A stretch of 64,000 nt of DNA, taken from assembly GCF_019655435.1 (NCBI RefSeq), contig NZ_BPFH01000003.1, forward strand, positions 1 to 64,000, given 5' to 3'. The stretch comes from Jannaschia pagri. Lineage in GTDB: Bacteria; Pseudomonadota; Alphaproteobacteria; Rhodobacterales; Rhodobacteraceae. The notes beneath the pieces were generated by a model. It did not search any database. It saw only the letters and a program-made list of their open reading frames with translations, and had not been told where the DNA came from. Both the position numbers and the translations under genes were made by a program. Numbering within the stretch: the stretch's first letter is position 1; each line of letters starts with the position of its first letter. Shown one piece after another: positions 1 through 64,000 of this stretch.

Positions 1-163
1 AGCGCCGCCGGTGAGGGGGCTTTTACGGATACCAATCCAGACCCGCAAGCGGATTCTGGCAGAAAAAGCGTATTTCCGAAAAAATTCTCTTAACCACCTG
101 AATTTAAATGATACTTATGCTCAGATCGACTCGAGAGACGCCCCAAACCCCCAGATGTTGGGC
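1..163. other. left edge, no supportable gene
   Basis: I see no gene here. It lies downstream of the minus-strand DMT transporter and is less GC-rich than its surroundings around positions 70-125. No clear terminator hairpin is visible before the window edge. Confidence 0.5.
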
Positions 164-1009
164 TCAATCCCGCAGCAACGCCAACAACGCGCAGACTGTC
201 AGGACCACGCCGACCAACGCAGCGCCAAGAACCGGCGGACGCCCAAGCGCCACATCCCAAACGATCACCCAGGTAGGGACAAGGTACGTATAGGCCATCA
301 CCTTGGACGCGGGCAGGCGCAGCGCCGCGAACTGCAACAGAACGAATGTCGCGGCACTTGCCGCAAGAGCCGTGTACCCAATGGCGATCCAGACCCGTGA
401 GGGAAGCTGCATCCATGAAACGTGGAGCGCTGCGGGCAACCCAAGACCCGCCAAGACAATCGTACCGCCGATCAGCGTGCCAAACGTAAAAACCAGCGCG
501 CTTTCCCCTCGGTTTAGCCGCCGCACGAGCGGCGTGTATAAGGCATGGGCCGTGCAACCGACGAAGTAGATCACCTCGCCGCGCCCCACATCCAAGCCCA
601 ACAGCAGATTCAGGTCACCGCGAAAAATCACCCAGAGCGAGCCAATGCCCCCGAGCGCCAGCGCACGCCAGATCCGTCCCGTTGTCACCTGCCCGAGCAG
701 AAGCCATGCAAATCCAGCCGTCAGAACCGGGGTGAGCGTAAACACAGCCGCCGCCGACACCGGCGTTGCCGTCTTCAGGCCCTCGAACATCAGGACGAAG
801 TAGCTTGAGAAGAGCCCACCGAGCAGGCCGTACCGCCAAGGCGCCGAGAGCGCCTCCCTGGGAATGCCGCCACGAAGCGCGACAGCCATGCCAATGACGC
901 AAGCCGCGATGGCGAACCGTACGGCGTTCAAGACAATCGGCGGGATATCATTGGCGGCCGCGGCGCCCAACGGAAAGGACCCCGCCACCAAGATCGAAAA
1001 GAGGAGCAT
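164..1009 (-). CDS. EamA/DMT family transporter
   Basis: This is a 281-residue inner-membrane protein of the drug/metabolite transporter superfamily. It has two EamA halves of about five hydrophobic segments each, with glycine- and alanine-rich helices throughout. The substrate cannot be inferred. The frame stays open upstream to 1135, but that would overlap the preceding LysR gene by 100 bases. The ATG at 1009 gives the family's usual length and follows a GGGG-rich stretch; a TTG at 1015 is the alternative. The stop of the LysR gene lies 27 bases upstream, so the two are probably cotranscribed and the regulator may control this exporter. Confidence 0.85.
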   Translation of the reverse strand: MLLFSILVAGSFPLGAAAANDIPPIVLNAVRFAIAACVIGMAVALRGGIPREALSAPWRYGLLGGLFSSYFVLMFEGLKTATPVSAAAVFTLTPVLTAGFAWLLLGQVTTGRIWRALALGGIGSLWVIFRGDLNLLLGLDVGRGEVIYFVGCTAHALYTPLVRRLNRGESALVFTFGTLIGGTIVLAGLGLPAALHVSWMQLPSRVWIAIGYTALAASAATFVLLQFAALRLPASKVMAYTYLVPTWVIVWDVALGRPPVLGAALVGVVLTVCALLALLRD

Positions 1010-1035
1010 CGCCAAATGCCCCTGGGCGGAGGGGC

Positions 1036-1926
1036 TCAGCCGTCCACGGGCCAGCGCGACACCCAGTCCTTGAGGAAGGACACGGCGGTTTGGACTTTTG
1101 CCGTTCGATGCAGATCGACGTGGGTCACCAGCCAAAGCTGGCTATTCCATTCATCACGCGGGCCGAAGACCATCTCCACCTCGTCGTTCTCGTTCTCCGC
1201 CCAGGTGGTCGAGAACCCGATACCCAGACCCGCCAAGACCGCTGGGCGGGCCGCCGTAATCTGATTCACCTGATAGCCGATGTTGCGCGCCGGGATGTTC
1301 TTTTTGAGCCAAGCGAAGAACGGGGCGCGCGGAACCTCATCCGCCGAGCCGATAAACACATGGTCGCCGACATCCTCCAGGCTCGTGGGCCGCCCATGAC
1401 GCCGGATGTAGTCCTTGGAGGCGTAGAGCGCGAAGGACTGCTTATAGAGCTTCTGAACAACATTGTCCGGCTGATCCGGTGGGTTGCCCGCCCGGATCGC
1501 CACATGGGCCTCTCCGTATTCCAGGCGAAACAGCCGCTCATCGGTCAACAGCTTGATGGTCAGTTCGGGATGCACCTCCCGAAAGGCCGCCAGCGCGGGC
1601 GACAACAGGGGTGCCAGGACCGCGAGCGACGTGATGATCAACTCACCCGTCACCTCGTTGCCGCGCCCTTTGATGCGGTTGGCCAGCTGCGCCAACTGGT
1701 CATCGGTCGACTGAGCCACCGTCAATAGGTCTTGTCCGGCCTCCGTCGGGGTGTAGCCGCGAGCATGTCTCTGGAACAGCTTAGAGCCAAGCTTGCCCTC
1801 CAGGCTGTCAATATGTCGGATGACCGTGGCGTGGTGCACACCCAAAGCCTGCGCCGCCCCCGACACTGTGCCCAACCGGGCCACTTGAAAGGCCGTGCGG
1901 ACTTCGTCCCAATCGTTGAAGGCCAT
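1036..1926 (-). CDS. LysR family transcriptional regulator
   Basis: This is a 296-residue LysR-type regulator. The N-terminal winged helix-turn-helix spans about residues 4-62 and carries the typical GAAQALGVHHATVIRHI recognition region. The rest is the periplasmic-binding-like effector domain, which ends with the characteristic VSFLKDWV helix. The frame is open further upstream, but ATG 1926 follows an AGGGAGAG ribosome-binding site and starts right before the DNA-binding domain. It is transcribed divergently from the azoreductase at 2094, the usual layout for a LysR regulator and its target. The effector is unknown. Confidence 0.9.
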   Translation of the reverse strand: MAFNDWDEVRTAFQVARLGTVSGAAQALGVHHATVIRHIDSLEGKLGSKLFQRHARGYTPTEAGQDLLTVAQSTDDQLAQLANRIKGRGNEVTGELIITSLAVLAPLLSPALAAFREVHPELTIKLLTDERLFRLEYGEAHVAIRAGNPPDQPDNVVQKLYKQSFALYASKDYIRRHGRPTSLEDVGDHVFIGSADEVPRAPFFAWLKKNIPARNIGYQVNQITAARPAVLAGLGIGFSTTWAENENDEVEMVFGPRDEWNSQLWLVTHVDLHRTAKVQTAVSFLKDWVSRWPVDG

Positions 1927-1955
1927 GGTCTCTCCCTGCGTTGGGCCGACTATAC

Positions 1956-2003
1956 GTGCGCAGGCGCACATGACAAGCGCGGCGGCGCATCCTGCGCAGA
2001 TGC
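1956..2003. promoter_or_regulatory. candidate LysR operators in divergent promoter
   Basis: Two inverted repeats lie between the divergent lysR and azoreductase genes. GTGCGC-AG-GCGCAC is at 1956-1969 and is perfect. GCATC-N7-GATGC is at 1987-2003. LysR proteins usually bind dyads of the T-N11-A kind in such intergenic regions. Assigning these dyads to this regulator is inference. Confidence 0.35.
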
Positions 2004-2093
2004 ACAGCACGACGCTTACGCGACGGAATTGCCCGACACCCTTAGACCGACAACCTTATGCCCACAGCCAAACACCCCGCAGGAGACGTCCCC

Positions 2094-2672
2094 ATGTCCC
2101 ATATCCTCCAAATTGATGCTTCCGCCCGCACCGAAGGCTCCGTCACGCGCGACCTCACACGCCAGATCGCCGCCCGCCTGGGTGGCACGGTGGATCACTT
2201 GGATCTCGCAGCCACCCCTCTCCCCCAACTGACCGAAGACTGGGTTGGCGCGAACTTTACACCCGTCGGCGACCGCACCGACGCCCAGAAAGCCGTGCTG
2301 TCCCAGTCGGACGACCTGATCGCCCGGGTCCAAGCCGCCGATACGCTCGTCATTGGGCTGCCGATCTATAACTTTGGCCTGCCATCTGCTCTGAAGGCCT
2401 GGATCGATCTGATCGCCCGCGCGGGCGTCACCTTTAGCTACTCGCCCGACGGACCAAAGGGCCTGTTGACCGGCAAACGCGCTGTCATTGCCGTGGCCTC
2501 GGGCGGGACGCCCGTCGACTCGGAGATCGACTATGCCACTCCTTACCTCCGACACGCGCTCGGCTTCATCGGCATCCATGACGTGACCGTCATCGCCGCC
2601 GACGCCCTGGGTTCGGACAGCGACACCAAGCTGGCCGCTGCCACCGGCCAGATCGAGGCCCTCGCAGCCTGA
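2094..2672 (+). CDS. azoR: FMN-dependent NADH-azoreductase
   Basis: This is a 192-residue flavodoxin-fold enzyme of the AzoR family, which reduces azo bonds and quinones with NAD(P)H. It starts with a beta-strand and phosphate-binding loop (MSHILQIDASAR). The FMN-contacting PIYNFGLPSALK segment is at residues 90-101, and the loop AVASGGTPVD comes later. The chosen ATG at 2094 follows AGGAGA by eight bases; an in-frame ATG at 2058 has no such site. It is divergent from the LysR gene, a common pairing for flavin quinone reductases and consistent with induction by quinone-like or electrophilic compounds. Confidence 0.92.
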   Translation: MSHILQIDASARTEGSVTRDLTRQIAARLGGTVDHLDLAATPLPQLTEDWVGANFTPVGDRTDAQKAVLSQSDDLIARVQAADTLVIGLPIYNFGLPSALKAWIDLIARAGVTFSYSPDGPKGLLTGKRAVIAVASGGTPVDSEIDYATPYLRHALGFIGIHDVTVIAADALGSDSDTKLAAATGQIEALAA

Positions 2673-3027
2673 CCGATGCTCGCCAGCCCCGGCATAGCGT
2701 AAGAGCGATGTCGGGGCTGCCTGCGCGGCACACCTCATATCGAAAGACGCGCCCGGTCACATCGACTGCCTGGACCGAGGTCACCTCAGCGGCTGGCTCT
2801 CCCGACATATCACCATAAACACCCTCGGCGCCGCCCTAACGTTCCGAAGCGATTGACCAATGGCATGAGCCGTCGGCCTTAAGCTGCAATCAAAAGACGC
2901 GCCGTGGCCGACTTCCTAAGCGACCGTCTCGTTAACAGTGGCTGTCACATGGAAGCAGCCCGAAACGCCTTTGACAGACCGCCATGCCGTACCGAGCCTG
3001 CCTCCGACCCAGTGTAGGAGGCAGAGA
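2673..3027. other. intergenic, no gene seen
   Basis: There are 355 bases between the azoreductase and the next plus-strand gene. Short frames occur on both strands, but none has a ribosome-binding site or recognisable sequence. The segment should hold the promoter of the 3028 gene. I see no repeat or convincing hairpin. Confidence 0.4.
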
Positions 3028-3393
3028 ATGATTACCCCCTTCGATATCTGGGCGCCCATGATCCGGGCGCCCTTTTCCGGTGACGTCACCCAGGAGATTA
3101 CGCCCCGCGTCCTCTCACCCGACATTGCAGGCCAGACCGAGATCGAGCGGACCATCCATACGGAGGTCGCCAGCTACGGCACGCAGCTGGGCAAAATACT
3201 AGAGGCGCTTCAGACGCTTTCGGACGCAACGAAGACACCTCTGCCGGACATCGACAAACTGGTCACTAAGGTGGAGACCGCCAAAACCCGCAACAAAGAC
3301 GACCTGCGCGCCGATGCGAAGGCCGCGCTAGAACGACTGCGCGCAGTGGATGAGGACGGCTGGCGCGCGCTCACCTCCGTGCGGGAACCTTGA
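3028..3393 (+). CDS. hypothetical alpha-helical protein
   Basis: This is a 121-residue protein I do not recognise. ATG 3028 is preceded by an excellent AGGAGG site seven bases upstream, so it is very likely translated. It begins MITPFDIWAPMIRAPFSGDV, and after about residue 30 it becomes rich in charged residues, alanine and leucine with a predicted long-helix character (ALERLRAVDEDGW near the end). There is no signal peptide, membrane segment or cysteine cluster. It is the gene just upstream of ffh, separated by about 170 bases containing an ACGCCC/GGGCGT hairpin near 3490. Its length and helical nature resemble small phasin-like proteins, but this is only an impression. Confidence 0.75.
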   Translation: MITPFDIWAPMIRAPFSGDVTQEITPRVLSPDIAGQTEIERTIHTEVASYGTQLGKILEALQTLSDATKTPLPDIDKLVTKVETAKTRNKDDLRADAKAALERLRAVDEDGWRALTSVREP

Positions 3394-3562
3394 CTCGCGT
3401 CACCTAGGGGCGTACCCCGACGGCAAAACCCGGAAGCGACAGCCTTCCGGTCCTCGGCCTTTTCCGGGGATCGCCCTCCGCCAGCGTTATACGCCCGCGG
3501 GGGCGTTTGCGCATTGGACCGGGCTCGCCCATATGGGGCGGGTCAAACCCGGAGGACGTTGG

Positions 3563-5062
3563 ATGTTCGAGAGCCTGTCAGACCGCCTGGGCGGAGTCTT
3601 TGACCGCCTCACCAAGCAGGGCGCCCTGTCCGAAGACGATGTGCGGACCGCCATGCGCGAGGTCCGCGTGGCCCTGCTGGAGGCTGATGTCTCCCTGCCC
3701 GTGGCGCGCGATTTCGTCAAAAAGGTTACCGCCAAGGCCACCGGCGCCGCGGTCACCAAGTCGATCACCCCTGGCCAACAGGTCATCAAGATCGTCCATG
3801 ACGAGCTGCAATTGGTCCTGGCCGGCGAAGAGGGCATCGCGCCCCTGAAGATCGACAACCCGCCCGCGCCCATCCTGATGGTCGGCCTGCAGGGCTCCGG
3901 TAAGACGACCACCACCGGCAAGCTGGCCCGCCGCCTGAAGGAGCGGGACGGCAAGCGCGTGCTCATGGCCTCGCTCGACGTCTACCGCCCGGCGGCCATG
4001 GACCAGCTGGCCATTCTGGGCGGCCAGATCGGTGTCGACACCCTGCCCATTGTCCAGGGCCAGACGCCCGTGGACATCGCCAAACGCGCCAAGACCCAGG
4101 CCGCGCTCGGCGGGTATGACGTCTACCTGCTCGACACCGCCGGCCGTTTGCAGATCGACCAGGTCCTGATGGACGAGGTCGCCCAGGTCCATGCCGCCGT
4201 CGCGCCGCGCGAAACACTGCTGGTGGTCGATGGCCTGACCGGTCAGGTCGCCGTCGAGGTCGCCGAGGAATTCGACGCCAAGGTCGGCGTCACCGGCGTT
4301 GTCCTCACCCGGATGGACGGAGACGGCCGTGGCGGCGCCGCCCTGTCCATGCGCGCGGTCACCGGCAAGCCCATTCGCTACGTGGGCCTTGGCGAAAAGA
4401 TGGATGCGCTCGAGGAATTCGATCCCCAGCGTATCGCGGGCCGCATCCTCGGCATGGGCGACATCGTGGCCCTGGTCGAAAAGGCTCAGGAGGTCATGGA
4501 GGTCGAGGCCCAGGAACGCATGATGAAGCGGTTCCAGAAGGGTCTCTTCAACATGAACGACCTCAAGGGCCAGCTAACCCAAATGCAGAAGATGGGCGGC
4601 ATGGAAGGCGTCATGGGCATGATGCCCGGCATGGGCAAGATGGCCAAGCAGATGGACAAGGCGGGCCTGGATGACAGCATCCTGAAACGCCAGATCGCGC
4701 TGATCGATTCCATGACCAAGAAGGAACGCGCCAATCCCGCGCTGCTGCAAGCCAGCCGCAAGAAACGCATCGCCGCAGGCGCAGGCCTTCAGGTCAGCGA
4801 GTTGAACCAGCTGCTCAAGATGCACCGCCAGATGGCGGATATGATGAAGAAGATGGGCAAGGGCGGGATGCTCAAGAAGGCCATGGCCATGATGACCGGC
4901 AAGGGCGGTGGCATGCCCGACCCGTCCCAGATGGACCCCGCCGCTTTGGAAGCCGCGTCGAAGCAGCTTGGCTCCATGAAGGGGATGCCGGGCCTGGGCG
5001 GCGGAATGCCTGGTATGCCGCCCGGCATGACCCTGCCCAAGGGATTTGGCGGCAAGAAATGA
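3563..5062 (+). CDS. ffh: signal recognition particle protein Ffh
   Basis: This is the 499-residue GTPase subunit of the signal recognition particle, which binds 4.5S RNA and signal peptides and docks with FtsY at the inner membrane. The N domain covers residues 1-90. The G domain has its P-loop GLQGSGKTT at about 108-116, a DTAGR motif near 200 and TRMDGDGRGG near 260. The methionine-rich M domain covers the last 170 residues and ends in a glycine/methionine tail. ATG 3563 follows GGAGG; the upstream in-frame extension has no similarity. It opens the conserved Rhodobacterales run ffh - GNAT genes - chorismate mutase - rpsP. Confidence 0.98.
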   Translation: MFESLSDRLGGVFDRLTKQGALSEDDVRTAMREVRVALLEADVSLPVARDFVKKVTAKATGAAVTKSITPGQQVIKIVHDELQLVLAGEEGIAPLKIDNPPAPILMVGLQGSGKTTTTGKLARRLKERDGKRVLMASLDVYRPAAMDQLAILGGQIGVDTLPIVQGQTPVDIAKRAKTQAALGGYDVYLLDTAGRLQIDQVLMDEVAQVHAAVAPRETLLVVDGLTGQVAVEVAEEFDAKVGVTGVVLTRMDGDGRGGAALSMRAVTGKPIRYVGLGEKMDALEEFDPQRIAGRILGMGDIVALVEKAQEVMEVEAQERMMKRFQKGLFNMNDLKGQLTQMQKMGGMEGVMGMMPGMGKMAKQMDKAGLDDSILKRQIALIDSMTKKERANPALLQASRKKRIAAGAGLQVSELNQLLKMHRQMADMMKKMGKGGMLKKAMAMMTGKGGGMPDPSQMDPAALEAASKQLGSMKGMPGLGGGMPGMPPGMTLPKGFGGKK

Positions 5063-5081
5063 CGGCAGCCCTGCGCACCCT

Positions 5082-5122
5082 GCCTCCGGTCAACCGGAGG
5101 CCCGCCGCGGGTCACCCCGCGG
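5082..5122. repeat. double-hairpin repeat after ffh
   Basis: A perfect hairpin with arms GCCTCCGG/CCGGAGGC and loop TCAA is at 5082-5101. A second hairpin, CCGCGGG/CCCGCGG, is at 5105-5122. The first hairpin recurs base for base at 15686-15705, again followed by a second hairpin, so this is a dispersed element. It sits between the ffh stop and the first GNAT gene and may act as an intercistronic stabiliser or weak terminator; there is no T-run. Confidence 0.6.
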
Positions 5123-5150
5123 CCACCGCCCCGGATCGGACGGTGCGCAG

Positions 5151-5687
5151 ATGATCGCGAGCGGTCTCCATACCCTCGACGCCATTGCCCCGCTGGAGAC
5201 TGAGCGCTTGGTGTTGCGCGTTCCGATCGAGGCGGATTGGCCGGAGCACCTTGCCTTCGGCCTCTCCGACCGCATGCAATTCACGGGCGGGCCTACGAAC
5301 CGTTGGGGCGCCTGGCGGTCGTTCACTTCAATGCTGGGCCATTGGGTGCTGCGTGGTTACGGTTTTTGGCAAATACTCGAAAAGTCCACTGGCGACCGGA
5401 TTGGCAAGGCGGGCCTCCTGTTCCACGACGGATGGCCGGAACCGGAACTGGCTTGGCATCTCTACGACGGGAACACAGGCAAGGGCTTCGCGACCGAAGC
5501 CGCCCGCGCAGCCCGCACTGATGCGTGGTCGCGTCTCGGCCTCGGCCCCCTCATCAGCCCCATTGACGCCGACAATCATGCCTCCCGCGCCGTGGCCCGT
5601 CGCCTGGGCGCCCGAGTCGAAGGTACGGGCGCCCTCCTGGGCAGCGATGTCGAGATCTGGCGGCACCCGGACCCGGTGCGGACATGA
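5151..5687 (+). CDS. GNAT family N-acetyltransferase (array copy 1)
   Basis: This is a 178-residue acetyltransferase of the RimJ/RimL-like (Acetyltransf_3) group, which moves acetyl from acetyl-CoA to an amine. It shows the array signatures: ETERLVLRVP near residue 16, GHWVLRGYGFW in the middle, DGWPEPELAWH, and the acetyl-CoA loop GKGFATEAARAA. A C-terminal ARRLGARVE segment packs the fold. ATG 5151 gives the paralogues' start register but lacks a clear ribosome-binding site. Substrate unknown; N-terminal acetylation of a ribosomal protein would fit the locus but is inference. Its stop overlaps the ATG of the next open frame (ATGA at 5684). Confidence 0.9.
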   Translation: MIASGLHTLDAIAPLETERLVLRVPIEADWPEHLAFGLSDRMQFTGGPTNRWGAWRSFTSMLGHWVLRGYGFWQILEKSTGDRIGKAGLLFHDGWPEPELAWHLYDGNTGKGFATEAARAARTDAWSRLGLGPLISPIDADNHASRAVARRLGARVEGTGALLGSDVEIWRHPDPVRT

Positions 5688-6448
5688 CAAAGGCCGCCTC
5701 TTACATTCCGACGTGCCGCGCAGAAGCAGGCACGATGCGGGCTTGGCCCTACATGGGGTCTAAAGCCCCCTCTTCTGTTCGCCAGTCAGCGCGCGCCGGT
5801 CTCCCGGGCCACCTCATCCAGCGCAACGTCAGCAACCGCCTGACGAGTATCGTCAACAGTATGGCGGTGCAGGACAGAGCGGTCTCGGAAAGCAACTCGT
5901 GCCAGAGCAAAGACATCCGCCCAATCGGCCTGCGCCGACAAGACCTCCACGAGCGGACGTTGCACACACACTCGGACGTGGCCAGCGGACGTCAGCCCCA
6001 TGCAGTACGCAGATACGGTCGCACAGGTTTGCCGACCCCGAGCGCCCATGGCGACGTCGGTCCCGGGCGAACCGTCTTTGAAGCTGTTACCCAACTGACT
6101 GGCGGGACGCGCGCTCCAGACGCTCACCCGCAGGCCCCCGACCACACCCAATCAGTGCCCAATGACCACAGGTGGGGTGCCGACATGATCCCCCACTCGG
6201 GCCACCACCAGCCCAGCGCGAGCACGCTGACCGTCCTGCTCCAGGACGATCACACTCGGCGTGAGACAGAAACCGACATCGCCCGCCGCCACACCCCTCC
6301 CCAACCGCTGCACGAACAGACCTGGCGCCACGCGGCAGGCCAGCTTGTGCCCACCCAAGCCAAACGGACCGATACCTCAAAGCATCAGAGCTATGTCGTG
6401 ACAACGCCGCGCGTCACCAACGCCTCCTTGCAAGAGGCCCTCCGGTGA
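5684..6448 (+). CDS. uncertain 254-residue open frame between GNAT copies 1 and 2
   Basis: This open frame starts at the ATGA overlapping the stop of GNAT copy 1 and ends at the GTGA overlapping the start of GNAT copy 2, the joining style used elsewhere in this array. My hand count gives about 74% GC at third codon positions and 66% at first positions, which is coding-like. The protein is odd: rich in Arg, His, Gln, Thr and Pro, without hydrophobic core or known motif. The reverse strand in register holds two shorter frames (6358-6152 and 6151-5786), so a decayed minus-strand gene is an alternative. Treat it as unproven. Confidence 0.3.
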   Translation: MTKAASYIPTCRAEAGTMRAWPYMGSKAPSSVRQSARAGLPGHLIQRNVSNRLTSIVNSMAVQDRAVSESNSCQSKDIRPIGLRRQDLHERTLHTHSDVASGRQPHAVRRYGRTGLPTPSAHGDVGPGRTVFEAVTQLTGGTRAPDAHPQAPDHTQSVPNDHRWGADMIPHSGHHQPSASTLTVLLQDDHTRRETETDIARRHTPPQPLHEQTWRHAAGQLVPTQAKRTDTSKHQSYVVTTPRVTNASLQEALR

Positions 6449-6939
6449 CGCTCCCATCCACGATAACGACCGAACGTCTGGTGCTTCGCCCCTTCGAGAT
6501 GCGCGATCTCGATGCCTACGTCGCTTATTACACCGGTCCGCGCACAACCGGCGTGGGCGGGCCTAAGCCACGGTACGTCGTAGCCGAACGCTTCCAGGCC
6601 ATGGCCGGTCAATGGGCACTGCGCGGATACGGACGGTATGCCATCACGGATGGGCAAGCCGCCTTTGGACATGCTGGCATCATGCATGTGGATGACGGCG
6701 ACCCCGCTGAAATGACCTGGACCCTCTGGCACACCCAATGGGAAGGCAAAGGCTTCGCAACGGAGGCCTGCCGCGCCATCTTGACCGCCTGGGCTGGGGA
6801 ACCACTGGTCGCTCGGATTGCACCATCGAACGGACGCTCCATCGCCATGGCGCAACGGCTTGGCTTTGTGGAAGACCCAAACGCCCCGCCACCATCCTAC
6901 GATCAAACGATGCGCACTTATCGGCAGGTCGCACAATGA
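6445..6939 (+). CDS. GNAT family N-acetyltransferase (array copy 2)
   Basis: This is a 164-residue acetyltransferase paralogue starting with GTG at 6445, in the same N-terminal register as the others (TITTERLVLRPFEMRDLDAY). Mid-protein QWALRGYGRYAI matches the array signature, and the acetyl-CoA loop is GKGFATEACRAI. It lacks the WPEPEL motif of its neighbours, having DPAEMTWTLW instead, so it is one of the more diverged copies. The start overlaps the stop of the preceding open frame (GTGA), and its own stop overlaps the next frame at 6936 (ATGA). Substrate unknown. Confidence 0.88.
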   Translation: MTLPSTITTERLVLRPFEMRDLDAYVAYYTGPRTTGVGGPKPRYVVAERFQAMAGQWALRGYGRYAITDGQAAFGHAGIMHVDDGDPAEMTWTLWHTQWEGKGFATEACRAILTAWAGEPLVARIAPSNGRSIAMAQRLGFVEDPNAPPPSYDQTMRTYRQVAQ

Positions 6940-7295
6940 CGCTGTCCCGCCCATCGCCCCGTGCCCACATGCCTGCCCCTGCGCAAGCCTTATGCCCACC
7001 GCGAAGCCGCCGACTTAGCCCGGTCAGACGGCATGGCGTTCAGGCTGTACAGGCCACACTTACGGGCGCCCTGCTCTGCGTCGTTACCGTATCGCCTATC
7101 CGGGTTGTGGCCGCCCACAATCACGCAGGCTTGTCGTCCCGGCATGGCTCATTATTGACACCTATTGGCCGCGCGCGCCTCTCACCCAGCCTTGCCAGAC
7201 AACACGACCGCAACGCGCACATGGGCGCCTCCGTCCGCCGGGGGCAGTTCGACGAACGGCCCCTCCAGTGCGACCGAGGCGCAGACACGCCATGA
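6936..7295 (+). CDS. uncertain 119-residue open frame between GNAT copies 2 and 3
   Basis: This is the second of four spacer frames in the array. It begins at the ATGA shared with the stop of GNAT copy 2 and ends at the ATGA shared with the start of copy 3 (7292). The product is basic and rich in Arg, Pro, Ala and His, with one hydrophobic stretch (LTGALLCVVTVSPIRVVAA, about residues 43-61) that could be a weak membrane segment. There is no similarity that I recognise. It may be a real coupled cistron, or simply a spacer kept open so ribosomes can reach the next start. Confidence 0.3.
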   Translation: MTLSRPSPRAHMPAPAQALCPPRSRRLSPVRRHGVQAVQATLTGALLCVVTVSPIRVVAAHNHAGLSSRHGSLLTPIGRARLSPSLARQHDRNAHMGASVRRGQFDERPLQCDRGADTP

Positions 7296-7816
7296 TGCCC
7301 CTCACCATTCCCACCCTAACGACCGAGCGCCTGATCTTACGCGCCCCGACACGAGCGGACTTCGCGCCCTCCGCAGCGCTCCTCGCCAGCGCGCGCGCGA
7401 CCTACATGGGAGGGCCCTACGACCGAGCCGCGGCTTGGGCCCAGTTCACTGGGGCCTGCGCGTCTTGGCTTTTGGAGGGCTTCGGAAGTTGGATGATCAC
7501 CGATCGCGCCACAGGCGCCTGGCTCGGTGAGACAGGCATCACCCACCCCGACCACTTCCCGGAACCTGAGTTAGGCTGGATGGTCGCCCCAGAGGCCGAG
7601 GGCCAAGGCATCGCCCATGAGGCGGCCCGCGCCGCCCAAACCTGGGGCCTGCAAACGCGCGGCTTGGCAACCTTCGTCTCCTATGTGGATCCCGAAAACA
7701 TCCGCTCCCTGGCTTTGGCCCGGCGCCTCGGGGCGCGCCAAGACGACAGCGCTCAACGTCCAGCAGGCGAAACACCCGCAGATACCACCGTCTTTCGCCA
7801 CGGAGGGCGCCCATGA
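7292..7816 (+). CDS. GNAT family N-acetyltransferase (array copy 3)
   Basis: This is a 174-residue acetyltransferase with the full array signature: TIPTLTTERLILRAPTRADF at the N-terminus, GGPYDRAAAWAQF, then FPEPELGWMV. The acetyl-CoA loop is GQGIAHEAARAA, with histidine where most copies have threonine. The C-terminal NIRSLALARRLGAR segment is conserved. Two adjacent start codons (7292 and 7295) exist; 7292 keeps the ATGA coupling to the previous frame. Its own stop overlaps the start of copy 4 at 7813, so the two are translationally coupled. Substrate unknown. Confidence 0.9.
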   Translation: MMPLTIPTLTTERLILRAPTRADFAPSAALLASARATYMGGPYDRAAAWAQFTGACASWLLEGFGSWMITDRATGAWLGETGITHPDHFPEPELGWMVAPEAEGQGIAHEAARAAQTWGLQTRGLATFVSYVDPENIRSLALARRLGARQDDSAQRPAGETPADTTVFRHGGRP

Positions 7817-8334
7817 TCGCCCTTGCGCCAACCCCAATCCTGCGCACGCAACGCCTCACCCTCCGGGCCCCCATCGCGACCGATTGGCCGGGGATCCGGG
7901 ATTTCATGGCCTCGCCCCGCTCCCGCTGGGCGGGAGGTCCCCTGGATCGGCGAAACGCTTGGCGCCTCTTCGGCAGCTTCGTGGGCCATTGGGTGCTGCG
8001 CGACTACGGTCTCTTCGTCTATCATCGGCACGACGACCCGACCCCACTCGGCACCGTCGGCCCCTACCGCCCCGAGGGCTGGCCCGAGCCGGAAATCGGC
8101 TGGACCCTCTGGGACCCCGCCTCCGAGGGCCAGGGCTACGCCACCGAGGCCGCACGCAAGACGCTCGCCTATGCCCGCGACACCCTGCGGTGGGCCTCCG
8201 CCGTCAGTTACATCTCATCCGCAAATACGGCCTCGATTGCGGTGGCCGAGCGCCTGGGCGCGTCCTTTGACCCCGCGGCGACACCAAACCACGACGGCGC
8301 GCTCGTCTACCGTCACTGGGGGCAAGCCCAATGA
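7813..8334 (+). CDS. GNAT family N-acetyltransferase (array copy 4)
   Basis: This is a 173-residue paralogue. Its motifs in order are LRTQRLTLRAPIATDWPG, GGPLDRRNAWRLFGSF, GHWVLRDYGLFVY, GWPEPEIGWTLW and the acetyl-CoA loop GQGYATEAARKT, ending with SIAVAERLGASFD. It is one of the closest copies to copy 1 by these motifs. It starts inside the ATGA of copy 3, and its stop again forms ATGA with a 41-residue spacer frame. All residues of the GNAT fold that I can place are present, so the enzyme is probably active. The acceptor is unknown. Confidence 0.92.
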   Translation: MIALAPTPILRTQRLTLRAPIATDWPGIRDFMASPRSRWAGGPLDRRNAWRLFGSFVGHWVLRDYGLFVYHRHDDPTPLGTVGPYRPEGWPEPEIGWTLWDPASEGQGYATEAARKTLAYARDTLRWASAVSYISSANTASIAVAERLGASFDPAATPNHDGALVYRHWGQAQ

Positions 8335-8456
8335 CCGTCCTTCACCATCACGGGTCACTCAATACTCCAGAGAGCGCGAGAGACAGCGTCTCTCGCCGCG
8401 CCGGACGGGGCTCGATGCCCCGATCGGTGCGCCTGGCCCAAAGGACGTGCCCATGA
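8331..8456 (+). CDS. possible micropeptide in spacer repeat 1
   Basis: This 41-residue open frame runs from the ATGA at the end of GNAT copy 4 to the ATGA at the start of copy 5. Its product shares the pattern HHGS-NTPES-R-S-SRR-RGSMPR with the 42-residue frame at 10010-10138, which lies in a copy of the same DNA element. Because the DNA itself is repeated and hairpin-forming, peptide similarity may only reflect the repeat. Translation through it would keep ribosomes coupled from copy 4 to copy 5. Confidence 0.3.
   Translation: MTVLHHHGSLNTPESARDSVSRRAGRGSMPRSVRLAQRTCP
8345..8422 (+). repeat. spacer repeat, copy 1, with two hairpins
   Basis: The element begins CATCACGGGTC and contains AATACTCC. 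A hairpin with arms GCGAGAGA/TCTCTCGC and loop CAGCG is at 8376-8396, and a second, CGGGGC/GCCCCG with loop TCGAT, is at 8406-8422. The copy at 10028-10105 has the same layout. The first stem differs at two base pairs, G-C to A-T and A-T to G-C, both compensatory, which supports a conserved RNA structure. Confidence 0.75.
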
Positions 8457-9013
8457 TTGGCCCGTGCACCATCCCAACCACGCCCGCAGCCGTGGCCCAA
8501 GCGGCCGCCCTCGAGGCGCTCGTGCCAAAGCTACGCACCCCGCGCACAACGCTCCGGGCGCCCCGTCTCAGCGACTTCGAAGCGCTCCATGGAATCACCG
8601 GTAGCGACCGCAATGCCTTCGAGGGCGGGCCCTCCACCCCAGAAGAAACCTGGACCGACTTCTGTGGAATGACAGCCACCTGGATCCTGCGGGGCCACGG
8701 CCTGTGGACGGTGGACACCTACGGGGGCGATGTGGCGGGCTTCGTCCTGATTGGCACCGAACCGGGGGACGAGGAACATGAGCTCGGCTGGCTCCTCTGC
8801 GCCCCTTACGAAGGCATGGGCCTCGCCACCGAAGCGGCCATGGCGGCCCGCACCCATGCCCAAAAGACCCTGAACCTGCCCTCCCTTGTCAGCTATATCG
8901 CACCGGGCAACGCGCGGTCCGAGGCCGTCGCGCAACGTCTCGGGGCCGTCCCCGACGGCACCATACTCAACGACCAAGTCACCATCTGGCGACACTGGGG
9001 AACCGCCCAATGA
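8453..9013 (+). CDS. GNAT family N-acetyltransferase (array copy 5)
   Basis: This is a 186-residue acetyltransferase starting at ATG 8453. It carries about 25 extra N-terminal residues before the LRTPRTTLRAPRLSDF motif compared with its neighbours. It then has GGPSTPEETWTDF, ATWILRGHGLWTV and EHELGWLLC, with the acetyl-CoA loop GMGLATEAAMAA. The C-terminal ARSEAVAQRLGAV segment is conserved. The frame is open far upstream but overlaps copy 4 there, so the internal ATG is preferred. Its stop forms ATGA with copy 6. Substrate unknown. Confidence 0.9.
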   Translation: MIGPCTIPTTPAAVAQAAALEALVPKLRTPRTTLRAPRLSDFEALHGITGSDRNAFEGGPSTPEETWTDFCGMTATWILRGHGLWTVDTYGGDVAGFVLIGTEPGDEEHELGWLLCAPYEGMGLATEAAMAARTHAQKTLNLPSLVSYIAPGNARSEAVAQRLGAVPDGTILNDQVTIWRHWGTAQ

Positions 9014-9501
9014 TCCCAACCCTGACCACAGAGCGTTTGACCCTTCGCGCCCCCGAGACGCGCGACCACGCGGCCTATGCGGCGTTCTACGCCTCGCCCC
9101 GCTCCGAAATCATCGGCGGCCCCTTGGACGAAACCGCCGCCTGGAAAATCCTGACAAACGACGTGGGCCACTGGCATTTGCGCGGTTTCGGCTGGTGGTC
9201 GTTGGATGACGGAACCGGCTGTGTGGGATCCTGCGGCTTCCACCTCCCCGAGGGGCGCCCGGATGTGGAACTGGGCTGGTCCCTGTTTTCAGGTATGGGC
9301 CGGGGCTATGCGACCGAAGCGGCCCAAGCGGCATTGGCCTGGGCAGGCACCCGTTGGCCCCGAATCGTCAGCCACATCGACCGCGACAACCGGGCGTCTG
9401 CACGCGTCGCCCTGCGCTTGGGCGCCACGGACACCGGTGTGCCGCCTGCCCATGATCCGCTCTGCACGATCTGGCTGCACGATGTCGGGGGCGCTCCATG
9501 A
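9010..9501 (+). CDS. GNAT family N-acetyltransferase (array copy 6)
   Basis: This is a 163-residue copy, the shortest of the array. It shows IPTLTTERLTLRAPETRDH, GGPLDETAAWKIL, GHWHLRGFGWWSL, RPDVELGWSLF and the acetyl-CoA loop GRGYATEAAQAA. It starts within the ATGA of copy 5 and ends in the ATGA of copy 7, so copies 5, 6 and 7 form one directly coupled block. Its cofactor-binding loop is complete, so it should bind acetyl-CoA. The acceptor cannot be inferred. Confidence 0.92.
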   Translation: MIPTLTTERLTLRAPETRDHAAYAAFYASPRSEIIGGPLDETAAWKILTNDVGHWHLRGFGWWSLDDGTGCVGSCGFHLPEGRPDVELGWSLFSGMGRGYATEAAQAALAWAGTRWPRIVSHIDRDNRASARVALRLGATDTGVPPAHDPLCTIWLHDVGGAP

Positions 9502-10013
9502 TCCCCACCCTCACCACCGCGCGGCTCACCCTGCGCGCCCCTACGTTGGCGGATTTCGAGGCCCACGCCGCATTTCGCGCATCCGATCGCGCGGCCTTTG
9601 TCGGCGGCCCGTCCGACCGAAGCATCTCTTGGGGCCATTTCGCCGCCATTCCAGGCCAATGGGCCCTGCGCGGGTATGGCCGTTGGCTGGTAGCCGACCG
9701 CGACGCCGATGCGCCGCTCGGCATTGTCGGCCTGCACCACCCGGACGACTGGCCCGAGCCGGAACTTGCCTGGACCATGTACGCCGCCGGTGAGGGCCGT
9801 GGCGTCGCGCAAGAAGCGGCGCTGGCCGCCCGCGCCTATGCCTACGACACCCTGGGCTGGACCACCCTGATGTCCTTCGTGGATCCCGCCAATACTCGCT
9901 CCATGGCCCTCGCCCTACGCCTCGGCTGCCATCCCGACGGCACCCACAGCCATCCGCAGTTCGGCACGTTCCACGTCATGCGCCACCCCGCCCCGTCGGA
10001 GGCCACCCAATGA
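9498..10013 (+). CDS. GNAT family N-acetyltransferase (array copy 7)
   Basis: This is a 171-residue copy with the motifs IPTLTTARLTLRAPTLADF, GGPSDRSISWGHF, QWALRGYGRWLV, DWPEPELAWTMY and the loop GRGVAQEAALAA, in which glutamine replaces the usual threonine. It ends NTRSMALALRLGCHPDG. It is coupled to copy 6 by ATGA. Its own stop forms ATGA with the 42-residue frame that fills the spacer before copy 8. The near-identical first 14 residues of copies 6 and 7 suggest recent duplication or gene conversion. Confidence 0.92.
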   Translation: MIPTLTTARLTLRAPTLADFEAHAAFRASDRAAFVGGPSDRSISWGHFAAIPGQWALRGYGRWLVADRDADAPLGIVGLHHPDDWPEPELAWTMYAAGEGRGVAQEAALAARAYAYDTLGWTTLMSFVDPANTRSMALALRLGCHPDGTHSHPQFGTFHVMRHPAPSEATQ

Positions 10014-10138
10014 TCCGAACACCCTCCCATCACGGGTCCAGCAATACTCCGGAGAGCACGAGAGGCAGCGCCTCTCGTCGGGGCCAGCGGGGCTCAATGC
10101 CCCGCGGGCCCCGCCCCCTGCCCGGAGGTCACCCATGA
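10010..10138 (+). CDS. possible micropeptide in spacer repeat 2
   Basis: This 42-residue open frame bridges GNAT copies 7 and 8, sharing ATGA with the stop of copy 7 and with the start of copy 8 at 10135. It is similar to the spacer frame at 8331-8456 (common pattern HHGS-NTPES-R-S-SRR-RGSMPR). A GGAGG stretch near its end serves as ribosome-binding site for copy 8. Real peptide or read-through spacer cannot be distinguished from sequence. Confidence 0.3.
   Translation: MIRTPSHHGSSNTPESTRGSASRRGQRGSMPRGPRPLPGGHP
10028..10105 (+). repeat. spacer repeat, copy 2, with two hairpins
   Basis: This is the second copy of the element at 8345-8422. The first hairpin has arms ACGAGAGG/CCTCTCGT and loop CAGCG (10058-10078). 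The second is GCGGGGC/GCCCCGC with loop TCAAT (10087-10105). Differences from copy 1 in the first stem are paired. The core AATACTCCGG followed by a CAGCG-loop hairpin also relates it to the intergenic repeat at 13448-13487. Confidence 0.75.
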
Positions 10139-10737
10139 GCCGCGCAAACATTCCAACCCTTGAAACCCGGCGCCTGATCCTGCGCGGTCCGGAGCCTGAG
10201 GATTATCCCGACTTCAAGGCCACCTTCGCCTCCTATCGGTCGCGGTTCATGGGCGGTCCTCTGAACGCTTACGAAGCTTGGATGCTCTACGCCGCCGAAA
10301 TCGGCCATTGGGACATCCGTGGCTTCGGCATGTGGATGATCCACGCCAAAGACGACGACCGCACCCTGGGGATGGCCGGCGGGTGGCAGCCAGCTGGCTG
10401 GCCCGAACGGGAACTCGCCTGGATCATCTGGCCCGGCGCTGCGGGACAGGGCTACGCGCTGGAGGCAACCCACGCCGTGCGCCGCCATCTCTACGCCCAA
10501 GGGTGGGACGGCGCGGTGACCTATGTCGACCCCAAGCACCTCGATTCGATCCGGCTCTGCGAACGGTTGGGCGCCAAACGGGACCCACAGGCGCCGACGA
10601 TCGACGGCAACGACGTGGCGTACCGCCATCCCGGCCCCGAAGCACTGCTAGATACACAGCTTGCCTGGGCCATCGACCGCGAGATCGACCATTATGCGGA
10701 CCCCAGCCTTAAGCCTGAGGGGGTCCCCGTTGACTAA
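10135..10737 (+). CDS. GNAT family N-acetyltransferase (array copy 8)
   Basis: This is a 200-residue copy, longer than its neighbours by a C-terminal tail rich in acidic residues (EIDHYADPSLKPEGVPVD). Motifs: IPTLETRRLILRGPEPEDYP, GGPLNAYEAWMLY, GHWDIRGFGMWMI, GWPERELAWIIW and the acetyl-CoA loop GQGYALEATHAV. ATG 10135 follows GGAGG, the best ribosome-binding site in the array, and also keeps the ATGA contact with the preceding spacer frame. It is followed at about 100 bases by chorismate mutase. It ends with TAA, unlike the ATGA stops of the other copies. Confidence 0.92.
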   Translation: MSRANIPTLETRRLILRGPEPEDYPDFKATFASYRSRFMGGPLNAYEAWMLYAAEIGHWDIRGFGMWMIHAKDDDRTLGMAGGWQPAGWPERELAWIIWPGAAGQGYALEATHAVRRHLYAQGWDGAVTYVDPKHLDSIRLCERLGAKRDPQAPTIDGNDVAYRHPGPEALLDTQLAWAIDREIDHYADPSLKPEGVPVD

Positions 10738-10833
10738 TCGTGCCCGCCCCCTTAACCGCCTGTGGTCCGACCGGGATCCCCCCGTCGTCACCCCCGGATC
10801 ACCCTTTGTTTTCTGCCCCGCCCGGAGCATGCC

Positions 10834-11130
10834 ATGACCGACGCCACAACCCGCGCCGCCGCCATTCTGGCGGAGCATCGCGACAGCATCGACCGCCTCG
10901 ACGCCGTGCTGGTCTATACCCTGGCCGAGCGCTTCGCCCACACCCAGGCGGTGGGCAAACTCAAGGCAGAACACGCCCTTCCGCCGTCCGACCCGGACCG
11001 GGAGGCCAAGCAGATCGCGCGACTCGACAGGCTCGCCGAAGAGGCCGGGCTTGATCCCGACTTCGCCAAGAAATTCCTCGGGTTCATCATCGAGGAAGTC
11101 ATCCGTCACCATCGGACCCACCAAGCCTAG
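10834..11130 (+). CDS. chorismate mutase, AroQ class
   Basis: This is a 98-residue all-helical chorismate mutase, which converts chorismate to prephenate for phenylalanine and tyrosine synthesis. The N-terminal helix has IDRLDAVLVYTLAERFAHTQAVGKLK, with the arginine and lysine that bind the substrate carboxylates. A long C-terminal helix ends FLGFIIEEVIRHH. It is a stand-alone domain with no dehydratase attached. ATG 10834 follows CGGAGC; the upstream extension is not similar to the family. Its position between the acetyltransferase array and rpsP is a recurring Rhodobacterales arrangement. Confidence 0.93.
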   Translation: MTDATTRAAAILAEHRDSIDRLDAVLVYTLAERFAHTQAVGKLKAEHALPPSDPDREAKQIARLDRLAEEAGLDPDFAKKFLGFIIEEVIRHHRTHQA

Positions 11131-11178
11131 GGCGGGACACGCCCCGCCATCCAACTGACAAACCAAAGGAAAAACACC

Positions 11179-11553
11179 ATGGCTATGAAAATTCGCCTCG
11201 CCCGTGGCGGCTCCAAGAAGCGCCCCCATTACGCCATTGTGGCCGCCGACAGCCGCATGGCCCGCGATGGCCGCTTCATCGAAAAGCTGGGCACCTACAA
11301 CCCGCTCCTGCCCAAGGACAGCGAAGACCGCGTCAAGATGAACATGGAGCGCGTGCAATACTGGCTCGGCCAGGGCGCCCAACCCACCGACCGGATTTCG
11401 CGCTTCCTCGAAGCCGCTGACGTGCTGCCCAAGAAAGAGCGCGCCAACATGAAAAAGGCCGAGCCGGGCAAGAAAGCCCAGGAACGCGCCCAGGAAAAGG
11501 CCGACAAAGCCGCTGCGGCCGCCGAGTCCGAAGCCACCCCGGCAGAGGAATAA
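11179..11553 (+). CDS. rpsP: 30S ribosomal protein S16
   Basis: This is a 124-residue S16 of the small ribosomal subunit. The conserved core is [24 protein letters not shown], followed by [14 protein letters not shown] and the segment ending [15 protein letters not shown]. After residue 90 there is a lysine/alanine-rich tail ending in ATPAEE, as in other alphaproteobacteria. Start at 11179 (MAMKIR), with AAAGGAAAA upstream. It heads the rpsP-rimM-trmD-rplS group, from which it is separated by two hairpins and a small membrane-protein gene. Confidence 0.98.
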
Positions 11554-11568
11554 GCCTTTGGCATTCCA

Positions 11569-11626
11569 AGATTTCCACATGGAAATCTCTGAAAAACGGC
11601 GTCCCCGGAAGCTTCCCGGGGACGCC
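11569..11626 (+). terminator. two hairpins after rpsP
   Basis: AGATTTCC/GGAAATCT with loop ACAT is at 11569-11588, and GGCGTCCCCGG/CCGGGGACGCC around AAGCTTC is at 11598-11626. Both are perfect. No T-run follows, so this is more likely an attenuating or RNA-stabilising site that sets rpsP output relative to the downstream genes than a full terminator. Confidence 0.55.
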
Positions 11627-11646
11627 ACCCAACAGCCGGGGACCCT

Positions 11647-11808
11647 ATGCTCCACCTTCTGATCGGGGGCCTGGCCTTCGCGACCCTGCTGACCATCATC
11701 GGCGCCGTCTTGCTCCTCCAAACAGAACGTCGACGCCTGCGCCCCGTAGGCGCAGGAATGATCGCAGTCAGTGCCGCGCTCGCGGCTGCTATCCTGCTTT
11801 GGGCTTGA
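11647..11808 (+). CDS. small two-helix membrane protein
   Basis: This is a 53-residue product beginning MLHLLIGGLAFATLLTIIGA. Two hydrophobic segments (residues 2-24 and about 35-52) are joined by a basic loop, TERRRLRPVG, which predicts both ends outside and the loop in the cytoplasm. Codon use matches neighbouring genes (GC-rich third positions). There is no strong ribosome-binding site, only a GGGGAC stretch upstream. It lies between the rpsP hairpins and rimM. I do not recognise a family. Confidence 0.5.
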   Translation: MLHLLIGGLAFATLLTIIGAVLLLQTERRRLRPVGAGMIAVSAALAAAILLWA

Positions 11809-11866
11809 CCCGCGCCCTGTGCGCCCGCACCTTCCGGTGCCGCGACAGCTACCGAGAGACACCCGC

Positions 11867-12394
11867 ATGAAAGACCACGTCTGCCTCGGCGCCATCATGG
11901 GCAGCTACGGTGTCCGCGGTGATGCCCGCGTCAAAAGCTTCTGTGCGGATCCCTCTGCCATCGGGGATTACGGGCCGCTCACCGACGATCAAGGGCAATC
12001 CTACAAGGTCACGGTGCTGCGTCCGGTCAAGGGTGGCTACGCTGTCCGCCTCTCCGGCGTCCCCCATAAGGAAGCCGCCGATGCCCTCAAGGGCCGTCGC
12101 CTCTGGGCCCCCCGCAGCGCCCTGCCGACGCTGCCCGATGATGAGTTTTATCACTCCGACCTGATCGGCCTGACCGCCGTGGACACCGGCGGCGCGGATC
12201 TAGGCCGGGTCCATGCCGTCCACGACCACGGCGCGGGCGACTTGCTCGAGGTGCGCCCCAAAGGCGGCAAACCGATCCTCGTTCCCTTCACCCAAGCCAT
12301 TGTTCCCACAGTCGATCTGGCGGCCAAGCGCCTGGTGATCGACCCACCCCACGGTCTGTTTCCTGGTGAAGGCGAAGAGGACGCCCCGACCTAA
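11867..12394 (+). CDS. rimM: ribosome maturation factor RimM
   Basis: This 175-residue protein assists maturation of the 30S head and binds S19. The N-terminal beta-barrel carries CLGAIMGSYGVRGDARVKSF, the family signature. A short linker leads to the PRC-barrel, with EFYHSDLIGLTAVDTGGADLGRV and the conserved ILVPFTQAIVPTVDL. ATG 11867 lies after GAGAGACACC. The gene sits between rpsP and trmD as in most bacteria. The C-terminus is acidic (GEGEEDAPT). Confidence 0.96.
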   Translation: MKDHVCLGAIMGSYGVRGDARVKSFCADPSAIGDYGPLTDDQGQSYKVTVLRPVKGGYAVRLSGVPHKEAADALKGRRLWAPRSALPTLPDDEFYHSDLIGLTAVDTGGADLGRVHAVHDHGAGDLLEVRPKGGKPILVPFTQAIVPTVDLAAKRLVIDPPHGLFPGEGEEDAPT

Positions 12395-12468
12395 TGCACG
12401 CCTGATCCGGAACCAAACAGGCGCGCGCAAGGTTATCCTGTCAAAGCAATCATGCCCGGAGGGTTCCC

Positions 12469-12627
12469 ATGTTGGACTGGATCATCATCTTCCTTGTTGT
12501 CGCCGCGATCGCTGCCTTCTTGGGTCTCGGTCGCCTATCTGGCGTGGCACTGTCCGGGGCGAAAATCCTCGTGGTGCTGGCGCTGGTCGTTGCCGCTGTC
12601 TCGCTCTTGGGAGCGGCGGTCGCCTGA
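12469..12627 (+). CDS. DUF1328 family small membrane protein
   Basis: This is a 52-residue protein with two hydrophobic helices, starting MLDWIIIFLVVAAIAAFLGL. The pattern MLxWxxIFLVxAxIA...G followed by G-AKIL matches the DUF1328 (YtjA-like) family of small inner-membrane proteins of unknown function. ATG 12469 is preceded by CGGAGG at the right distance. It lies between rimM and trmD, apparently in the same transcript. It is below usual length cut-offs and easily missed. Confidence 0.85.
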   Translation: MLDWIIIFLVVAAIAAFLGLGRLSGVALSGAKILVVLALVVAAVSLLGAAVA

Positions 12628-12665
12628 CCCTTTCCCGGACACCGTCCTCGCGCTAAGCGGGGGCC

Positions 12666-13436
12666 ATGTCCGATTTGCCCCGGTCCCATGGGACCAAATC
12701 CATACGTCTCTCGACCCGCCCCCGCGACCTCATGGAAGAGGCGACGCCTGCCAATGCCTGGCGCGCGAGTGTTGTCACGCTCTTCCCCGAAGCCTTCCCA
12801 GGCGTCCTGAGCGAGTCCCTCACGGGGTCTGCGCTCAAGCACGGCATCTGGTCCCTAGAGACGACAAACCTGCGGGATTTCGGCCTGACGAAGCATCGCA
12901 ACGTCGATGCCCCACCTGCGGGCGGCGGCCCCGGCCTCGTGCTAAGGCCCGATGTCGTCGGCCCAGCGCTTGAGGCGGCGCGCGTCCCCGGCCCGATGAT
13001 CTACCTGTCCCCCCGGGGCGCGCCCTTTACACAAGCTATGGCACGGGATTGGGCCCGCGGCCCCGGGGTCACGCTGCTCTGTGGGCGGTTCGAAGGCGTC
13101 GATCAGCGCATCCTGGATCACTACGATATCACCGAGGTCTCTCTGGGGGACTTCGTTTTGACCGGGGGCGAAATCGCCGCCCAGGCCATGCTCGACGCCA
13201 CAGTCCGCCTGCTGCCGGGTGTTCTGGGCAATGCCGCCAGCGCCGAGGACGAAAGCCATTCCGACGGCCTGTTGGAACATCCCCAATATACCAAACCGGC
13301 CGACTGGCAGGGACGCACGATCCCATCGGTCCTGACCTCTGGCGACCACGGCAAGGTCGCTGCATGGCGCCGCGCCCAGGCGGAGGCCCTGACCCAAACG
13401 CGCCGCCCCGACCTCTGGTCCAAGCGCAAAGGCTGA
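12666..13436 (+). CDS. trmD: tRNA (guanine-N1)-methyltransferase TrmD
   Basis: This 256-residue SPOUT-class methyltransferase makes m1G37 in tRNAs with G36, using S-adenosylmethionine. The core starts RASVVTLFPEAFPGVLSESLTG. The trefoil-knot SAM site includes LLCGRFEGVDQRI and SLGDFVLTGGEIAA, and the substrate loop has HPQYTKPADWQG. About 30 residues precede the core, as is common in Rhodobacterales TrmD. ATG 12666 follows GCGGGGGCC; ATG 12732 is the alternative without that extension. It is part of the rimM-trmD-rplS cluster. Confidence 0.97.
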   Translation: MSDLPRSHGTKSIRLSTRPRDLMEEATPANAWRASVVTLFPEAFPGVLSESLTGSALKHGIWSLETTNLRDFGLTKHRNVDAPPAGGGPGLVLRPDVVGPALEAARVPGPMIYLSPRGAPFTQAMARDWARGPGVTLLCGRFEGVDQRILDHYDITEVSLGDFVLTGGEIAAQAMLDATVRLLPGVLGNAASAEDESHSDGLLEHPQYTKPADWQGRTIPSVLTSGDHGKVAAWRRAQAEALTQTRRPDLWSKRKG

Positions 13437-13447
13437 CTGGGTTTCTT

Positions 13448-13487
13448 CTTGGCGAAAATACTCCGGGGTCTGGGGCAGCGCCCCAGC
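13448..13487. repeat. intergenic repeat AATACTCCGG plus hairpin
   Basis: AAAATACTCCGGGG is followed by a hairpin with arms TGGGGC/GCCCCA and loop AGC (13471-13485). Related elements with an A/T-rich core, CCGG and a GGGGC-AGC-GCCCC hairpin occur at 8345, 10028, 36184 and 59915. It lies just downstream of trmD and may help end or process that transcript. Confidence 0.6.
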
Positions 13488-13537
13488 CTGCCTCTTGCAA
13501 GTAACGCGATTCCCCCCTAACAGCGCGCCAGACGTTC

Positions 13538-13566
13538 CACCCCGGCTGCCCGGGGTGTTCTTCGTT
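13538..13566 (+). terminator. hairpin with T-rich tail upstream of rplS
   Basis: Arms CACCCCGG/CCGGGGTG with loop CTGC (13538-13557) are followed by TTCTTCGTT. This fits an intrinsic terminator or attenuator between trmD and rplS, leaving rplS with its own promoter in the 80 bases that follow. Confidence 0.55.
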
Positions 13567-13646
13567 GCACCAAAGAACAGCCGCCCGGACAAACCGGCGC
13601 AGGACATCATCCGGGGGCAAACCCCGCGTAATCATAGGAGGGTCCC

Positions 13647-14021
13647 ATGGACCTGATCGCTCAGATCGAGGCGGAACAAGTCGCCGCGCTCGGCAAAGAC
13701 ATTCCCGATTTCAAGGCTGGCGACACGATTCGCGTCGGCTTCAAGGTGACCGAAGGCACGCGCACCCGCGTCCAGAACTACGAAGGCGTCTGCATCAGCC
13801 GTAAGAACGGTGATGGCATTGCCGGATCGTTCACCGTTCGCAAGATCAGCTTCGGCGAAGGTGTCGAGCGGGTTTTCCCCCTGCACTCCACCAACATCGA
13901 CAACATCACCGTGGTGCGCCGTGGCCGCGTCCGCCGGTCCAAGCTGTACTACCTGCGCACCCGTCGCGGGAAGTCCGCCCGGATCGCCGAACAGACCAAC
14001 TACCGCGCCCCGAAGGCCTGA
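13647..14021 (+). CDS. rplS: 50S ribosomal protein L19
   Basis: This is a 124-residue L19, located at the interface of the two ribosomal subunits. The family pattern is plain: [68 protein letters not shown] and [18 protein letters not shown] 13647 follows AGGAGGG. The gene is followed at 11 bases by rpmE with an AGGAGAG ribosome site, so the two are cotranscribed and end at the strong terminator at 14279. Confidence 0.98.
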
Positions 14022-14032
14022 GGAGAGACGAG

Positions 14033-14254
14033 ATGAAAAAGGATATCCATCCCGACTACCACATCATCGACGTCAAGCTGGTCGATGGCACCGTGGTTCA
14101 AATGAAATCCACCTGGGGTGGCGAAGGCGAGCAGATGGCGCTCGACATCGACCCCTCGGTGCACCCGGCCTGGACCGGTGGCGGCACCCGTCTGATGGAC
14201 ACCGGTGGCCGCGTGTCCAAGTTCAAGAACAAGTACGCTGGCCTGGGCTTCTAA
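14033..14254 (+). CDS. rpmE: 50S ribosomal protein L31 (cysteine-free type)
   Basis: This is a 73-residue L31, starting [20 protein letters not shown] and ending [13 protein letters not shown]. None of the zinc-ribbon cysteines is present, so this is the zinc-independent (C-minus) form, which works without bound zinc. It is the last gene of the ribosomal group and is followed within 30 bases by an intrinsic terminator. Confidence 0.97.
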
Positions 14255-14278
14255 GCCTTCGCTGCAGAGACCGCCGAG

Positions 14279-14310
14279 ACGCCGCTCCCTTTGGGGCGGC
14301 GTTTTTCGTT
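14279..14310 (+). terminator. intrinsic terminator after rpmE
   Basis: Arms ACGCCGC/GCGGCGT (14279-14285 and 14296-14302) with a ten-base loop are followed by a T5 run. This is a textbook rho-independent terminator for the rplS-rpmE transcript. Confidence 0.9.
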
Positions 14311-14868
14311 CGCCCCCCGATCGGGCCTGATTTCGCGGATTGGCTTTTCCCTGAGCGCTCACCAGAGATCGGTGAACCGGCATACGTTGAATCAAATGGC
14401 GTGACGCAGATCTCGCTTGCTCTTCGTTCAATCCGCCTCGCAGTGTCATCCATTGATCCAAACGCCGCCGTTGGACTGGCGGCATTGGCTCACCTCCTGC
14501 TCCTTCAGCATCTCGATGATTTGCGCCTCGCTGAACCTCGATCTCTTCATCCGTCCATCGCCTTCTTAGGGACGAACTCTACCCAAATCTGGAGAAGGAA
14601 GCGGGGCTCACGTCACAGGCCGCCTGGAACCGAAGGGCAGCTAGTAGCCCCCGCCAGTCGGCCGTCCCCGCCGGCCACGCAACATCGCTTTCCTCTACCG
14701 GACCGCGAAAATGGGGCACGGGCTCTGTCTGGAACGACGACGGAGACGTGTTCATCAAACCGGACGCTTTAAAAATCAGCCTCTGTACCCGCCGGAGACC
14801 CAGCGGGCCTTTGCACCGTCTGCGCCCCCACCTATAGTTCAACGCAACATCTGGGGGTCGGTCTCAAC
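14311..14868. other. 558-base gene-poor interval with IS scrap
   Basis: The interval between the rpmE terminator and mipZ contains an IS3 orfA fragment (14446-14550, minus strand). Otherwise I see only short frames without ribosome-binding sites. GC content is lower than in neighbouring genes, as expected for mobile-element debris. The last 100 bases should carry the mipZ promoter. Confidence 0.6.
14446..14550 (-). pseudogene. IS3 family transposase OrfA, 5' fragment
   Basis: ATG 14550 on the minus strand opens a frame starting MKRSRFSEAQIIEMLKEQE, the classic first helix of OrfA of IS3-family (IS407-like) elements. After 19 residues the similarity stops abruptly, and the frame ends at residue 34. 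The rest of orfA, orfB and clear terminal repeats are missing. It is a deletion remnant of an insertion sequence. Confidence 0.75.
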
Positions 14869-15678
14869 ATGGCGCATATCATCGTTTTCGGAAACGAAAA
14901 GGGCGGATCGGGTAAGTCCACGACATGTATGCACACAGCGACGGCCCTTGCGCGGTCGGGCGCGCGGGTTGGCGCACTCGATCTGGATCTGCGGCAGCGG
15001 ACCTTTACGCGATATCTCGAAAACAGAGGTGCCTATGGTGCGAAACATGGCGTGGCGCTCCCCACACCCAGTGTCACAGGTCTCCCGAAGGTGGACCGTG
15101 AGGGGTTGGGACCGACGGAAAATCCCTTCGACAAGTCCCTCAGCCTCGCGGTTGCGGAATTGGAAAAGACTTGCGATTTCATCGTCATAGACTGCCCTGG
15201 ATCCCATACACGGTTGAGCCAGGTCGCCCACAGCTTGGCTGATACCTTGGTGACGCCGCTCAATGACAGTTTTGTCGATTTCGATCTGCTGGCCAAAATC
15301 GACCCAGATTCCGGGCGTATTCTCGGCCCATCGGTCTATTCCGAGATGGTTTGGCACGCGCGGCAATTGCGTGCGAAAGCGGGGCTGAAACCGGTGGATT
15401 GGATCGTTCTGCGAAACCGGTTAGGCGCGCAGGAGATGCACAATAAGCGCAAGATGGGTCAGGCTCTGACGGATTTGTCGAAGCGTATCGGCTTCCGCGT
15501 GGCACCTGGGTTTACGGAGCGTGTCATTTTCCGGGAGTTGTTTCCCAGGGGGATGACGCTTCTGGACCTGAAAGACATCGGTGTCGCGAACTTGAATCTG
15601 TCGAACGTCGCTGCACGGCAAGAGGTCCGCGACCTCCTCAAGTCGCTCAACCTACCCAGTGTCGAACTGGCGTTCTAA
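14869..15678 (+). CDS. mipZ: MipZ-like ParA-family ATPase, division-site positioning
   Basis: This 269-residue P-loop ATPase matches alphaproteobacterial MipZ, which forms gradients from the chromosome-bound ParB complex and blocks FtsZ assembly away from midcell. The deviant Walker A NEKGGSGKST is at residues 9-18. LDLDLRQRTFTRYLENR is the family signature, and the Walker B region is FIVIDCPGS. The C-terminal part follows FRELFPRGMTLLDLKDIGV. It stands alone here, away from parAB. A perfect double hairpin separates it from the convergent cydB. Confidence 0.88.
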   Translation: MAHIIVFGNEKGGSGKSTTCMHTATALARSGARVGALDLDLRQRTFTRYLENRGAYGAKHGVALPTPSVTGLPKVDREGLGPTENPFDKSLSLAVAELEKTCDFIVIDCPGSHTRLSQVAHSLADTLVTPLNDSFVDFDLLAKIDPDSGRILGPSVYSEMVWHARQLRAKAGLKPVDWIVLRNRLGAQEMHNKRKMGQALTDLSKRIGFRVAPGFTERVIFRELFPRGMTLLDLKDIGVANLNLSNVAARQEVRDLLKSLNLPSVELAF

Positions 15679-15685
15679 CCGGGCA

Positions 15686-15725
15686 GCCTCCGGTCAACCG
15701 GAGGCCTGCGCAGGCATTGCCTGCG
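15686..15725. terminator. bidirectional double hairpin between mipZ and cydB
   Basis: GCCTCCGG/CCGGAGGC with loop TCAA (15686-15705) is identical to the hairpin after ffh at 5082. Next comes CGCAGGC/GCCTGCG with loop ATT (15709-15725). Lying between two convergent stops 54 bases apart, it probably ends both transcripts, although no T-run is present. Confidence 0.55.
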
Positions 15726-15732
15726 CCCCCGC

Positions 15733-16749
15733 TCAATCGTAGCGCAATTCTCTCGTTTTGCCGCGGAACACCCAGTAGGCGAGCGCGGTGTAGGCCAAGA
15801 TCGTGGGCACCACGAAACACGCGCCAATGAGAATAATAAATAGACTCTCGGACGCACTGGCGGCCTCGAAGATCGTCAACCGTTCGGGCACCACGTAGGG
15901 GAAGAAGCTATAGGCAAGGCCGAGGAACGCGAGCGCAAAGAGGCCAAGGGCGGAGACGAAAGGCTTCCACGCACCGCGATCATCCTCCTTTGGCATCCGC
16001 GACAAGCTCCGCCACAGGAACCATAGAAGGAGCAGCGACAGGATCGGCAGCGGCGACAGGTACAGCAGGCTCGGGAACGTGAACCACTTCTCAAAGATCC
16101 GGGGGCTGACCAATGGCGAGGCGAGCGAGATCGTCGCAATGCCCAGCACAAGCCCCCAGATGCAGGTCTTGGCCCAAGTCACCGCGCGTTTTTGGAGCGC
16201 GGTCTCAGACTTCAGGATGAGCCAGGTTGCTCCGATAAACGCGTAGCCGATGGTGAGGGCGATGGCACAGAGGATCGAGAACAGGACCGTATGCCAGGCG
16301 AACTCCAACCCCATGATGTAGAGGCCCAACATGAAACCCTGTGCCAGCGTGGCCATCAGCGATCCGGTGAAAAAGAGCTTATTCCAAAGATCCTTGTACT
16401 TCGCCCGGGCCTTTACGCGAAATTCAAACGACACGCCGCGTAGGATCAGACCGACCAGCAGTATGAAAACCGGCAGGTAAAGCGTCGACAGGATCATTCC
16501 GTGGGCGGCGGGAAAGGCCACCAGCAGAAGACCAACGGCCAGCACCAGCCACGTCTCATTTGCGTCCCAGAAGGGGCCGATGGAGGCGACCATCATGTCC
16601 TTTTCTGCGTCATCCCCGGCAAAGGGGGTGAGAATACCCACCCCCAGGTCATAGCCGTCCAGGATGACATAGAGCAGGATCGACACGCCCATCAGGCCCG
16701 CGAAAACGAAGGGAAGCCAAACGTCGGGCTGATATCCAAGCAGTTCCAT
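15733..16749 (-). CDS. cydB: cytochrome bd-type quinol oxidase subunit II
   Basis: This is a 338-residue inner-membrane subunit of cytochrome bd / cyanide-insensitive oxidase. It reads MELLGYQPDVWLPFVFAGLM, then ILDGYDLGVGIL, the conserved quinol-oxidase II motif. FWDANETWLVLAVGLLLVAFP is near residue 55. About nine hydrophobic helices follow. It partners CydA in reducing oxygen to water with quinol electrons, without pumping protons. It follows cydA with a five-base gap on the same transcript. No CydX-like small ORF is obvious after it. Confidence 0.96.
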   Translation of the reverse strand: MELLGYQPDVWLPFVFAGLMGVSILLYVILDGYDLGVGILTPFAGDDAEKDMMVASIGPFWDANETWLVLAVGLLLVAFPAAHGMILSTLYLPVFILLVGLILRGVSFEFRVKARAKYKDLWNKLFFTGSLMATLAQGFMLGLYIMGLEFAWHTVLFSILCAIALTIGYAFIGATWLILKSETALQKRAVTWAKTCIWGLVLGIATISLASPLVSPRIFEKWFTFPSLLYLSPLPILSLLLLWFLWRSLSRMPKEDDRGAWKPFVSALGLFALAFLGLAYSFFPYVVPERLTIFEAASASESLFIILIGACFVVPTILAYTALAYWVFRGKTRELRYD

Positions 16750-16754
16750 CTGGC

Positions 16755-18194
16755 TTACTCCGCAGGGACCACACCGCGATCTTCGCGGGTGATGGCGTCA
16801 ACGACCGCGCCGCCGGAAGAGGGCGTCAGCTCGGTCAACTCCTCCCCGTGGGCCGCTTTGGTGGCGAGGTAGAGGATGACGCCGATGTAGGCGAACATCA
16901 GGGCGGCATAGATCGCCAAGTATCCGAGCAGCGTCGACAGGACCATCGGCGCGGGCACGTCTGCCACGGCCTCGGCCGTCGACATCACGCCTTGGACAAG
17001 CCAAGGCTGCCGTCCGATCTCAGTGGTGTACCACCCGGCCAAGGTCGCAACCCAACCCGACAGCGCCATGGGCACGAGCCCGTAGAGCAATGGCTTTGGC
17101 AGCCGACGGATCGCGAAGCGGCGTCCATCCTCCGCCCGACGCCATAGGAAGGCCAGCGAGCCCCAGCTCAGCAGCAGCATCGCAAACCCCGTTCCGACCA
17201 TGACGCGGAAGGACCAGAAGACCTTGTCGACGGGCGGGTGCAGGACAGTGCCATCCTCTGCCACGAACTCATCCAAGGCAGGGATGGGCGCATCGAAGGA
17301 ATGGCCAAGGATCAGGGACGCCATGCCCGGGATTCCCACCTCCATCCGGTTCTCGCGTGCCTCATCATCTGGCAGCGCGAACAAAATCAGAGGCGTGTTG
17401 CCGTCGGTGTCGGACCAGTTCCCCTCCATCGCGGCAACTTTCGCCGGCTGATACTCCTTCGTGTTAAGACCGTGCAGGTCCCCCATGAAGATCTGCACCG
17501 GGATCAACAGCGCGGCAAAGGTCAGGCCCACGCGGATCTGGCTGCGCACGGTCTCTTTCCGGTCGCCCAAGATATAACGGAAGGCCGAGAGACCGGCGAT
17601 CAGGAACGCCACCGTCAGGCCCGACGCCAGCAACATATGCGCCAAACGATACGGCATGGACGGGTTGAAGATGATCGCCCACCAATCGGTCGCGTAGGCC
17701 ACACCGTCGATCATCTCAAACCCCTGGGGCGTGTGCATCCAGGAGTTCAGAACGATGATCCAGAAGGTCGACATGGTCGTCCCGAAGGCCACCAGGAAGG
17801 TCGCCGTGGTGTGCAACCAGTTGGGCACTCGGCTAAATCCAAACAGCATGATGCCGATAAACACAGCCTCCAGGAAGAAGGCGGTCATCACCTCATAGGC
17901 GAGCAGCGGTCCGGCAATATTGCCGACCTTTTCCATGAAACCGGGCCAATTCGTCCCAAACTGGAACGACATGGTGATGCCCGAGACGACGCCCATGGCG
18001 AAGCTCAGCGCGAAGACCTTCACCCAGAAGCGATAGGCCTCCATCCACTTCAGGTCTCCGGTCCATTGGAACCGCAGTTTGAAGAACAGCAGGAACCAGC
18101 CCAACGCGATGGTGATGGTCGGGAACAGAATGTGGAATGAGATATTGGCCGCGAACTGAATGCGGCTGAGGAGGAGGGTGTCCATCATCTCCAT
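16755..18194 (-). CDS. cydA: cytochrome bd-type quinol oxidase subunit I (CIO type)
   Basis: This 479-residue subunit carries the haems. MDTLLLSRIQFAANISFHILFP starts the first helix, with the haem-ligand histidine. GDLHGLNTKEYQPAKVAAMEGNW is the hallmark quinol-site loop. The Q-loop is short compared with the E. coli enzyme, as in cyanide-insensitive oxidases (CioA). The frame stays open upstream, but ATG 18194 lies one base after the regulator's stop and the upstream extension is unlike the family. Operon: regulator - cydA - cydB. Expression at low oxygen or under respiratory stress is likely from family knowledge. Confidence 0.96.
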   Translation of the reverse strand: MEMMDTLLLSRIQFAANISFHILFPTITIALGWFLLFFKLRFQWTGDLKWMEAYRFWVKVFALSFAMGVVSGITMSFQFGTNWPGFMEKVGNIAGPLLAYEVMTAFFLEAVFIGIMLFGFSRVPNWLHTTATFLVAFGTTMSTFWIIVLNSWMHTPQGFEMIDGVAYATDWWAIIFNPSMPYRLAHMLLASGLTVAFLIAGLSAFRYILGDRKETVRSQIRVGLTFAALLIPVQIFMGDLHGLNTKEYQPAKVAAMEGNWSDTDGNTPLILFALPDDEARENRMEVGIPGMASLILGHSFDAPIPALDEFVAEDGTVLHPPVDKVFWSFRVMVGTGFAMLLLSWGSLAFLWRRAEDGRRFAIRRLPKPLLYGLVPMALSGWVATLAGWYTTEIGRQPWLVQGVMSTAEAVADVPAPMVLSTLLGYLAIYAALMFAYIGVILYLATKAAHGEELTELTPSSGGAVVDAITREDRGVVPAE

Positions 18195-18195
18195 G

Positions 18196-18753
18196 TCATT
18201 TCGCCTTTCGGAACGGGTTGAGGCGGGGTGCCTTGTCGAGCAAACCGCCAAGGGTTCGACCCATCGTCATGAGTTGTACCAACCGTTCAGTTTCCAAACG
18301 GTTCATCTCATCATGGAACTGGGTCATCATTTCGATCATCTCGCGCAGCTCAGCGATGCGCGCTTCGGCGTAGGGATCACCGGTTTTGCCCATCATCTCC
18401 AACTCACGCAGCTTCGTCAGGGTGGGGTCGATTTCACGCTTGCGGCGCTCGGCCACCAGGGTGCGGACGATCTCCCAAAGATCATCCGGCGTCGTGAAGT
18501 AATCACGTCGGTCACCCTGTTGGTGGCGCAGCAGGACGAGGTTCCAACTCTGCAACTCCTTCAACCCCATCGAGGTGTTGGAGCGACTGATGCCCAAGGC
18601 TTCGGTGATCGTTTCAGCGTTCAGCGGGGCTTCGGACAGGAACAGAAGCGCATAGATCTGTCCGACGGTGCGGTTGATGCCCCATCGGCTGCCCATTTCA
18701 CCGAAGTGGAGGAGGAACTCTTTCTGGAGGGATGTGAGGGTCATATCGGCCAT
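18196..18753 (-). CDS. GbsR/MarR-type transcriptional regulator
   Basis: This 185-residue protein has a winged helix domain at residues about 25-95: GINRTVGQIYALLFLSEAPL, then AETITEALGISRSNTSMGLKEL. An acidic helical C-terminal region, probably for dimerisation, follows (EMIEMMTQFHDEMNRLETERL). The pattern fits the GbsR branch of MarR-like regulators. It is the first gene of the cydAB transcript, with a one-base gap to cydA, so it probably controls the oxidase. An 18-base palindrome covers its start codon. ATG 18744 is an alternative start. Confidence 0.85.
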   Translation of the reverse strand: MADMTLTSLQKEFLLHFGEMGSRWGINRTVGQIYALLFLSEAPLNAETITEALGISRSNTSMGLKELQSWNLVLLRHQQGDRRDYFTTPDDLWEIVRTLVAERRKREIDPTLTKLRELEMMGKTGDPYAEARIAELREMIEMMTQFHDEMNRLETERLVQLMTMGRTLGGLLDKAPRLNPFRKAK

Positions 18754-18770
18754 TTCAGAAATTTCTGAAA
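18753..18770. promoter_or_regulatory. 18-base palindrome over the GbsR-like start
   Basis: TTTCAGAAATTTCTGAAA is a perfect palindrome. Its end overlaps the ATG of the regulator. A dimeric winged-helix protein could bind it and block its own and cydAB transcription. Autoregulation is inference from position and symmetry. Confidence 0.6.
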
Positions 18771-18911
18771 ATCATGTATCACCTGAGATGGCCCGCGTAA
18801 GGGGGGTGCGACCGACTGTCATAGCGTACGATCGCATGCCGTCGCCCAGGCGCGCCGCCCACACGCCACACTGCCTGACCCGTGGGCTTTCCAACGGAAA
18901 GGCACAGTCGT

Positions 18912-19694
18912 TCAGCCCTGTTTTCGAGCGAGAAAACCTTCCAACCGGCGCAGGCCGAGGGACAACAGAACCGTCATCGTCAGATAGATCAGAGCGACCA
19001 CGTTATAGGTCTCAAAATACCGAAAGTTGCCTGCGGCGGTTAGCTTGCCCAACTGCGCAATATCCAAGACCCCAACGACCGAAACCAGGGAACTATCCTT
19101 TACCATGGCGACAAAATCATTGCCCAAGGGCGGCAGAATCGTACGGATAGCCTGGGGCATGACGATGAAGCGAAAGCGGTGCCACCGCTTCAGCCCAAGC
19201 GCCTGCGCCGCTTCAATCTGCCCTGCGTCGACCGATTGCAATCCGGCGCGAAAAACCTCCGCGATGAAGGCCGAATAGGCAATTACCAGCGCCAGAATGG
19301 CCCGCCAGAGCAGCGGAACGTCGCGCGTGCGAAGCTCGGGCAAACCGAGCCAATTCCAGAAACCCATAAGCCCCGGCGCCAAAACGAACGCCACGTAGAG
19401 GAGCAGAACGAGGATCGGAATGCCGCGCACGATTTCGGTATAAAAGCGCGCGACCTGCCGTAAAATGATGTTCCCCGACAGGGACATCAGCGCGATGCCT
19501 AGGCCCGCAAGACTGGCTGCCGCAAACGACACCACGGTCACCAGCACCGTAATACCAAGCCCCTTGCGCAGGGTGAACAGAACTTGCCGGGTCGTCTCTT
19601 CAGAGAGAACGGCTACATAGGCGCCGCCCAAAAGAAGCACGACAGCAACCAACCAATAGGGAAAGTCGCCCTGTTGAGCGCGATCAGGTCCCAC
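18912..19694 (-). CDS. polar amino acid ABC transporter permease
   Basis: This is a 260-residue inner-membrane permease of the HisMQ/GlnP family. About five helices, with TVLVTVVSFAAASLAGLGIAL early on, then EIVRGIPILVLLLYV, and the EAA-type loop EAAQALGLKRWHRFRFIVMPQAIRTILP that contacts the ATPase. The frame can be read from a TTG at 19712, but that codon lies in the loop of a hairpin; GTG 19694 is preferred. The binding protein is directly upstream. No ATPase gene or second permease is in this cluster, so it must use a subunit coded elsewhere or a homodimer. Confidence 0.9.
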   Translation of the reverse strand: MGPDRAQQGDFPYWLVAVVLLLGGAYVAVLSEETTRQVLFTLRKGLGITVLVTVVSFAAASLAGLGIALMSLSGNIILRQVARFYTEIVRGIPILVLLLYVAFVLAPGLMGFWNWLGLPELRTRDVPLLWRAILALVIAYSAFIAEVFRAGLQSVDAGQIEAAQALGLKRWHRFRFIVMPQAIRTILPPLGNDFVAMVKDSSLVSVVGVLDIAQLGKLTAAGNFRYFETYNVVALIYLTMTVLLSLGLRRLEGFLARKQG

Positions 19695-19701
19695 GGGCGG
19701 C

Positions 19702-19748
19702 AAAATCTTCAAAGAAGATTTTTGACAGAGTTTTCAACGAAAACTCTG
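19702..19748 (-). repeat. two perfect triloop hairpins between binding protein and permease
   Basis: AAAATCTTC/GAAGATTTT with loop AAA is at 19702-19722, and CAGAGTTTTC/GAAAACTCTG with loop AAC is at 19726-19748. They fill the gap between the two transporter genes. Such structures often protect the upstream message, so the binding protein is made in excess over the permease. Confidence 0.65.
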
Positions 19749-19754
19749 GGCCCC

Positions 19755-20546
19755 TCACTCGCCGATCTCATAGTCCAGGAACCACTTGGTGTTGAGCGCC
19801 TCAAGCGTGCCATCGGCCTCCATATCTGCAATCGCGGCATTCATTGCATCGACCAAGGTCTGGTCCGCGTCTTTGGGAAAGATGAAACCGAATTGTTCCG
19901 TCCCCAAGGGCGCACCTATGATCTTCAATCCGCCATCCGAGGCCGCCACATACCCGTTCGCCGCCGTGCTATCGGACAGGGCAAGATCCACATCGCCCAC
20001 GCGGAGGGCCTGTAGCCCTGCGCCAAAGGTCTCAAACAGTTTGATCCGTGGATTGGCTTCGTTCCCATCCAGCACGTCATAGACGCCGACATAAAACGGG
20101 GTCGTACCGGGTTGCGCCGCCATCAAGAGATCGTCGTCGGCCGCGAACTGAGCAGCATCCGCGAACCGTTCCTCATCGCCTCGCACGATCATCAGCATCT
20201 GGCTGGTCATATAGGGCGCGGAAAAGGTCACCGCTTCTTTTCGGTCGTCGCGGATCGTAATTCCGGTCATGCCCATATCGAACTCACCCGCACCAACGGC
20301 CGCGATCATCCCGTCCCAACTGATCTTTTCATATTCGGGCGTGAAGTTGAGCCGCACCGACGCCTCGGCCATGAAGTCGTATTCCCACCCGATGGCCTCA
20401 CCCGTGGCCGGGTTCTTGAATTGGATTGGGGGATAGGCGTCTTCGGTGGCGATGACCACCGTGCGTCCCCCCAGGTCTGGCACATCGGCCACCGCGATGG
20501 TTGGGGCGGCACAGGTCAGGACGGCGAACAGGACGAAGGGTTTCAT
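19755..20546 (-). CDS. polar amino acid ABC transporter substrate-binding protein
   Basis: This is a 263-residue periplasmic protein with a signal peptide (MKPFVLFAVLTCAAPTIAVA, cleavage near residue 20). It has the family-3 solute-binding fold: VVIATEDAYPPIQFKNPATG, WEYDFMAEASVRLN, then FDMGMTGITIRDDRKEAVTFSAPY, the amino-acid-binding signature. ATG 20546 follows GGGAGATGCCC. It is the first gene of the two-gene transporter. The exact amino acid cannot be read from the sequence. Confidence 0.92.
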   Translation of the reverse strand: MKPFVLFAVLTCAAPTIAVADVPDLGGRTVVIATEDAYPPIQFKNPATGEAIGWEYDFMAEASVRLNFTPEYEKISWDGMIAAVGAGEFDMGMTGITIRDDRKEAVTFSAPYMTSQMLMIVRGDEERFADAAQFAADDDLLMAAQPGTTPFYVGVYDVLDGNEANPRIKLFETFGAGLQALRVGDVDLALSDSTAANGYVAASDGGLKIIGAPLGTEQFGFIFPKDADQTLVDAMNAAIADMEADGTLEALNTKWFLDYEIGE

Positions 20547-20704
20547 AGGGCATCTCCCACCATGGCTCCGTCAGGATGATGCACCGTCCGGCATCCCTGA
20601 CAAGGGTCGGATCGTTTTACCCTTGGCCACCAGCCTCCAATCGAAGCGATGCTGTCCCACGCGGCCCATTGATCCAAGGATTGGGCACAACCGGACAAGC
20701 CCCG

Positions 20705-21760
20705 CTAAATATCTCCGCAGACCTTGCAGTCGGCGCGCCGCCGGATGGTGACCCGCCGGGCGTCAGCATCAAGCCCATCCCACGTCAGGAGCGCGCCGCG
20801 CAAAGGGGTGCCCGCACCGGTGATTTCCTTAATGGCTTCCATGGCCATGGCGGCCCCGACAATCCCCGGCAAGGCACCGATCACACCGGCCTCGGCACAG
20901 GACGGGGCCAAACCATGGGCGGGGGCCTCTGGGAAGATGCAAGACAGGCAGGGCGCGCCCCCCGCTGGGTCATAGATCGTCAGTTGCCCTTCCCATTGGG
21001 TGATGGCCCCTGCGATCAAGGGCTTCCCCGTTGCCACGGCGGCGGCGTTCACCATCTGCCGGGTCGCGAAACTGTCGGAGCCGTCGAGAATGAGATCATA
21101 GTCCGCAAACAGATCCTCCGCGATCTCTCGCGTCAGGCGACGATCATAGGGACGCACCGTCACATGGGGGTTCACCGCGTTTATGCCGATCTGTGCGCTG
21201 AACACCTTCGGCGTGCCACTGCGGTCGTCGGTGTGCACGATCTGCCGTTGCAGATTCGACAGGCTGACGGTGTCGTCATCGATCACACCGATTGTGCCCA
21301 CCCCGGCTGCACCGAGATACAGCAGCGCAGGCGAGCCCAGCCCCCCTGCCCCCACGACGAGAACCTTAGCATCCTTCAGGCGTTTCTGCCCCAGCCCCCC
21401 CACTTCGCGCAGCACGATGTGGCGCGCATAGCGTTCCAACTCGACAGCGGAAAAGGGACCGGTCTGCACGGGCACCTCAGCCTCTTCCCGCGCGGCCTCG
21501 GCGGCGACGGCGCGCCCCTTCACACGCGACAGAACCTCTCGGTAGACGAGGACCGCCCCAACCAGCCCACCCAGGACCAGCCATTGCCCCGGACTGCCCC
21601 CAAGCGCTAGGCGCAGACCATGGCCGTCCGGCAAGGCAAATTGCACGAATAGAACCGCCACATAGAGCAGCGCCAACATATAGAGCCGGGCCTGCACCGG
21701 GGTCTTTAGCATAACGCCCAAACCCCAAATCGCGCCCCCAAGGAACAGGACCAGCATCAT
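20705..21760 (-). CDS. HesA/MoeB/ThiF family protein with N-terminal membrane helices
   Basis: This 351-residue protein has two parts. Residues 1-75 contain about three hydrophobic helices ([48 protein letters not shown]). From about 105 it is an E1-like adenylating enzyme: [15 protein letters not shown], the nucleotide loop [28 protein letters not shown], and zinc-binding CLSC and CKVC pairs. It should activate the C-terminus of a ubiquitin-like sulfur carrier (MoaD or ThiS type), here at the membrane. It overlaps dut by ATGA and is last in the coaBC-dut transcript. Confidence 0.88.
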
Positions 21761-22227
21761 GATTGGGATCCCCCAAAACCCGTTGAGCCAAAACCGCCCG
21801 CGCCCCGCGCCGTGTCGCCCAACTCCGCTACCTCGGCGAAGACGGCGCGCGTGACCGGGGCCAGGACGGCCTGAGCGATACGCATGCCGTGGGTCACCTC
21901 GAAGGGCGCCGTCCCGTGATTGATCAGGATGACGCCCAACGGCCCACGATAGTCGGCATCCACCGTGCCCGGTGCGTTCACCAGGGTTATCCCGTGTTTC
22001 AGCGCGAGCCCAGATCGCGGGCGCACCTGCATCTCATAGCCGTCGGGTACGGCCACACGCAGCCCTGTCCCGACCAACGCCCGCTGACCGGGATCCAGCG
22101 TGACCGTCTCACCACCCGTATCAGCACACAGATCGGCGCCCGCCGCGCCCTCCGTCTCATAGCGAGGAAGCGGCAGATCCTTGTCCGCCCCCGGCAAGCG
22201 GGCGAAAGCCACGGTGATTTCGGTCAT
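21757..22227 (-). CDS. dut: dUTP diphosphatase
   Basis: This is a 156-residue trimeric dUTPase that hydrolyses dUTP to dUMP and pyrophosphate, keeping uracil out of DNA. All five motifs are visible: [48 protein letters not shown] and the C-terminal [10 protein letters not shown]. It overlaps coaBC upstream and the MoeB-like gene downstream by four bases each, so the three genes are translationally coupled. The coaBC-dut pairing is widespread in bacteria. Confidence 0.97.
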
Positions 22228-23417
22228 TCCAGCGCCTCCGCGATGCGGGCGGCCAAGCGACGCGCCGTTTCACCCTTTGAGAGACGCGGCCACGTCTCCG
22301 CCCCCTTGCCGGTAATCAGCGTCACGGCGTTTTCCGTTCCGCCCATAATTCCCGTCGCCGGAGACACATCGTTTGCCACGATCCAGTCGCATCCCTTCCG
22401 GGCGCGTTTGGCCGTGGCGTGGGCAACCACATCATCGGTTTCGGCTGCAAAACCGACGACCAGTTTGGGCCGCTGATCGGCCTGGGCCACCGTCCGCAAG
22501 ATGTCGGGGTTTTCCACAAAATTCAGGGCCGGAACCGCGCCGCTGCCAACCTTCTTCATCTTGCTGTCAGACGCCGTCGCCACCCGCCAATCGGCGACGG
22601 CGGCGGCCATGACAGCGGCATCGGCAGGCAAGGCTCCCTCGACCGCTGCCAGCATCTGTTGCGCAGTTTGCACGGCATGAACCTCGACCCCCTCGGGGGG
22701 CGGCACATCGGCCGGACCGGTCACAAAACTGACACGCGCACCCAGATCTCGCAATGCCACAGCCAAGGCGGTCCCTTGGGCGCCTGAGGAGCGGTTGGCG
22801 ATATAGCGAACGGGATCAATGGGTTCATGGGTTGGCCCCGAGGTCACGAGCACATGTTTCCCGGCCAGAGGCCCATCCGAAAAATGCGCCGCGACCGCCG
22901 CCACAATGTCGGAAACCTCAGACATGCGACCGGGGCCGTGTTCTCCGCAGGCCATGTCCCCGTCGACCGGCCCAACGACCTTGATCCCATCGGCGCGCAA
23001 CACCTCCAGGTTGCGTTGCGTCGCCGGATGCAGCCACATCCGCACGTTCATGGCTGGGACAACCATCACGGGCGTATCCGTTGCCAGCAGCAGCGTCGTC
23101 GCCAGATCATCGGCCAACCCGCCAGCCATGCGCGCCATCAGGTTAGCGGTTGCCGGCGCGACAAGGATCAGATCAGCGGACCGACTCAGTTCGATGTGAC
23201 CCATCTCCGCCTCGTCGGTCAGGTCGAAAAGGTCCCGATACACCTTATGGCCCGCCAGCGCCGAGACCGAGAGCGGCGTGACAAATTGCTCTGCCGCTGG
23301 GGTCAGCACAGGCACGATGCGCGCGCCGCGTTCGCGCAAACGGCGCATCAGATCCAAGGCCTTAAAGGCCGCGATCCCACCCCCGATCACCAAAAGGATT
23401 GTCTTGTCAGCCAACAT
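22224..23417 (-). CDS. coaBC: bifunctional phosphopantothenoylcysteine synthase/decarboxylase
   Basis: This 397-residue coenzyme A biosynthesis enzyme has an N-terminal FMN-dependent CoaC domain (residues 1-180). It shows [21 protein letters not shown], the PAMNVRMW segment with the active-site region, and the catalytic cysteine in [12 protein letters not shown]. The C-terminal CoaB domain ligates cysteine with [25 protein letters not shown] and the lysine-rich [11 protein letters not shown] loop. ATG 23417 starts it. It is first in the coaBC-dut-moeB-like group. Confidence 0.97.
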
Positions 23418-23456
23418 GCGCCGCCCCCTTCGCCCCGTCTTAGGCGGTGGCGCGCG

Positions 23457-24149
23457 TCAGCGGAAGGCTTCGCAAGGGTCGGGTCGCGTTGCCGCAGGTG
23501 CATCCAACACAATGTCACCACCGGGCGGGACGCGGCCATCCTCCCCCTGAACGACCGAAACAACGGTGACCTCTGGCCGCACGCGCGCAATGGCCGCGGG
23601 CACACCCCAATCCGTGCGGGCATGTCCGTTGCCCGTCACAAGAACCACGGGCGACCCGTACCGGTCGAGCGCGTCCAACGTTCGAGCAGCAAACTGCGCA
23701 TCAATCGCACGCTGTCTCGCAACGAACTGCGGCAACAACTCAGCCGGAAGCGCATCGCAATGGGCCGCTCCCTGCAACGCTTCTCGCTCGGCCTGCTGTT
23801 CTGGCGGAAGTGGGTCGTCCAAACCATACGCGGACAAATCCCCAGGGGCACCAGCGGCACCGACAATGGGGCCGGTCGCTGCCTCGAACACTGGCATGTA
23901 GAGAGAAACATCCGGCCAGCCCATGTCCGACCAATCAAGCACCTGATCCAGAACCTGGGGATCAAGGGGTATGCTGTCGTCCAACCGATCGGATTGCTCG
24001 TCTGTGAGCATTTCCAGAACCACAGCAGTCGGACGGATCTCCGCGATCAATCGCCCTTGGGCCGTGTGGTGATCGGCGTTGTCGTGGGTTTCGCCCAGGA
24101 CATAGACGTCGGCTGTCGGCAACGACTGCGCGCCGACAAATCCGGTCAT
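23457..24149 (-). CDS. ChaN family lipoprotein-like protein
   Basis: These 230 or more residues belong to the ChaN/Tiki-related family, linked in other bacteria to haem binding. The motif VYVLGETHDNADHH lies near residue 16, and VLVTGNGHARTDWGVP near 165. In-frame codons upstream of ATG 24149 read LIQWASGALLA before MTGFVGAQS, a convincing signal peptide, but there is no ATG, GTG or TTG before the frame enters rpoH; the true start may be CTG 24182 or ATT 24191. With ATG 24149 the export signal would be cut. It follows rpoH2 directly. Confidence 0.8.
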   Translation of the reverse strand: MTGFVGAQSLPTADVYVLGETHDNADHHTAQGRLIAEIRPTAVVLEMLTDEQSDRLDDSIPLDPQVLDQVLDWSDMGWPDVSLYMPVFEAATGPIVGAAGAPGDLSAYGLDDPLPPEQQAEREALQGAAHCDALPAELLPQFVARQRAIDAQFAARTLDALDRYGSPVVLVTGNGHARTDWGVPAAIARVRPEVTVVSVVQGEDGRVPPGGDIVLDAPAATRPDPCEAFR

Positions 24150-24178
24150 GGCCAGCAGCGCCCCGCTGGCCCATTGGA

Positions 24179-25057
24179 TCAGTTTAGGAATTCGAGGACC
24201 TCACGGGACTGCTTTTCCAAGTTCTTGCGCATCTTCGCGAAGGCAGCGGCCTCAAGCTGACGCACACGCTCCTTAGAAAGCTTAAGCTCATTGCCGAGGG
24301 ATTCCAACGTCCGAGGATCTTCGCGAAGCTTCCGCTCCCGAACAATGAACCGCTCCCGCTCATTCAGGGAGGACAAGGCCGTCAGCAACCACTGGCGCAA
24401 GGTCTCGGTGTCGTGGTTGTTCTCGACGATCTCTTCCGCTTGGGAGGCATCGTCCTCCAGCGTATCGATCCATTCACGGCCCTCATCCTCGGAGGATTGG
24501 GTTGCATTGAGGCTGAAGTCAGAGCCGCTCAACCGGCCTTCCATCATCTCCACGTCGTGAAGGGGAACGCCGACCTCTTCCGCGATCCGCTCCCGCAGGG
24601 TTTGACGGTCCAGCACGATGCCCTCGGCCAGGGCTTCCCGCTCCAAACGAGCCTGCACACGACGCAGATTGAAAAACAGCGACTTCTGGCTGCTGGTCGA
24701 TCCGGTCCGCACCATCGACCAATTCCGCATCACGTGGTCTTGAATCGATGCCTTGATCCACCACACGGCGTATGTCGAGAACCGAACACCCCGGTCCGGG
24801 TCGAACTTTTCAGCCGCCTTCATTAAGCCCAGACCCGCCTCTTGGATCAAATCGTTCATGGGGGCGCCGTACCGCTTGAACTTCGCCGCCATAGAGATGG
24901 CGAGGCGCATGTACGCTGTAATCAAGCGATGCAGGCTTTCCTCGCAGCGCTCGTCACGCCAAGCGTAAGCCAGTTTCAACTCTGTCTCCGCATCCAAAAG
25001 CTCTGCCTTCATGGCGCGCCTTGACAGGGACATGTCACTGTTGAAATCGAGAGCCAT
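24179..25057 (-). CDS. rpoH: RNA polymerase sigma-32 factor, RpoH2 type
   Basis: This is a 292-residue heat-shock-type sigma factor. Region 2 is clear (NDLIQEAGLGLMKAAEKFDP, FSTYAVWWIKASIQDHVMRNWSMV). The RpoH box is SQKSLFFNLRR at about residue 125, and region 4 has LSSLNERERFIVRERKL and LSKERVRQLEAAAFAKMRKN. It starts at ATG 25057 after AAGGGGG; the longer upstream frame is not conserved. By its sequence pattern it resembles the second RpoH of Rhodobacterales, which in Rhodobacter sphaeroides is part of the singlet-oxygen response under RpoE. The upstream promoter fits that idea. Confidence 0.9.
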   Translation of the reverse strand: MALDFNSDMSLSRRAMKAELLDAETELKLAYAWRDERCEESLHRLITAYMRLAISMAAKFKRYGAPMNDLIQEAGLGLMKAAEKFDPDRGVRFSTYAVWWIKASIQDHVMRNWSMVRTGSTSSQKSLFFNLRRVQARLEREALAEGIVLDRQTLRERIAEEVGVPLHDVEMMEGRLSGSDFSLNATQSSEDEGREWIDTLEDDASQAEEIVENNHDTETLRQWLLTALSSLNERERFIVRERKLREDPRTLESLGNELKLSKERVRQLEAAAFAKMRKNLEKQSREVLEFLN

Positions 25058-25119
25058 CTTGCACCCCCTTGTTGGGTAAACTTTGCAGGTGTGCCGGAAT
25101 TCTCCGTGCTTATGTATGC

Positions 25120-25148
25120 AACTACGGGGCGACCCTGCGCCCGGATCA
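25120..25148 (-). promoter_or_regulatory. candidate RpoE-type promoter of rpoH2
   Basis: On the minus strand TGATCC (25148-25143) is followed after 18 bases by TAGTT (25124-25120), about 60 bases before the rpoH2 start codon. TGATCC is the known -35 element of Rhodobacter RpoE promoters, and rpoHII is one of their targets. The -10 match is weak. Confidence 0.45.
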
Positions 25149-25164
25149 AAAAAAGTTTGGCCCC

Positions 25165-25680
25165 ATGACGACCCTCTCTCGCCTGACGCTAGCGCTCGGA
25201 CATGCCGCGTCCGGCAAATCCGCTTGGGCCGAGACACACGTTTTGGAGGCGGGGGGGCGTGCTGTGTATGTGGCAACCGCCGCGCTCTGGGACGATGAGA
25301 TGCGGGCGAAGGCACAGGCCCACGCCGACCGACGTGGCGCGGCTTGGACCTTGATCGAAGGCCCGAAAGACCTGGCAGACACCTGTCTGGCGGCCCAGCG
25401 CGGCGACGTCCTGCTGATTGATTGCGCGACCATGTGGCTGACCGGTCTGATGATGACGGACACAGATTGGCAGGCGCCGGCCACGGCCTGGATCGCCGCA
25501 ATGGCGGAGGGGGCCGCACGCTACGTGGTGGTCAGCAATGACGTTGGCGGTGGCGTGGCTCCGGACAATGCCCTGGCGCGGCGTTTTCAGCGCGCCCAAG
25601 GCGCCTTGAACCAGCAGTTAGCGTCTGCCGCCGACCGTGTGGTTCTGGTGACGGCTGGCTTGCCCCAGGTGCTGAAATGA
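25165..25680 (+). CDS. cobU: adenosylcobinamide kinase / guanylyltransferase
   Basis: This is a 171-residue CobU/CobP enzyme. It phosphorylates adenosylcobinamide and then adds GMP, giving adenosylcobinamide-GDP in the nucleotide-loop assembly of vitamin B12. The P-loop GHAASGKSAWAE is at residues 11-22. VYVATAALWDDEM and the C-terminal VSNDVGGGVAPDNALARRF with NQQLASAADRVVLVTAGLP are typical. ATG 25165 is chosen; the upstream in-frame part has no similarity. It is divergent from rpoH2 and overlaps the following phosphatase by ATGA. Confidence 0.95.
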   Translation: MTTLSRLTLALGHAASGKSAWAETHVLEAGGRAVYVATAALWDDEMRAKAQAHADRRGAAWTLIEGPKDLADTCLAAQRGDVLLIDCATMWLTGLMMTDTDWQAPATAWIAAMAEGAARYVVVSNDVGGGVAPDNALARRFQRAQGALNQQLASAADRVVLVTAGLPQVLK

Positions 25681-26234
25681 CCCGCCTCTGGCTCATCCGC
25701 CATGGCCCGACCCACGCCAAACGGATGGTCGGATGGACCGACCTGCCCGCCGATCTGTCCGATACGGCGGCGCTGGCCCGTCTATCCGCAGCCTTACCGC
25801 AGGCCCCCGTTGTAAGCAGCGACTTGATCCGCGCCACGGCCACAGCCGATGCGATCCAAGGCACCCGCCCACGTTTGCCCCATGAACAGCCGTTGCGAGA
25901 GTTCCACTACGGCGACTGGGAAAACCGCGCCTTCGACGCCATCGACAGTCCAGAATTGCGAAGCTACTTCGAGCGGCCTGGGGCCCAGCGCGCACCGGGT
26001 GGGGAGTCCTGGAACGATGTCTCGGACCGTGTGTATCGGGCGCTCAACCGGCTCGCCCATGGCCGGGACCTGATCGTCGTCGCCCATATGGGTGTCATCT
26101 TGACCCTTTGGGCCCGCGCACAGGGCATCACCCCTTACCAAGCCCTGGGCCAGAAAATCGACAACCTGAGCCTCACGCGCATTGACTGGACCGCAGGGCA
26201 GATGGTCGCCCATCGGGCCAATCACTGTCCGTGA
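25677..26234 (+). CDS. histidine phosphatase family protein, CobC-like
   Basis: This 185-residue phosphatase of the phosphoglycerate mutase superfamily has the catalytic LIRHGPTHAK motif at residues 6-15, VVSSDLIRATATAD, and the second-half histidine in VVAHMGVILTLWAR. Its four-base overlap with cobU suggests alpha-ribazole phosphatase (CobC), the step that dephosphorylates alpha-ribazole-5-phosphate or the cobalamin phosphate. The family call is firm; the substrate is inferred from context only. Confidence 0.88.
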   Translation: MTRLWLIRHGPTHAKRMVGWTDLPADLSDTAALARLSAALPQAPVVSSDLIRATATADAIQGTRPRLPHEQPLREFHYGDWENRAFDAIDSPELRSYFERPGAQRAPGGESWNDVSDRVYRALNRLAHGRDLIVVAHMGVILTLWARAQGITPYQALGQKIDNLSLTRIDWTAGQMVAHRANHCP

Positions 26235-26291
26235 TGGCGCTGTCAGAGATCCTGAATTCCCAGACCGGATCCGTCAGGATATCCAGACCCC

Positions 26292-26981
26292 ATGACACAG
26301 ACCTATTCCCTTTTGATTGGCGACCGCAGCTACTCCAGCTGGTCGCTGCGCGCGTGGGTGTTGTTCGAGACGTTCGACATTGCCTATTCCGAGCAGCTTA
26401 CCCTGCTCTATGACGACAGCTTTGCTGAGGACTTGAAAGCCTGGGCGCCGGCCCGCAGCGTACCCACCGTGCGCACGCCCGAGGGGGGCCTTTGGACCGA
26501 CAGCCTCGCCATCGCCGAAGGCCTGGCCGAGGCGCATCCCGACAAACACCTCTGGCCCTCGGCCCCCAAGGCGCGGGCCCTTGCCCGGTCGATCTCGGCG
26601 GAAATGCACAGCGGCTTCACCGCGCTTCGGTCGGCTTGCCCCATGAACCTTCGCGTCAAATCCGGTGGGTTCCGCCCGTCCGAAGCGGTCTTGGCCGACC
26701 TGGCCCGGTTAGAGGTCATTTGGTCCCAAGCACGCGCCATGGCCACGGATGGCCCCTGGCTTTTTGGCGCCTATTCCATCGCAGACGCCATGTATGCACC
26801 GGTCGCCATGCGGATTGCCGGATATGGCCTGCCGGTCTCCGACCTGGCCCAAGCCTATGTCCAAGCCCACCTGGATCACGCCCCACTCCGGAAATGGCGC
26901 GCCCTAGGCGAAGCCGCAGACCGGACCCTGGACGTCTATGCGGTTTTCGAACCCTTGGAGCCCTTCCCCATTGCCCCCTGA
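26292..26981 (+). CDS. glutathione S-transferase family protein
   Basis: This is a 229-residue soluble GST. The N-terminal thioredoxin-like half starts YSLLIGDRSYSSWSLRAWVL, with the serine pair SYSSWS near the usual catalytic position. PARSVPTVRTPEGGLWTDSLAIAEGLAE forms the glutathione-binding region. The C-terminal helical half begins about residue 95 and includes PWLFGAYSIADAMYAPVAMRI. The sequence resembles the zeta/beta-like group with GDRSYSSWS found in many proteobacteria. Substrate unknown. It is 57 bases downstream of the phosphatase and may share its transcript. Confidence 0.93.
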   Translation: MTQTYSLLIGDRSYSSWSLRAWVLFETFDIAYSEQLTLLYDDSFAEDLKAWAPARSVPTVRTPEGGLWTDSLAIAEGLAEAHPDKHLWPSAPKARALARSISAEMHSGFTALRSACPMNLRVKSGGFRPSEAVLADLARLEVIWSQARAMATDGPWLFGAYSIADAMYAPVAMRIAGYGLPVSDLAQAYVQAHLDHAPLRKWRALGEAADRTLDVYAVFEPLEPFPIAP

Positions 26982-27095
26982 CGCACGCGTGCGGCGGGGC
27001 GCCTCGCCCCAGCCGCCGGTGCCTAGACATCCTGCGCCGTCGTTAACCTCTCGGAAAGGTTTGCCGCGTTAACCCTTTCCTGAAGGGGACGGGAT

Positions 27096-28610
27096 ATGCT
27101 GGCACGCACCACGACGGTTGCCTTTGAAGGGCTGGAGGCGCGGCCCGTCGACGTCCAATGCGCCGTCTCGCCCGGGCTGCCCGGCTTTTCCATCGTCGGT
27201 CTGCCCGACAAGGCGGTCTCCGAGGCGCGTGATCGGATCAGGACCGCCTTGTCGGAACTGTCCATCGCGCTGCCTTCCAAGAAGGTCACCGTGAACCTGT
27301 CGCCAGCAGACCTTCCCAAGGAAGGCGCGCATTTTGATCTCCCCATCGCGCTGTCCCTTCTGGCGGCCCTGGAAATCGTTCCACCGACCAAGCTCACTCA
27401 AGCCGTCTCCATTGGTGAGATGTCGCTGGACGGCGCCTTGGTCCCGGTGGTCGGTGCGCTGCCATCGGCCTTGACCGCAGGGGCCCTTGGTTCAGTGCTC
27501 TATTGCCCCTCCGCTTGCGGGGCGGAGGCGGCCTGGGTCGATGCCACGCCGGTCCATGCCGCCCCTTCGCTCAAGGCGCTGATCGACCATCTGACGGGCG
27601 TCGCGCCCATTGACCCGGCCAAACCGGGGCGCCTGCCAGACACACCCGCTGGCCCCTGCCTGCGGGATGTCCGCGGGCAGGAGAGGGCGAAGCGCGCGTT
27701 GGAAATCGCCGCCGCAGGACGCCATCACTTGTTTCTGGTTGGCCCCCCTGGGGCCGGAAAATCCATGCTCGCCGCCCGCCTGCCGGGACTCCTACCGCCC
27801 CTGTCCGCGCGCGAAGCCCTCGACACCTCGATGATCCACTCCCTGGCCGGGACGCTCGAAGAGGGCGGGATCCTGTACCGCCGTCCGTTCCAGGAACCGC
27901 ACCACACCGCCTCGGTTGCGGCCATCGTCGGCGGGGGCAAACGCGCAGGCCCGGGCCAAGTCAGTCTGGCCCACAATGGCGTCCTCTTCATGGACGAATT
28001 CCCAGAGTTTCCCCGTGCCGTCCTCGAAACACTCCGCCAGCCCATTGAGACCGGTGAAGTCGTCATCGCCCGCGCAAACGCCCATGTCCGCTACCCCTGC
28101 CGCTTCCTGCTCATCGCGGCCGCGAATCCCTGCCGGTGCGGCATGCTGTATGACGCAAATGCCGCCTGTTCCCGCGCGCCCGTCTGCGGCGAAGACTACA
28201 TGTCCAGAGTGTCTGGCCCATTGATGGACCGCTTCGATCTGCGCCTTGAGGTGCCTGCCGTCGATGTGTCGGACCTGTCCTTGCCGCCATCGGGCGACAC
28301 CTCCGCCACCGTGGCCGGTCGAGTCGCGGCCGCGCGAGAGATCCAAGCGGACCGGTACAAAGGGCAACCCGATATCCAGGTCAATGCGGACATATCTGGT
28401 GATGACCTGATGGCCGTCGCCACAACGGACGCCGATGGGCAAGACATTCTGAACCAAGCGGCAGACCGCTTCCGGCTCACCGCAAGAGGCTATCACCGCG
28501 TCCTCAAAGTCGCGCGCACTATCGCTGATCTGGCGGGCGTCGAGACCGTGGGGAGACCCCATATCGCCGAAGCTCTCTCCTACCGATTGATTGCCGCGCG
28601 GGACACATAG
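27096..28610 (+). CDS. YifB family Mg-chelatase-like AAA ATPase (ComM)
   Basis: This 504-residue protein has an N-terminal Lon-protease-like domain (FSIVGLPDKAVSEARDRIRTAL), then a chelatase-like AAA ATPase. Walker A is GPPGAGKSMLAARLPGLLP at about residues 213-231, and Walker B is LFMDEFPEFPR. A loop with CRCGMLYDANAAC and C-terminal helices follow. ComM of this family is a hexameric helicase that promotes branch migration during natural transformation. ATG 27096 follows AAGGGGACGGG. It is a single gene, and whether this organism is transformable cannot be told. Confidence 0.93.
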   Translation: MLARTTTVAFEGLEARPVDVQCAVSPGLPGFSIVGLPDKAVSEARDRIRTALSELSIALPSKKVTVNLSPADLPKEGAHFDLPIALSLLAALEIVPPTKLTQAVSIGEMSLDGALVPVVGALPSALTAGALGSVLYCPSACGAEAAWVDATPVHAAPSLKALIDHLTGVAPIDPAKPGRLPDTPAGPCLRDVRGQERAKRALEIAAAGRHHLFLVGPPGAGKSMLAARLPGLLPPLSAREALDTSMIHSLAGTLEEGGILYRRPFQEPHHTASVAAIVGGGKRAGPGQVSLAHNGVLFMDEFPEFPRAVLETLRQPIETGEVVIARANAHVRYPCRFLLIAAANPCRCGMLYDANAACSRAPVCGEDYMSRVSGPLMDRFDLRLEVPAVDVSDLSLPPSGDTSATVAGRVAAAREIQADRYKGQPDIQVNADISGDDLMAVATTDADGQDILNQAADRFRLTARGYHRVLKVARTIADLAGVETVGRPHIAEALSYRLIAARDT

Positions 28611-28777
28611 CGACGGCAGGCCCGACCAAAGACAATGCTGTCGGCTCCAGGGCGCTGATCAGAGGCAAAATCCAAGCCGAACCCAGGCCCACAGCCCCGG
28701 AACAACACGTCCCCAACATCGCGCTTGGCTAGCGTTTCCTACCGGCTCATCCGAAATCGGCAGCTCAACCCAACCCT

Positions 28778-28801
28778 TTCGATGTTCCAAAAATATGCCG
28801 A
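28778..28801. repeat. degenerate intergenic repeat GATGTTCC
   Basis: CTTTCGATGTTCCAAAAATATGCC matches the start of the elements at 36184 and 59915 (TTCGATGTTCC followed by an A/T-rich core and CCGG or CTGG). The GGGGC hairpin half seen in the other copies is not present. It lies in the 273-base interval between the convergent yifB and gshB genes; I see nothing else there. Confidence 0.45.
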
Positions 28802-28883
28802 CGCCACCCCGGCATGTGAGAAACCACCCTGGAAAGAGGACACCCCGGCCCAAACACGAAGAACGAACTGCAAAAAACCCAGG

Positions 28884-29825
28884 CTAAACCCGACGGCGCT
28901 CAATGGCTTCCCAGATCAACGCACTGGCATTGGTGCCGTCGAATCGCTCCAATTCCTGCAAGCCGGTGGGCGACGTAACATTGATTTCCGTCAGGTAGTC
29001 GCCGATCACGTCGATGCCGACGAAAATCTGGCCGTTCTGTTTCAGGCGCGGCCCGATCCGATCGCAGATTTCGCGATCCCGATCCGACAGCGCGATCGGC
29101 TCCGGACGACCTCCCACATGCATGTTCGATCGTGTCTCACCTTCCGCAGGAACCCGATTGATGGCCCCAACAGGGACACCATCCACGAGAATGACCCGCT
29201 TATCGCCCTTGGACACATCAGGCAGGAATTTTTGCATGATCAAAGGCTCCCGATTGATGCCCGAAAACACCTCATGCAGCGAGTTTAAATTGCGATCTTC
29301 GGGCGTTAAGCGAAAGACCCCGGCGCCGCCATTGCCATAGAGCGGTTTGAGAATCACGTCGCCGTGCCGTGCCTTAAAGGCCTTCAACACGTCCAGATCC
29401 CGCGCGATGGCCGTGGGCGGCGTCAAATCCGGGAAATCCAAGACCATCAGCTTTTCCGGCCAGTTCCGCACCCAAGTCGGGTCATTCACCACAAGCGTTC
29501 CAGGGGCCAATCGATCCAACAAATGGGTCGTCGTGATGTAGCCCATATCGAACGGCGGATCCTGTCGCAGCCAAACCACATCGAATTCGGACAGGTCGAC
29601 CTCCCGCAGGGGCCCGAGCGTCGCGTGATCGCCAGCGACCCGCCGGACCTCCAGGTCCTGGCCCTGCGCAACAATCCGACCTTCCACATAGGCGAGCTTG
29701 TCCGGGGTGTAGTAGAACAACCGATGCCCCCGCGCCTGAGCTTCTAGGGCAAGGCGAAACGAACTATCCGCGGTAATATCGATGGCGTCGATCGGGTCCA
29801 TCTGAAAGGCAACGGAAAGGGGCAT
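28884..29825 (-). CDS. gshB: glutathione synthetase
   Basis: This is a 313-residue ATP-grasp enzyme joining gamma-glutamylcysteine and glycine. It reads [17 protein letters not shown] at the start, the substrate region [21 protein letters not shown], the ATP-grasp glycine loop [12 protein letters not shown], and the end [23 protein letters not shown] with metal-binding Glu and Asn. ATG 29825 follows GGAGACC; the upstream ATG at 29867 would add 14 unlike residues. It is downstream of rsmI and yraN in the same direction, a common alphaproteobacterial cluster. Confidence 0.96.
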
Positions 29826-29908
29826 GGCGGTCTCCGAACGATTGGTTCGGGCCGAGTGATGACCCATGCGGCGGCCAACGGCAATGTGCGGACCCGCAGC
29901 CCCCGCCC

Positions 29909-30262
29909 TCAGGCTGTCAAAGCATTCTCGATCACTTCAATCCGACCACAGGAATCGACCAGGGCCACATCAAACCGGACCGAGCTGTTCAAACCACTGG
30001 GTAAGGTGCCCATGTACTCGCCCGCGCAGTCAAACAATCGTTTAACCTGACGGGGTCGCAAAGCTTGAGCGGCCTCGGCATGGCTGCGGCTTTTCTTGAC
30101 CTCGATGAAAATCGTATCGTCCCCTCGTTGGGCAATCACGTCGATTTCACCGCCCTGACCGCGCCATCGACGCCCGACGATCTTGTGCCCCTGTCGCGCA
30201 TAGAGATGCGAGACCTGCTCCTCCGCAGCGGCACCAGCATGGTACGATACTGTCCCAGTCAT
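29909..30262 (-). CDS. yraN: UPF0102 family protein YraN
   Basis: This 117-residue protein has an endonuclease-like fold. The PD-(D/E)XK-like core is visible as [20 protein letters not shown], with E, D and EVK in the catalytic positions, followed by [17 protein letters not shown]. The family is almost always next to rsmI, as here (40 bases downstream of it). Biochemical role unknown; a nuclease role is suggested by the motif only. Confidence 0.92.
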
Positions 30263-30302
30263 CCCTAAACCCTTGTGCCGCCCGTGGGGTGCAAACGAAA
30301 CC

Positions 30303-31169
30303 TTAGCGCCGCTTCACCTTGAGCGCCGCCTCATACACAGTGTTACGCCCAACCCCATACTTTTCCGAAACACCTTTTACCGCAGTTTTTAACGAAACTG
30401 TCTCCATCTCGACGGCGAGAAGATCCATCAAATCCTCCTCTGACAGCGCGGCGGGCGCGCCCCGGTCGATCACCACAACGATTTCGCCCTTGGGATCTTC
30501 GTCAGCGTAACGCTCAGCCAAGACATCCAAGGGGCCGCGCACGACGTCTTCGTACCGCTTGGTCAGCTCTCGACAGACGGCGGCATCACGCGGCCCGAGC
30601 ACCTCTGACGCATCGCTCAACATGGCTCCCAAACGCCGTGGCGACTCGTAGAAGACCAGTGTTGCCGGGACCTCGGCCACTTCCTTTAACGCCGTCCGAC
30701 GCGCGCCCGATTTGGGCGGCAGAAACCCCGCAAACAAAAATCGATCCGTCGACAGGCCCGCGACGCACAGCGCCGCGAGAACCGCGCTTGCCCCCGGTGC
30801 CGCTCGAACAGGCAGTCCCTCTGCCTGGGCCGCCACACCCAGCGCGAACCCGGGATCCGCAATCAACGGTGTTCCCGCTTCCGAGGCATAGGCCACCGAT
30901 TGCCCCTCCCGAAGCGCCGCCAGCAGGCGGGGACGCACCGCCGGGCCGTTGTGATCATGGTAGGGCAGCAAAGGCCGCCCCCCCAGGTCCACCCCATGGA
31001 TGGCCATCAACCGCCGGAGGGACCGCGTGTCCTCTGCGGCCAAGACATCGGCACCCCGCAACACGTCGAGCGCCCGCAAGGTGATATCCCGCGCCGCCCC
31101 GATGGGAACGGACACCAGATGCAGCCCCGGCTCAATCCGATCGCCTGTGGCCGCGCCAGTCTCTGCCAT
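30303..31169 (-). CDS. rsmI: 16S rRNA (cytidine-2'-O)-methyltransferase
   Basis: This 288-residue tetrapyrrole-methylase-fold enzyme makes 2'-O-methyl-C1402 in the ribosomal decoding centre. Typical segments: HLVSVPIGAARDITLRALDVL, ADVLAAEDTRSLRRLM, the SAM-binding SEAGTPLIADPG, and APGASAVLAALCVAGL. The C-terminal 60 residues end in a basic helix, GVGRNTVYEAALKVKRR. ATG 31169 follows GGGAGACG; earlier ATGs would add a low-complexity arginine-rich extension. It is divergent from the LpoA-like gene, whose start lies 108 bases away. Confidence 0.95.
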   Translation of the reverse strand: MAETGAATGDRIEPGLHLVSVPIGAARDITLRALDVLRGADVLAAEDTRSLRRLMAIHGVDLGGRPLLPYHDHNGPAVRPRLLAALREGQSVAYASEAGTPLIADPGFALGVAAQAEGLPVRAAPGASAVLAALCVAGLSTDRFLFAGFLPPKSGARRTALKEVAEVPATLVFYESPRRLGAMLSDASEVLGPRDAAVCRELTKRYEDVVRGPLDVLAERYADEDPKGEIVVVIDRGAPAALSEEDLMDLLAVEMETVSLKTAVKGVSEKYGVGRNTVYEAALKVKRR

Positions 31170-31276
31170 TCGACGTCTCCCATCCATCCGGCGTTTACTC
31201 CGGGTTACCCCCGCTCTAGGTTCGCAGCACCATGCGCAGCTCACCGCGCGCCGACCATCAGGGGAATACCGTCGCC

Positions 31277-32473
31277 ATGGCACTCGCAACCGCCGCCCGC
31301 TCTTGCGTCTCATTCATCCGCCGTGCGCGCAAGGCCATCGGCCTGTTTGCGGCCAGCGCTGTTCTCGCCGCCTGCCAAGTCTCGGCGCCTGGGCAAAGCA
31401 CAACCGTTGGGGGCGCCGGGGTCCGGGGCGAGGGCCCGACCAAAGTCGCCCTGCTCGTACCCCTCGGATCGGCGCGCGCCACCGACGGCACGGTCGCCCG
31501 CAGCCTAGAAAACGCCGCGCGGCTTGCCGCGGCCGACCTCGGATCGGACACTGTCACCATCACGGTCTATCCCACCCAGGGCACGGCGGCTGGGGCCCAG
31601 AGCGCCGCGCAGCAAGCGATCGCTGCGGGCGCGCAGGTCATCCTCGGCCCGCTCTACGCCGATAACGCAGCCGCCGCGGGCATTGCAGCGGCGCAATCCC
31701 AGGTGCCGATCCTTAGCTTTTCCAACAACACCTCCATCGCGGGCGGCAATGTTTGGGTTCTGGGCAACACTTTCGAGAACACCGCCGCGCGGCTGCTGCG
31801 CTTCGCGGCCGCCCAGGGGCGCAACCGCGTGCTCGTGACACACAACAATCAAGCGACGGGCCAATTGGCGGCCCAGGCCATCGGCAAAGCGGCCCAGGGC
31901 ACCGGCGCCCAGATCACGGGCAACGTCGCCTATGAACTAAGCCAGGCGGGAATCACCGCCGCCGTTCCCCAAATCGCGGCCCAGGCCCGCTCCACCAGCT
32001 CCAACGCGGTGTTCCTGACGGGCAACACCGCTGGCGACTTGCCCGTGATGGCCCAACTCTTGTCCGAACAAGGAATCGGCGGGGAAGACTTCCGCTATCT
32101 TGGATTGACACGGTGGGACATCCCCGCCGAGGCGCTGCAACTGCCCGGTCTGCAAGGCGGCTATTTCACCTTGCCGGACCCTGGCCCCCTCAACCAATTC
32201 CGCGCCCGCTATCAAAGCGCCTACAGCAGCACCCCCCACCCACTGGCGGGCTTGGCCTATGACGGGATGGCGGCCATCGGTGCCATCACGCGCCGGGGGG
32301 ACACGGTTGGTCGGCGGTCGTTGACCAACGGGTCTGGCTTTGCTGGGACGGGCGGGGTATTCCGCCTGCGTGGGGACGGCACGATCCAACGTGGCTTGGC
32401 CGTTGCCCAGATCGTCAACCGTTCAGTACAGGTGGTCAGCCCTGCCCCGAACCGATTTGGCGCCGGGTCCTGA
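31277..32473 (+). CDS. penicillin-binding protein activator, LpoA-like lipoprotein
   Basis: This is a 398-residue lipoprotein. A basic N-terminus and hydrophobic stretch lead to the lipobox VLAAC, with the modified cysteine at residue 33. The mature part is a type 1 periplasmic-binding fold: KVALLVPLGSARATDGTVARSLENAARLA, AGAQVILGPLYADNAAAA, VPILSFSNNTSIAGGNVWVLG. This matches the C-terminal domain of LpoA, the outer-membrane activator of PBP1a; the N-terminal repeat domain of E. coli LpoA is absent. ATG 31277 is chosen over 31232. The divergent rsmI gene is the standard neighbour. Confidence 0.88.
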   Translation: MALATAARSCVSFIRRARKAIGLFAASAVLAACQVSAPGQSTTVGGAGVRGEGPTKVALLVPLGSARATDGTVARSLENAARLAAADLGSDTVTITVYPTQGTAAGAQSAAQQAIAAGAQVILGPLYADNAAAAGIAAAQSQVPILSFSNNTSIAGGNVWVLGNTFENTAARLLRFAAAQGRNRVLVTHNNQATGQLAAQAIGKAAQGTGAQITGNVAYELSQAGITAAVPQIAAQARSTSSNAVFLTGNTAGDLPVMAQLLSEQGIGGEDFRYLGLTRWDIPAEALQLPGLQGGYFTLPDPGPLNQFRARYQSAYSSTPHPLAGLAYDGMAAIGAITRRGDTVGRRSLTNGSGFAGTGGVFRLRGDGTIQRGLAVAQIVNRSVQVVSPAPNRFGAGS

Positions 32474-35261
32474 GGACCTGAGCGCGGCACAGCCCGAAAC
32501 GCTCTTTCCAACGGCTCCCCCGGATGCGCTGATTGCGGCGCCGGGGGACATCTTCGACGATGCCGTCGTCATGGCCGCCCTGCAAACCGTCATGGCGGAG
32601 GGCGGAGATGCGATGACCGTGCGACGCAACACGGTCGAGGTTCTGCGGGCAGCCCAGACAGCGGGTCGCGCCATGATCGCGCAGACGTTCGCCCTGGACC
32701 CCACCCGCGCCCGCCGGGTCACCCGGAGCTACGCCCACCTCACGGACCGCCTGGTGCAATGCACCTGGGTCGTGGCCACGCAGCACCTGCACCCCTGCCC
32801 CAACCCGACCGACGGGGAACGGTTCGCGGTTCTGGGCGTGGGCGGCTACGGGCGCGGTGAAATGGCGCCGTCCTCCGATGTGGACCTGTTGTTCCTGAGT
32901 CCGTGGAAAGTCACGCCCCTGGTCGAAAGCATCGTGGAATCGATGCTCTACATCCTGTGGGACCTGAAGCTGAAGGTCGGCCATTCCACCCGCACCGTAA
33001 AGGACTGCCTCCGCCTGGGCGCAGAAGACTACACCATCCGCACCTCCCTGCTGGAGCAGCGCCAGATCTGTGGCGACGACCGCTTGGCAGAGGAGCTCCA
33101 AACCACCCTGCGGGACACGCTCTTCAGCCGCACCGTCTCCGACTTTATCGAGGCAAAGCTGGAGGAGCGGTCGGAACGCCACCGCAAACAAGGTGGCCAA
33201 CGCTACCTATTGGAACCCAACGTCAAAGAGGCCAAAGGCGGCCTCCGCGACCTCCAAACCCTCTACTGGATCGCCAAATATCGCTATGGCGTGGCTGAGG
33301 CGGCGGATCTGGTCGCCCTCGGCGTCTTTACCGCCGAGGAATTTGCGAATTTCGAGGCCGCCGAGCGGTTTCTGTGGTGCGTGCGCTGCCACCTGCACCT
33401 GATCGCGCGACGTGCCTCCGACATGCTCACCTTCGACATGCAGGTCGAGGTGGCCGCGCGCATGGGCTACTCCGACCACGCGGGCCGACGCGCGGTGGAA
33501 CACTTCATGCAGGCCTACTTCCGCCACGCGACCAAGGTGGGGGAATTGACGCGCATCTTGCTGACCGCGCTGGAGGCCGACAACACCAAGCAAGAACCGG
33601 GCCTGCTCGGCTTCTTCAAGCGTCGCCGCCGGGTCAAGGAGCCCTACGAGGAACGCCAGGGCCGCCTGGATATCGCCGATGAGGCCGCCTTCCTGGGCGA
33701 CCCGCTCAACATGCTGCGCATCTTCGAGGAGGCGCTGCGCACCGGCCTGCTGCTGCACCCCCATGCCATGCGCCTGATTTCGGCCAATCGGCACCTGATC
33801 GACCGCGATCTACGCGAACGGCCCGAGGCCGCACGCCTGTTCCTGTCGCTGCTTCTGAAACACGGCAACCCCGAACGGGTCCTGCGCCGCATGAACGAGT
33901 TAGAGATCCTCTCGGCGTTCATCCCCGAATTCGCACCCATCGTCGCGATGATGCAATTCAATATGTATCACTCCTACACGGTGGACGAACATACGATCCA
34001 AGTGATCTCCAACCTGGCCCAGATCGAACGGAAAGAGCTTGAGGAAAGCCTACCGCTCTGCTCCGAAATTTTGGAAAAGGGCGTCAACCGCCGTGTCCTC
34101 TACGTGGCCCTTCTGGTCCACGACATCGGCAAAGGCCGTCCCGAAGATCACTCCGTTCTTGGCGCGCGCATTGCCCGGACCGTGGCGCCGCGCTTGGGTC
34201 TCAAGACCTCCGAGGTAGAAACCGTGGAATGGCTGGTGCGCCACCATCTGCTCATGTCCGACATGGCGCAGAAGCGCGACATCGCCGACCCCCGCACCAT
34301 CCGCGACTTCGCCAAGGCCGTGAAAACCCGCGACCGGCTGGACCTTCTGACCGTCCTGACTGTCTGCGACATCCGTGGCGTCGGCCCCGGCGTGTGGAAC
34401 AACTGGAAGGCGCAGATGCTGCGCGCGCTCCACCGGGCCACCGCTGCCGCGCTGGAGAATGGGCTCGAAGACGTCAACCGCGAAACCCGCGAGGCCCGCG
34501 CCAAAAAGCTGTTCCGCGAGGCCATGACCGGCTGGACCGAGGGAGAGTTGCGGACCGAAATCGGGCGCCACAGCGGCCCCTACTGGCAAGGCGTCCCAAC
34601 GGCGGCCCAGGTTCGCTTCGCCCATCTGCTCAAGGGGCTGGAAGACGGCGAAGTCCGGGTGGAGCTTGAGGCCGACGAAGACCGCGACGCGACCCGCGTC
34701 CTGATGGCCTGCCAGGATCACCCGGGCGTCTTTTCCCGGCTCTCCGGGGCCCTGGCGCTGGTCGGGGCCAATATCATCGACGGGCGCAGCTATACCTCCA
34801 AGGACGGCTTCGCGGTCTCGGCCTTCTGGCTGCAAGATGGCGAGGGCCACCCCTATGAGCCGTCGCGCCTGCCCCGCCTGCGCGGCATGATCGAAAAGAT
34901 CCTCCGTGGCGAGGTCGCCACCCGCCAGGCCCTGGAAGGCCGCGAAATCAAGAAGCGCGAGCGCAAGTTCTCGGTCCCCACGAACATCAGTTTCGACAAC
35001 GAAGGGTCGGATATCTACACGATCATCGAAGTCGATACGCGCGATCGCCCGGGGCTGCTCTACGATCTGACCCAAGCCCTCGCGGCCTCGAACATCTACA
35101 TCAACCAAGCGGTCATCGCGACCTATGGCGCCCAGGTCGTGGATAGCTTCTACGTCAAAGACCTATTCGGCCTGAAACTCTGGTCGAAATCCAAGCAGGA
35201 CGCGTTGGACAAGAAACTGCGTGCAGCGGTGGAGCGGGCCGCCGAGCGGGCCGGGGCCTAG
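32457..35261 (+). CDS. glnD: [protein-PII] uridylyltransferase GlnD
   Basis: This 934-residue sensor of glutamine uridylylates PII when nitrogen is short and removes UMP when it is plentiful. The nucleotidyltransferase motif LGVGGYGRGEMAPSSDVDLL is near residue 128. The HD domain includes YVALLVHDIGKGRPEDHS near 555. Two ACT domains end the protein (QDHPGVFSRLSGALALVGANI and TRDRPGLLYDLTQALAASNI). The frame is open back to 32340 inside the preceding gene; TTG 32457 gives the usual family length with a 17-base overlap, but the start is uncertain. Its stop touches an IS remnant. Confidence 0.95.
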   Translation: MAPGPEDLSAAQPETLFPTAPPDALIAAPGDIFDDAVVMAALQTVMAEGGDAMTVRRNTVEVLRAAQTAGRAMIAQTFALDPTRARRVTRSYAHLTDRLVQCTWVVATQHLHPCPNPTDGERFAVLGVGGYGRGEMAPSSDVDLLFLSPWKVTPLVESIVESMLYILWDLKLKVGHSTRTVKDCLRLGAEDYTIRTSLLEQRQICGDDRLAEELQTTLRDTLFSRTVSDFIEAKLEERSERHRKQGGQRYLLEPNVKEAKGGLRDLQTLYWIAKYRYGVAEAADLVALGVFTAEEFANFEAAERFLWCVRCHLHLIARRASDMLTFDMQVEVAARMGYSDHAGRRAVEHFMQAYFRHATKVGELTRILLTALEADNTKQEPGLLGFFKRRRRVKEPYEERQGRLDIADEAAFLGDPLNMLRIFEEALRTGLLLHPHAMRLISANRHLIDRDLRERPEAARLFLSLLLKHGNPERVLRRMNELEILSAFIPEFAPIVAMMQFNMYHSYTVDEHTIQVISNLAQIERKELEESLPLCSEILEKGVNRRVLYVALLVHDIGKGRPEDHSVLGARIARTVAPRLGLKTSEVETVEWLVRHHLLMSDMAQKRDIADPRTIRDFAKAVKTRDRLDLLTVLTVCDIRGVGPGVWNNWKAQMLRALHRATAAALENGLEDVNRETREARAKKLFREAMTGWTEGELRTEIGRHSGPYWQGVPTAAQVRFAHLLKGLEDGEVRVELEADEDRDATRVLMACQDHPGVFSRLSGALALVGANIIDGRSYTSKDGFAVSAFWLQDGEGHPYEPSRLPRLRGMIEKILRGEVATRQALEGREIKKRERKFSVPTNISFDNEGSDIYTIIEVDTRDRPGLLYDLTQALAASNIYINQAVIATYGAQVVDSFYVKDLFGLKLWSKSKQDALDKKLRAAVERAAERAGA

Positions 35262-36023
35262 GGGCGGTTCGACAACCAGTCAGGTGATGCGGCGAGTCGC
35301 AGATTTTCGGAACAGGGTTCAGCGGTCTCTTCGTATCGCCGTGCCAGAGCGCCGGTTTCTCTGAGGCGGCCCCGGCGGTGTTCGGCCAGCCACCGCCGCT
35401 GGTAAGCGCTCGCACCGTACGCGCGGGGCCGATGCCTCCTGTTCGGCGGTACCCAGGCCTCGCCAAGGGCAGCCTCGATCCGCTCGCGCCACGCCTTTGT
35501 CGATTAGGCTCCGTCGCACATACAGGCAACGGCGCGCAGAAATCGCGGACAACATCCTCCAGATTCAGGGCGGGCTACAGCGCGGAGGTCTGCTCACACC
35601 ACAGCGATGGACAACACCAGTCCAGGCGCGTCACAGGTCAGGGCTGCCTTGCTCCCTAGCCCCTGTGCGCCCGGCCCAGGCAACGTCGCATCATGCCTCC
35701 CTTGCGCCCACCGCCCTCTCTCATGTGCACAGAGGTGCCGTCCCCGGAGACCACTTTCACATCGGGCCATCCCACGCCGTGCAGATGGGCGAAGGCCCGT
35801 TCCTACGCTCCCGAGGTCCACCGACAGAATTGCAGCGGTGCCGCCCGCCATCGGTGCAGAAGCGCTCCACCATGTCTCGCCGTTTCGCAGACGCCAGACG
35901 ACCCCACCAAAGAGGCTCGTCACGCAACAAAAGTCTGTCCCGAACCATGCCGCGGCAAGCGCCCGACAGCGCAGCCGATATTGTCTCGGTAAACCCAGCC
36001 ATCCATCCGCCCCCGTCAGACAT
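35258..36023 (-). pseudogene. decayed IS5-family transposase
   Basis: Minus-strand frames contain, in transposase order, pieces of an IS5-type DDE transposase split by frameshifts and a stop. An N-terminal piece starts at 36023 (MSDGGGWMAGF). A piece FGGVVWRLRNGETWW lies near 35915, then DGTSVHMREGGGRKGGMMRR near 35750, with the first catalytic Asp region. A C-terminal piece EHRRGRLRETGALARRYEETAE lies near 35360. It ends in TAG at 35260-35258, overlapping the glnD stop. No terminal repeats could be placed. The whole interval 35262-36180 holds no other gene that I can support. Confidence 0.65.
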
Positions 36024-36183
36024 CCCTAACGGACCCTTAGGGTCGTCACTTGAGCGAGCGTCACGCGTCTCCCAAGGCTCCTCGGCAAACTTTGGTAAAC
36101 CACGTAGAACCCACCCAGCCAAACAGCCGTCCGATCAAACCGCGCGATAGGGCACCGCAGCCCGCGGCTCCTCCAAGCCCCGC

Positions 36184-36233
36184 CTTCGATGTTCCCTAAG
36201 TATCGCCGGGGGGCCCGTCAGGGCGGGGGCAGC
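36184..36233. repeat. intergenic repeat GATGTTCC plus GGGGGC hairpin
   Basis: CTTCGATGTTCCCTAAGTAT is followed by CGCCGGGGGG and then a hairpin with arms GGGGGC/GCCCCC and loop AGC. It has the same layout as 59915-59975 and, with a different core, as 13448-13487. It lies between the IS remnant and the end of the permease gene. Confidence 0.6.
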
Positions 36234-36285
36234 GCCCCCTCTGCCCTCCCTGCCGCAACGCACGTGACAGCGCACGGATCGGGCT

Positions 36286-37338
36286 TCACGCCGACCGACG
36301 CCCCAGCAGCCAGACGAAGAACACGCCTCCAATCAGACCTGTGACGATCCCGATGGGAATATCCTCGGGGGCCATCACGGTGCGGGCGGCCATATCGGCC
36401 CAGAGGAGAAAGATCGCGCCAATGATCGCAGACCCAGGCAAGACGCGACGGTAATCGCCGCCCACCAACAACCGGACCACGTGGGGCACCATCAGGCCCA
36501 CGAAACCGATGATCCCGGAAAAGGCGACCATGACGCCGGTGATCATGGCGCCGACGACAAATACCGTCAGGCGAAAGCGCGCGACGGCGATCCCAAGGGT
36601 CGAGGCCGTCTCATCGCCCACGGTCATCGCGTTCAACGCGCCCGCGCGCGACAGGAGCCACGCCCCACAGACAAGCAAGATCACCAGCGGGTAAATCAGC
36701 TGTCCCCATTGCGCCAGGCCAAGGCCGCCCAACATCCAAAACACGACCGTGTGGGTCGCCCTTGGATCCCCAAGAAAAATCAGAACGTTCGCGCCGGCCA
36801 TGATGATGAAGGACACCGCCACCCCGGCCAGCACCAGGCGGTCGGCGCTGGTCGCATCGGCCAGGCGCGACACGCCCAGCACGATCAGCGTCGCCGCCAA
36901 GGCCCCGAGAAATGCCAGCACCGGCACCGTCAGCAGCCCCAGAAACAACCCCGTGTGCAACAGGGCCAGGATCGCGCCAAAGGCCCCACCCGACGAAATG
37001 CCCAGCAGATGCGGGTCCGCCAAGGGGTTGCGGGTCACCGCTTGCAGGCTGGCGCCCACCAGGGCCAGCCCAGCGCCCACCATCATCGCCAAAAGCGCCC
37101 GGGGAAACCGGATCTCCCAGACGATGGCGGCGCGGCCCTGGGACCAGGTCTGTTCGATCAAGTCGGGGACTAGCTTGTTGAGGAACACGCCCCAAACCGT
37201 CGACAGCGGAACCTGCACGGCGCCCACAGAAATCGCCAGCGACAGCGAAGCGACCAGCAGCAGACCCGCCATGCACCACAGACCCCGGCCCCCAAGACGG
37301 GCCGGGACCCTAGGGCGGTCTGGCGCGACCGCCCTCAC
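36286..37338 (-). CDS. FecCD/BtuC-type ABC transporter permease
   Basis: This 350-residue permease of about ten helices belongs to the iron-siderophore/cobalamin family. Characteristic segments: WEIRFPRALLAMMVGAGLALVGASLQAVTRNPLADPHLLGISSGGAFGA-like sequence at residues 65-115, and FVGLMVPHVVRLLVGGDYR near 275, the ATPase-contact loop. GTG 37338 starts four bases after the binding-protein stop with GGGGG ahead; in-frame ATGs further upstream lie inside that gene. It is last in the riboswitch-led operon, so corrinoid uptake is the likely role. Confidence 0.92.
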   Translation of the reverse strand: MRAVAPDRPRVPARLGGRGLWCMAGLLLVASLSLAISVGAVQVPLSTVWGVFLNKLVPDLIEQTWSQGRAAIVWEIRFPRALLAMMVGAGLALVGASLQAVTRNPLADPHLLGISSGGAFGAILALLHTGLFLGLLTVPVLAFLGALAATLIVLGVSRLADATSADRLVLAGVAVSFIIMAGANVLIFLGDPRATHTVVFWMLGGLGLAQWGQLIYPLVILLVCGAWLLSRAGALNAMTVGDETASTLGIAVARFRLTVFVVGAMITGVMVAFSGIIGFVGLMVPHVVRLLVGGDYRRVLPGSAIIGAIFLLWADMAARTVMAPEDIPIGIVTGLIGGVFFVWLLGRRSA

Positions 37339-37342
37339 GCTG

Positions 37343-38278
37343 TCATTGCCCCCAGAAGGCATCTGCCAGCGTCTTGATCGCCTGGATGTTCCGTGGGCCC
37401 GGCGTCGCCTCAACGTATTCCAGGGTCACGAAGCGGTCATTCTTGATCGCATCCAGATCCGCAAAGGCCGGGTTCGACACCATGAACGCCCGCTTCTGTT
37501 CAGCGGTCACGTCGCCGTAGTTCACGATGACGACCACCTCGGGGTTACGCTCCACGACCTCTTCCCAAGTCACCGTGGCCCAGCTTTTCTCGAAATCGTC
37601 CATAATGTTCACACCCCCCGCCGCTTCGATCAGCGCCGTGGGCATGGCATAGCGACCAGCGGTAAAGGGCGTGTCCTCACCGCTGTCATAGACAAAGACG
37701 CGCAGGGGCTCGCCAAGGTCTAGCCCGCCGGAAAAGGCCTCAAGCTCCGCGCGATAGCCATCGACCAACCCCTCGGCCCGGTCCTCCACGTCAAAGATCC
37801 GGCCCAGGTTCAGCAGGTCAGCATACATTTCTTCGATGCTGGCCTTGTCCTTGTCCATGATGTGGGCGCAGGACTCGGTCAGCTCGTAGACGTCGATCCC
37901 AAAGGGGGCCAAGGTCTCGGGCGTGACCTCTCCACCGACTTTCATGCCATAGTTCCACCCGGCAAAGAAGAAATCCGCGTCCGCGCCGACCAGGACCTCT
38001 TTCGACGGGTATTTCTCAGACAGTTCCGGCAGAGCCTCAACGCCCGCGGTCATCTCGGCGTCCAGGGTCTTCCAGCCTGAGATACCGGTGTAGCCCACCA
38101 TGCGGTCGGCCAGCCCCAGAACCAGCATCATCTCGGTCAGGTTCACATCATTGGAGATCGCGCGCTCGGGCGGCGCATCGAAGGTCACCGTCCGGTCGCA
38201 GCTTTGAACGGTCGTGTCGGCGAACACGGCGCTCGCCGTCAGCGACAGGGCAGCGCCCAGGATCATAGGTCGTTTCAT
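37343..38278 (-). CDS. ABC transporter substrate-binding protein, BtuF/siderophore type
   Basis: This 311-residue periplasmic protein has a signal peptide (MKRPMILGAALSLTASAVFA). The class III binding fold shows VTFDAPPERAISNDVNLTEMMLVLGLADRMVG, the domain-linking helix region, and VVIVNYGDVTAEQKRAFM near the C-terminus. SEKYPSKEVLVGADADFFFAG is the typical second-lobe segment. A cysteine pair (CDR and CAHI) may be oxidised. It lies three bases after the ATPase. Ligand inferred as cobalamin or a corrinoid from the riboswitch; iron chelates are the main alternative. Confidence 0.9.
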   Translation of the reverse strand: MKRPMILGAALSLTASAVFADTTVQSCDRTVTFDAPPERAISNDVNLTEMMLVLGLADRMVGYTGISGWKTLDAEMTAGVEALPELSEKYPSKEVLVGADADFFFAGWNYGMKVGGEVTPETLAPFGIDVYELTESCAHIMDKDKASIEEMYADLLNLGRIFDVEDRAEGLVDGYRAELEAFSGGLDLGEPLRVFVYDSGEDTPFTAGRYAMPTALIEAAGGVNIMDDFEKSWATVTWEEVVERNPEVVVIVNYGDVTAEQKRAFMVSNPAFADLDAIKNDRFVTLEYVEATPGPRNIQAIKTLADAFWGQ

Positions 38279-38281
38279 GGA

Positions 38282-39076
38282 TCAGGTCCTTTGGTCCGAA
38301 AGGTGAAAGGTCAGGTGATCGGCGTGGCTGGGCATCAGGCGTTCCCGCCTGGCCAGCACGCGGAAGGTCTCAGAGACGGCGTCCTCAGACAGCACATGGG
38401 ACGGGGCGCCATAGGCCACCATCTGCCCCCGCCGCAGCAGCAGAACCTCGTCACAGGCCCCCGCCGTAAGGTTCAGATCATGCAGCGACGTCACGATGGT
38501 CAGCGGCAGGCTGCGGATCAGGTCCAGGATTTCCAACTGGTGGCGGATATCCAGGTGATTGGTCGGCTCATCCAGGATCAACAGGCGCGGCTCTTGGGCC
38601 AAGGCGCGTGCCACCAAAACGCGCTGCCGCTCCCCACCCGACAAGCTGCCGAGGGTCCGGCCCGCCAACGTATGAAGGTCTAGCCGGTCCAAGGCGCCTT
38701 CGATCACCTCCGCGTCGCGGGCGCCAGCGCCACCGCCAAAGCCTTGCCGATGGGGTGTCCGACCCAGCGCCACGATGTCCCGCACCGTCAACGCGAAATC
38801 GCTGGGCTGTTCCTGCAAGACGACAGCAATCCGCTGCGCGGCCGCTTTGGCCGACAAAGACCACAGGTCCACCCCGTCCACCGCGACGGTCCCGGTCACC
38901 GGGCGGTGAAAACGATAGAGCAGCCGCAGCAGCGTGGTCTTGCCCGCCCCGTTCGGCCCCACGATGCCCAAGACACGCCCGGGTGCCAGATCGAAGCTCA
39001 ACGGTTGCAGCAAAGTGTCCCCGCCGCGACGGGGGGCCCAGGACAGGTCAGTGACGGACAAATGCGCGGCGGTCAC
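38282..39076 (-). CDS. ABC transporter ATP-binding protein, BtuD/FepC type
   Basis: This 264-residue ATPase has Walker A GIVGPNGAGKTTLLRLLY near residues 36-53, Q-loop VVLQEQPSDFALTV, signature LGSLSGGERQRVLVARAL, and Walker B RLLILDEPTNHLD. GTG 39076 is the start: it forms a GTGA overlap with the DUF1636 stop, and the frame further upstream lacks similarity. It supplies energy for the permease and binding protein that follow in the same operon. Confidence 0.93.
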   Translation of the reverse strand: MTAAHLSVTDLSWAPRRGGDTLLQPLSFDLAPGRVLGIVGPNGAGKTTLLRLLYRFHRPVTGTVAVDGVDLWSLSAKAAAQRIAVVLQEQPSDFALTVRDIVALGRTPHRQGFGGGAGARDAEVIEGALDRLDLHTLAGRTLGSLSGGERQRVLVARALAQEPRLLILDEPTNHLDIRHQLEILDLIRSLPLTIVTSLHDLNLTAGACDEVLLLRRGQMVAYGAPSHVLSEDAVSETFRVLARRERLMPSHADHLTFHLSDQRT

Positions 39077-39468
39077 GAGGCCCGGACCCCGCTGTCCTCG
39101 ATGGCCATGATCGCGGCAGGCACCCGGGCCAAGGTCGCCGTCCGCAGCTTGCCGGGCCGATCTACAGAGGAACACCAGCCATCCCCCAAGACGGCGTATT
39201 GGCGCGCAAACGCCACCAAATCGGCGATATCCACCTCCGGGTCGATATCCCCAAACAGATAGGTCGCCTTTCGGCTTCCGTGATAGGCGACCGTGCAGGG
39301 CCGGTCGCAGCCCGCCATGCAAGCCACGCCAGACACCTCGAAGTCTTCGGCTATCGCATCGCCCGCATCAGCAATCGCCGCCCGCAGGCGCGAGATCAGC
39401 TCATAGCCGGGGCGGCAGGTGTTGCCCTTGTGCCGACATGAGGTGCAAATCGTAATTCGATGGGTCAT
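39073..39468 (-). CDS. DUF1636 family metal-binding protein
   Basis: This is a 131-residue soluble protein with two cysteine clusters: CTSCRHKGNTCRPG near the N-terminus and CMAGCDRPC near residue 50. The pattern resembles thioredoxin-like 2Fe-2S ferredoxins and defines DUF1636. YLFGDIDPEVDIADLVAFARQY follows. It is the first gene behind a cobalamin riboswitch and is coupled to the ABC ATPase by GTGA. A role in metal or corrinoid handling is inferred. ATG 39468 is chosen over 39510 because the family motif starts within ten residues of it. Confidence 0.9.
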   Translation of the reverse strand: MTHRITICTSCRHKGNTCRPGYELISRLRAAIADAGDAIAEDFEVSGVACMAGCDRPCTVAYHGSRKATYLFGDIDPEVDIADLVAFARQYAVLGDGWCSSVDRPGKLRTATLARVPAAIMAIEDSGVRAS

Positions 39469-39603
39469 CCGGCCCTCCGCCTCCCGAAGGGGGCGACCAG
39501 ATAAAACCATGCCGTCGCGGAGAGTTCCGCTGTGCCATCATTTGCTCCTGACCAGGCGCCCCGCCCGAATCGTGTGAAAGGAACGGCGCGGGGTCTGTCC
39601 GCA

Positions 39604-39812
39604 CCGGTGATGGCAGGTCTCCTGACTTACGGGTCATCGCTCGCCCGACCCTTCCCGGACGCGCGCGTCCAGTGGTGTCGTCGGGGTCGCTCTCCGCTCA
39701 CAGTTGCGGGGGCAGTCACGGGCTCGGCGCCTCTGGGCTCTTCCTCACCGTGTTCCCTTTTCATCTCATCGGCCTTGGGCGTCCGAGAACCATCGCCCTG
39801 GGTTGAACCGAA
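39604..39812 (-). promoter_or_regulatory. cobalamin riboswitch
   Basis: Read on the minus strand, the conserved order is complete. GATGGTTCTC is at 39794-39785, then AAAAGGGAACACGGTGAGG. The B12-box core GACTGCCCCCGCAACTGTGAGCGG spans about 39718-39695. CCACTGG is near 39675, CCGGGAAGG near 39655, and the closing GATGACCCGTAAGTCAGGAGACCTGCC segment is at about 39636-39610. In this class adenosyl- or methylcobalamin binding shuts expression off. It lies 136 bases before DUF1636 and so controls the four-gene transport operon. Confidence 0.93.
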
Positions 39813-40026
39813 GCGGTCGCGCCGGGTCAATGGCAAATCCTCTCATTCGGGCGCAATCGCGACCCTGTAGGTCTCCGCCATAGGTCGTAGACGCAACAAT
39901 CTTGCGCACAACAGGTCGAGATATGACGCCAAATGGTGCAAAATTTGGGTATGACCGGGATCACCCCTAGATCCGACCGCCATCACCCCATGGTTCCGAC
40001 GGGCGAAACCCTCTAGGCACGCGGTT

Positions 40027-41592
40027 ATGATCAAAGGCTTTCTCACCGTCGGATCCTGGACGCTTCTGTCCCGCATCCTGGGCTTTGCACGCGACATTTT
40101 GATTGCGCGGTTCCTCGGCACCTCCGCCGTGGCCGAGGCTTTTTTCGTCGCATTTTCCCTCCCGAACATGTTCCGCCGCTTCTTTGCCGAAGGCGCGTTC
40201 AACATGGCGTTCGTCCCGCTCTACGCCAAAAAGCTGGAGGCCGAGGGCGAGGACGCCGATGCTTTCGCCCGAGACGCCGTGGCGGGTATGGTCCTGATCC
40301 TGACGCTGTTTTCCGTGCTGGGCATCGTCTTTATGCCCGCCCTCGTCCTGGCCATGGCCTCGGGCTTTGTAGGGGACGTTCGCTTTGACATCGCGGTCAC
40401 CTACGGACGGATTGCCTTTCCGTATATCCTTTTGATTTCGCTTGCGGCTTTGATCTCAGGCGTTCTCAATTCCAACCGCCGTTTCCTGGCCGCCGCAGCC
40501 GCGCCGGCGCTTCTCAACGTGGCGTTTATCGCTGCGATGACGGCGACTTGGGCCTTCCCTGGGCTCATCCCCATGGCCACCCCCGTCCCCGAACTGATCT
40601 ATGGCCAGGCCTTGATCTGGACGGTCCCTGTCGGCGGTGCGCTGCAACTGGGGCTGGTCTGGTGGGCGGCGGCCCGGGCGGGGCATCGGTTGTTGCCACG
40701 ACGCTGGCCGCGCATGACGCCGGATCTCAAACGCCTGCTGGTGATCGCCGCGCCCGCTGCTCTGTCCGGCGGCGTGGTACAGATCAACCTTTTGGTGGGC
40801 CGCCAAGTGGCCAGCCAAACCGAAGCCGGAGCCATCGCCTGGCTGACCTACGCGGATCGCCTCTATCAACTGCCCCTCGGGATCGTCGGGATCGCCATCG
40901 GCGTCGTTCTGCTGCCCGACCTGTCCCGCCGCGTGCGCGCAGGCGACACCGAGGGCCAACGGGCGGCCTATTCCCGCGCGGCGGAGTTTTCGTTGCTGCT
41001 CACGATACCCTCTGCCGTGGCGCTGTTGGTGGTGCCCACGGCGCTGGTGTCCGTCCTGTTCGAGCGGGGCGCGTTTACGGCGGATGACACCTCGGCCACA
41101 GCCGTGGCTCTGATGATCTATGCTCTCGGTTTGCCGGCATTCGTCCTGCAAAAGGTTCTCCAACCTCTGTTTTTCGCCCGGGAGGACACGCGTCGCCCCC
41201 TGCGCTACGCGGTTGTGTCGCTGATCGTGAACGCGGGCGTGGCGATTGGCTTGGCACCGCTGATCGGTTTCCCAGCGGCGGCACTGGGCACGACGCTGGC
41301 CGCCTGGGCCATGGTCTGGCTGCTCTGGCGGGGTGCGCGCGCCATGGGGCCAGAGGCGACCCTCGACGCCCGCGCACGATCGCGCGCCTGGCGGATCGTC
41401 GCGGCCTCGCTCGCCATGGGCGTTGTCATCTGGGGCGCGATGATCGTGCTCGGCCCGATGTTTGGCAGTGCCTGGCGCGGCCTGGCCCTGCTGCTGTTGG
41501 TCACGGTCGGGATGCTGGCCTACGCTGGGTTGGCACAGGCCTTCGGGGCGGTGCGCCTGGCGGAGCTCAGGGGCGCACTACGGCGCGGTTAG
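40027..41592 (+). CDS. murJ: lipid II flippase MurJ
   Basis: This 521-residue MOP-superfamily protein with about 14 helices flips the peptidoglycan precursor lipid II across the inner membrane. The N-terminal signature is exact: SRILGFARDILIARFLGTSAVAEAF and LPNMFRRFFAEGAFNMAFVPLY. The central cavity helices and FARKDTRRP-like segment (here FAREDTRRPLRYAV) are present. ATG 40027 has no strong ribosome-binding site. Its stop overlaps that of the convergent rhomboid gene in TTAG. Confidence 0.96.
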   Translation: MIKGFLTVGSWTLLSRILGFARDILIARFLGTSAVAEAFFVAFSLPNMFRRFFAEGAFNMAFVPLYAKKLEAEGEDADAFARDAVAGMVLILTLFSVLGIVFMPALVLAMASGFVGDVRFDIAVTYGRIAFPYILLISLAALISGVLNSNRRFLAAAAAPALLNVAFIAAMTATWAFPGLIPMATPVPELIYGQALIWTVPVGGALQLGLVWWAAARAGHRLLPRRWPRMTPDLKRLLVIAAPAALSGGVVQINLLVGRQVASQTEAGAIAWLTYADRLYQLPLGIVGIAIGVVLLPDLSRRVRAGDTEGQRAAYSRAAEFSLLLTIPSAVALLVVPTALVSVLFERGAFTADDTSATAVALMIYALGLPAFVLQKVLQPLFFAREDTRRPLRYAVVSLIVNAGVAIGLAPLIGFPAAALGTTLAAWAMVWLLWRGARAMGPEATLDARARSRAWRIVAASLAMGVVIWGAMIVLGPMFGSAWRGLALLLLVTVGMLAYAGLAQAFGAVRLAELRGALRRG

Positions 41593-42278
41593 CGTTGCCG
41601 CAGGCGGCCACGCAACTCCTCCCAACCGCCGGGAAACAAGAGGATCGCCAGACCGTAGCCCGCCCCGAACCCGGCGATGTCGGCGACCCAATCGGGCAGC
41701 CAGGTGAACCCTGCCCCAGAGGCCAGCCCAAAGATCGGCTGCAAGGCCAACAGGAACCCGATCAACAGAAACGCCCGCTGCGGATCGGCCGGCGTCAGGC
41801 CCCGCAACGTGAGATATGTGAACACCCCAATGAAGCCGTAGGCGCCGGGGTAGCCGCCAAACAGAGGCCGCTCAGCCGAAAACAGCACAAGAAATGCAAC
41901 CGCCCCCGCCAGGGACGCGGCCATGAAAATCACCGGCAGGCGCCAGGTCGGATACATGGGCGCGGTGACGTTCCCCAGGGCCAGAATAAAGACCGCCACA
42001 AAGGCCGCGTGGGTAAAACCACTGTGGAGCAGCGGATAGGTGAGCAGGCGCGCGACCTCGCCCAAGGGCGCCTGGCGTGTGTCGATCATCCAGTGGAACA
42101 CCGGATCGATCACAGCCCAATCGCGGATCGCGGTCAGCCGCCAGCCCACCGCCTCTCGCCCGCCGATCAGGCCCGCTTCGCCCAGTTGAAACATCAACTC
42201 GATGCCCGCGATCAGAACCGCCATGGCGACGACCACGGGCGGCAGGGCGTTGAACGGGCTTTGCTGACGGGGGTCCAT
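41589..42278 (-). CDS. rhomboid-family membrane protein, probably inactive
   Basis: This is a 229-residue protein with six helices of rhomboid architecture. The structural histidine motif YPLLHSGFTH is at residues 81-90. Where active rhomboids have GASGA with the nucleophile, this has GYPGAYG (142-148). The helix-6 histidine is replaced by Asp200 in VADIAGFGAG. Both catalytic residues are therefore missing, so protease activity is unlikely and a pseudoprotease (binding or chaperone) role is possible. It is divergent from trpS and convergent with murJ. Confidence 0.88.
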   Translation of the reverse strand: MDPRQQSPFNALPPVVVAMAVLIAGIELMFQLGEAGLIGGREAVGWRLTAIRDWAVIDPVFHWMIDTRQAPLGEVARLLTYPLLHSGFTHAAFVAVFILALGNVTAPMYPTWRLPVIFMAASLAGAVAFLVLFSAERPLFGGYPGAYGFIGVFTYLTLRGLTPADPQRAFLLIGFLLALQPIFGLASGAGFTWLPDWVADIAGFGAGYGLAILLFPGGWEELRGRLRQR

Positions 42279-42362
42279 GGCGCGGGCCTTTGTTGACGGT
42301 ACTGTCCCCGGTGGCTAAGCGATGCCCGGCCCAAGGGCCAGAGCCGAGACCGGAGATCGACC

Positions 42363-43382
42363 ATGACCGACACATCCTTTACGCCGCGCGTTTTCTCGGG
42401 GATCCAGCCGTCGGGTGGTTTGACGCTGGGCAACTATCTGGGCGCCATGAAGAACTTCGTTCAGATGCAGGACGCGGGCGATTTCGAGACGATTTATTGC
42501 ATGGTCGACCTGCACGCGATCACCGTCTGGCAGGACCCGGAGGCGCTGCGCCGCAACACCCGCGAACTCTGCGCGGGCTATCTGGCGGCGGGGATCGACC
42601 CGGAGCGATCCATCCTCATCAACCAAAGCCAAGTGCCCGAGCACGCGCAATTGGCGTGGATTTTCAACTGTGTGGCCCGCATGGGATGGATGGGGCGTAT
42701 GACCCAGTGGAAAGACAAGGCGGGCAAGAATGCCGAGGCGGCGTCCTTGGGTCTGTTCGCCTACCCGGCCCTGATGGCGGCGGATATCCTTGTCTATCAC
42801 ACGACCCATGTGCCCGTGGGCGACGACCAGAAGCAGCACCTGGAATTGACGCGGGACATCGCGACCAAGTTCAACCACGACTTCGGCGTTGAGTTCTTTC
42901 CGATCACCGAACCCGTGATCCGAGGCGCCGCCACCCGTGTCATGAGCCTGCGGGACGGGACCAAGAAGATGTCCAAGTCCGATCCCGTGGATGCCAGCCG
43001 CATCAACCTGACCGACGACGCCGACGCAATCGCCAAGAAGGTGCGCAAGGCCAAGACCGACCCGGAGCCGTTGCCCGAATCCGTCGACGCCCTGGAGGCC
43101 CGTCCCGACGTGCGCAACCTGGTGAATATCTACGCGGCCTTGGCCGATGTGGCGCCGCAAGCCGTGCTGGACGAGAAGGCGGGCGGACAGCTGGGCTACT
43201 TCAAGCAAGACTTGGCGGATCTGGCGGTCGCAAAGCTGGCACCGATCTCAACCGAGATGTCCCGCCTGATGACGGATCCCGCCGAAATCGACCGGATGCT
43301 GGCCCGAGGCGCCGAACGAGCGCGGGAGATCACCGTTCCGATCCTGGAGCGGACCTATGAGATCGTCGGCATGGTGCGCTGA
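42363..43382 (+). CDS. trpS: tryptophanyl-tRNA synthetase
   Basis: This is a 339-residue class I synthetase. The HIGH-like motif is in [20 protein letters not shown] (residues 15-34), and the KMSKS motif is in [13 protein letters not shown] near 200. The tryptophan-binding region [20 protein letters not shown] is intact. The length is normal for bacterial TrpRS. It is a single gene facing a LysR gene; a GC hairpin lies between them. Confidence 0.98.
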
Positions 43383-43406
43383 CGATCCCTGCCGCAACCT
43401 GACGTC

Positions 43407-43422
43407 CGCCCCGGTTGGGGCG
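43407..43422. terminator. GC hairpin between convergent trpS and lysR
   Basis: Arms CGCCCC/GGGGCG have loop GGTT. It lies in the 59 bases between the two convergent stops. There is no T-run on either side, so it is only a probable transcription end. Confidence 0.4.
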
Positions 43423-43441
43423 GGGGTCGCCGTCGCATGGG

Positions 43442-44341
43442 TCAGGCGCGCCATTCCCGGGGCAATTCCGCCAACAGGCGTGGAACCTCCTCGGCACAAA
43501 ACCGGAAGAACGCGCGGATCAGCGGGTCGGCATGGCCCGTTTGCGTGGTGACCAACCAGTGAGTCTGGATCAGGTCCGGCTCGGAGAAGCAGTAGGTCAG
43601 GCCCACCTCGGTGTCGCCTTCCGCTCGTGGCAGGAAACCCAATCCCTCCCCCGCGCGCACCAGACCAATCACGCCATAGAGCGTCTCGGTCTCGGACACC
43701 TCTCGCACCGGCGGCAAGCGGTCCCGCGCCATGGCCATCGGCTCCACCAGGCCCAAGTCACCGGAGAGCGCGACAAGCCTGTGTTGGGCCATTTCAGCAA
43801 AGCTGCTGGGCGTACCATGGCGGGCCAGATAGGCCTCCGACCCGTAGAACCCCCAGGGGTGGTCAAAGAGTTTCCGCGCAACGAGCGTGTCCCCCACCAG
43901 GCGCGCGCCGGGCCGGACGGCGACGTCGGCTTCGCCATCTTCGAGAGACATGGTGCGGGTTTCTGCGTCGACGGTGACATGGGCCTCGGGATGCAGCCGC
44001 TCGAACCGATGCAGCAGACCGGCGGCATAGCGCACGGCGGTCGGATGGGCGGTCACGTGGATCTTACCCGAGAGGCGGCGCGTCAAACCGTCGGCTGTGT
44101 TCCGCAGGGCCTGGGCGGCGGCTTCGACTGCTTCGGCATCGGGCAGTAGCCGGTGGGCCGGAGGCGTCGGTTGCGCCCCACGGGGGCCTGCGTCGAACAG
44201 CTTGAGGCCCAGGCTGCGTTCCAGCCGTTCAATGCGGCGACTGACGGTGGTTTGGTTTGTCCCCAGCGTCCGCGCAGCAGCAGCGGCGGAGCCCTGGCGC
44301 ATGACGGCTAGGAAGACGGCGATATCGGACCAAGTGTTCAT
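43442..44341 (-). CDS. LysR family transcriptional regulator
   Basis: This is a 299-residue LysR-type protein. The helix-turn-helix covers residues 3-62: IAVFLAVMRQGSAAAAARTLGTNQTTVSRRIERLERSLG-like sequence, with the recognition helix TNQTTVSRRI. The effector domain includes HVTAHPTAVRYAAGLLHRF and a long acidic-basic mix. Its neighbours, trpS and a small exported protein, do not suggest a target. It starts at ATG 44341. Confidence 0.92.
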   Translation of the reverse strand: MNTWSDIAVFLAVMRQGSAAAAARTLGTNQTTVSRRIERLERSLGLKLFDAGPRGAQPTPPAHRLLPDAEAVEAAAQALRNTADGLTRRLSGKIHVTAHPTAVRYAAGLLHRFERLHPEAHVTVDAETRTMSLEDGEADVAVRPGARLVGDTLVARKLFDHPWGFYGSEAYLARHGTPSSFAEMAQHRLVALSGDLGLVEPMAMARDRLPPVREVSETETLYGVIGLVRAGEGLGFLPRAEGDTEVGLTYCFSEPDLIQTHWLVTTQTGHADPLIRAFFRFCAEEVPRLLAELPREWRA

Positions 44342-44484
44342 ATCGCTCCCCTAGCATGGATCAGCACTGCGGAAATGCAGACCCCTTCGGCGAAGGCCTC
44401 TATTTTGCGGAAGGGCCTTACGTCCGATGTACCTTTTGACCCGAGAGAATGCGGGTCCGGTGAAATCTGTTACGGAGCGCGTAA

Positions 44485-44667
44485 ATGTCCAAGAATTCTG
44501 CATTCAGAAGCGTTGCGGCCTGTGCGGTTGCAGCCCTTATCGCCACCAGCGCCCCTGCGCTAAGCCTGCCGACGTTCGTCGACATCCTGCCTACGATCGA
44601 CATGCCCGACGAGAGCACGGACGGCGTGCCGGTGCCCTCAACCAGGGGGTCAACGCGGCAGCCGTAA
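44485..44667 (+). CDS. small exported hypothetical protein
   Basis: This is a 60-residue product with a good signal peptide (MSKNSAFRSVAACAVAALIA, cleavage near TSAPALS). It leaves a mature peptide of about 34 residues rich in Asp, Pro, Thr and Ser. ATG 44485 follows ACGGAGCGCG at suitable distance. I recognise no family. It stands between the divergent LysR gene and the terB-like gene. The signal peptide and ribosome site argue that it is real. Confidence 0.55.
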   Translation: MSKNSAFRSVAACAVAALIATSAPALSLPTFVDILPTIDMPDESTDGVPVPSTRGSTRQP

Positions 44668-44758
44668 ACGTAGGGCATCGTGGCCCTTGTGACGCTTCCG
44701 CATTGACCAGGAGGTCAGCGGGTTCCGTCAAGACCCTGCAGAGGCAGCTGCCACCGCC

Positions 44759-45175
44759 TTAAAGCGGCAGGTGTCGGGCCCGCGCGCCCCGTTCAATGGC
44801 AGCGGCGTGGAGGGGATCAATCTCCAACTCGTAGCGAAGCTCCCGAAGCAATTGCAGCTCCGTCTGGAGGACGTTGCCATCGGCGGCGGCAACATCGCAG
44901 GCCAAGGCATAGGCGGTTTCATGGTGGGTGGCGGGCAAGGCGCCGCGTACCAAGCCAAAAATCGCATCAAGGCCGTCTTCTTCCTCCAACAGGTCAAAGA
45001 CGGTCTGGGCGATCTGCTCCATGCGATCCTCATCGAATCCAGCGAAAATCGGCAAATGATTGACGATGGCTTGGATCGTCAAAAGCTCCGACGTGCGGAT
45101 GGTGGCGTCCGAGGCCGACACCGTGATCATCAACGCGACCAGTGCGTCCTGGGCGGAAAAGGCGGTATCGGGCAT
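44759..45175 (-). CDS. TerB family tellurite-resistance-like protein
   Basis: This is a 138-residue all-helical protein. VALMITVSASDATIRTSELLTIQAIVNHL and YALACDVAAADGNVLQTELQLLRELRYEL are the two metal-binding, EF-like repeats typical of the TerB fold, with the D-G/E acidic pattern. ATG 45175 follows AAGGAGAA; the frame is open upstream but unlike the family. It is divergent from lysS. The stand-alone cytosolic TerB proteins have no established role; tellurite resistance itself is not implied. Confidence 0.88.
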   Translation of the reverse strand: MPDTAFSAQDALVALMITVSASDATIRTSELLTIQAIVNHLPIFAGFDEDRMEQIAQTVFDLLEEEDGLDAIFGLVRGALPATHHETAYALACDVAAADGNVLQTELQLLRELRYELEIDPLHAAAIERGARARHLPL

Positions 45176-45268
45176 GGGTATTCTCCTTATTGCATGTGAT
45201 TTATTGACGCCGCAGCGCTGCCGCAATAGGGGAGGCCGGTTTCCGTCACATCCCAGAAGGATCATCCC

Positions 45269-46855
45269 ATGAGCACCCTGCGCGACGCCGCCATGACATC
45301 GAAGGCCTGGCCTTTCGAAGAGGCCCGCCGACTGCTCAAACGGATCGAAAAGGCCGGGAAGGACCACGCTTTGTTCGAGACGGGCTATGGCCCTTCGGGG
45401 CTGCCGCACATCGGGACCTTTGGCGAGGTGGCGCGGACCACGATGATCCGCCGGGCCTTTGAGGTGATCTCGGACATTCCCACGCGGCTGATCTGCTTTT
45501 CGGACGACATGGACGGGATGCGGAAGGTGCCTGGGAATGTGCCAAACCCAGAGGCCCTGGCCCCGCATCTGCAAAAGCCCCTGACTCGCGTGCCAGATCC
45601 TTTTGGCACCCACGACAGTTTTGGGCACCACAACAACGCGCGCCTGCGGACGTTCCTGGACACCTTCGGGTTTGAATATGAGTTCATCTCGGCGACCGAG
45701 TTCTACGGCTCCGGTCAATTCGACGAGACACTGCTGCGCGCGGCGGAGCGGTACGAGGAGCTGATGGCGATCATGCTAAAGACGCTCCGTGAGGAACGTC
45801 GTCAGACCTATTCGATCTTCCTGCCCATTCACCCGGAAACGGGGCGCGTTCTGTATGTCCCGATGAAGCACGTCAGTGCTGAAGAGGGGACGGTCACCTT
45901 TGACGACGAAGACGGTCGCGAATGGACGGTGCCTGTTACGGGCGGCAATGTGAAGTTCCAGTGGAAGCCGGACTTCGGTGCCCGCTGGGCTGCGCTTGGC
46001 GTCGATTTCGAAATCTACGGCAAAGACCATGCCGCCAATACCGGCGTTTATGGCGGGATCTGCCGGGCGCTCGGCGGGCAAGCGCCTGAAAACTATGTCT
46101 ATGAGCTGTTCCTGGATGCTGAGGGGCACAAGATCTCAAAGACCTCGGGCAATGGGATCAGCATCGACGAATGGCTGACCTACGCGGCGACCGAGTCACT
46201 GTCGTATTTCATGTATCAAAAGCCCCGAACGGCGAAGCGGATGCATTTCGACGTGATCCCCAAGGCGGTCGACGAATACCATCAGCAATTGCGAGCCTTC
46301 CCCGATCAAGATCCGGCCAAGCAGGCCAACAACCCGGTCTTTCACATCCACCGGGGTCAGCCCCCGGCCAGTGATATGGTCGTGCCTTTTTCGATGCTGT
46401 TGAACTTGGCGTCGGTTGCGGGTGCGGAGCACAAGGACGCGCTTTGGGGCTACATCCGGCAATACGCCCCCGAAGCCTCGCCCGAGACGAACCCGCAGAT
46501 GGACCGCGCCGCCGAGGGGGCCGTGCGGTACTACAATGACTTTGTGAAGCCCACGAAGGTCTATCGCGCCCCGACCGAGTTGGAACGCGACGCACTGCAG
46601 GAATTGCGCGACGGGCTGCGCACCTGGGACGGCGCGACGACAGACGAGGCGCTCCAGAGTCTGGTCTATGACGTGGGCCGGGAGCGTTTCGATCCGATGC
46701 GCGATTGGTTCAAGGCGCTGTATCAGGTGCTTCTGGGCGCCGATCAGGGACCACGCTTTGGCAGTTTCATCGCGCTCTATGGTGTCGCCGAGACCGCGGA
46801 TCTGATCGACTTGGCCTTGTCAGGTGCGCTGATAGGCCCCGCCCCCTCCGATTGA
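45269..46855 (+). CDS. lysS: class I lysyl-tRNA synthetase
   Basis: This 528-residue enzyme of the archaeal-type class I (LysK) form is used by many alphaproteobacteria instead of class II LysRS. The HIGH motif appears as [16 protein letters not shown] (residues 38-53), the KMSKS motif as [13 protein letters not shown] near 290. The discriminating FETG and DDMDGMR segments are present. The C-terminal helical anticodon domain follows from about 350. ATG 45269 follows AGAAGGATC. It is probably the cell's lysyl-tRNA synthetase. Confidence 0.97.
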
Positions 46856-46908
46856 TCTCCTGCGGCGCAAGGCTACCCTCAGACGATCAACCGTTGAAGG
46901 GAAAGCCC

Positions 46909-47307
46909 ATGAAACAGCTTTGCGCCGCCGTCTTCTTTGCGTTCGCTCCCATCGCCGCAGTGGCCCAACAAGACGCCTTCGCGGGGGTCATCGAAGGGCA
47001 GATCGAGGCCTTTTTGGCCGATGACATGGAGACGGCCTTTGGGTTTGCGGCGCCGGGCATCCAATCGATGTTTCGCACGCCTGAAACCTTTGGGCGGATG
47101 GTGCAACAAGGCTACCCGATGGTCTGGCGCCCCGACACGGTGGAATACCTGTCCGCGCGGCAGACGGAGCGCGGATGGATGCAGGATATCCTGATTACCG
47201 ACGCCAGTGGACGGTTGCACCGTCTTGCTTATCTGATGCTCGAGACGGCGGACGGTTGGAAAATCGGCGGCGTTCAAGTGGTGACCGCACCCGACGTTGG
47301 CGCCTGA
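46909..47307 (+). CDS. DUF4864 family exported protein
   Basis: This is a 132-residue protein with a signal peptide (MKQLCAAVFFAFAPIAAVAQ). The mature part shows IEGQIEAFLADDMETAFGFAAPGIQSMFRTPETFGRMVQQGYP, then the beta-sheet rich VEYLSARQTERGWMQDILITDASG and WKIGGVQV, an NTF2-like fold matching DUF4864. Function unknown. ATG 46909 follows GAAGGGAAAG. It lies 53 bases after lysS, perhaps on the same transcript. Confidence 0.88.
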   Translation: MKQLCAAVFFAFAPIAAVAQQDAFAGVIEGQIEAFLADDMETAFGFAAPGIQSMFRTPETFGRMVQQGYPMVWRPDTVEYLSARQTERGWMQDILITDASGRLHRLAYLMLETADGWKIGGVQVVTAPDVGA

Positions 47308-47532
47308 TTCCCAACCTGTGGATGTGCTCAGCCGATGTCATACGGCTTGCGGTAGGAAATTCTTCGGACCCTTGTTGAAGAAGTCGGCCCTGGTAGCCTG
47401 AGACATCGGGTACGGAGAGCGAGTCGTGCCACGAGGCCAGTTCGGGCTGCCTGCTCTGCCGTCCATCGCCTGTTTTGTCGAAAGGTCCCGATCTCGGTTC
47501 GACACACGCGCCTTGGCAAGGGGACCGGCACC

Positions 47533-47835
47533 ATGGACGTCAGAAAGCATGTGAGTGGTCAAAACGATCCGGCGGACGACGCGTTGACACCCCGCCGCAA
47601 CCGGACATCTGCGCGGCCCCATCTTCCGAACGATGGAGATCGCACCCGGAGCCTAGAGATGGCGCAAAGGGCGTCGCGGGAGGCCGCCAATCGCGCGGCA
47701 CGGGCGTTTCGGGATGTTGAGGCAGCGGTCGCATCTGTGCATCAAGCCAAGGCGGGAGCCGACCAAATCCAGACAGCGCTCGCAGAGTTCGCGGGGCGCA
47801 GGACGTCAGCACCGGACGGGTCCGACCCCGAATAG
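47533..47835 (+). CDS. hypothetical 100-residue protein
   Basis: This frame starts at ATG 47533 with AAGGGGACC ahead of it. The first 40 residues are polar and low in complexity. Residues 42-90 form a likely alanine-rich helix (MAQRASREAANRAARAFRDV, ASVHQAKAGADQIQTALAEF) with coiled-coil character. Lying upstream of a GTA head-spike-like gene, it could be the small head-spike partner known in Rhodobacter capsulatus, but I see no decisive motif. A CtrA-type site and a terminator separate the two. Confidence 0.5.
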   Translation: MDVRKHVSGQNDPADDALTPRRNRTSARPHLPNDGDRTRSLEMAQRASREAANRAARAFRDVEAAVASVHQAKAGADQIQTALAEFAGRRTSAPDGSDPE

Positions 47836-47896
47836 TCGGTGCTGGGACCGACTGGTCCGTTCCCACACATCTGAGACCGCCCGCAGGCGGGTGCCG

Positions 47897-47911
47897 TTAA
47901 CGCTTCCTTAA
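47897..47911. promoter_or_regulatory. candidate CtrA binding site TTAA-N7-TTAA
   Basis: TTAA (47897-47900), seven bases, then TTAA (47908-47911) is the full consensus of the cell-cycle regulator CtrA. In Rhodobacterales CtrA is required for gene-transfer-agent expression, which fits the spike-like gene downstream. The same bases also form a hairpin, so the match could be coincidental. Confidence 0.5.
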
Positions 47912-47973
47912 GCGTTCGAGCGGAAGACTGCTCCCATCGACGCGGCACCGACGCGCCATCACTCACAGATTTG

Positions 47974-48011
47974 AGACCGCCTCGGCCACAGGCCGCTGAG
48001 GCGGTCTTTTT
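47974..48011 (+). terminator. strong intrinsic terminator
   Basis: The arm AGACCGCCTCGGCC is complemented by GGCCG-CT-GAGGCGGTCT with loop ACA and followed by a T5 run. It lies only 30 bases before the start codon at 48041. It either ends the upstream transcript or regulates entry into the 48041 gene. Confidence 0.85.
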
Positions 48012-48040
48012 CGTATGCGGCCTGCCGAGGGACCCAACAC

Positions 48041-50338
48041 ATGAACAAGGCGATCACCGACGGATTGGTCTTTAACCCGCCGCTGTTCGAGGACGGCCTC
48101 GCGGCCTGGTCCAGCCAAGATGGGCTGCCTGGATCCGATACCTATGCGACCGCCGGAAACGCGGTGATCGTGCCCGCAGACCAGGACTTCGCCTCCTGCT
48201 TGGAACTGCTGAAAACCGAGGGCACGCAAAAGCTGCGCTCCATGGGGCGAACGCCAATCCTGACCGGGTGCTATCTGCGGGTCACGGCACGGGTCAAAGC
48301 GGTGTCTGGGAACTTTCCTGCGGTACGGATCGGGGCCTATCCGATTGCGTCCAATGGCAGCGGCATCTCGGGCCTCGCGCAGTTTGGGCCGGACACCCAA
48401 CTCGCCGCCTATGGCCGCGTGGAAACGGTGACTGCGATCATCGGAACCGGCACCCGTGGCGGCGTCGACATGGGGTGGGACAACCGTGTCGCAAATGCCC
48501 ATATCGGCATCGATCTGACGGGACCGAACGGAGGTGTCGTCCGTGTCGACGACATCACCATAGAGGACGTGACCGGCGCCTACCTGCGGACGTTGATGGA
48601 TTGGGTGGATGTGCGAGACTATGGCGCTGTGGGGGATGGGGTCGCCGATGACACCGCCGCCTTCCTGGCCGCAGATGCCGCGGCCAACGGGCGCGAGGTG
48701 CTGGTCAGCAAAGGCACATATCGGCTGACCGACCATGTGACCTTTGATGAACGTGTCCGCTTTGAGGGAACGGTTACAATCCCGGCATCCAAGCGGTTGA
48801 GCCTAGTCCAGAACTTTGAACTCAACAGCTACATCGACGCCTTTGGCGACGAAGAGGAAGGGTTGCGCAACGCCATCCAGGCGCTGTTCAACTTTACCGA
48901 CCATGACACGCTGGACATGATGGGACGCCGGATCCAGCTGACCGAGCCGCTGGACGTGCAGGCGGCCGTGTTCGACAAGGACACCTACGCCAATCAGCGC
49001 AAGATCCGGAACGGCCAGATTGATATCAACGGCGGTCCCGCCTTCGAAACGACGGTCGTAAGTGCCTCGGCCAGCTACGACTCGACTGAGCCGCGCCGCC
49101 TGACAAATGTCCAAAACATCGCCAATATCCCCGTTGGCGCGCTGGTCACTGCCGGAACGGGCGTCGGGCGCGAGGTCTATGTGACCTCGGTCAATGTGGC
49201 GAACAACTACGTCGTTCTGTCAAACCCGCTCTATGGGGCGCCGAACACGCAGACCTATACGTTCCGTCGGTTCAAGTACGCCTTGGATTTCAGCGGCTTT
49301 TCCAATCTGCAACGATTCACTCTGCAGGACATTGAGTTCTTGATGGCGGGGCAATCATCGGGCGTGCTGTTGCCAGCCAATGGCCTGATCTTCCACTTCA
49401 AGGACTGCTTCTTCACCGGTCCCAAGAACCGCGCCATCACAAGCCATGCCACCGGCTGCCAGGGGATGCTGATCGACCGCTGTCAGTTCTTGTCGACTGA
49501 GAACACGCTGCGCGTGCAGGACCGGGAAACCATCGCCTTCAACGTCAATAAGAACGACACCAAGATCCGGAACAACCGGGCCAATAAGTTCCGGCATTTC
49601 GGTGTGATCGGCGGGTCGGGGCATATCATCACGGGCAACCACTTCTTCCAGGGGGACAACGAGACCCTTGGACAGCGGTCGGCTGGGATCGTTTTTGCCG
49701 AGGCACAGGCAAAGACGGTGTTCATGTCCAACTATGTGGACAACTGCTATCTGGAATGGACGAACGAGTTCGATCCGAACCCAGATTTCAGCGCCGAGTT
49801 GTCATTTGGCGGCCTACAGATCGTGGGAAACATCATCTTCTCGTCGAATGTGCCCAGCTCTTACGCCCCGATCCATATCAAGCCTTATGGCGCTGGACAC
49901 TACATCAACGGCGTCACGATTACCGGGAACAACTTCAAGACGATCAAAGGCCAGGCCCTGAACCGCGTGGATCTGATCGATACGACCTTCGCCACCTTGG
50001 ATCGGGCGCGCTTCAACGATGTGAACGTGCATTCGAACACGTTCCATGCGGTGGCCAAGCAGTTCCAGAACCCGATTACGGTGCCCATCGTCAGGGGATC
50101 GGCGGCCACCAATTGGGAGGTCGACCTGACGGATTTCCTGCCGTTTGGGGGCGAGGCGCGCGTGATCCAGGCGGTGATGCCTGAGGGGCGCGTGACCAAC
50201 GGGGGCGGCGCCACGGTCTGGCATATGCCCTACGGCGTGCCCCAGGTGAACAACGACCGCCAATCGGTGCGTCTGACCTGGCCGGAGGCGGTCAAAGGCA
50301 AGGTCTTCGTCACGGCCCGCTGCGACGCGCCGACCTGA
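48041..50338 (+). CDS. right-handed beta-helix protein, GTA head-spike-like
   Basis: This is a 765-residue protein. Residues 1-180 form a beta-rich N-terminal domain. VDVRDYGAVGDGVADDTAAF at 189-208 is the pectate-lyase-3/glycosyl-hydrolase-28-related signature that opens phage tailspike beta-helices. Asn- and Gly-rich helix turns run to about 670, and a small C-terminal domain follows. There is no signal peptide. Proteins of this type in Rhodobacterales include the capsule-binding head spike of the gene transfer agent. The upstream CtrA-type site supports this. ATG 48041 follows CGAGGGACC. A phage tail fibre or sugar-degrading enzyme is the alternative. Confidence 0.75.
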   Translation: MNKAITDGLVFNPPLFEDGLAAWSSQDGLPGSDTYATAGNAVIVPADQDFASCLELLKTEGTQKLRSMGRTPILTGCYLRVTARVKAVSGNFPAVRIGAYPIASNGSGISGLAQFGPDTQLAAYGRVETVTAIIGTGTRGGVDMGWDNRVANAHIGIDLTGPNGGVVRVDDITIEDVTGAYLRTLMDWVDVRDYGAVGDGVADDTAAFLAADAAANGREVLVSKGTYRLTDHVTFDERVRFEGTVTIPASKRLSLVQNFELNSYIDAFGDEEEGLRNAIQALFNFTDHDTLDMMGRRIQLTEPLDVQAAVFDKDTYANQRKIRNGQIDINGGPAFETTVVSASASYDSTEPRRLTNVQNIANIPVGALVTAGTGVGREVYVTSVNVANNYVVLSNPLYGAPNTQTYTFRRFKYALDFSGFSNLQRFTLQDIEFLMAGQSSGVLLPANGLIFHFKDCFFTGPKNRAITSHATGCQGMLIDRCQFLSTENTLRVQDRETIAFNVNKNDTKIRNNRANKFRHFGVIGGSGHIITGNHFFQGDNETLGQRSAGIVFAEAQAKTVFMSNYVDNCYLEWTNEFDPNPDFSAELSFGGLQIVGNIIFSSNVPSSYAPIHIKPYGAGHYINGVTITGNNFKTIKGQALNRVDLIDTTFATLDRARFNDVNVHSNTFHAVAKQFQNPITVPIVRGSAATNWEVDLTDFLPFGGEARVIQAVMPEGRVTNGGGATVWHMPYGVPQVNNDRQSVRLTWPEAVKGKVFVTARCDAPT

Positions 50339-50343
50339 GCAGA

Positions 50344-50850
50344 TCAGCGGGCGCGCGGCTCTGGTTTGGGGGCGCTCCGCTTTGACAGAATCCACGCACG
50401 CCAAACCGTTGATGGCAGGGCGGCGACCTCTCTGAGGGTCGCCGCGATCGTCCGGGACGTGGACATGCGCCCGCGCGGGCCCGACACGCTGGCCCGCACA
50501 CCCAAGATCCGTGCCACAACCCAAGCCCGAGGCAGGTGCCAGCGATTGGAGACAAGGACCACCTGATGCACGCCGATCAATGGCCGGGCGAAGGCGATAT
50601 TTTCCACGGTCGTGCGGGAGCGATCTTCAAGGATCACATCGCGCTCCGGCACACCCAGCGACATGGCGAGACGGGCCGCCACCTCCGCCTCGGCGGGGCC
50701 GTGGCGCCCGACGCCCCCTGTCACACAAACAGCCGCGACCGCGCCACGGTGATACAAGGCGACCGCATGCTCCACCCGCAGCCGGAGGGTGGGCGACGCC
50801 TCTCCGTCAGGACGCACGGCGGCCCCGAGAACGATGGCAACCAAGGTCAC
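50344..50850 (-). CDS. YdcF family protein (DUF218)
   Basis: This 168-residue protein starts with a hydrophobic helix (VTLVAIVLGAAV), which is also the first strand of the DUF218 fold. LRLRVEHAVALYHRGAVAAVCVTGG, then VPERDVILEDRSRTTVENIAFA with the conserved E-D-S-x-T-T-x-E-N motif, identify the family. VVLVSNRWHLPRAWVVAR follows. Some members act in envelope polysaccharide or vancomycin-sensitivity pathways; the activity is unknown. GTG 50850 forms a GTGA overlap with the upstream gene's stop. Confidence 0.88.
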   Translation of the reverse strand: MTLVAIVLGAAVRPDGEASPTLRLRVEHAVALYHRGAVAAVCVTGGVGRHGPAEAEVAARLAMSLGVPERDVILEDRSRTTVENIAFARPLIGVHQVVLVSNRWHLPRAWVVARILGVRASVSGPRGRMSTSRTIAATLREVAALPSTVWRAWILSKRSAPKPEPRAR

Positions 50851-51308
50851 AGCGCCCGGAGATCGTTGGCCCCGAGGCGATAGGCCTTGCCAAAGCCGCC
50901 GTTCAAAAGCGCCTCGTCCGCGTCGATCAACAGCAGCCGGAAATCCGTGAAATCGTAGTAGAGCGTCGCCTTCGGCCGGGCGGCCAGATAGGCGCTGCGC
51001 TCGGCCTCTTTGTCCAGGGCGGCAGTCCGCCCCAGCAACGTGAGGCGCGGATGTGTCAACGGATCCCCCCGTTCGGCTGGCTCCCCGACCAAAGCCGAAC
51101 ATCTTGGGTCAGCCGCCAAAGCCCGCGCGTGGTCCGACAGGTCGGAGATCAGCATGCAAAGACCCCGCCCGGGCATCCACAGACAGCCTGTGCGCGTGAC
51201 CATGGGCGCGCCATCGCGCAGGGTACCGAGTGATGCGGACATAGCACCCGCCAGCAAGCCTCGCGCCTCGGTCCGGGCAGCATCGTCTAAGGGGCGAAAC
51301 GGTGTCAT
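50847..51308 (-). CDS. pyridoxamine 5'-phosphate oxidase-like (HugZ-type) protein
   Basis: This is a 153-residue split-barrel flavin- or haem-binding protein. ARGLLAGAMSASLGTLRDGAPMVTRTG begins the barrel, and LISDLSDHARALAADPRCSALVG is the typical dimer segment of the HugZ/PNPOx-like group. The usual C-terminal DUF2470 extension of HugZ is absent. ATG 51308 is chosen; a TTG at 51329 is possible. Role could be haem utilisation or flavin reduction. It is coupled to the YdcF gene downstream and divergent from ilvE. Confidence 0.85.
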   Translation of the reverse strand: MTPFRPLDDAARTEARGLLAGAMSASLGTLRDGAPMVTRTGCLWMPGRGLCMLISDLSDHARALAADPRCSALVGEPAERGDPLTHPRLTLLGRTAALDKEAERSAYLAARPKATLYYDFTDFRLLLIDADEALLNGGFGKAYRLGANDLRAL

Positions 51309-51406
51309 TCCGCTAGATTGGGTCGCCAACCGCTTCGGGGCAAGGGGTGGCTGGACCTATGGCGCAGTGGTGCTACGGTCAGGGCCAGAGCGAAGGAAGG
51401 GACCCC

Positions 51407-52270
51407 ATGGCATTCGGCACGACCATTCGCACTTGGTTCGACGGAACGTGGCACGACGGGGATGTCGCCGTGATGCGCGCCGCCGATCATGGCATGTGGC
51501 AAGGCTCCAGCGTGTTTGACGGCGCCCGCCGCTTCGAAGGGGTCACCCCAGACCTGGACAAGCACTGCGCCCGCGTGAACCGCTCGGCTGAGGCGCTGAT
51601 GCTAACCCCGACAATGACTGCCGACGCCATGGTCGCGCTGATCCACGAAGGGTTGGAGGGCTTCGCCCCAGACGCCGCGATCTACATTCGCCCAATGTAT
51701 TGGGGCATTCACGGCAGCGAGTTGGGGCTGGTCCCCTCTGGCGAAGACACGGGGTTTGCCATCTGTCTCGAAGAAGTACCGATGTTTGCCCCGGACAAGA
51801 CCACGACCCTGACCACGACGCGCTTTCGCCGCCCGGTTTTGGAAGACAACGTCTGTGACGCCAAGGCGGGCTGCCTTTATCCCAATAACGCGCGGATGCT
51901 GGCAGAAGCGCAGCGAAAGGGCTTTGGCAATGCATTGGTTGCGGACGCCATGGGCAATGTCGCCGAAAGCGCCACGTCAAACGTCTTTATGGTCAAAGAC
52001 GGAGAGGTCTTCACCCCAATCGCCAACGGGACCTTTCTGTCGGGGATCACACGGGCCCGACATATCGCAAATCTCAGCGGCGACAGCACACCCGTCCATG
52101 AGACCGTGCTAACCTTCGATGATTTTCGCGATGCCGATGAGGTGTTCCTGTCCGGCAATCTGACCAAGGTCACCCCCGTTACCGCCTTCGATGATCGGTC
52201 CTACCAAGTGGGGCCTGTCACCCGGCGCGTGCGAGAGATGTATTGGGACTGGGCGCTCTCCTCGGACTGA
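51407..52270 (+). CDS. ilvE: branched-chain amino acid aminotransferase
   Basis: This is a 287-residue class IV PLP aminotransferase making or degrading valine, leucine and isoleucine. It shows the HGMWQGSSVFDGARRF loop, the PLP-lysine region DNVCDAKAGCLYPNNARML, and VAESATSNVFMVKDGEVFTP with the conserved glutamate, then GITRARHI. ATG 51407 follows GAAGGAAGGG; an in-frame ATG at 51347 lies too far from any ribosome site. It overlaps the next gene by 28 bases. D-amino-acid aminotransferase activity cannot be excluded from the family. Confidence 0.92.
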   Translation: MAFGTTIRTWFDGTWHDGDVAVMRAADHGMWQGSSVFDGARRFEGVTPDLDKHCARVNRSAEALMLTPTMTADAMVALIHEGLEGFAPDAAIYIRPMYWGIHGSELGLVPSGEDTGFAICLEEVPMFAPDKTTTLTTTRFRRPVLEDNVCDAKAGCLYPNNARMLAEAQRKGFGNALVADAMGNVAESATSNVFMVKDGEVFTPIANGTFLSGITRARHIANLSGDSTPVHETVLTFDDFRDADEVFLSGNLTKVTPVTAFDDRSYQVGPVTRRVREMYWDWALSSD

Positions 52271-53313
52271 AGCGAGGCGCGCTGCGCGGTGCCCTGCGGG
52301 TCTGCGCAACACTTGCCCCCACGCTTGCGACCGGGGCTGGCGTGATCTGGCTGCTGACGACCAACCCGCTTGCCCAACCGTTCGTGGAGCGCACAGCAGA
52401 GGATCTGTCCCAAACGCTGGAGCGGCGCATCGCGCGTCAGGCCAGCCCAGCCTGGATAGCGTCGGAGTTGGATCGGGCCATCGCGTCCGACGATCCCGAC
52501 CGGGTTGCGATGCTCCTGTCCCTTCGGGAAGACCTGGGGCACAGCCTGGACACGGAGGCCGCCGAGGCGCTGTTGGCGCGGCACCAATCCCTGCTGCCCC
52601 AGGCCTTGTCATGCGGACGCTGTATGGTGGATGTGGCGACCTGCCCTTCGCTCACCCATCTGGCCGCCTGTGCGGCTCCGTTCGAGCTATCACCGTTGGG
52701 GGATATCAACGCCCTTCGCCGGGGAGCCGTCGCCTGGGCGGCCGGTGACGAGGTCGATCACCTGGACGTCTCGCTTGCCCTGATCGGCCTGGGTGCGACG
52801 GTGGCGGTGGTTGCCAGTGGCGGCAGTTCCACCGCTGTCAAAGCGGGGGCTGGCCTGACCCGCATGGCAAACCGCATGGGCACCCTGACGCCCGCCGCAA
52901 AGGGCCTGCTGCGCGTGCCGGTCCGGTGGACCGCTGTCCCGGCGTACCTGTCCGGTCGCGCCGCTCTGGATACGGTGACGGACCTGTCCCATGTGGCCCG
53001 CTTGGGTCGGTTTGCAGCGGATATGGACCGGGTTCGCCGCGCCACGTCCACCGCCGAAGCCCTGCGCCTGGCGCGCCATGTGGACAGCCCCGAGGACGCC
53101 GCGCGCCTGGCGCGCTTGGCTGAGGCCGCGGGTCCCCGCACCAGCCGCAGCCTGGCCGTGTTGGGAAAGGCCCGCGCCTTTCGGGCAACCCTCCGCCTGA
53201 CGGAGGCGGCCATTGGCGCGCTGCTGATCCTCTGGGCGACGGTGCTGCACCTGGCAGTCGTCCTCGGCACCCGGTTGGGTGCTCTGGCCCTGTGCACCCT
53301 GGTGCGACTTTGA
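52243..53313 (+). CDS. hypothetical membrane-associated protein
   Basis: This is a 356-residue protein that I do not recognise. A hydrophobic segment near residues 20-40 (LAPTLATGAGVIWLLTT) and one at the C-terminus (AAIGALLILWATVLHLAVVLG) flank a central part rich in Ala, Arg and Leu. That part carries four cysteines in CGRCMVDVATCPSLTHLAAC and a glycine-rich helix, LIGLGATVAVVASGGSS. The start is TTG 52243 inside ilvE, after GAGAGATG. The start is uncertain, but the frame and codon use are coding-like throughout. It is likely coupled to ilvE. Confidence 0.7.
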   Translation: MGLGALLGLKRGALRGALRVCATLAPTLATGAGVIWLLTTNPLAQPFVERTAEDLSQTLERRIARQASPAWIASELDRAIASDDPDRVAMLLSLREDLGHSLDTEAAEALLARHQSLLPQALSCGRCMVDVATCPSLTHLAACAAPFELSPLGDINALRRGAVAWAAGDEVDHLDVSLALIGLGATVAVVASGGSSTAVKAGAGLTRMANRMGTLTPAAKGLLRVPVRWTAVPAYLSGRAALDTVTDLSHVARLGRFAADMDRVRRATSTAEALRLARHVDSPEDAARLARLAEAAGPRTSRSLAVLGKARAFRATLRLTEAAIGALLILWATVLHLAVVLGTRLGALALCTLVRL

Positions 53314-53404
53314 CCATCGGTTCATCCCCGACGCAGGGGCTTGCCCATGGACAGACGCCGTTCCAGGCGCCATGGTGGACGCCGCTCTCGGAGAGGAAGA
53401 CGTC

Positions 53405-53861
53405 ATGCGCAAGTTTCTCGTGGTTTTGGACGACAGCCGCGAATGCCTGAACGCAATGCGGTTTGCATCGCTGCGGGCTGAACATACCAGCGGCGGGGTG
53501 GAGGTTCTGTCGGTGATCCCCCCCCGATGAATTCAACCATTGGATCGGTGTCGGCGATATCATGCGCGAAGAAGCGCGAGAGCGGATCGTCGCTCACTTT
53601 GAGGTCTTTGCGAAATGGATGCGCGATAAGCACAAGCTGGAACCCCATCTGGTGATCCGCGAAGGCGAACCGGTCGAAGAAATCCTGGCCCAGGTTCGCG
53701 AAGATCCGGAGATCGGCGTTTTGGTGCTGGGCGCAGCTGCCGACAAAAAGGGCCCCGGGCCATTGGTAACGGCCTTGACGAAATCGGCGGGCACATTGCC
53801 GGTGCCCATTACGATTGTGCCGGGGGATCTTTCGAAAGAGCAGTTGGAAGTCATCGCCTAG
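53405..53861 (+). pseudogene. universal stress protein, frameshifted
   Basis: Two frames make one UspA-like protein of about 151 residues. Frame one (53405) reads MRKFLVVLDDSRECLNAMRF to VEVLSVIPP. It then hits a stop because a run of eight C (53518-53525) has one base too many. With seven C the next frame continues DEFNHWIGVGDIMREEARER to VPITIVPGDLSKEQLEVIA, including the nucleotide-binding VLVLGAAADKKGPGPL. ATG 53562 could start the second part alone. This may be a real mutation, slippage-prone expression or a sequencing error in the homopolymer. Confidence 0.85.
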
Positions 53862-53961
53862 GTCTTGGCCGTGCGCTCCTGTTCCATGCTGGGCGGTCAC
53901 CCAAAGGCAATTGATGGTCCACGAGGATCACAGCGCAAATTATTGAAAATAGGCGCAAAGA

Positions 53962-54969
53962 ATGTCAGACGAGACGAAAAACTGGAGCTTGGACTTCGAG
54001 TTTATCGCGTACCAAGTCGTTAGTTACCCCAGTCGAGCCATTGTGGACTACGGGTCCGTCAACGTTCTGCTTGATACGATGGGGGCGCTGCCTGATGGTC
54101 GCGTGACGTTTACCCTCGTCTTTGACGTCGGCAACCAACACATGACAGGTTTGGGGGGCGACTTTTCCGATGAGGCGGGCACTTTTGTTCAAATCGATCA
54201 GCGGATGGAGAATGGACAGCTTGTCATCGAAGGGGCCATTGAAAACAGTGTCCTAAGTGTCCCGATCAGCGATCTAAACAGGCTGGCGCTCAGGTTGACT
54301 GAGGCAACTGTCAGGGATGAAAGCGGGCCCATCAACATTGTAAATCCTCCGACTTTTGACATCGACGACCTTAGCGACAAGCCTGCTTATCCCTATCCAA
54401 CTTGGACGCAGCGTTTTTTCCTAGACCCCGTTGATCAGGACAGAACGGGCCGAGATCGGGATGAAAGACTCATTGGACACCATGGAAATGATCGCCTGGA
54501 TGGGCAGGGCGGCGACGATGATGTGCGTGGATACAATGGCAACGATACGCTGATCGGTGGCTCCGGAGACGATAGCCTTCACGGCGAACACGGCGATGAC
54601 AACCTGATCGGCGGCGCTGGCAATGACTCTCTGATCGGAGGTGTCGGAGACAACACCTATGTCGGGGGCGTCGGCGCCGATCACTTCGTCATTCTTGCGG
54701 GGGCACCCGGGACCGACACGATCATTGATTTCAAAGACGGCGACGTGATCGCCGTTGATGACCGGTTCTTTGGCTGCGGGACATGGGCCTGGACCATGCG
54801 CTCCGTCACAGAGGCCCAATACGACCGAGCGCTCCTGGACGGCCTGGTTGCCTATGACGCCGAAAGTGGGGCTTTCTCGATCCGCGACCTAGACACCGAC
54901 GCCTTGGAGGTTGTCTTCATCGTTAACGGCGCGCCCACACTCTCCGCAGAGGACTTCAACCTATTCTAG
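53962..54969 (+). CDS. RTX calcium-binding repeat protein
   Basis: This is a 335-residue acidic protein. Residues about 1-165 form a beta-rich unknown domain. Residues 168-232 contain five to six RTX nonapeptides of the GGxGxDxLx type (GGSGDDSLHGEHGDDNLIGG), which bind calcium and fold after secretion. DHFVILAGAPGTDTIIDFKDGDVI is the usual post-repeat segment. There is no N-terminal signal peptide, as expected for type I secretion. No ABC/MFP exporter is nearby. Base composition is lower in GC than its neighbours, hinting at transfer. Function unknown. Confidence 0.88.
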   Translation: MSDETKNWSLDFEFIAYQVVSYPSRAIVDYGSVNVLLDTMGALPDGRVTFTLVFDVGNQHMTGLGGDFSDEAGTFVQIDQRMENGQLVIEGAIENSVLSVPISDLNRLALRLTEATVRDESGPINIVNPPTFDIDDLSDKPAYPYPTWTQRFFLDPVDQDRTGRDRDERLIGHHGNDRLDGQGGDDDVRGYNGNDTLIGGSGDDSLHGEHGDDNLIGGAGNDSLIGGVGDNTYVGGVGADHFVILAGAPGTDTIIDFKDGDVIAVDDRFFGCGTWAWTMRSVTEAQYDRALLDGLVAYDAESGAFSIRDLDTDALEVVFIVNGAPTLSAEDFNLF

Positions 54970-55112
54970 GCGAGCGCTTGGCCCGCAATAGCCACCCCGG
55001 TAGAGCGCGGCCGACAGCCCAAGCGCCCGACCCGTCTTAGAATCATTCCAAGTTCTTGACCTTCCCTCGCTGGAAGCGCACATTGGTGTGGACCCTGCCG
55101 GAGGTACCCCCG

Positions 55113-55673
55113 ATGTTTATTCAGACCGAGACGACGCCAAACCCTGCCACCCTCAAGTTCCTGCCCGGCCAAACCGTGCTGGAAACAGGGACAGCCGATT
55201 TCCCGACTGCCGACGCGGCGCAGCCGTCCCCCTTGGCCACCCGCCTGTTCGCCATCAACGGCGTGACTGGCGTGTTCTTTGGCCATGACTTCGTGACCGT
55301 GACAAAGGACGACGGCACCGAATGGGACCACGTGAAGCCTGCCATCCTTGGCGGTATCATGGAACACTTCCAATCTGGTGCCCCGGTCATGGAGGGCGAT
55401 GCGCAGGCCCAGCACCAGGCCAACCACGATGAGGCCGACGCCGCCGTTGTGGGCCAGATCACCGAGCTGCTGGACACGCGCGTGCGGCCCGCAGTCGCCC
55501 AAGACGGGGGGGACATCACGTTCCACGGGTTCGACCGTGGGGTGGTCTATCTGCAGATGAAGGGCGCCTGCGCGGGCTGCCCCTCTTCGACAATGACCCT
55601 CAAGATGGGTATCGAAAATCTGCTGCGTCACTACATCCCCGAAGTGTTGGAGGTGCGGCCCGTTGGTGTCTAG
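55113..55673 (+). CDS. nfuA: NifU-like iron-sulfur scaffold/carrier protein
   Basis: This is a 186-residue Nfu protein. The N-terminal Nfu-N domain starts MFIQTETTPNPATLKFLPGQ. The C-terminal NifU domain has ITELLDTRVRPAVAQDGGDI and the cluster-binding CAGCPSST with CxxC, where a 4Fe-4S cluster is held between two subunits before transfer to client enzymes. ATG 55113 follows CGGAGGTACC; the in-frame ATG at 55056 adds unlike sequence. It precedes tsaB and rimI, a frequent alphaproteobacterial order. Confidence 0.96.
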   Translation: MFIQTETTPNPATLKFLPGQTVLETGTADFPTADAAQPSPLATRLFAINGVTGVFFGHDFVTVTKDDGTEWDHVKPAILGGIMEHFQSGAPVMEGDAQAQHQANHDEADAAVVGQITELLDTRVRPAVAQDGGDITFHGFDRGVVYLQMKGACAGCPSSTMTLKMGIENLLRHYIPEVLEVRPVGV

Positions 55674-55724
55674 CGCCCAGCGGGCACCACGCCTGGGCCG
55701 GCCGCACCATCGGACACCAGCACC

Positions 55725-56345
55725 GTGACACGGGACATCACGCTCGCCTTCGACAGTTCTGAACCCCATTGCGCCGTCGCGATCTTGGATGGGCGCGAGG
55801 TTCTGTTTCACCGGGTCGAAGCTATGACAAAGGGCCAGGCAGAGCGTCTGCCGGTCCTCATCGAAACGGCCATGACCGAGGTCGGTCTCGCCCCCTCTGA
55901 CCTGTCCCGGATCGGGGTTGGCACCGGGCCCGGAAACTTCACCGGGACGCGCATTTCCGTGGCTTTGGCCCGGGGCATCGCCCTGGGTGTGGGCATTCAG
56001 GCCCAGGGCGTCAGCGCCATTGAGGCCTATGGGGACGGGCGCGACGTGACAGTGTGCCTGCCCGCGCCGCGCGGTCGCGTCATCCTTGGCCACGGGACCC
56101 ATATTGAGACGCAAGGCATCGAGGATGCGGTGCCAGAGGGAATGCCGAACCGGGTCTGCGGGCCTGCCGCCGAGGACGTCGCGGTTGCCACCGGAGCGGT
56201 TTTGCTCGACACTCCAGACCTGGCGCCAGCGATTGGGCTCGCGACAAGAAAAGGCGCAAATACAATCGGAATGCGTCCCGCACCGGTGTACCTTCGCCCT
56301 GCGGATGCAGCCCCGACATCTGATTTGCCGCCACGCATACTGTAA
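55725..56345 (+). CDS. tsaB: tRNA threonylcarbamoyladenosine biosynthesis protein TsaB
   Basis: This is a 206-residue ASKHA-fold protein. It begins LAFDSSEPHCAVAILDG, then GTGPGNFTGTRISVALARGIALG, the typical first half of the TsaD-like fold. It helps TsaD, TsaC and TsaE make t6A37 in ANN-decoding tRNAs. The start codon is GTG 55725, 51 bases after nfuA. The C-terminal half is shorter than in E. coli, common in this group. rimI follows at 50 bases, as in many bacteria. Confidence 0.93.
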   Translation: MTRDITLAFDSSEPHCAVAILDGREVLFHRVEAMTKGQAERLPVLIETAMTEVGLAPSDLSRIGVGTGPGNFTGTRISVALARGIALGVGIQAQGVSAIEAYGDGRDVTVCLPAPRGRVILGHGTHIETQGIEDAVPEGMPNRVCGPAAEDVAVATGAVLLDTPDLAPAIGLATRKGANTIGMRPAPVYLRPADAAPTSDLPPRIL

Positions 56346-56395
56346 ACCTTGTCTGACGGTCTTCGCTGTCTAGGTGCAGTCGATAACAAGGCCGG

Positions 56396-56815
56396 ATGGA
56401 TATGCCCCTCGCTCAGACACTCGCGGCCCTTCACGCAAGCGCCTTCACAGGTGCGGCCCGTTGGTCGCCCCCCGCCTTTCAGGCCGCCATCGAGGATCGC
56501 AGCTGCTTTCTGCTCTTGGACGGGCCGGATGCAGACCCGGGCGGCTTTGCCCTCGGGCGCACCGTCGCCGACGAAGCGGAGCTTTTGACCCTCGTCGTCG
56601 CGAAGCCCGCACGTCGACAGGGCAAGGGCGTCCGCCTTTTGGCCCGGTTCGAAGACGCCGCGCGCAGCAGGACAGCCCAGGCCGCTTTCTTGGAAGTCGC
56701 GGCGGACAACATGCCAGCCCGATCGCTCTATGGACGCTGCGGCTGGTCCGAAGCCGGTCGTCGCAGCGGTTATTACGACGGCGTAGATGCCTTGGTCCTG
56801 CGCAAGGACCTGTGA
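56396..56815 (+). CDS. rimI: ribosomal-protein-alanine N-acetyltransferase RimI-like
   Basis: This is a 139-residue GNAT. The acetyl-CoA loop is ARRQGKGVRLLARF in the region VVAKPARRQGKGV, followed by AAFLEVAADNMPARSLYGRCGW, the RimI-type V-A-x-x-N-x-x-A-x-x-L-Y motif, and RRSGYY. RimI acetylates the N-terminus of S18. It follows tsaB, the classic partner. It is unrelated in detail to the eight-gene array. ATG 56396 or 56402 may serve as start. Confidence 0.9.
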   Translation: MDMPLAQTLAALHASAFTGAARWSPPAFQAAIEDRSCFLLLDGPDADPGGFALGRTVADEAELLTLVVAKPARRQGKGVRLLARFEDAARSRTAQAAFLEVAADNMPARSLYGRCGWSEAGRRSGYYDGVDALVLRKDL

Positions 56816-56952
56816 CGGAAGGGCAGAGCCACACGAATCCGGTTGATCTTCGTGGATCGCTGCGGCCTTATCCCTTGCATTACGGCATGGCCGGGGGGCC
56901 TTCCATGGATGTGGAACGTCTGAACCCGGGCCAGCACCAACGGGAGAGACCG

Positions 56953-57960
56953 ATGAAAATCACCACCAAACTGATGGGCGCTGCTGCGGCCTTGGCCCTG
57001 ACCTCGGGCATGGCCTTTGCCGATGGTCACGCAAGCCCCGGCCTGATCATCGACCTGGGCGGAAAGTTCGACAAATCCTTCAACGAAAGCGCGTTCAACG
57101 GCGCCCAGCGTTGGGCCGAAGAAACCGGCGCCGACTATGCTGAGACGGAACTGGCCAACGAGGCACAGCGCGAACAGACCATGCGCCGCATGGCCGAGCG
57201 CGGCGCCAACCCGGTCGTGGTTCTGGGCTTTGCCAACGCATCGACGCTGGACGTTGTGGCCCCTGACTATCCCGACACCGACTTTGTGATCGTGGACATG
57301 GTCGTCGATCAGCCCAACGTGAAATCCATCGTCTTCTCCGAGCACGAGGGCTCCTACCTTGTGGGTATGATGGCAGCGATGGCGTCTGAGTCTGGCACCG
57401 TCAGCTTCATCGGCGGCATGGATGTTCCGCTGATCTCCAAGTTTGCTTGCGGCTACGCCCAGGGCGCCAAGGCCGTGAACCCTGACATGAACGTCATCGT
57501 CAACATGACCGGCACCACGCCCACGGCCTGGAACGACCCGGTCAAGGGCGCGGAACTGACCCGTTCGCAGATTTCCCAAGGGTCCGACGTGGTCTTTGCC
57601 GCCGCCGGTGGCACCGGTATCGGCGTCCTGCAAGCCGCCGCCGATGCGGATATTTTGTCCATCGGCGTCGACAGTAACCAGAACTACCTGCACCCGGGCG
57701 AGGTTCTGACCTCCATGGTCAAGCGCGTGGACAACGCCGTCTACGACAGCTTCACCGCCGCTGCGGCGGGCGAGCTTGAGACAGGCATCACCGTCATGGG
57801 CCTCGACAACGAAGGCGTGGGCTTCGCCATGGACGAGAACAACGCCGACCTGGTGAGCGCAGAGATGGTCGCCGCTGTCGAAGCGGCCAAAGCCCAGATC
57901 ATCGCGGGCGAGATCACCGTCCACGACTACCTGTCGGACAACTCCTGCCCGGCCTTCTAA
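56953..57960 (+). CDS. BMP family nucleoside-binding protein of ABC transporter
   Basis: This is a 335-residue periplasmic protein with a signal peptide (MKITTKLMGAAAALALTSGM, cleavage near FA-DGH). The BMP/PnrA fold shows GLIIDLGGKFDKSFNESAFNGAQRWAEE-like sequence at residues 30-60, LGFANASTLDVVAPDYPDTDFVIVD, SEHEGSYLVGMMAA and SIGVDSNQNYLHPG, which line the purine-nucleoside site. ATG 56953 follows GGGAGAGACC; the frame further upstream overlaps rimI. It starts the nucleoside operon that ends with purine nucleoside phosphorylase. Confidence 0.94.
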   Translation: MKITTKLMGAAAALALTSGMAFADGHASPGLIIDLGGKFDKSFNESAFNGAQRWAEETGADYAETELANEAQREQTMRRMAERGANPVVVLGFANASTLDVVAPDYPDTDFVIVDMVVDQPNVKSIVFSEHEGSYLVGMMAAMASESGTVSFIGGMDVPLISKFACGYAQGAKAVNPDMNVIVNMTGTTPTAWNDPVKGAELTRSQISQGSDVVFAAAGGTGIGVLQAAADADILSIGVDSNQNYLHPGEVLTSMVKRVDNAVYDSFTAAAAGELETGITVMGLDNEGVGFAMDENNADLVSAEMVAAVEAAKAQIIAGEITVHDYLSDNSCPAF

Positions 57961-58322
57961 TGTCCGAGGCGTCCCCCGGTAAGTTGCTCCTGACGCTGCT
58001 GCGGGCCTGGAATGAGCCCGACTCCGGGGCGCGCGACACAATCTTGGACGAGGCCGTCGCGGCCTCGTTCCTCTACGAGGATCCCCACGCCCCCGCACCC
58101 TTCGAAGGGCGCGATGGCATGGCCCAGTACCTCAGCATTTTCCGCCAGAACCTGCCCGACGCAGAACTACACCCCGTCGAGGCGCCGAAGGTGACCCATG
58201 GCACGGCGCTTGTGTCGGCGCGGCTGGACCGCAGCGGACGGAAGTTCGCGCGATTGATCTTTATTGGCCAGGCAGACGCCGGGGCCCTGACCCGCGTCAC
58301 CGGCTTTGTGGAGAGCGAATGA
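57960..58322 (+). CDS. NTF2/SnoaL-like protein
   Basis: This is a 120-residue small alpha+beta barrel. It reads LLTLLRAWNEPDSGARDTILDEAVAASFLYEDPHAPAPFEGRDGMAQYLSIF-like sequence in its first half, then a beta-sheet, ALVSARLDRSGRKFARLIFIGQADAG. The pattern fits nuclear-transport-factor-2-like / SnoaL proteins, whose activities range widely. It overlaps the binding-protein stop by one base (TAATG) and the ATPase start by ATGA, so it is firmly within the nucleoside transport operon. Role there unknown. Confidence 0.8.
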   Translation: MSEASPGKLLLTLLRAWNEPDSGARDTILDEAVAASFLYEDPHAPAPFEGRDGMAQYLSIFRQNLPDAELHPVEAPKVTHGTALVSARLDRSGRKFARLIFIGQADAGALTRVTGFVESE

Positions 58323-59869
58323 CATCTGACGGCAATCCAGACCTCGCCATCGAATTGCGCGGCATCTCCAAAGCCTTCGGCCCCGTACAGGCCAACAAGG
58401 ACATCTCGATCCAAGTCAAACGCGGCACGATCCACGGGATCATCGGCGAAAACGGCGCGGGCAAATCCACGCTCATGTCGATCCTCTATGGGTTCTACAA
58501 GGCCGACGCCGGCGAAGTGCTGATCGGCGGCAAGACGACCCCGATCCCCGACAGTCAGGCCGCCATCGACGCGGGCATCGGGATGGTCTTCCAGCACTTT
58601 AAGCTGGTCGAGAATTTCACCGTTCTGGAAAACGTGATCCTCGGCGCCGAGGACGGCGCCCTGCTCAAGCCCTCCCTGGCCAAGGCTCGGAAACTGTTGA
58701 CCGATCTCGCCCAAGAATACGAGATGGACGTGGATCCCGACGCCGTGATCGAAGACCTGGGCGTGGGTCAACAGCAGCGGGTCGAGATCCTGAAGGCGCT
58801 CTATCGCGAGGCCGATATTCTCATCCTGGACGAGCCCACGGGCGTCCTGACCCCCGCCGAGGCGGACCACCTCTTCCGCATCCTCAAGGGCCTCAAGGAC
58901 GAGGGGAAAACAATCATCCTCATCACCCACAAGCTGCGGGAGATTATGGAGATTACCGACACGGTCAGCGTCATGCGGCGCGGCGAGATGACGGCCACCG
59001 TGAAAACCGCCGAGACCTCCCCGGAGCAATTGGCGGAGCTGATGGTGGGTCGCAAGGTCCTGCTGCGCGTGGACAAGGTGCCAGCAACACCCGGCGAGAC
59101 GGTCCTATCCGTCCGGGGCTTGCGCGTTGTGGACGATCAAGGCGTGGAACGCCTGCGCGGCATCGACCTGGACATTCGGGCGGGCGAAGTTCTGGGGATC
59201 GCTGGCGTGGCCGGAAACGGCCAGTCCGAGTTGCTGGAGGTCCTGGGCGGCTACACGCAGGGCACCGGCACGATCACTATGAACGGTGAGCAGATCGACC
59301 TGACCGGCACGGCCTCCGATGCGCGAACGCGGCGGGCCCGCGGCATTGCCCATGTGCCCGAGGACCGGCAGCGCGAAGGCCTCATCATGGACTTCGGTGC
59401 CTGGGAAAACGTGGCCTTTGGCTACCACCATTCCGAGCCCTTCTGTCGGGGCCTCTTCATGGACCACGGGGCCATGCGGGACGACTGCGCCGCCAAGATG
59501 GAACGCTTCGATGTGCGCCCACCTGATCCCACGCTGGCCGCCAAAAACTTCTCGGGCGGCAATCAACAAAAGATCGTCCTCGCCAGGGAAATCGAGCGAA
59601 ACCCAGATCTGCTCCTGATCGGTCAGCCCACACGCGGCGTAGATATCGGCGCCATCGAATTCATCCACCAACAAGTCATCGCCCTGCGAGACCAGGGCAA
59701 GGCGATCTTACTCGTGTCGGTGGAACTCGATGAGATCATGGCCCTCTCCGACCGGATCGCCGTCATGTTCGACGGGCGCATCATGGGGGAACGACTCCCG
59801 GACCAAACCGATGCCAATGAACTCGGCCTCTTGATGGCCGGCATGACAGGGAAAGACGCCGCCGCATGA
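58319..59869 (+). CDS. nucleoside ABC transporter ATP-binding protein, two ATPase domains
   Basis: This is a 516-residue duplicated ATPase as in sugar and nucleoside importers. First domain: Walker A IIGENGAGKSTLMSILYG near residue 40, signature LGVGQQQRVEILKAL, Walker B ILILDEPTGVLTP. Second domain: GIAGVAGNGQSELLEVLGG, a degenerate Walker A usual for this family, FSGGNQQKIVLAREI, and LLLIGQPTRGVDIGA. It should pair with the two permeases at 60009 and 61751. Start at 58319, coupled to the NTF2-like gene. Confidence 0.96.
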   Translation: MTSDGNPDLAIELRGISKAFGPVQANKDISIQVKRGTIHGIIGENGAGKSTLMSILYGFYKADAGEVLIGGKTTPIPDSQAAIDAGIGMVFQHFKLVENFTVLENVILGAEDGALLKPSLAKARKLLTDLAQEYEMDVDPDAVIEDLGVGQQQRVEILKALYREADILILDEPTGVLTPAEADHLFRILKGLKDEGKTIILITHKLREIMEITDTVSVMRRGEMTATVKTAETSPEQLAELMVGRKVLLRVDKVPATPGETVLSVRGLRVVDDQGVERLRGIDLDIRAGEVLGIAGVAGNGQSELLEVLGGYTQGTGTITMNGEQIDLTGTASDARTRRARGIAHVPEDRQREGLIMDFGAWENVAFGYHHSEPFCRGLFMDHGAMRDDCAAKMERFDVRPPDPTLAAKNFSGGNQQKIVLAREIERNPDLLLIGQPTRGVDIGAIEFIHQQVIALRDQGKAILLVSVELDEIMALSDRIAVMFDGRIMGERLPDQTDANELGLLMAGMTGKDAAA

Positions 59870-59914
59870 CTCCTTTCGCGTTTCACCCTTCATTAAGGTT
59901 AACGGCCCGCCCCT

Positions 59915-59975
59915 TCGATGTTCCTAAAATATGCTGGGGGGGACGACCGAAGGGCGGCGGGGGCAAAGCCCCCAC
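59915..59975. repeat. intergenic repeat GATGTTCC plus GGGGGC hairpin
   Basis: CTTCGATGTTCCTAAAATAT is followed by GCTGGGGGGG, then a hairpin with arms GGGGGC/GCCCCC and loop AAA near 59960-59973. It is closely related to 36184-36233. It separates the ATPase from the first permease inside the nucleoside operon and may moderate read-through. Confidence 0.6.
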
Positions 59976-60008
59976 GCGCAGCGCGCCCATCAGCGCCAGG
60001 GGCACATC

Positions 60009-61121
60009 ATGACCGAGTCCCTGCCCAAATGGGCCGATATCCTTCTGATCCCGCTGGTAAACTTGGTTCTGGCACTCATCGTCTCCGGCATCGTGGTCGC
60101 TCTGATCGGCAAAGACCCGTTCGAGGCGCTCTACATCCTCGTGAATGGGTCCGTCGGCTCGGCCTACGGCTGGGGCTATACGCTCTTTTACACGACAAAC
60201 TTCATCTTCACCGGCCTCGGCGTCGCGGTGGCCTTCCATGCGCGTCTGTTCAACATCGGCGGCGAGGGTCAAGCCGCGCTCGGCGGCCTAGGGGTTGCGC
60301 TCGTGTTGCTCTATCTGCCCCTACCCCATTGGTCCTTGGCAATAATCGCCGCCTCACTGGGGGCCGCGCTGTTCGGGGCGGCCTGGGCCGCGATCCCCGC
60401 CTACCTACAGGCACAACGGGGCAGCCATATCGTCATCACGACGATCATGTTCAACTTCATCGCCTCGGCCCTGATGGTCTACCTGCTCAGCCGCGTGCTG
60501 CTTGTCCCGGGAGCGGGCGGATCGCCCGAGACCGCGCGCTTCGTCGAGGCCGTGCGCCTACCGAATGCCTATGACATCGCGCCTTGGCTCGGGTTCAGCC
60601 GCTCGACCCCCCTGAACGTCTCGTTCTTTCTCGCACTCGCCGCCTGTGTCTTCGTCTGGGCCCTGATTTGGCGCACACGTTTGGGGTATGAGATCCGGTC
60701 ATTCGGCAAGTCCGAACCCGCAGGCCTTTACGGGGGGATCTCCTCAACCCGGATCACGATGGTTGCGATGCTCATCTCTGGCGGCTTGATCGGTCTGATG
60801 GCCATCAACTCGGTCATGGGGGAGGCCGAGCGCCTGGTCATCGACCCGGTCCAAGGCGCCGGGTTCGTGGGAATCGCCGTGGCACTGATGGGCCGGTCCC
60901 ACCCCCTTGGCGTCTTCCTGGCAGCCTTGCTGTTCGGCGCTCTCTACCAAGGCGGCGGCGAATTGACCTTTGAGATGAACGGCATGACGCGAGAGATCAT
61001 CCTCGTCATCCAAGCCCTGGTGATCCTATTTACCGGGGCGTTGGACAACATGGTGCGGGCGCCCATCGCGCGCGTCTTTCTGACCTTGCGGCGCAAACCG
61101 GCGCAGAAGGCGGGATCATGA
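60009..61121 (+). CDS. nucleoside ABC transporter permease 1
   Basis: This 370-residue permease of the branched-chain/ribose-like family has about nine helices. FIFTGLGVAVAFHARLFNIGGEGQAALGG is the family core near residues 75-105, and IVITTIMFNFIASALMVYLLS and AGLYGGISSTRITMVAMLISGGLIGLMA follow. ATG 60009 follows CAGGGGCAC; the upstream frame from 59931 lies within the repeat. Its stop overlaps the LysE gene (ATGA). It pairs with permease 2 to form the channel. Confidence 0.95.
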   Translation: MTESLPKWADILLIPLVNLVLALIVSGIVVALIGKDPFEALYILVNGSVGSAYGWGYTLFYTTNFIFTGLGVAVAFHARLFNIGGEGQAALGGLGVALVLLYLPLPHWSLAIIAASLGAALFGAAWAAIPAYLQAQRGSHIVITTIMFNFIASALMVYLLSRVLLVPGAGGSPETARFVEAVRLPNAYDIAPWLGFSRSTPLNVSFFLALAACVFVWALIWRTRLGYEIRSFGKSEPAGLYGGISSTRITMVAMLISGGLIGLMAINSVMGEAERLVIDPVQGAGFVGIAVALMGRSHPLGVFLAALLFGALYQGGGELTFEMNGMTREIILVIQALVILFTGALDNMVRAPIARVFLTLRRKPAQKAGS

Positions 61122-61747
61122 GCGATATCCTGCCCCATGTGCCGGGCCTGCTGGCAGGGCTTGGCATTTTCGCCATGGGGTTCTTGGTGATCGGGCCAAA
61201 CCTCGCCGCCATCATCGCCACATCGCTGGCCCATGGGCGGCGCCGGGGCCTGGCCATGTCAGCGGGGATCGCCGTTGGCTCCGGCCTCTGGGCAGCCATG
61301 ACCGTCGCGGGCCTAACGGCCCTTGTCGCGCAGTATGCGAGCGCCATGACCCTTCTGCGATATCTCGGCGCCGCCGTTCTCTTGTGGTTCGCGTTCAAGT
61401 CGTTTCGCGCGGCGGTCCGACCCAACCCCGAAAGACAAACCGCGACACCAGTGCGCGGGAATGCCTTTTTGTCAGGCCTTACCATCCAGATGACCAACCC
61501 CAAGGCGGCGCTGCAATGGGTGGGCATCGCCGCCGTCGCCTTGGCGCCTAGCGCCCCTTGGCAGGTTGGCGCCCTGCTGATCGGGATGGGCATGGCGTTG
61601 TCGTTTGCGGGCCACGGAGCCTATGCCATGGCCTTTTCCACGGCGATCGTCGGCACCGCGTATCACCGCCTGCGCCGCTGGATCGACGGGGCGCTTGGTG
61701 TTGTGCTGTCAACCTTCGCCCTACGGCTGGCCACGGAAAGGACCTGA
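61118..61747 (+). CDS. LysE/RhtB family exporter
   Basis: This is a 209-residue protein of about six helices: LLAGLGIFAMGFLVIGPNLAAIIATSLAHGRRRGLAMSAGIAVGSGLW-like sequence at the start, with the GPN motif and GRRxGL loop of the LysE superfamily, then FLSGLTIQMTNPKAALQWVGIA, a family hallmark (NPKA). It exports amino acids or related small molecules. Unusually, it sits between the two permease genes of the nucleoside ABC system, coupled to the first by ATGA and three bases before the second. Confidence 0.93.
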   Translation: MSDILPHVPGLLAGLGIFAMGFLVIGPNLAAIIATSLAHGRRRGLAMSAGIAVGSGLWAAMTVAGLTALVAQYASAMTLLRYLGAAVLLWFAFKSFRAAVRPNPERQTATPVRGNAFLSGLTIQMTNPKAALQWVGIAAVALAPSAPWQVGALLIGMGMALSFAGHGAYAMAFSTAIVGTAYHRLRRWIDGALGVVLSTFALRLATERT

Positions 61748-61750
61748 GCG

Positions 61751-62716
61751 TTGGACTTCCTCGACATCATCCAAATCCTCGACTCGTCCCTGCGGTTGGC
61801 CACGCCCCTGCTGCTGGCCTGTTTGGCCGGTCTGTTCAGCGAGCGCGCCGGGATCTTCGATATCGGGCTGGAGGGCAAGATGCTCGCCTCGGCCTTTCTG
61901 TCGGCGGCCATGGCGGCCTACACCGGGAATGTCTGGCTTGGCCTGCTGGCTGGCGTGCTGGCATCGCTGATGCTGGCGGCGATCCATGGGGTGGCCTCGA
62001 TCACGTTTCGGGGCAATCAGCTCATCTCGGGCGTGGCGATCAACTTTTTGGCGTCGGGCCTCACCGTGGTGATCGGCGAGGCGTGGTTCGGCTTGGGCGG
62101 GCGCACCCCGCAGCTCGAGGGCGCCGCCCGCTTCCACGAAATCACCCTGCCCTTCGCCGACGCCATTCGCGGGGTGCCTTTCCTCGGGCCCATCTACGCC
62201 GACCTGCTGTCTGGCCATTCGATCCTCGTCTACGTGGCCTTGGCCTGTGTGCCCGCCACCTGGTGGATTCTGTCGCGCACACGCTTTGGCCTGCGCCTGC
62301 GGGCCGTGGGCGAAAACCCGGCTGCGGTGGACACAGCCGGCATCAGCGTTGTGGGCCTGCGCTTTGCCGCCGTGATGATCTGCGGCGTCCTCTGCGGGAT
62401 CGCGGGCGCCTATCTGGCCACGGCGCTGTCGGCAGGCTTCGTCAAAGAGATGTCGGCAGGCCGGGGCTTCATCGCCTTGGCCGCGCTGATCTTCGCCAAA
62501 TGGCGCCCCTGGCAGGCTTTGGGCGCAACGTTCCTGTTCGGGTTGCTCGAAGCACTTGGCAATCGGTTTCAGAGCCTGGAGCTTATGGGCATCGCGATCC
62601 CGACTCAGTTCATGCAAGCCCTGCCTTACATCCTGACCGTCGTGATCCTGGCCGGTTTCGTTGGCAAAGCCATCCCGCCCCGCGCCGGAGGAGAACCCTA
62701 TGTCAAAGAGCGGTGA
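61751..62716 (+). CDS. nucleoside ABC transporter permease 2
   Basis: This is a 321-residue permease of the same family as the 60009 gene. It starts with TTG 61751 after AAAGGACC, giving LDFLDIIQILDSSLRLATPLL. LAGLFSERAGIFDIGLEGKMLASAF is the family core, FRGNQLISGVAINFLASGLT follows, and VGENPAAVDTAGISVVGLRFAAVMICG is the ATPase-contact region. It overlaps the purine nucleoside phosphorylase gene by 17 bases. Confidence 0.95.
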   Translation: MDFLDIIQILDSSLRLATPLLLACLAGLFSERAGIFDIGLEGKMLASAFLSAAMAAYTGNVWLGLLAGVLASLMLAAIHGVASITFRGNQLISGVAINFLASGLTVVIGEAWFGLGGRTPQLEGAARFHEITLPFADAIRGVPFLGPIYADLLSGHSILVYVALACVPATWWILSRTRFGLRLRAVGENPAAVDTAGISVVGLRFAAVMICGVLCGIAGAYLATALSAGFVKEMSAGRGFIALAALIFAKWRPWQALGATFLFGLLEALGNRFQSLELMGIAIPTQFMQALPYILTVVILAGFVGKAIPPRAGGEPYVKER

Positions 62717-63494
62717 CCTCGCCCGCCTGATCCAGGACCGCGCGGGGGCCGAGCCTCCGCGTTACGGCCTGATCCTGGGGTCTGGTCTTAGCCATCTGGC
62801 GGACCAAGTGGACGGCGTGGCGATCGACTACGCGGATCTTCCGGGCTTCCCCCATGCGGGGGTCAGCGGCCATACGCCGAAGCTCGTCATCGGCCAACTG
62901 AGCGGCACGCGCGTTGCCGTCTTCGGTGGACGGTCACACTATTACGAAAGCGGCCGCGCCGATGCCATGCGCCTGCCCCTCGAAGTCTTGACGGACCTGG
63001 GCGCCGAGGCCCTTGTGGCGACCAATGCCGCCGGTAGCCTGCGCGCAGATATGCCGACGGGCTCGCTGATGCTGTTGACCGACCATATCAACTTCTCTGG
63101 CCTGAACCCGCTGATCGGTGAGCCAAGCGACCGCCGCTTCGTGCCCATGGGCGACGCCTATGACCCGGGCCTGCGCGCAAAGCTGCGGGCGTCTGCCGAG
63201 GCGACGTCGGTCGACCTGCACGAAGGTGTCTATGCCTGGTACTCTGGTCCCTCCTTCGAAACCCCTGCCGAGATCCGCGCGATCCGCACCCTCGGCGCCG
63301 ATGCCGTCGGCATGTCCACGGTGCCCGAGGTGATCTTGGCGCGCTTTCTTGGGCTGAAGGCCGCGGCCATTTCGACAATCACGAATATGGCGGCGGGCCT
63401 ATCGGACGAGGCCATCAGCCATGACCATACCAAAGCCATGGCGCCCTTGGGCGCCGCAAAGCTGTCGTCCGTGCTGACCGACTTTCTGGGATAA
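62700..63494 (+). CDS. purine nucleoside phosphorylase
   Basis: This 264-residue trimeric (class II) phosphorylase splits purine nucleosides with phosphate into base and ribose-1-phosphate. ILGSGLSHLADQV is the phosphate loop, FGGRSHYYESGRADAMRLPLEVL carries the catalytic histidine region, LVATNAAGSLR follows, and VYAWYSGPSFETPAEIRAIRTLGADAVGMSTVPE holds the purine site. ATG 62700 follows CGGAGGAGAA. Ending the uptake operon, it makes the physiological substrate of the transporter a purine nucleoside. Confidence 0.95.
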   Translation: MSKSGDLARLIQDRAGAEPPRYGLILGSGLSHLADQVDGVAIDYADLPGFPHAGVSGHTPKLVIGQLSGTRVAVFGGRSHYYESGRADAMRLPLEVLTDLGAEALVATNAAGSLRADMPTGSLMLLTDHINFSGLNPLIGEPSDRRFVPMGDAYDPGLRAKLRASAEATSVDLHEGVYAWYSGPSFETPAEIRAIRTLGADAVGMSTVPEVILARFLGLKAAAISTITNMAAGLSDEAISHDHTKAMAPLGAAKLSSVLTDFLG

Positions 63495-63713
63495 CCCAAA
63501 GACCGCCCCAAAGCAGACACGGCTAAGGGCAGCGGTGCGCCATCGGCCAGAGCCGTGGAGTGCATGGCGCAGCGCCCTTTAAGTCAGGCCAGTTTGGCCG
63601 TGCCGATAAGTCCACGGCACGCAATCTTTCCGATTGTTCCGCTAAAGTGAACGCGCAGGGTTTGAAATGACCCACTGGTTCCGCCTATTGCAGGGTAACC
63701 CCAGAGGTGCCCC
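63495..63713. other. intergenic between PNP and TauE-like gene
   Basis: There are 219 bases without a frame I can support. No clear terminator is seen after PNP. The stretch near 63630-63660 is less GC-rich and may hold the promoter of the next gene. Confidence 0.4.
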
Positions 63714-64000
63714 GTGCAAGTCTACCTTCCAATCGCCGAAGTCTCCGTCAACGCCTTCCTCCTTGTGGGCTTGGGCGGCATGGTCGGGATTCTGTCTGGC
63801 ATGTTCGGTGTGGGCGGCGGCTTCTTGATGACGCCGCTCCTGTTCATGATCGGCATCCCCCCGGCGGTCGCCGTTGCCACCGAGGCAAATATCATCGTCG
63901 CCTCCAGCTTTTCTGGCGTTTTGGCCCACCTCCGGCGAAAATCAGTGGACCTGCGCATGGGGATCGTCCTGCTGATTGGCGGCTTGATTGGGGCAGGCCT
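63714..64000 (+). CDS. TauE/SafE (TSUP) family permease, N-terminal part
   Basis: This open frame runs off the window end. It starts with GTG 63714 after CCAGAGGTGCC and reads 95 residues. VSVNAFLLVGLGGMVGILSGMFGVGGGFLMTPLL-like sequence carries the GxxSGxxGVGGG signature of the TSUP family, followed by TEANIIVASSFSGVLAHLRRKSVDLRMG. The family exports sulfite, sulfoacetate or related anions; the substrate here is open. The remaining three quarters of the protein lie beyond the window. Confidence 0.9.
   Translation, partial: MQVYLPIAEVSVNAFLLVGLGGMVGILSGMFGVGGGFLMTPLLFMIGIPPAVAVATEANIIVASSFSGVLAHLRRKSVDLRMGIVLLIGGLIGAG

Follow-up and report, generated by a model that had tools for sequence, protein, structure and literature searches.

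Open frames across the spacers of a Rhodobacteraceae acetyltransferase operon as probable ribosome relays

Introduction

Eight genes for GNAT acetyltransferases lie between ffh and a chorismate mutase gene (cm), ahead of rpsP, in the window (the whole 64,000-nucleotide stretch of Jannaschia pagri DNA analysed here; Table 1). All eight products exceed the gathering score of profile PF13302 (82.7 to 103.8 bits vs 25.4). Some of these genes overlap directly, stop on start, and others stand apart, raising the question of why the DNA between them should be open from the stop codon of one gene to the start codon of the next. A preliminary description offered two answers: the frames are small genes that had gone unrecognised, or selection maintains the spacers as a passage for ribosomes from one acetyltransferase to the next. 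Comparison of related operons points to a form of the second: the spacers are probably relay frames kept for translational continuity.

Table 1. Features of the ffh to rpsP segment (window coordinates)
Feature	Position	Strand	Evidence and remarks
ffh (signal recognition particle protein)	3350..5062	+	NCBIfam TIGR00959 4e-168; listed ORF, start putative; stop ATGA 5059-5062
Relay frame 0, 31 codons	5059..5154	+	ffh stop ATGA to GNAT 1 start ATGA; two strong hairpins, RNA fold z -3.7
GNAT 1	5151..5687	+	PF13302 1e-26
Relay frame 1 (spacer 1), 254 codons	5684..6448	+	codon-like composition; no convincing relatives; no fold predicted
GNAT 2	6445..6939	+	PF13302 5e-23; start GTG
Relay frame 2 (spacer 2), 119 codons	6936..7295	+	without Pfam match, not codon-like
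GNAT 3	7292..7816	+	PF13302 2e-29; start ATG at 7292 or 7295
GNAT 4	7813..8334	+	PF13302 2e-28; direct ATGA overlap with GNAT 3
Relay frame 3 (spacer 3), 41 codons	8331..8456	+	ORF and relatives' counterparts
Dispersed two-hairpin element, copy inside relay frame 3	8345..8422	+	sequence comparison
GNAT 5	8453..9013	+	PF13302 5e-23; long N-terminus subfamily
GNAT 6	9010..9501	+	PF13302 8e-28; direct ATGA overlap
GNAT 7	9498..10013	+	PF13302 6e-28; direct ATGA overlap
Relay frame 4 (spacer 4), 42 codons	10010..10138	+	ORF and relatives' counterparts; end GGAGGTCACCCATGA
Two-hairpin element, copy inside relay frame 4	10027..10104	+	82% identity to copy in relay frame 3
GNAT 8	10135..10737	+	PF13302 5e-23; stop TAA, spacer to cm unbridged
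Chorismate mutase (cm)	10834..11130	+	NCBIfam PRK09239 3e-43, PF01817 8e-21
rpsP (ribosomal protein S16), then rimM, trmD	11179..11553	+	profile matches

Arrays and gaps surveyed

The survey comprised 167 distinct arrays of ffh, 1 to 10 GNAT genes, cm and rpsP from relatives and the window, the remainder of 179 loci after removal of 4 without a proper ffh-rpsP frame and then of 8 among 175 that were duplicates or GNAT-less. The sample took in 80 of 298 relatives, not all of them labelled Rhodobacteraceae, 18 of the 19 other genomes of the same genus (G001 gave no match), and a further set of 80 arrays picked among the matches listed, each with at least three GNAT matches. These arrays are related, so that counts from them are not fully independent, and the sampling favoured large arrays. 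Removal of phase-0 N-terminal extensions left 111 gaps behind NTGA stops, 52 of them ffh>GNAT, 32 GNAT>GNAT and 27 GNAT>cm. The rule that admits two linked frames as a bridge was devised after the phase-1 cases were known and was applied to shuffled data too; the single-frame, cluster and first gene-pair counts are independent of it. The landing range differs slightly between the linked-frame count and the gene-caller control, with the same counts for the operon.

Frames in the window

The four frames originally proposed (relay frames 1 to 4) are all present, beginning in the upstream ATGA and ending, as described, in the overlap at the following start codon (GTGA or ATGA). A fifth, between ffh and GNAT 1, had been missed, and a small ORF overlaps both flanking genes in five of the five window spacers. 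The shared phase and openness, presented at the outset as unexplained, are only moderately unlikely within the window alone and lie far beyond chance across the relatives. The chance of a shared phase per spacer is nearer one half than one third, since an open spacer in phase 0 is read as an N-terminal extension; among 95 long-distance GNAT-GNAT junctions, 61 are in phase 0, many of them from the long N-terminus subfamily, and the upstream NTGA is usable as a start in 58 of these 61. In 5000 dinucleotide shuffles of each spacer, 62, 813, 3006 and 3656 remain open for spacers 1, 2, 3 and 4, respectively, and openness is striking in the window alone for spacer 1 only. Spacers 3 and 4 are, moreover, not independent, because one element is common to both.

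Gaps behind NTGA stops in relatives

Across the arrays, 91 of the 111 NTGA gaps are in phase 2 and 20 in phase 1 (binomial 5e-12), with 85 of the 91 ending exactly on the next start. Single frames bridge 85 gaps exactly and two linked frames another 10. In 11 more the landing is less exact, either overlapping the next start by 7, 8 or 11 bases or leaving a 1-base gap, and only 5 have no bridge. The overlaps at relay ends are -4 in 71 cases, -1 in 10 and both in 4, with 4 at -8 in the linked-frame count, and relay lengths vary while both end overlaps persist. Spacer length modulo 3 and in-frame stops in relatives had been proposed as a check, and by this check the NTGA gaps bear out the ribosome-carrying alternative. 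Gaps after other stops at the same junctions (CTGA in 38, TAA or TAG in 30) divide 22 vs 32 between phases 2 and 1, and only 9 of these 68 are bridged by a mechanical test, so coupling is not kept everywhere.

A reading without selection would treat the spacers as inserted DNA or the remains of genes, flanked by ATGA ends inherited from old overlaps, with phase and openness as leftovers or chance. Insertion into an ATGA junction gives ATGA at both ends, GC-rich DNA is easily open (48 of the 85 phase-2 spacers are expected to be open after shuffling), and several relays resemble partial GNAT or NIPSNAP genes and would have been in phase and open from the outset. Spacers derived from genes inherit both properties, so that no selection is needed for those. 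Yet with frames matching GNAT or NIPSNAP set aside, the phases still divide 76 vs 13, with 70 bridged, and 47 vs 7 per sequence cluster (2e-8); non-gene-like repeats, including window spacers 3 and 4 and those of arrays L129, L140 and L175, are in phase as well. Shuffled bodies given a random phase of 1 or 2 land in 36% of cases (sd 4%, maximum 46%, 60 repeats), whereas 101 of the 106 longer real gaps do so (95%); shuffled bodies that keep the real phase land in 54%. Frames resembling partial GNAT or NIPSNAP genes bridge exactly in six of seven cases, a set that excludes array L235 (28 codons, GNAT E 0.011), and the frame of array L135 shows GNAT similarity only in the first 197 of 483 bases and nevertheless bridges. 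The GNAT-like frame of L030 may be divergent rather than dead. The reading without selection is already disfavoured, and we consider it improbable; selection rather than mutation bias is the probable cause of the excess.

With one gene caller throughout, bridging is seen in 74 of 83 gaps of the operon vs 13 of 54 for other gene pairs (Fisher 7e-15), possible N-terminal extensions having been set aside in 19 operon pairs, 25 other pairs and 3 cm>rpsP pairs. Polarity would do the greatest damage to an essential gene at the cm>rpsP junction, yet bridging there (7 of 23, by anchor) is no more frequent than in the controls, and GNAT-free junctions are bridged fairly often in this control (rpsP>rimM 13 of 27, rimM>trmD 4 of 6). 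In an initial gene-caller control, other NTGA gaps were bridged in 86 of 274, much of this supplied by ffh>GNAT (28) and GNAT>cm (19), with 9 of 79 for unrelated pairs; its rpsP>rimM value (10 of 28) reflects in part one frame whose hydrophobic peptide is similar between arrays L042 and L076. An SD-like 4-mer is equally frequent at relay ends and at direct junctions (0.68 each, with 0.59 at other gapped starts), so ribosomes could also initiate there independently; the corresponding 5-mer frequencies are 0.28, 0.41 and 0.33.

Junctions with and without a spacer

At all five window junctions that hold a relay, the GNAT on the downstream side has a reciprocal best hit within the genus that is joined to its own upstream gene by a direct ATGA. 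These counterparts share only the downstream gene (45 to 84% identity), and the spacers may have been gained within the genus. Upstream of the GNAT 5 counterparts, relays of 41, 42, 30, 3 and 161 codons occur in five genomes and a direct overlap in 9. In one pair of sister species, G372 carries a 32-codon relay that includes a dispersed double palindrome, and the corresponding site in G436 is a simple ATGA overlap, so that a relay inserted at a start/stop junction can be set beside the empty site in a relative.

Relay frames as possible small genes

Some bridging frames are genes. An intact NIPSNAP gene of 110-112 codons fills this role in 14 arrays, and the frame of array L080 is weakly sulphur-transport-like (27.3 bits vs a cut-off of 27). 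The proposal of unrecognised small genes holds for these and possibly for spacer 1; the relay peptides inspected are mostly dissimilar, and a Pfam search with the 31 unrecognised frames that bridge a gap and have 38 or more codons gave no match at E 0.01. Pooled unrecognised relays show a third-position GC excess (0.73 vs 0.66 and 0.65), so that functional or recently dead genes may be among them. That the bridging frames in general are real small protein genes, coupled to their neighbours like any operon gene, is nonetheless improbable, given the five different lengths upstream of the GNAT 5 counterparts and the absence of codon signal in spacers 2-4 (z 1.1, 0.7 and 0.1).

Spacer 1 is the most gene-like of these spacers by composition, with GC1/2/3 of 0.66/0.55/0.74 (p 5e-5) and a codon score z of 5.6 in the bridging frame, and its rarely matched openness under shuffling points the same way; the frame is possibly a small gene. 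Its matches, however, are short or weak. A DNA search of 59 other genomes returned just four, of 23 to 44 bases (E 0.001 to 0.008), and a protein search of 393 family genomes three (E 0.007 to 0.009), two of which contain stops; plasmids and phages gave none at E 0.01, and within its own genome the spacer matches only itself. A single-sequence structure model of the peptide is unfolded (mean pLDDT 45). Matches at E ~1e-8 from tblastn without composition correction were set aside as presumed composition artefacts of out-of-frame extensions. An inverted GNAT inside spacer 1, hinted at by one 73% inverted repeat, is unsupported. Nor did DNA or protein profiles give any significant match that would mark spacers 1 and 2 as decayed copies of GNAT or NIPSNAP genes; the DNA profiles detect the remnants in arrays L135, L134 and L224 at E 7e-25 to 9e-6.

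Repeats and RNA structure

The element in spacers 3 and 4 has matches, many partial, in 7 of 20 same-genus genomes (its own included), and the repeat of the L175 spacer gives 113 match rows in G372, where its palindromic form means that places are counted more than once. Such short spacers might instead work as structured RNA, their hairpins stabilising the mRNA between cistrons or adjusting its translation, with the frame incidental. Both hairpins hold in 98.4% of cells across 9 chosen element copies, with both-side changes at two pairs, a count that 38 of 500 shuffles also reach, and three window spacers fold more stably than their shuffles (z -3.7, -3.7 and -4.2). Outside the arrays, 8 of 12 element copies lie wholly between crude gene calls. 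A structural role would leave unexplained the phase, the overlap at both ends and the relays that lack the element, and at the corresponding junction the spacer of L131 is no more stably folded than its shuffles (z -0.7); we regard a structural role as quite improbable. The lone Rfam match, a sub-threshold lncRNA on the minus strand of GNAT 8, was taken as chance.

The ends of spacer 4 resemble a target-site duplication (GGAGGCCACCCAATGA vs GGAGGTCACCCATGA). As a general rule, target-site duplication was rejected: 64 relays score 6.59 of 16 vs 6.29 for cross-pairings (p 0.034), with 1 at the 99th percentile. A dispersed ATACTCC motif was likewise rejected as the spacers' common origin, with 39 occurrences of AATACTCC vs ~28 expected; AAATACTCC has 28 vs ~5 expected.

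Discussion

The proposed relay mechanism can be outlined as follows. The run from ffh through the GNAT genes to cm is largely joined by stop-start ATGA overlaps, and extra DNA behind an NTGA stop, whether a palindromic repeat, NIPSNAP cargo or GNAT remains, occurs almost exclusively in a form open to passage by ribosomes. Such a spacer begins on the upstream NTGA, lacks internal stops and overlaps the next start briefly, mostly by 4 bases or 1. The ribosome finishing the upstream gene would reinitiate on the relay start, translate a peptide mostly of no consequence, terminate on the start of the next gene and begin again at that point. Such a path would probably be of benefit by keeping GNAT translation coupled and by preventing Rho polarity over untranslated C-rich RNA.

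Dispersed paired hairpins between genes are also a feature of REP/BIME-type palindromic repeats; the copies in the arrays differ in lying within a frame open at both ends. Another architectural parallel is found in the mycobacterial interspersed repetitive units (MIRUs), reportedly from the work of Supply et al. in 1997. One review describes MIRUs as short, apparently mobile repeats that insert at start codons and thereby couple an inner ORF to the gene at -4 nt (PMC12548453). Window spacers 3 and 4 and the L175 spacer are similarly dispersed repeats with a small ORF overlapping both neighbours, a likeness of architecture to that review's description rather than to MIRU sequence. Unlike MIRUs, the relays occur in other bacteria, also consist of unrelated DNA (2 to 254 codons), cargo or partial genes, and are frequent in one operon.

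Termination-reinitiation offers a second parallel. In PMC10666635, the commonest gene overlaps are -4, -1 and -8, the same as those at relay ends, and gaps of 14 to 38 nt weaken or nearly abolish coupling. Coupling as covered there joins adjacent genes, whereas here an intermediate frame would carry the overlap across spacer DNA. Short upstream ORFs, including bicistronic designs, deliver ribosomes to the next gene, according to PMC12548453; a relay would similarly bring ribosomes to the next gene through a frame whose peptide is possibly irrelevant, but it sits behind a coupled gene itself and can be chained. Among the open-access papers listed, no title or opening of an abstract mentioned such relays, whether for this operon or for Rhodobacteraceae.

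Whether ribosomes scan across spacers after termination is disputed (PMC10666635). Ribosomes able to do so would make relays unnecessary, and the scarcity of unbridged NTGA gaps is evidence from evolution that they cannot scan the spacers of this operon. The relays are natural test constructs for this question, one of them with a spacer-free sister species. They also carry a warning, in that translated small intergenic frames need not encode useful peptides. A broader and rather doubtful extension is that this operon segment is selected for an unbroken ribosome path, with any DNA that lands behind its coupled stops surviving solely as a translated relay; dead genes and repeats would then stay translated, making it a nursery of proto-genes with spacer 1 as an advanced case. 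More generally, the relays suggest a route by which spacer DNA may become translated on its way to a new gene.

Relay frames in the window

In the window, ffh, eight GNAT acetyltransferase genes, chorismate mutase (cm), rpsP, rimM and trmD are all read in the same direction. Direct ATGA overlaps join GNATs 3-4, 5-6 and 6-7, and spacers are present at the ffh-GNAT 1 junction and at all remaining GNAT junctions. The preliminary description of four spacers open from stop to start was correct and its count one short: every one of the five, including that between ffh and GNAT 1, is a single open frame that opens in the upstream gene's stop ATGA and closes in the following gene's start ATGA or GTGA (a relay frame). 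Two starts are possible for GNAT 3, 7292 and 7295. GNAT 8 ends in TAA, and the spacer between it and chorismate mutase is unbridged.

Relay frames and their positions in the window
Bridging frame	Position
ffh-GNAT 1 spacer	5059-5154
Spacer 1 (GNAT 1-2)	5684-6448
Spacer 2 (GNAT 2-3)	6936-7295
Spacer 3 (GNAT 4-5)	8331-8456
Spacer 4 (GNAT 7-8)	10010-10138

The odds from the window alone are modest, and relatives are required, because spacers 2, 3 and 4 stay open in 813, 3006 and 3656 of 5000 shuffles, spacers 3 and 4 have a 78-base repeat in common (82% identity), and an open phase-0 spacer would pass as an N-terminal extension and not as a gap (phase being the start-to-start distance modulo 3). 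Spacer 1 alone resists shuffling (62 of 5000). For its frame, GC1/2/3 is 0.66/0.55/0.74 (p 5e-5) and the codon score exceeds that of shuffles by 5.6 sd, signals of codon usage that neither measure detects in spacers 2-4. DNA matches in 59 other genomes number only four (23-44 bases, E between 0.001 and 0.008), a protein search of 393 family genomes yields three weak matches near E 0.008, and searches of plasmids and phages give none at E 0.01. A single-sequence AlphaFold2 model, itself weak evidence, is unfolded (mean pLDDT 45). The choice for spacer 1 lies between an orphan gene, a gene that died recently and a relay gaining codon bias.

Phase and bridging across the family

The window was combined with 80 public loci, 18 same-genus arrays and, from elsewhere in the family, 80 arrays of other genera, GNAT copy number being read between ffh and rpsP (L013-L092, L128-L145, L166-L245). 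Of these 179 loci, 175 have ffh and rpsP where expected, and these reduce to 167 distinct arrays, which carry 1 to 10 GNATs each and 4-base overlaps at 310 of 411 GNAT-GNAT junctions. The window's own genus spans copy numbers 1 to 10 in this interval.

Scoring of the ffh>GNAT, GNAT>GNAT and GNAT>cm junctions gave 111 gaps behind an NTGA stop, 91 in phase 2 and 20 in phase 1 (binomial p 5e-12), against 22 and 32 behind other stops at the same junctions (Fisher 2e-7) and 19 and 19 for the loci's other gene pairs (Fisher 2e-4). In 85 of the 91 phase-2 gaps the frame finishes precisely at the next start; 71 of these frames overlap it by 4 bases, 10 by a single base, and 4 allow either choice. Two linked frames, such as NIPSNAP and then a relay of 18, 30, 33, 41 or 44 codons, give exact arrival in 10 of the remaining gaps. 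In 11 more, the overlap measures 7, 8 or 11 bases or a single base is left between frame and start, and 5 of the 111 are unbridged. Behind non-NTGA stops, 9 of 68 gaps are bridged.

Landing occurs in 101 of 106 longer gaps versus 36% for shuffled spacer bodies at random phase 1 or 2 (maximum 46% over 60 repeats), and 54% when the real phase is retained. Of 85 phase-2 spacers 80 are open, against an expectation of 48 (sd 3.7, genes included). With a single gene caller on both sets, bridging affects 74 of 83 operon gaps and 13 of 54 other pairs; some controls are not low (rpsP>rimM 13/27, rimM>trmD 4/6), and cm>rpsP, scored by anchors, is bridged in 7 of 23. Removal of GNAT- or NIPSNAP-matching frames leaves phases 2 and 1 at 76:13, with 70 bridged, in a remainder that still holds a few genes (e.g. 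the L080 pair). Under the same exclusion, grouping by DNA similarity gives 57 clusters, 47 wholly phase 2, 7 wholly phase 1 and 3 mixed (p 2e-8), the largest having 26 members chained through short matches. The bridging pattern across the family is not chance.

Some GNATs in L200, L139, L221, L135 and L021 have unusually long possible N-terminal extensions (anchor distance 102-195) that begin precisely at the upstream ATGA and resemble phase-0 insertions that have become part of the protein.

Origins of the relays

For all five relayed window junctions, the reciprocal best hit of the downstream GNAT is joined upstream by a direct ATGA in 1 to 9 same-genus genomes, where the upstream partner may be another gene than in the window. 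Ahead of GNAT 5 counterparts, five genomes have relays (41 codons in the window, 42 in L129, 30 in L131, 3 in L130, 161 in L135), nine a direct overlap and two other arrangements (L133; L140, where NIPSNAP is combined with an 18-codon relay). These direct counterparts suggest, by comparison of arrangements and not from a tree, that the junctions were coupled first and the spacers added afterwards.

One source of relays is palindromic repeats dispersed in the genome. The two-hairpin element of spacers 3 and 4 has matches elsewhere in 7 of 20 same-genus genomes, its own included; of 12 sites outside arrays, 8 fall entirely into intergenic stretches by crude gene calling, the rest overlapping a call or being unclear. 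Across 9 chosen copies, pairing holds in 98.4% of the cells of its two hairpins. Both-side changes occur at two pairs, a count reached by 38 of 500 shuffles, and the covariation score is matched by none of 500. A different double palindrome forms the relay that follows GNAT 1 in genome G372, where sister G436 carries a plain ATGA; it gives 113 match rows in G372, a figure that counts sites repeatedly because they are palindromic. This repeat (L175:8335-8436, minus strand; palindromes of about 22 bases each, CAAGCGCCTTCGAAGGCGCTTG type) occurs in dozens of copies in G372 and in fewer in G021.

Gene remnants are another. Exactly bridging GNAT-like frames of 164 (L030), 161 (L135), 78 (L040), 77 (L224) and 50 (L049) codons and an 85-codon NIPSNAP-like frame in L135 are incomplete, apparently dead genes, as is a NIPSNAP remnant in L134 that stops 1 base before the next start. 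The 161-codon frame begins GNAT-like, loses similarity at base 197 and still reaches the next ATGA, its end resembling the element (82% over 40 bases).

Cargo genes also contribute, e.g. NIPSNAP in 14 arrays (L128:4392, L129, L131:5892, L136, L138, L140:4144, L142, L144, L145, L207, L227, L243, L035, L187). This gene of 110-112 codons lies behind ffh, amid the GNATs or ahead of chorismate mutase, suggestive of a mobile cassette; nine printed copies start MITCTV at the upstream ATGA. Two Planktomarina MAGs (L080:4881-5740; L079) contain an in-array pair of ~143-codon frames joined by a stop-start overlap, the first in L080 weakly sulphur-transport-like (PF04143). Finally, spacer 1 is unique DNA, as spacer 2 probably is by comparison with the fetched loci.

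Coupling or small genes

Two readings had been offered, unrecognised small genes or spacers selected to carry ribosomes. The second is better supported, and the first holds for a minority only. Among 31 unrecognised bridging frames of at least 38 codons, not one matches Pfam at E 0.01. In L042 and L076 the rpsP-rimM interval contains a 55-codon frame whose hydrophobic peptide is alike in the two loci, possibly an unannotated small membrane protein.

According to PMC10666635, 14-nt gaps lower reinitiation in native E. coli pairs by 40-80% and 38 nt nearly abolish it; the overlaps it gives as commonest (-4, -1, -8) are those that relay ends mostly use. PMC12548453 ascribes polarity to Rho acting on RNA that is not translated. 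C is enriched in relays (C/G ratio 1.21 versus 1.03 in GNAT genes), and such RNA would favour Rho if untranslated. SD-like 4-mers are equally frequent at relay ends and direct junctions, which counts against strict dependence on coupling.

The arrangement is of a known kind, that of reinitiation relays and of MIRUs, repeats with ORF coupling at -4 nt (PMC12548453). What appears to be new is how widely it occurs here, unrelated DNA having been brought into relay form again and again within one operon.
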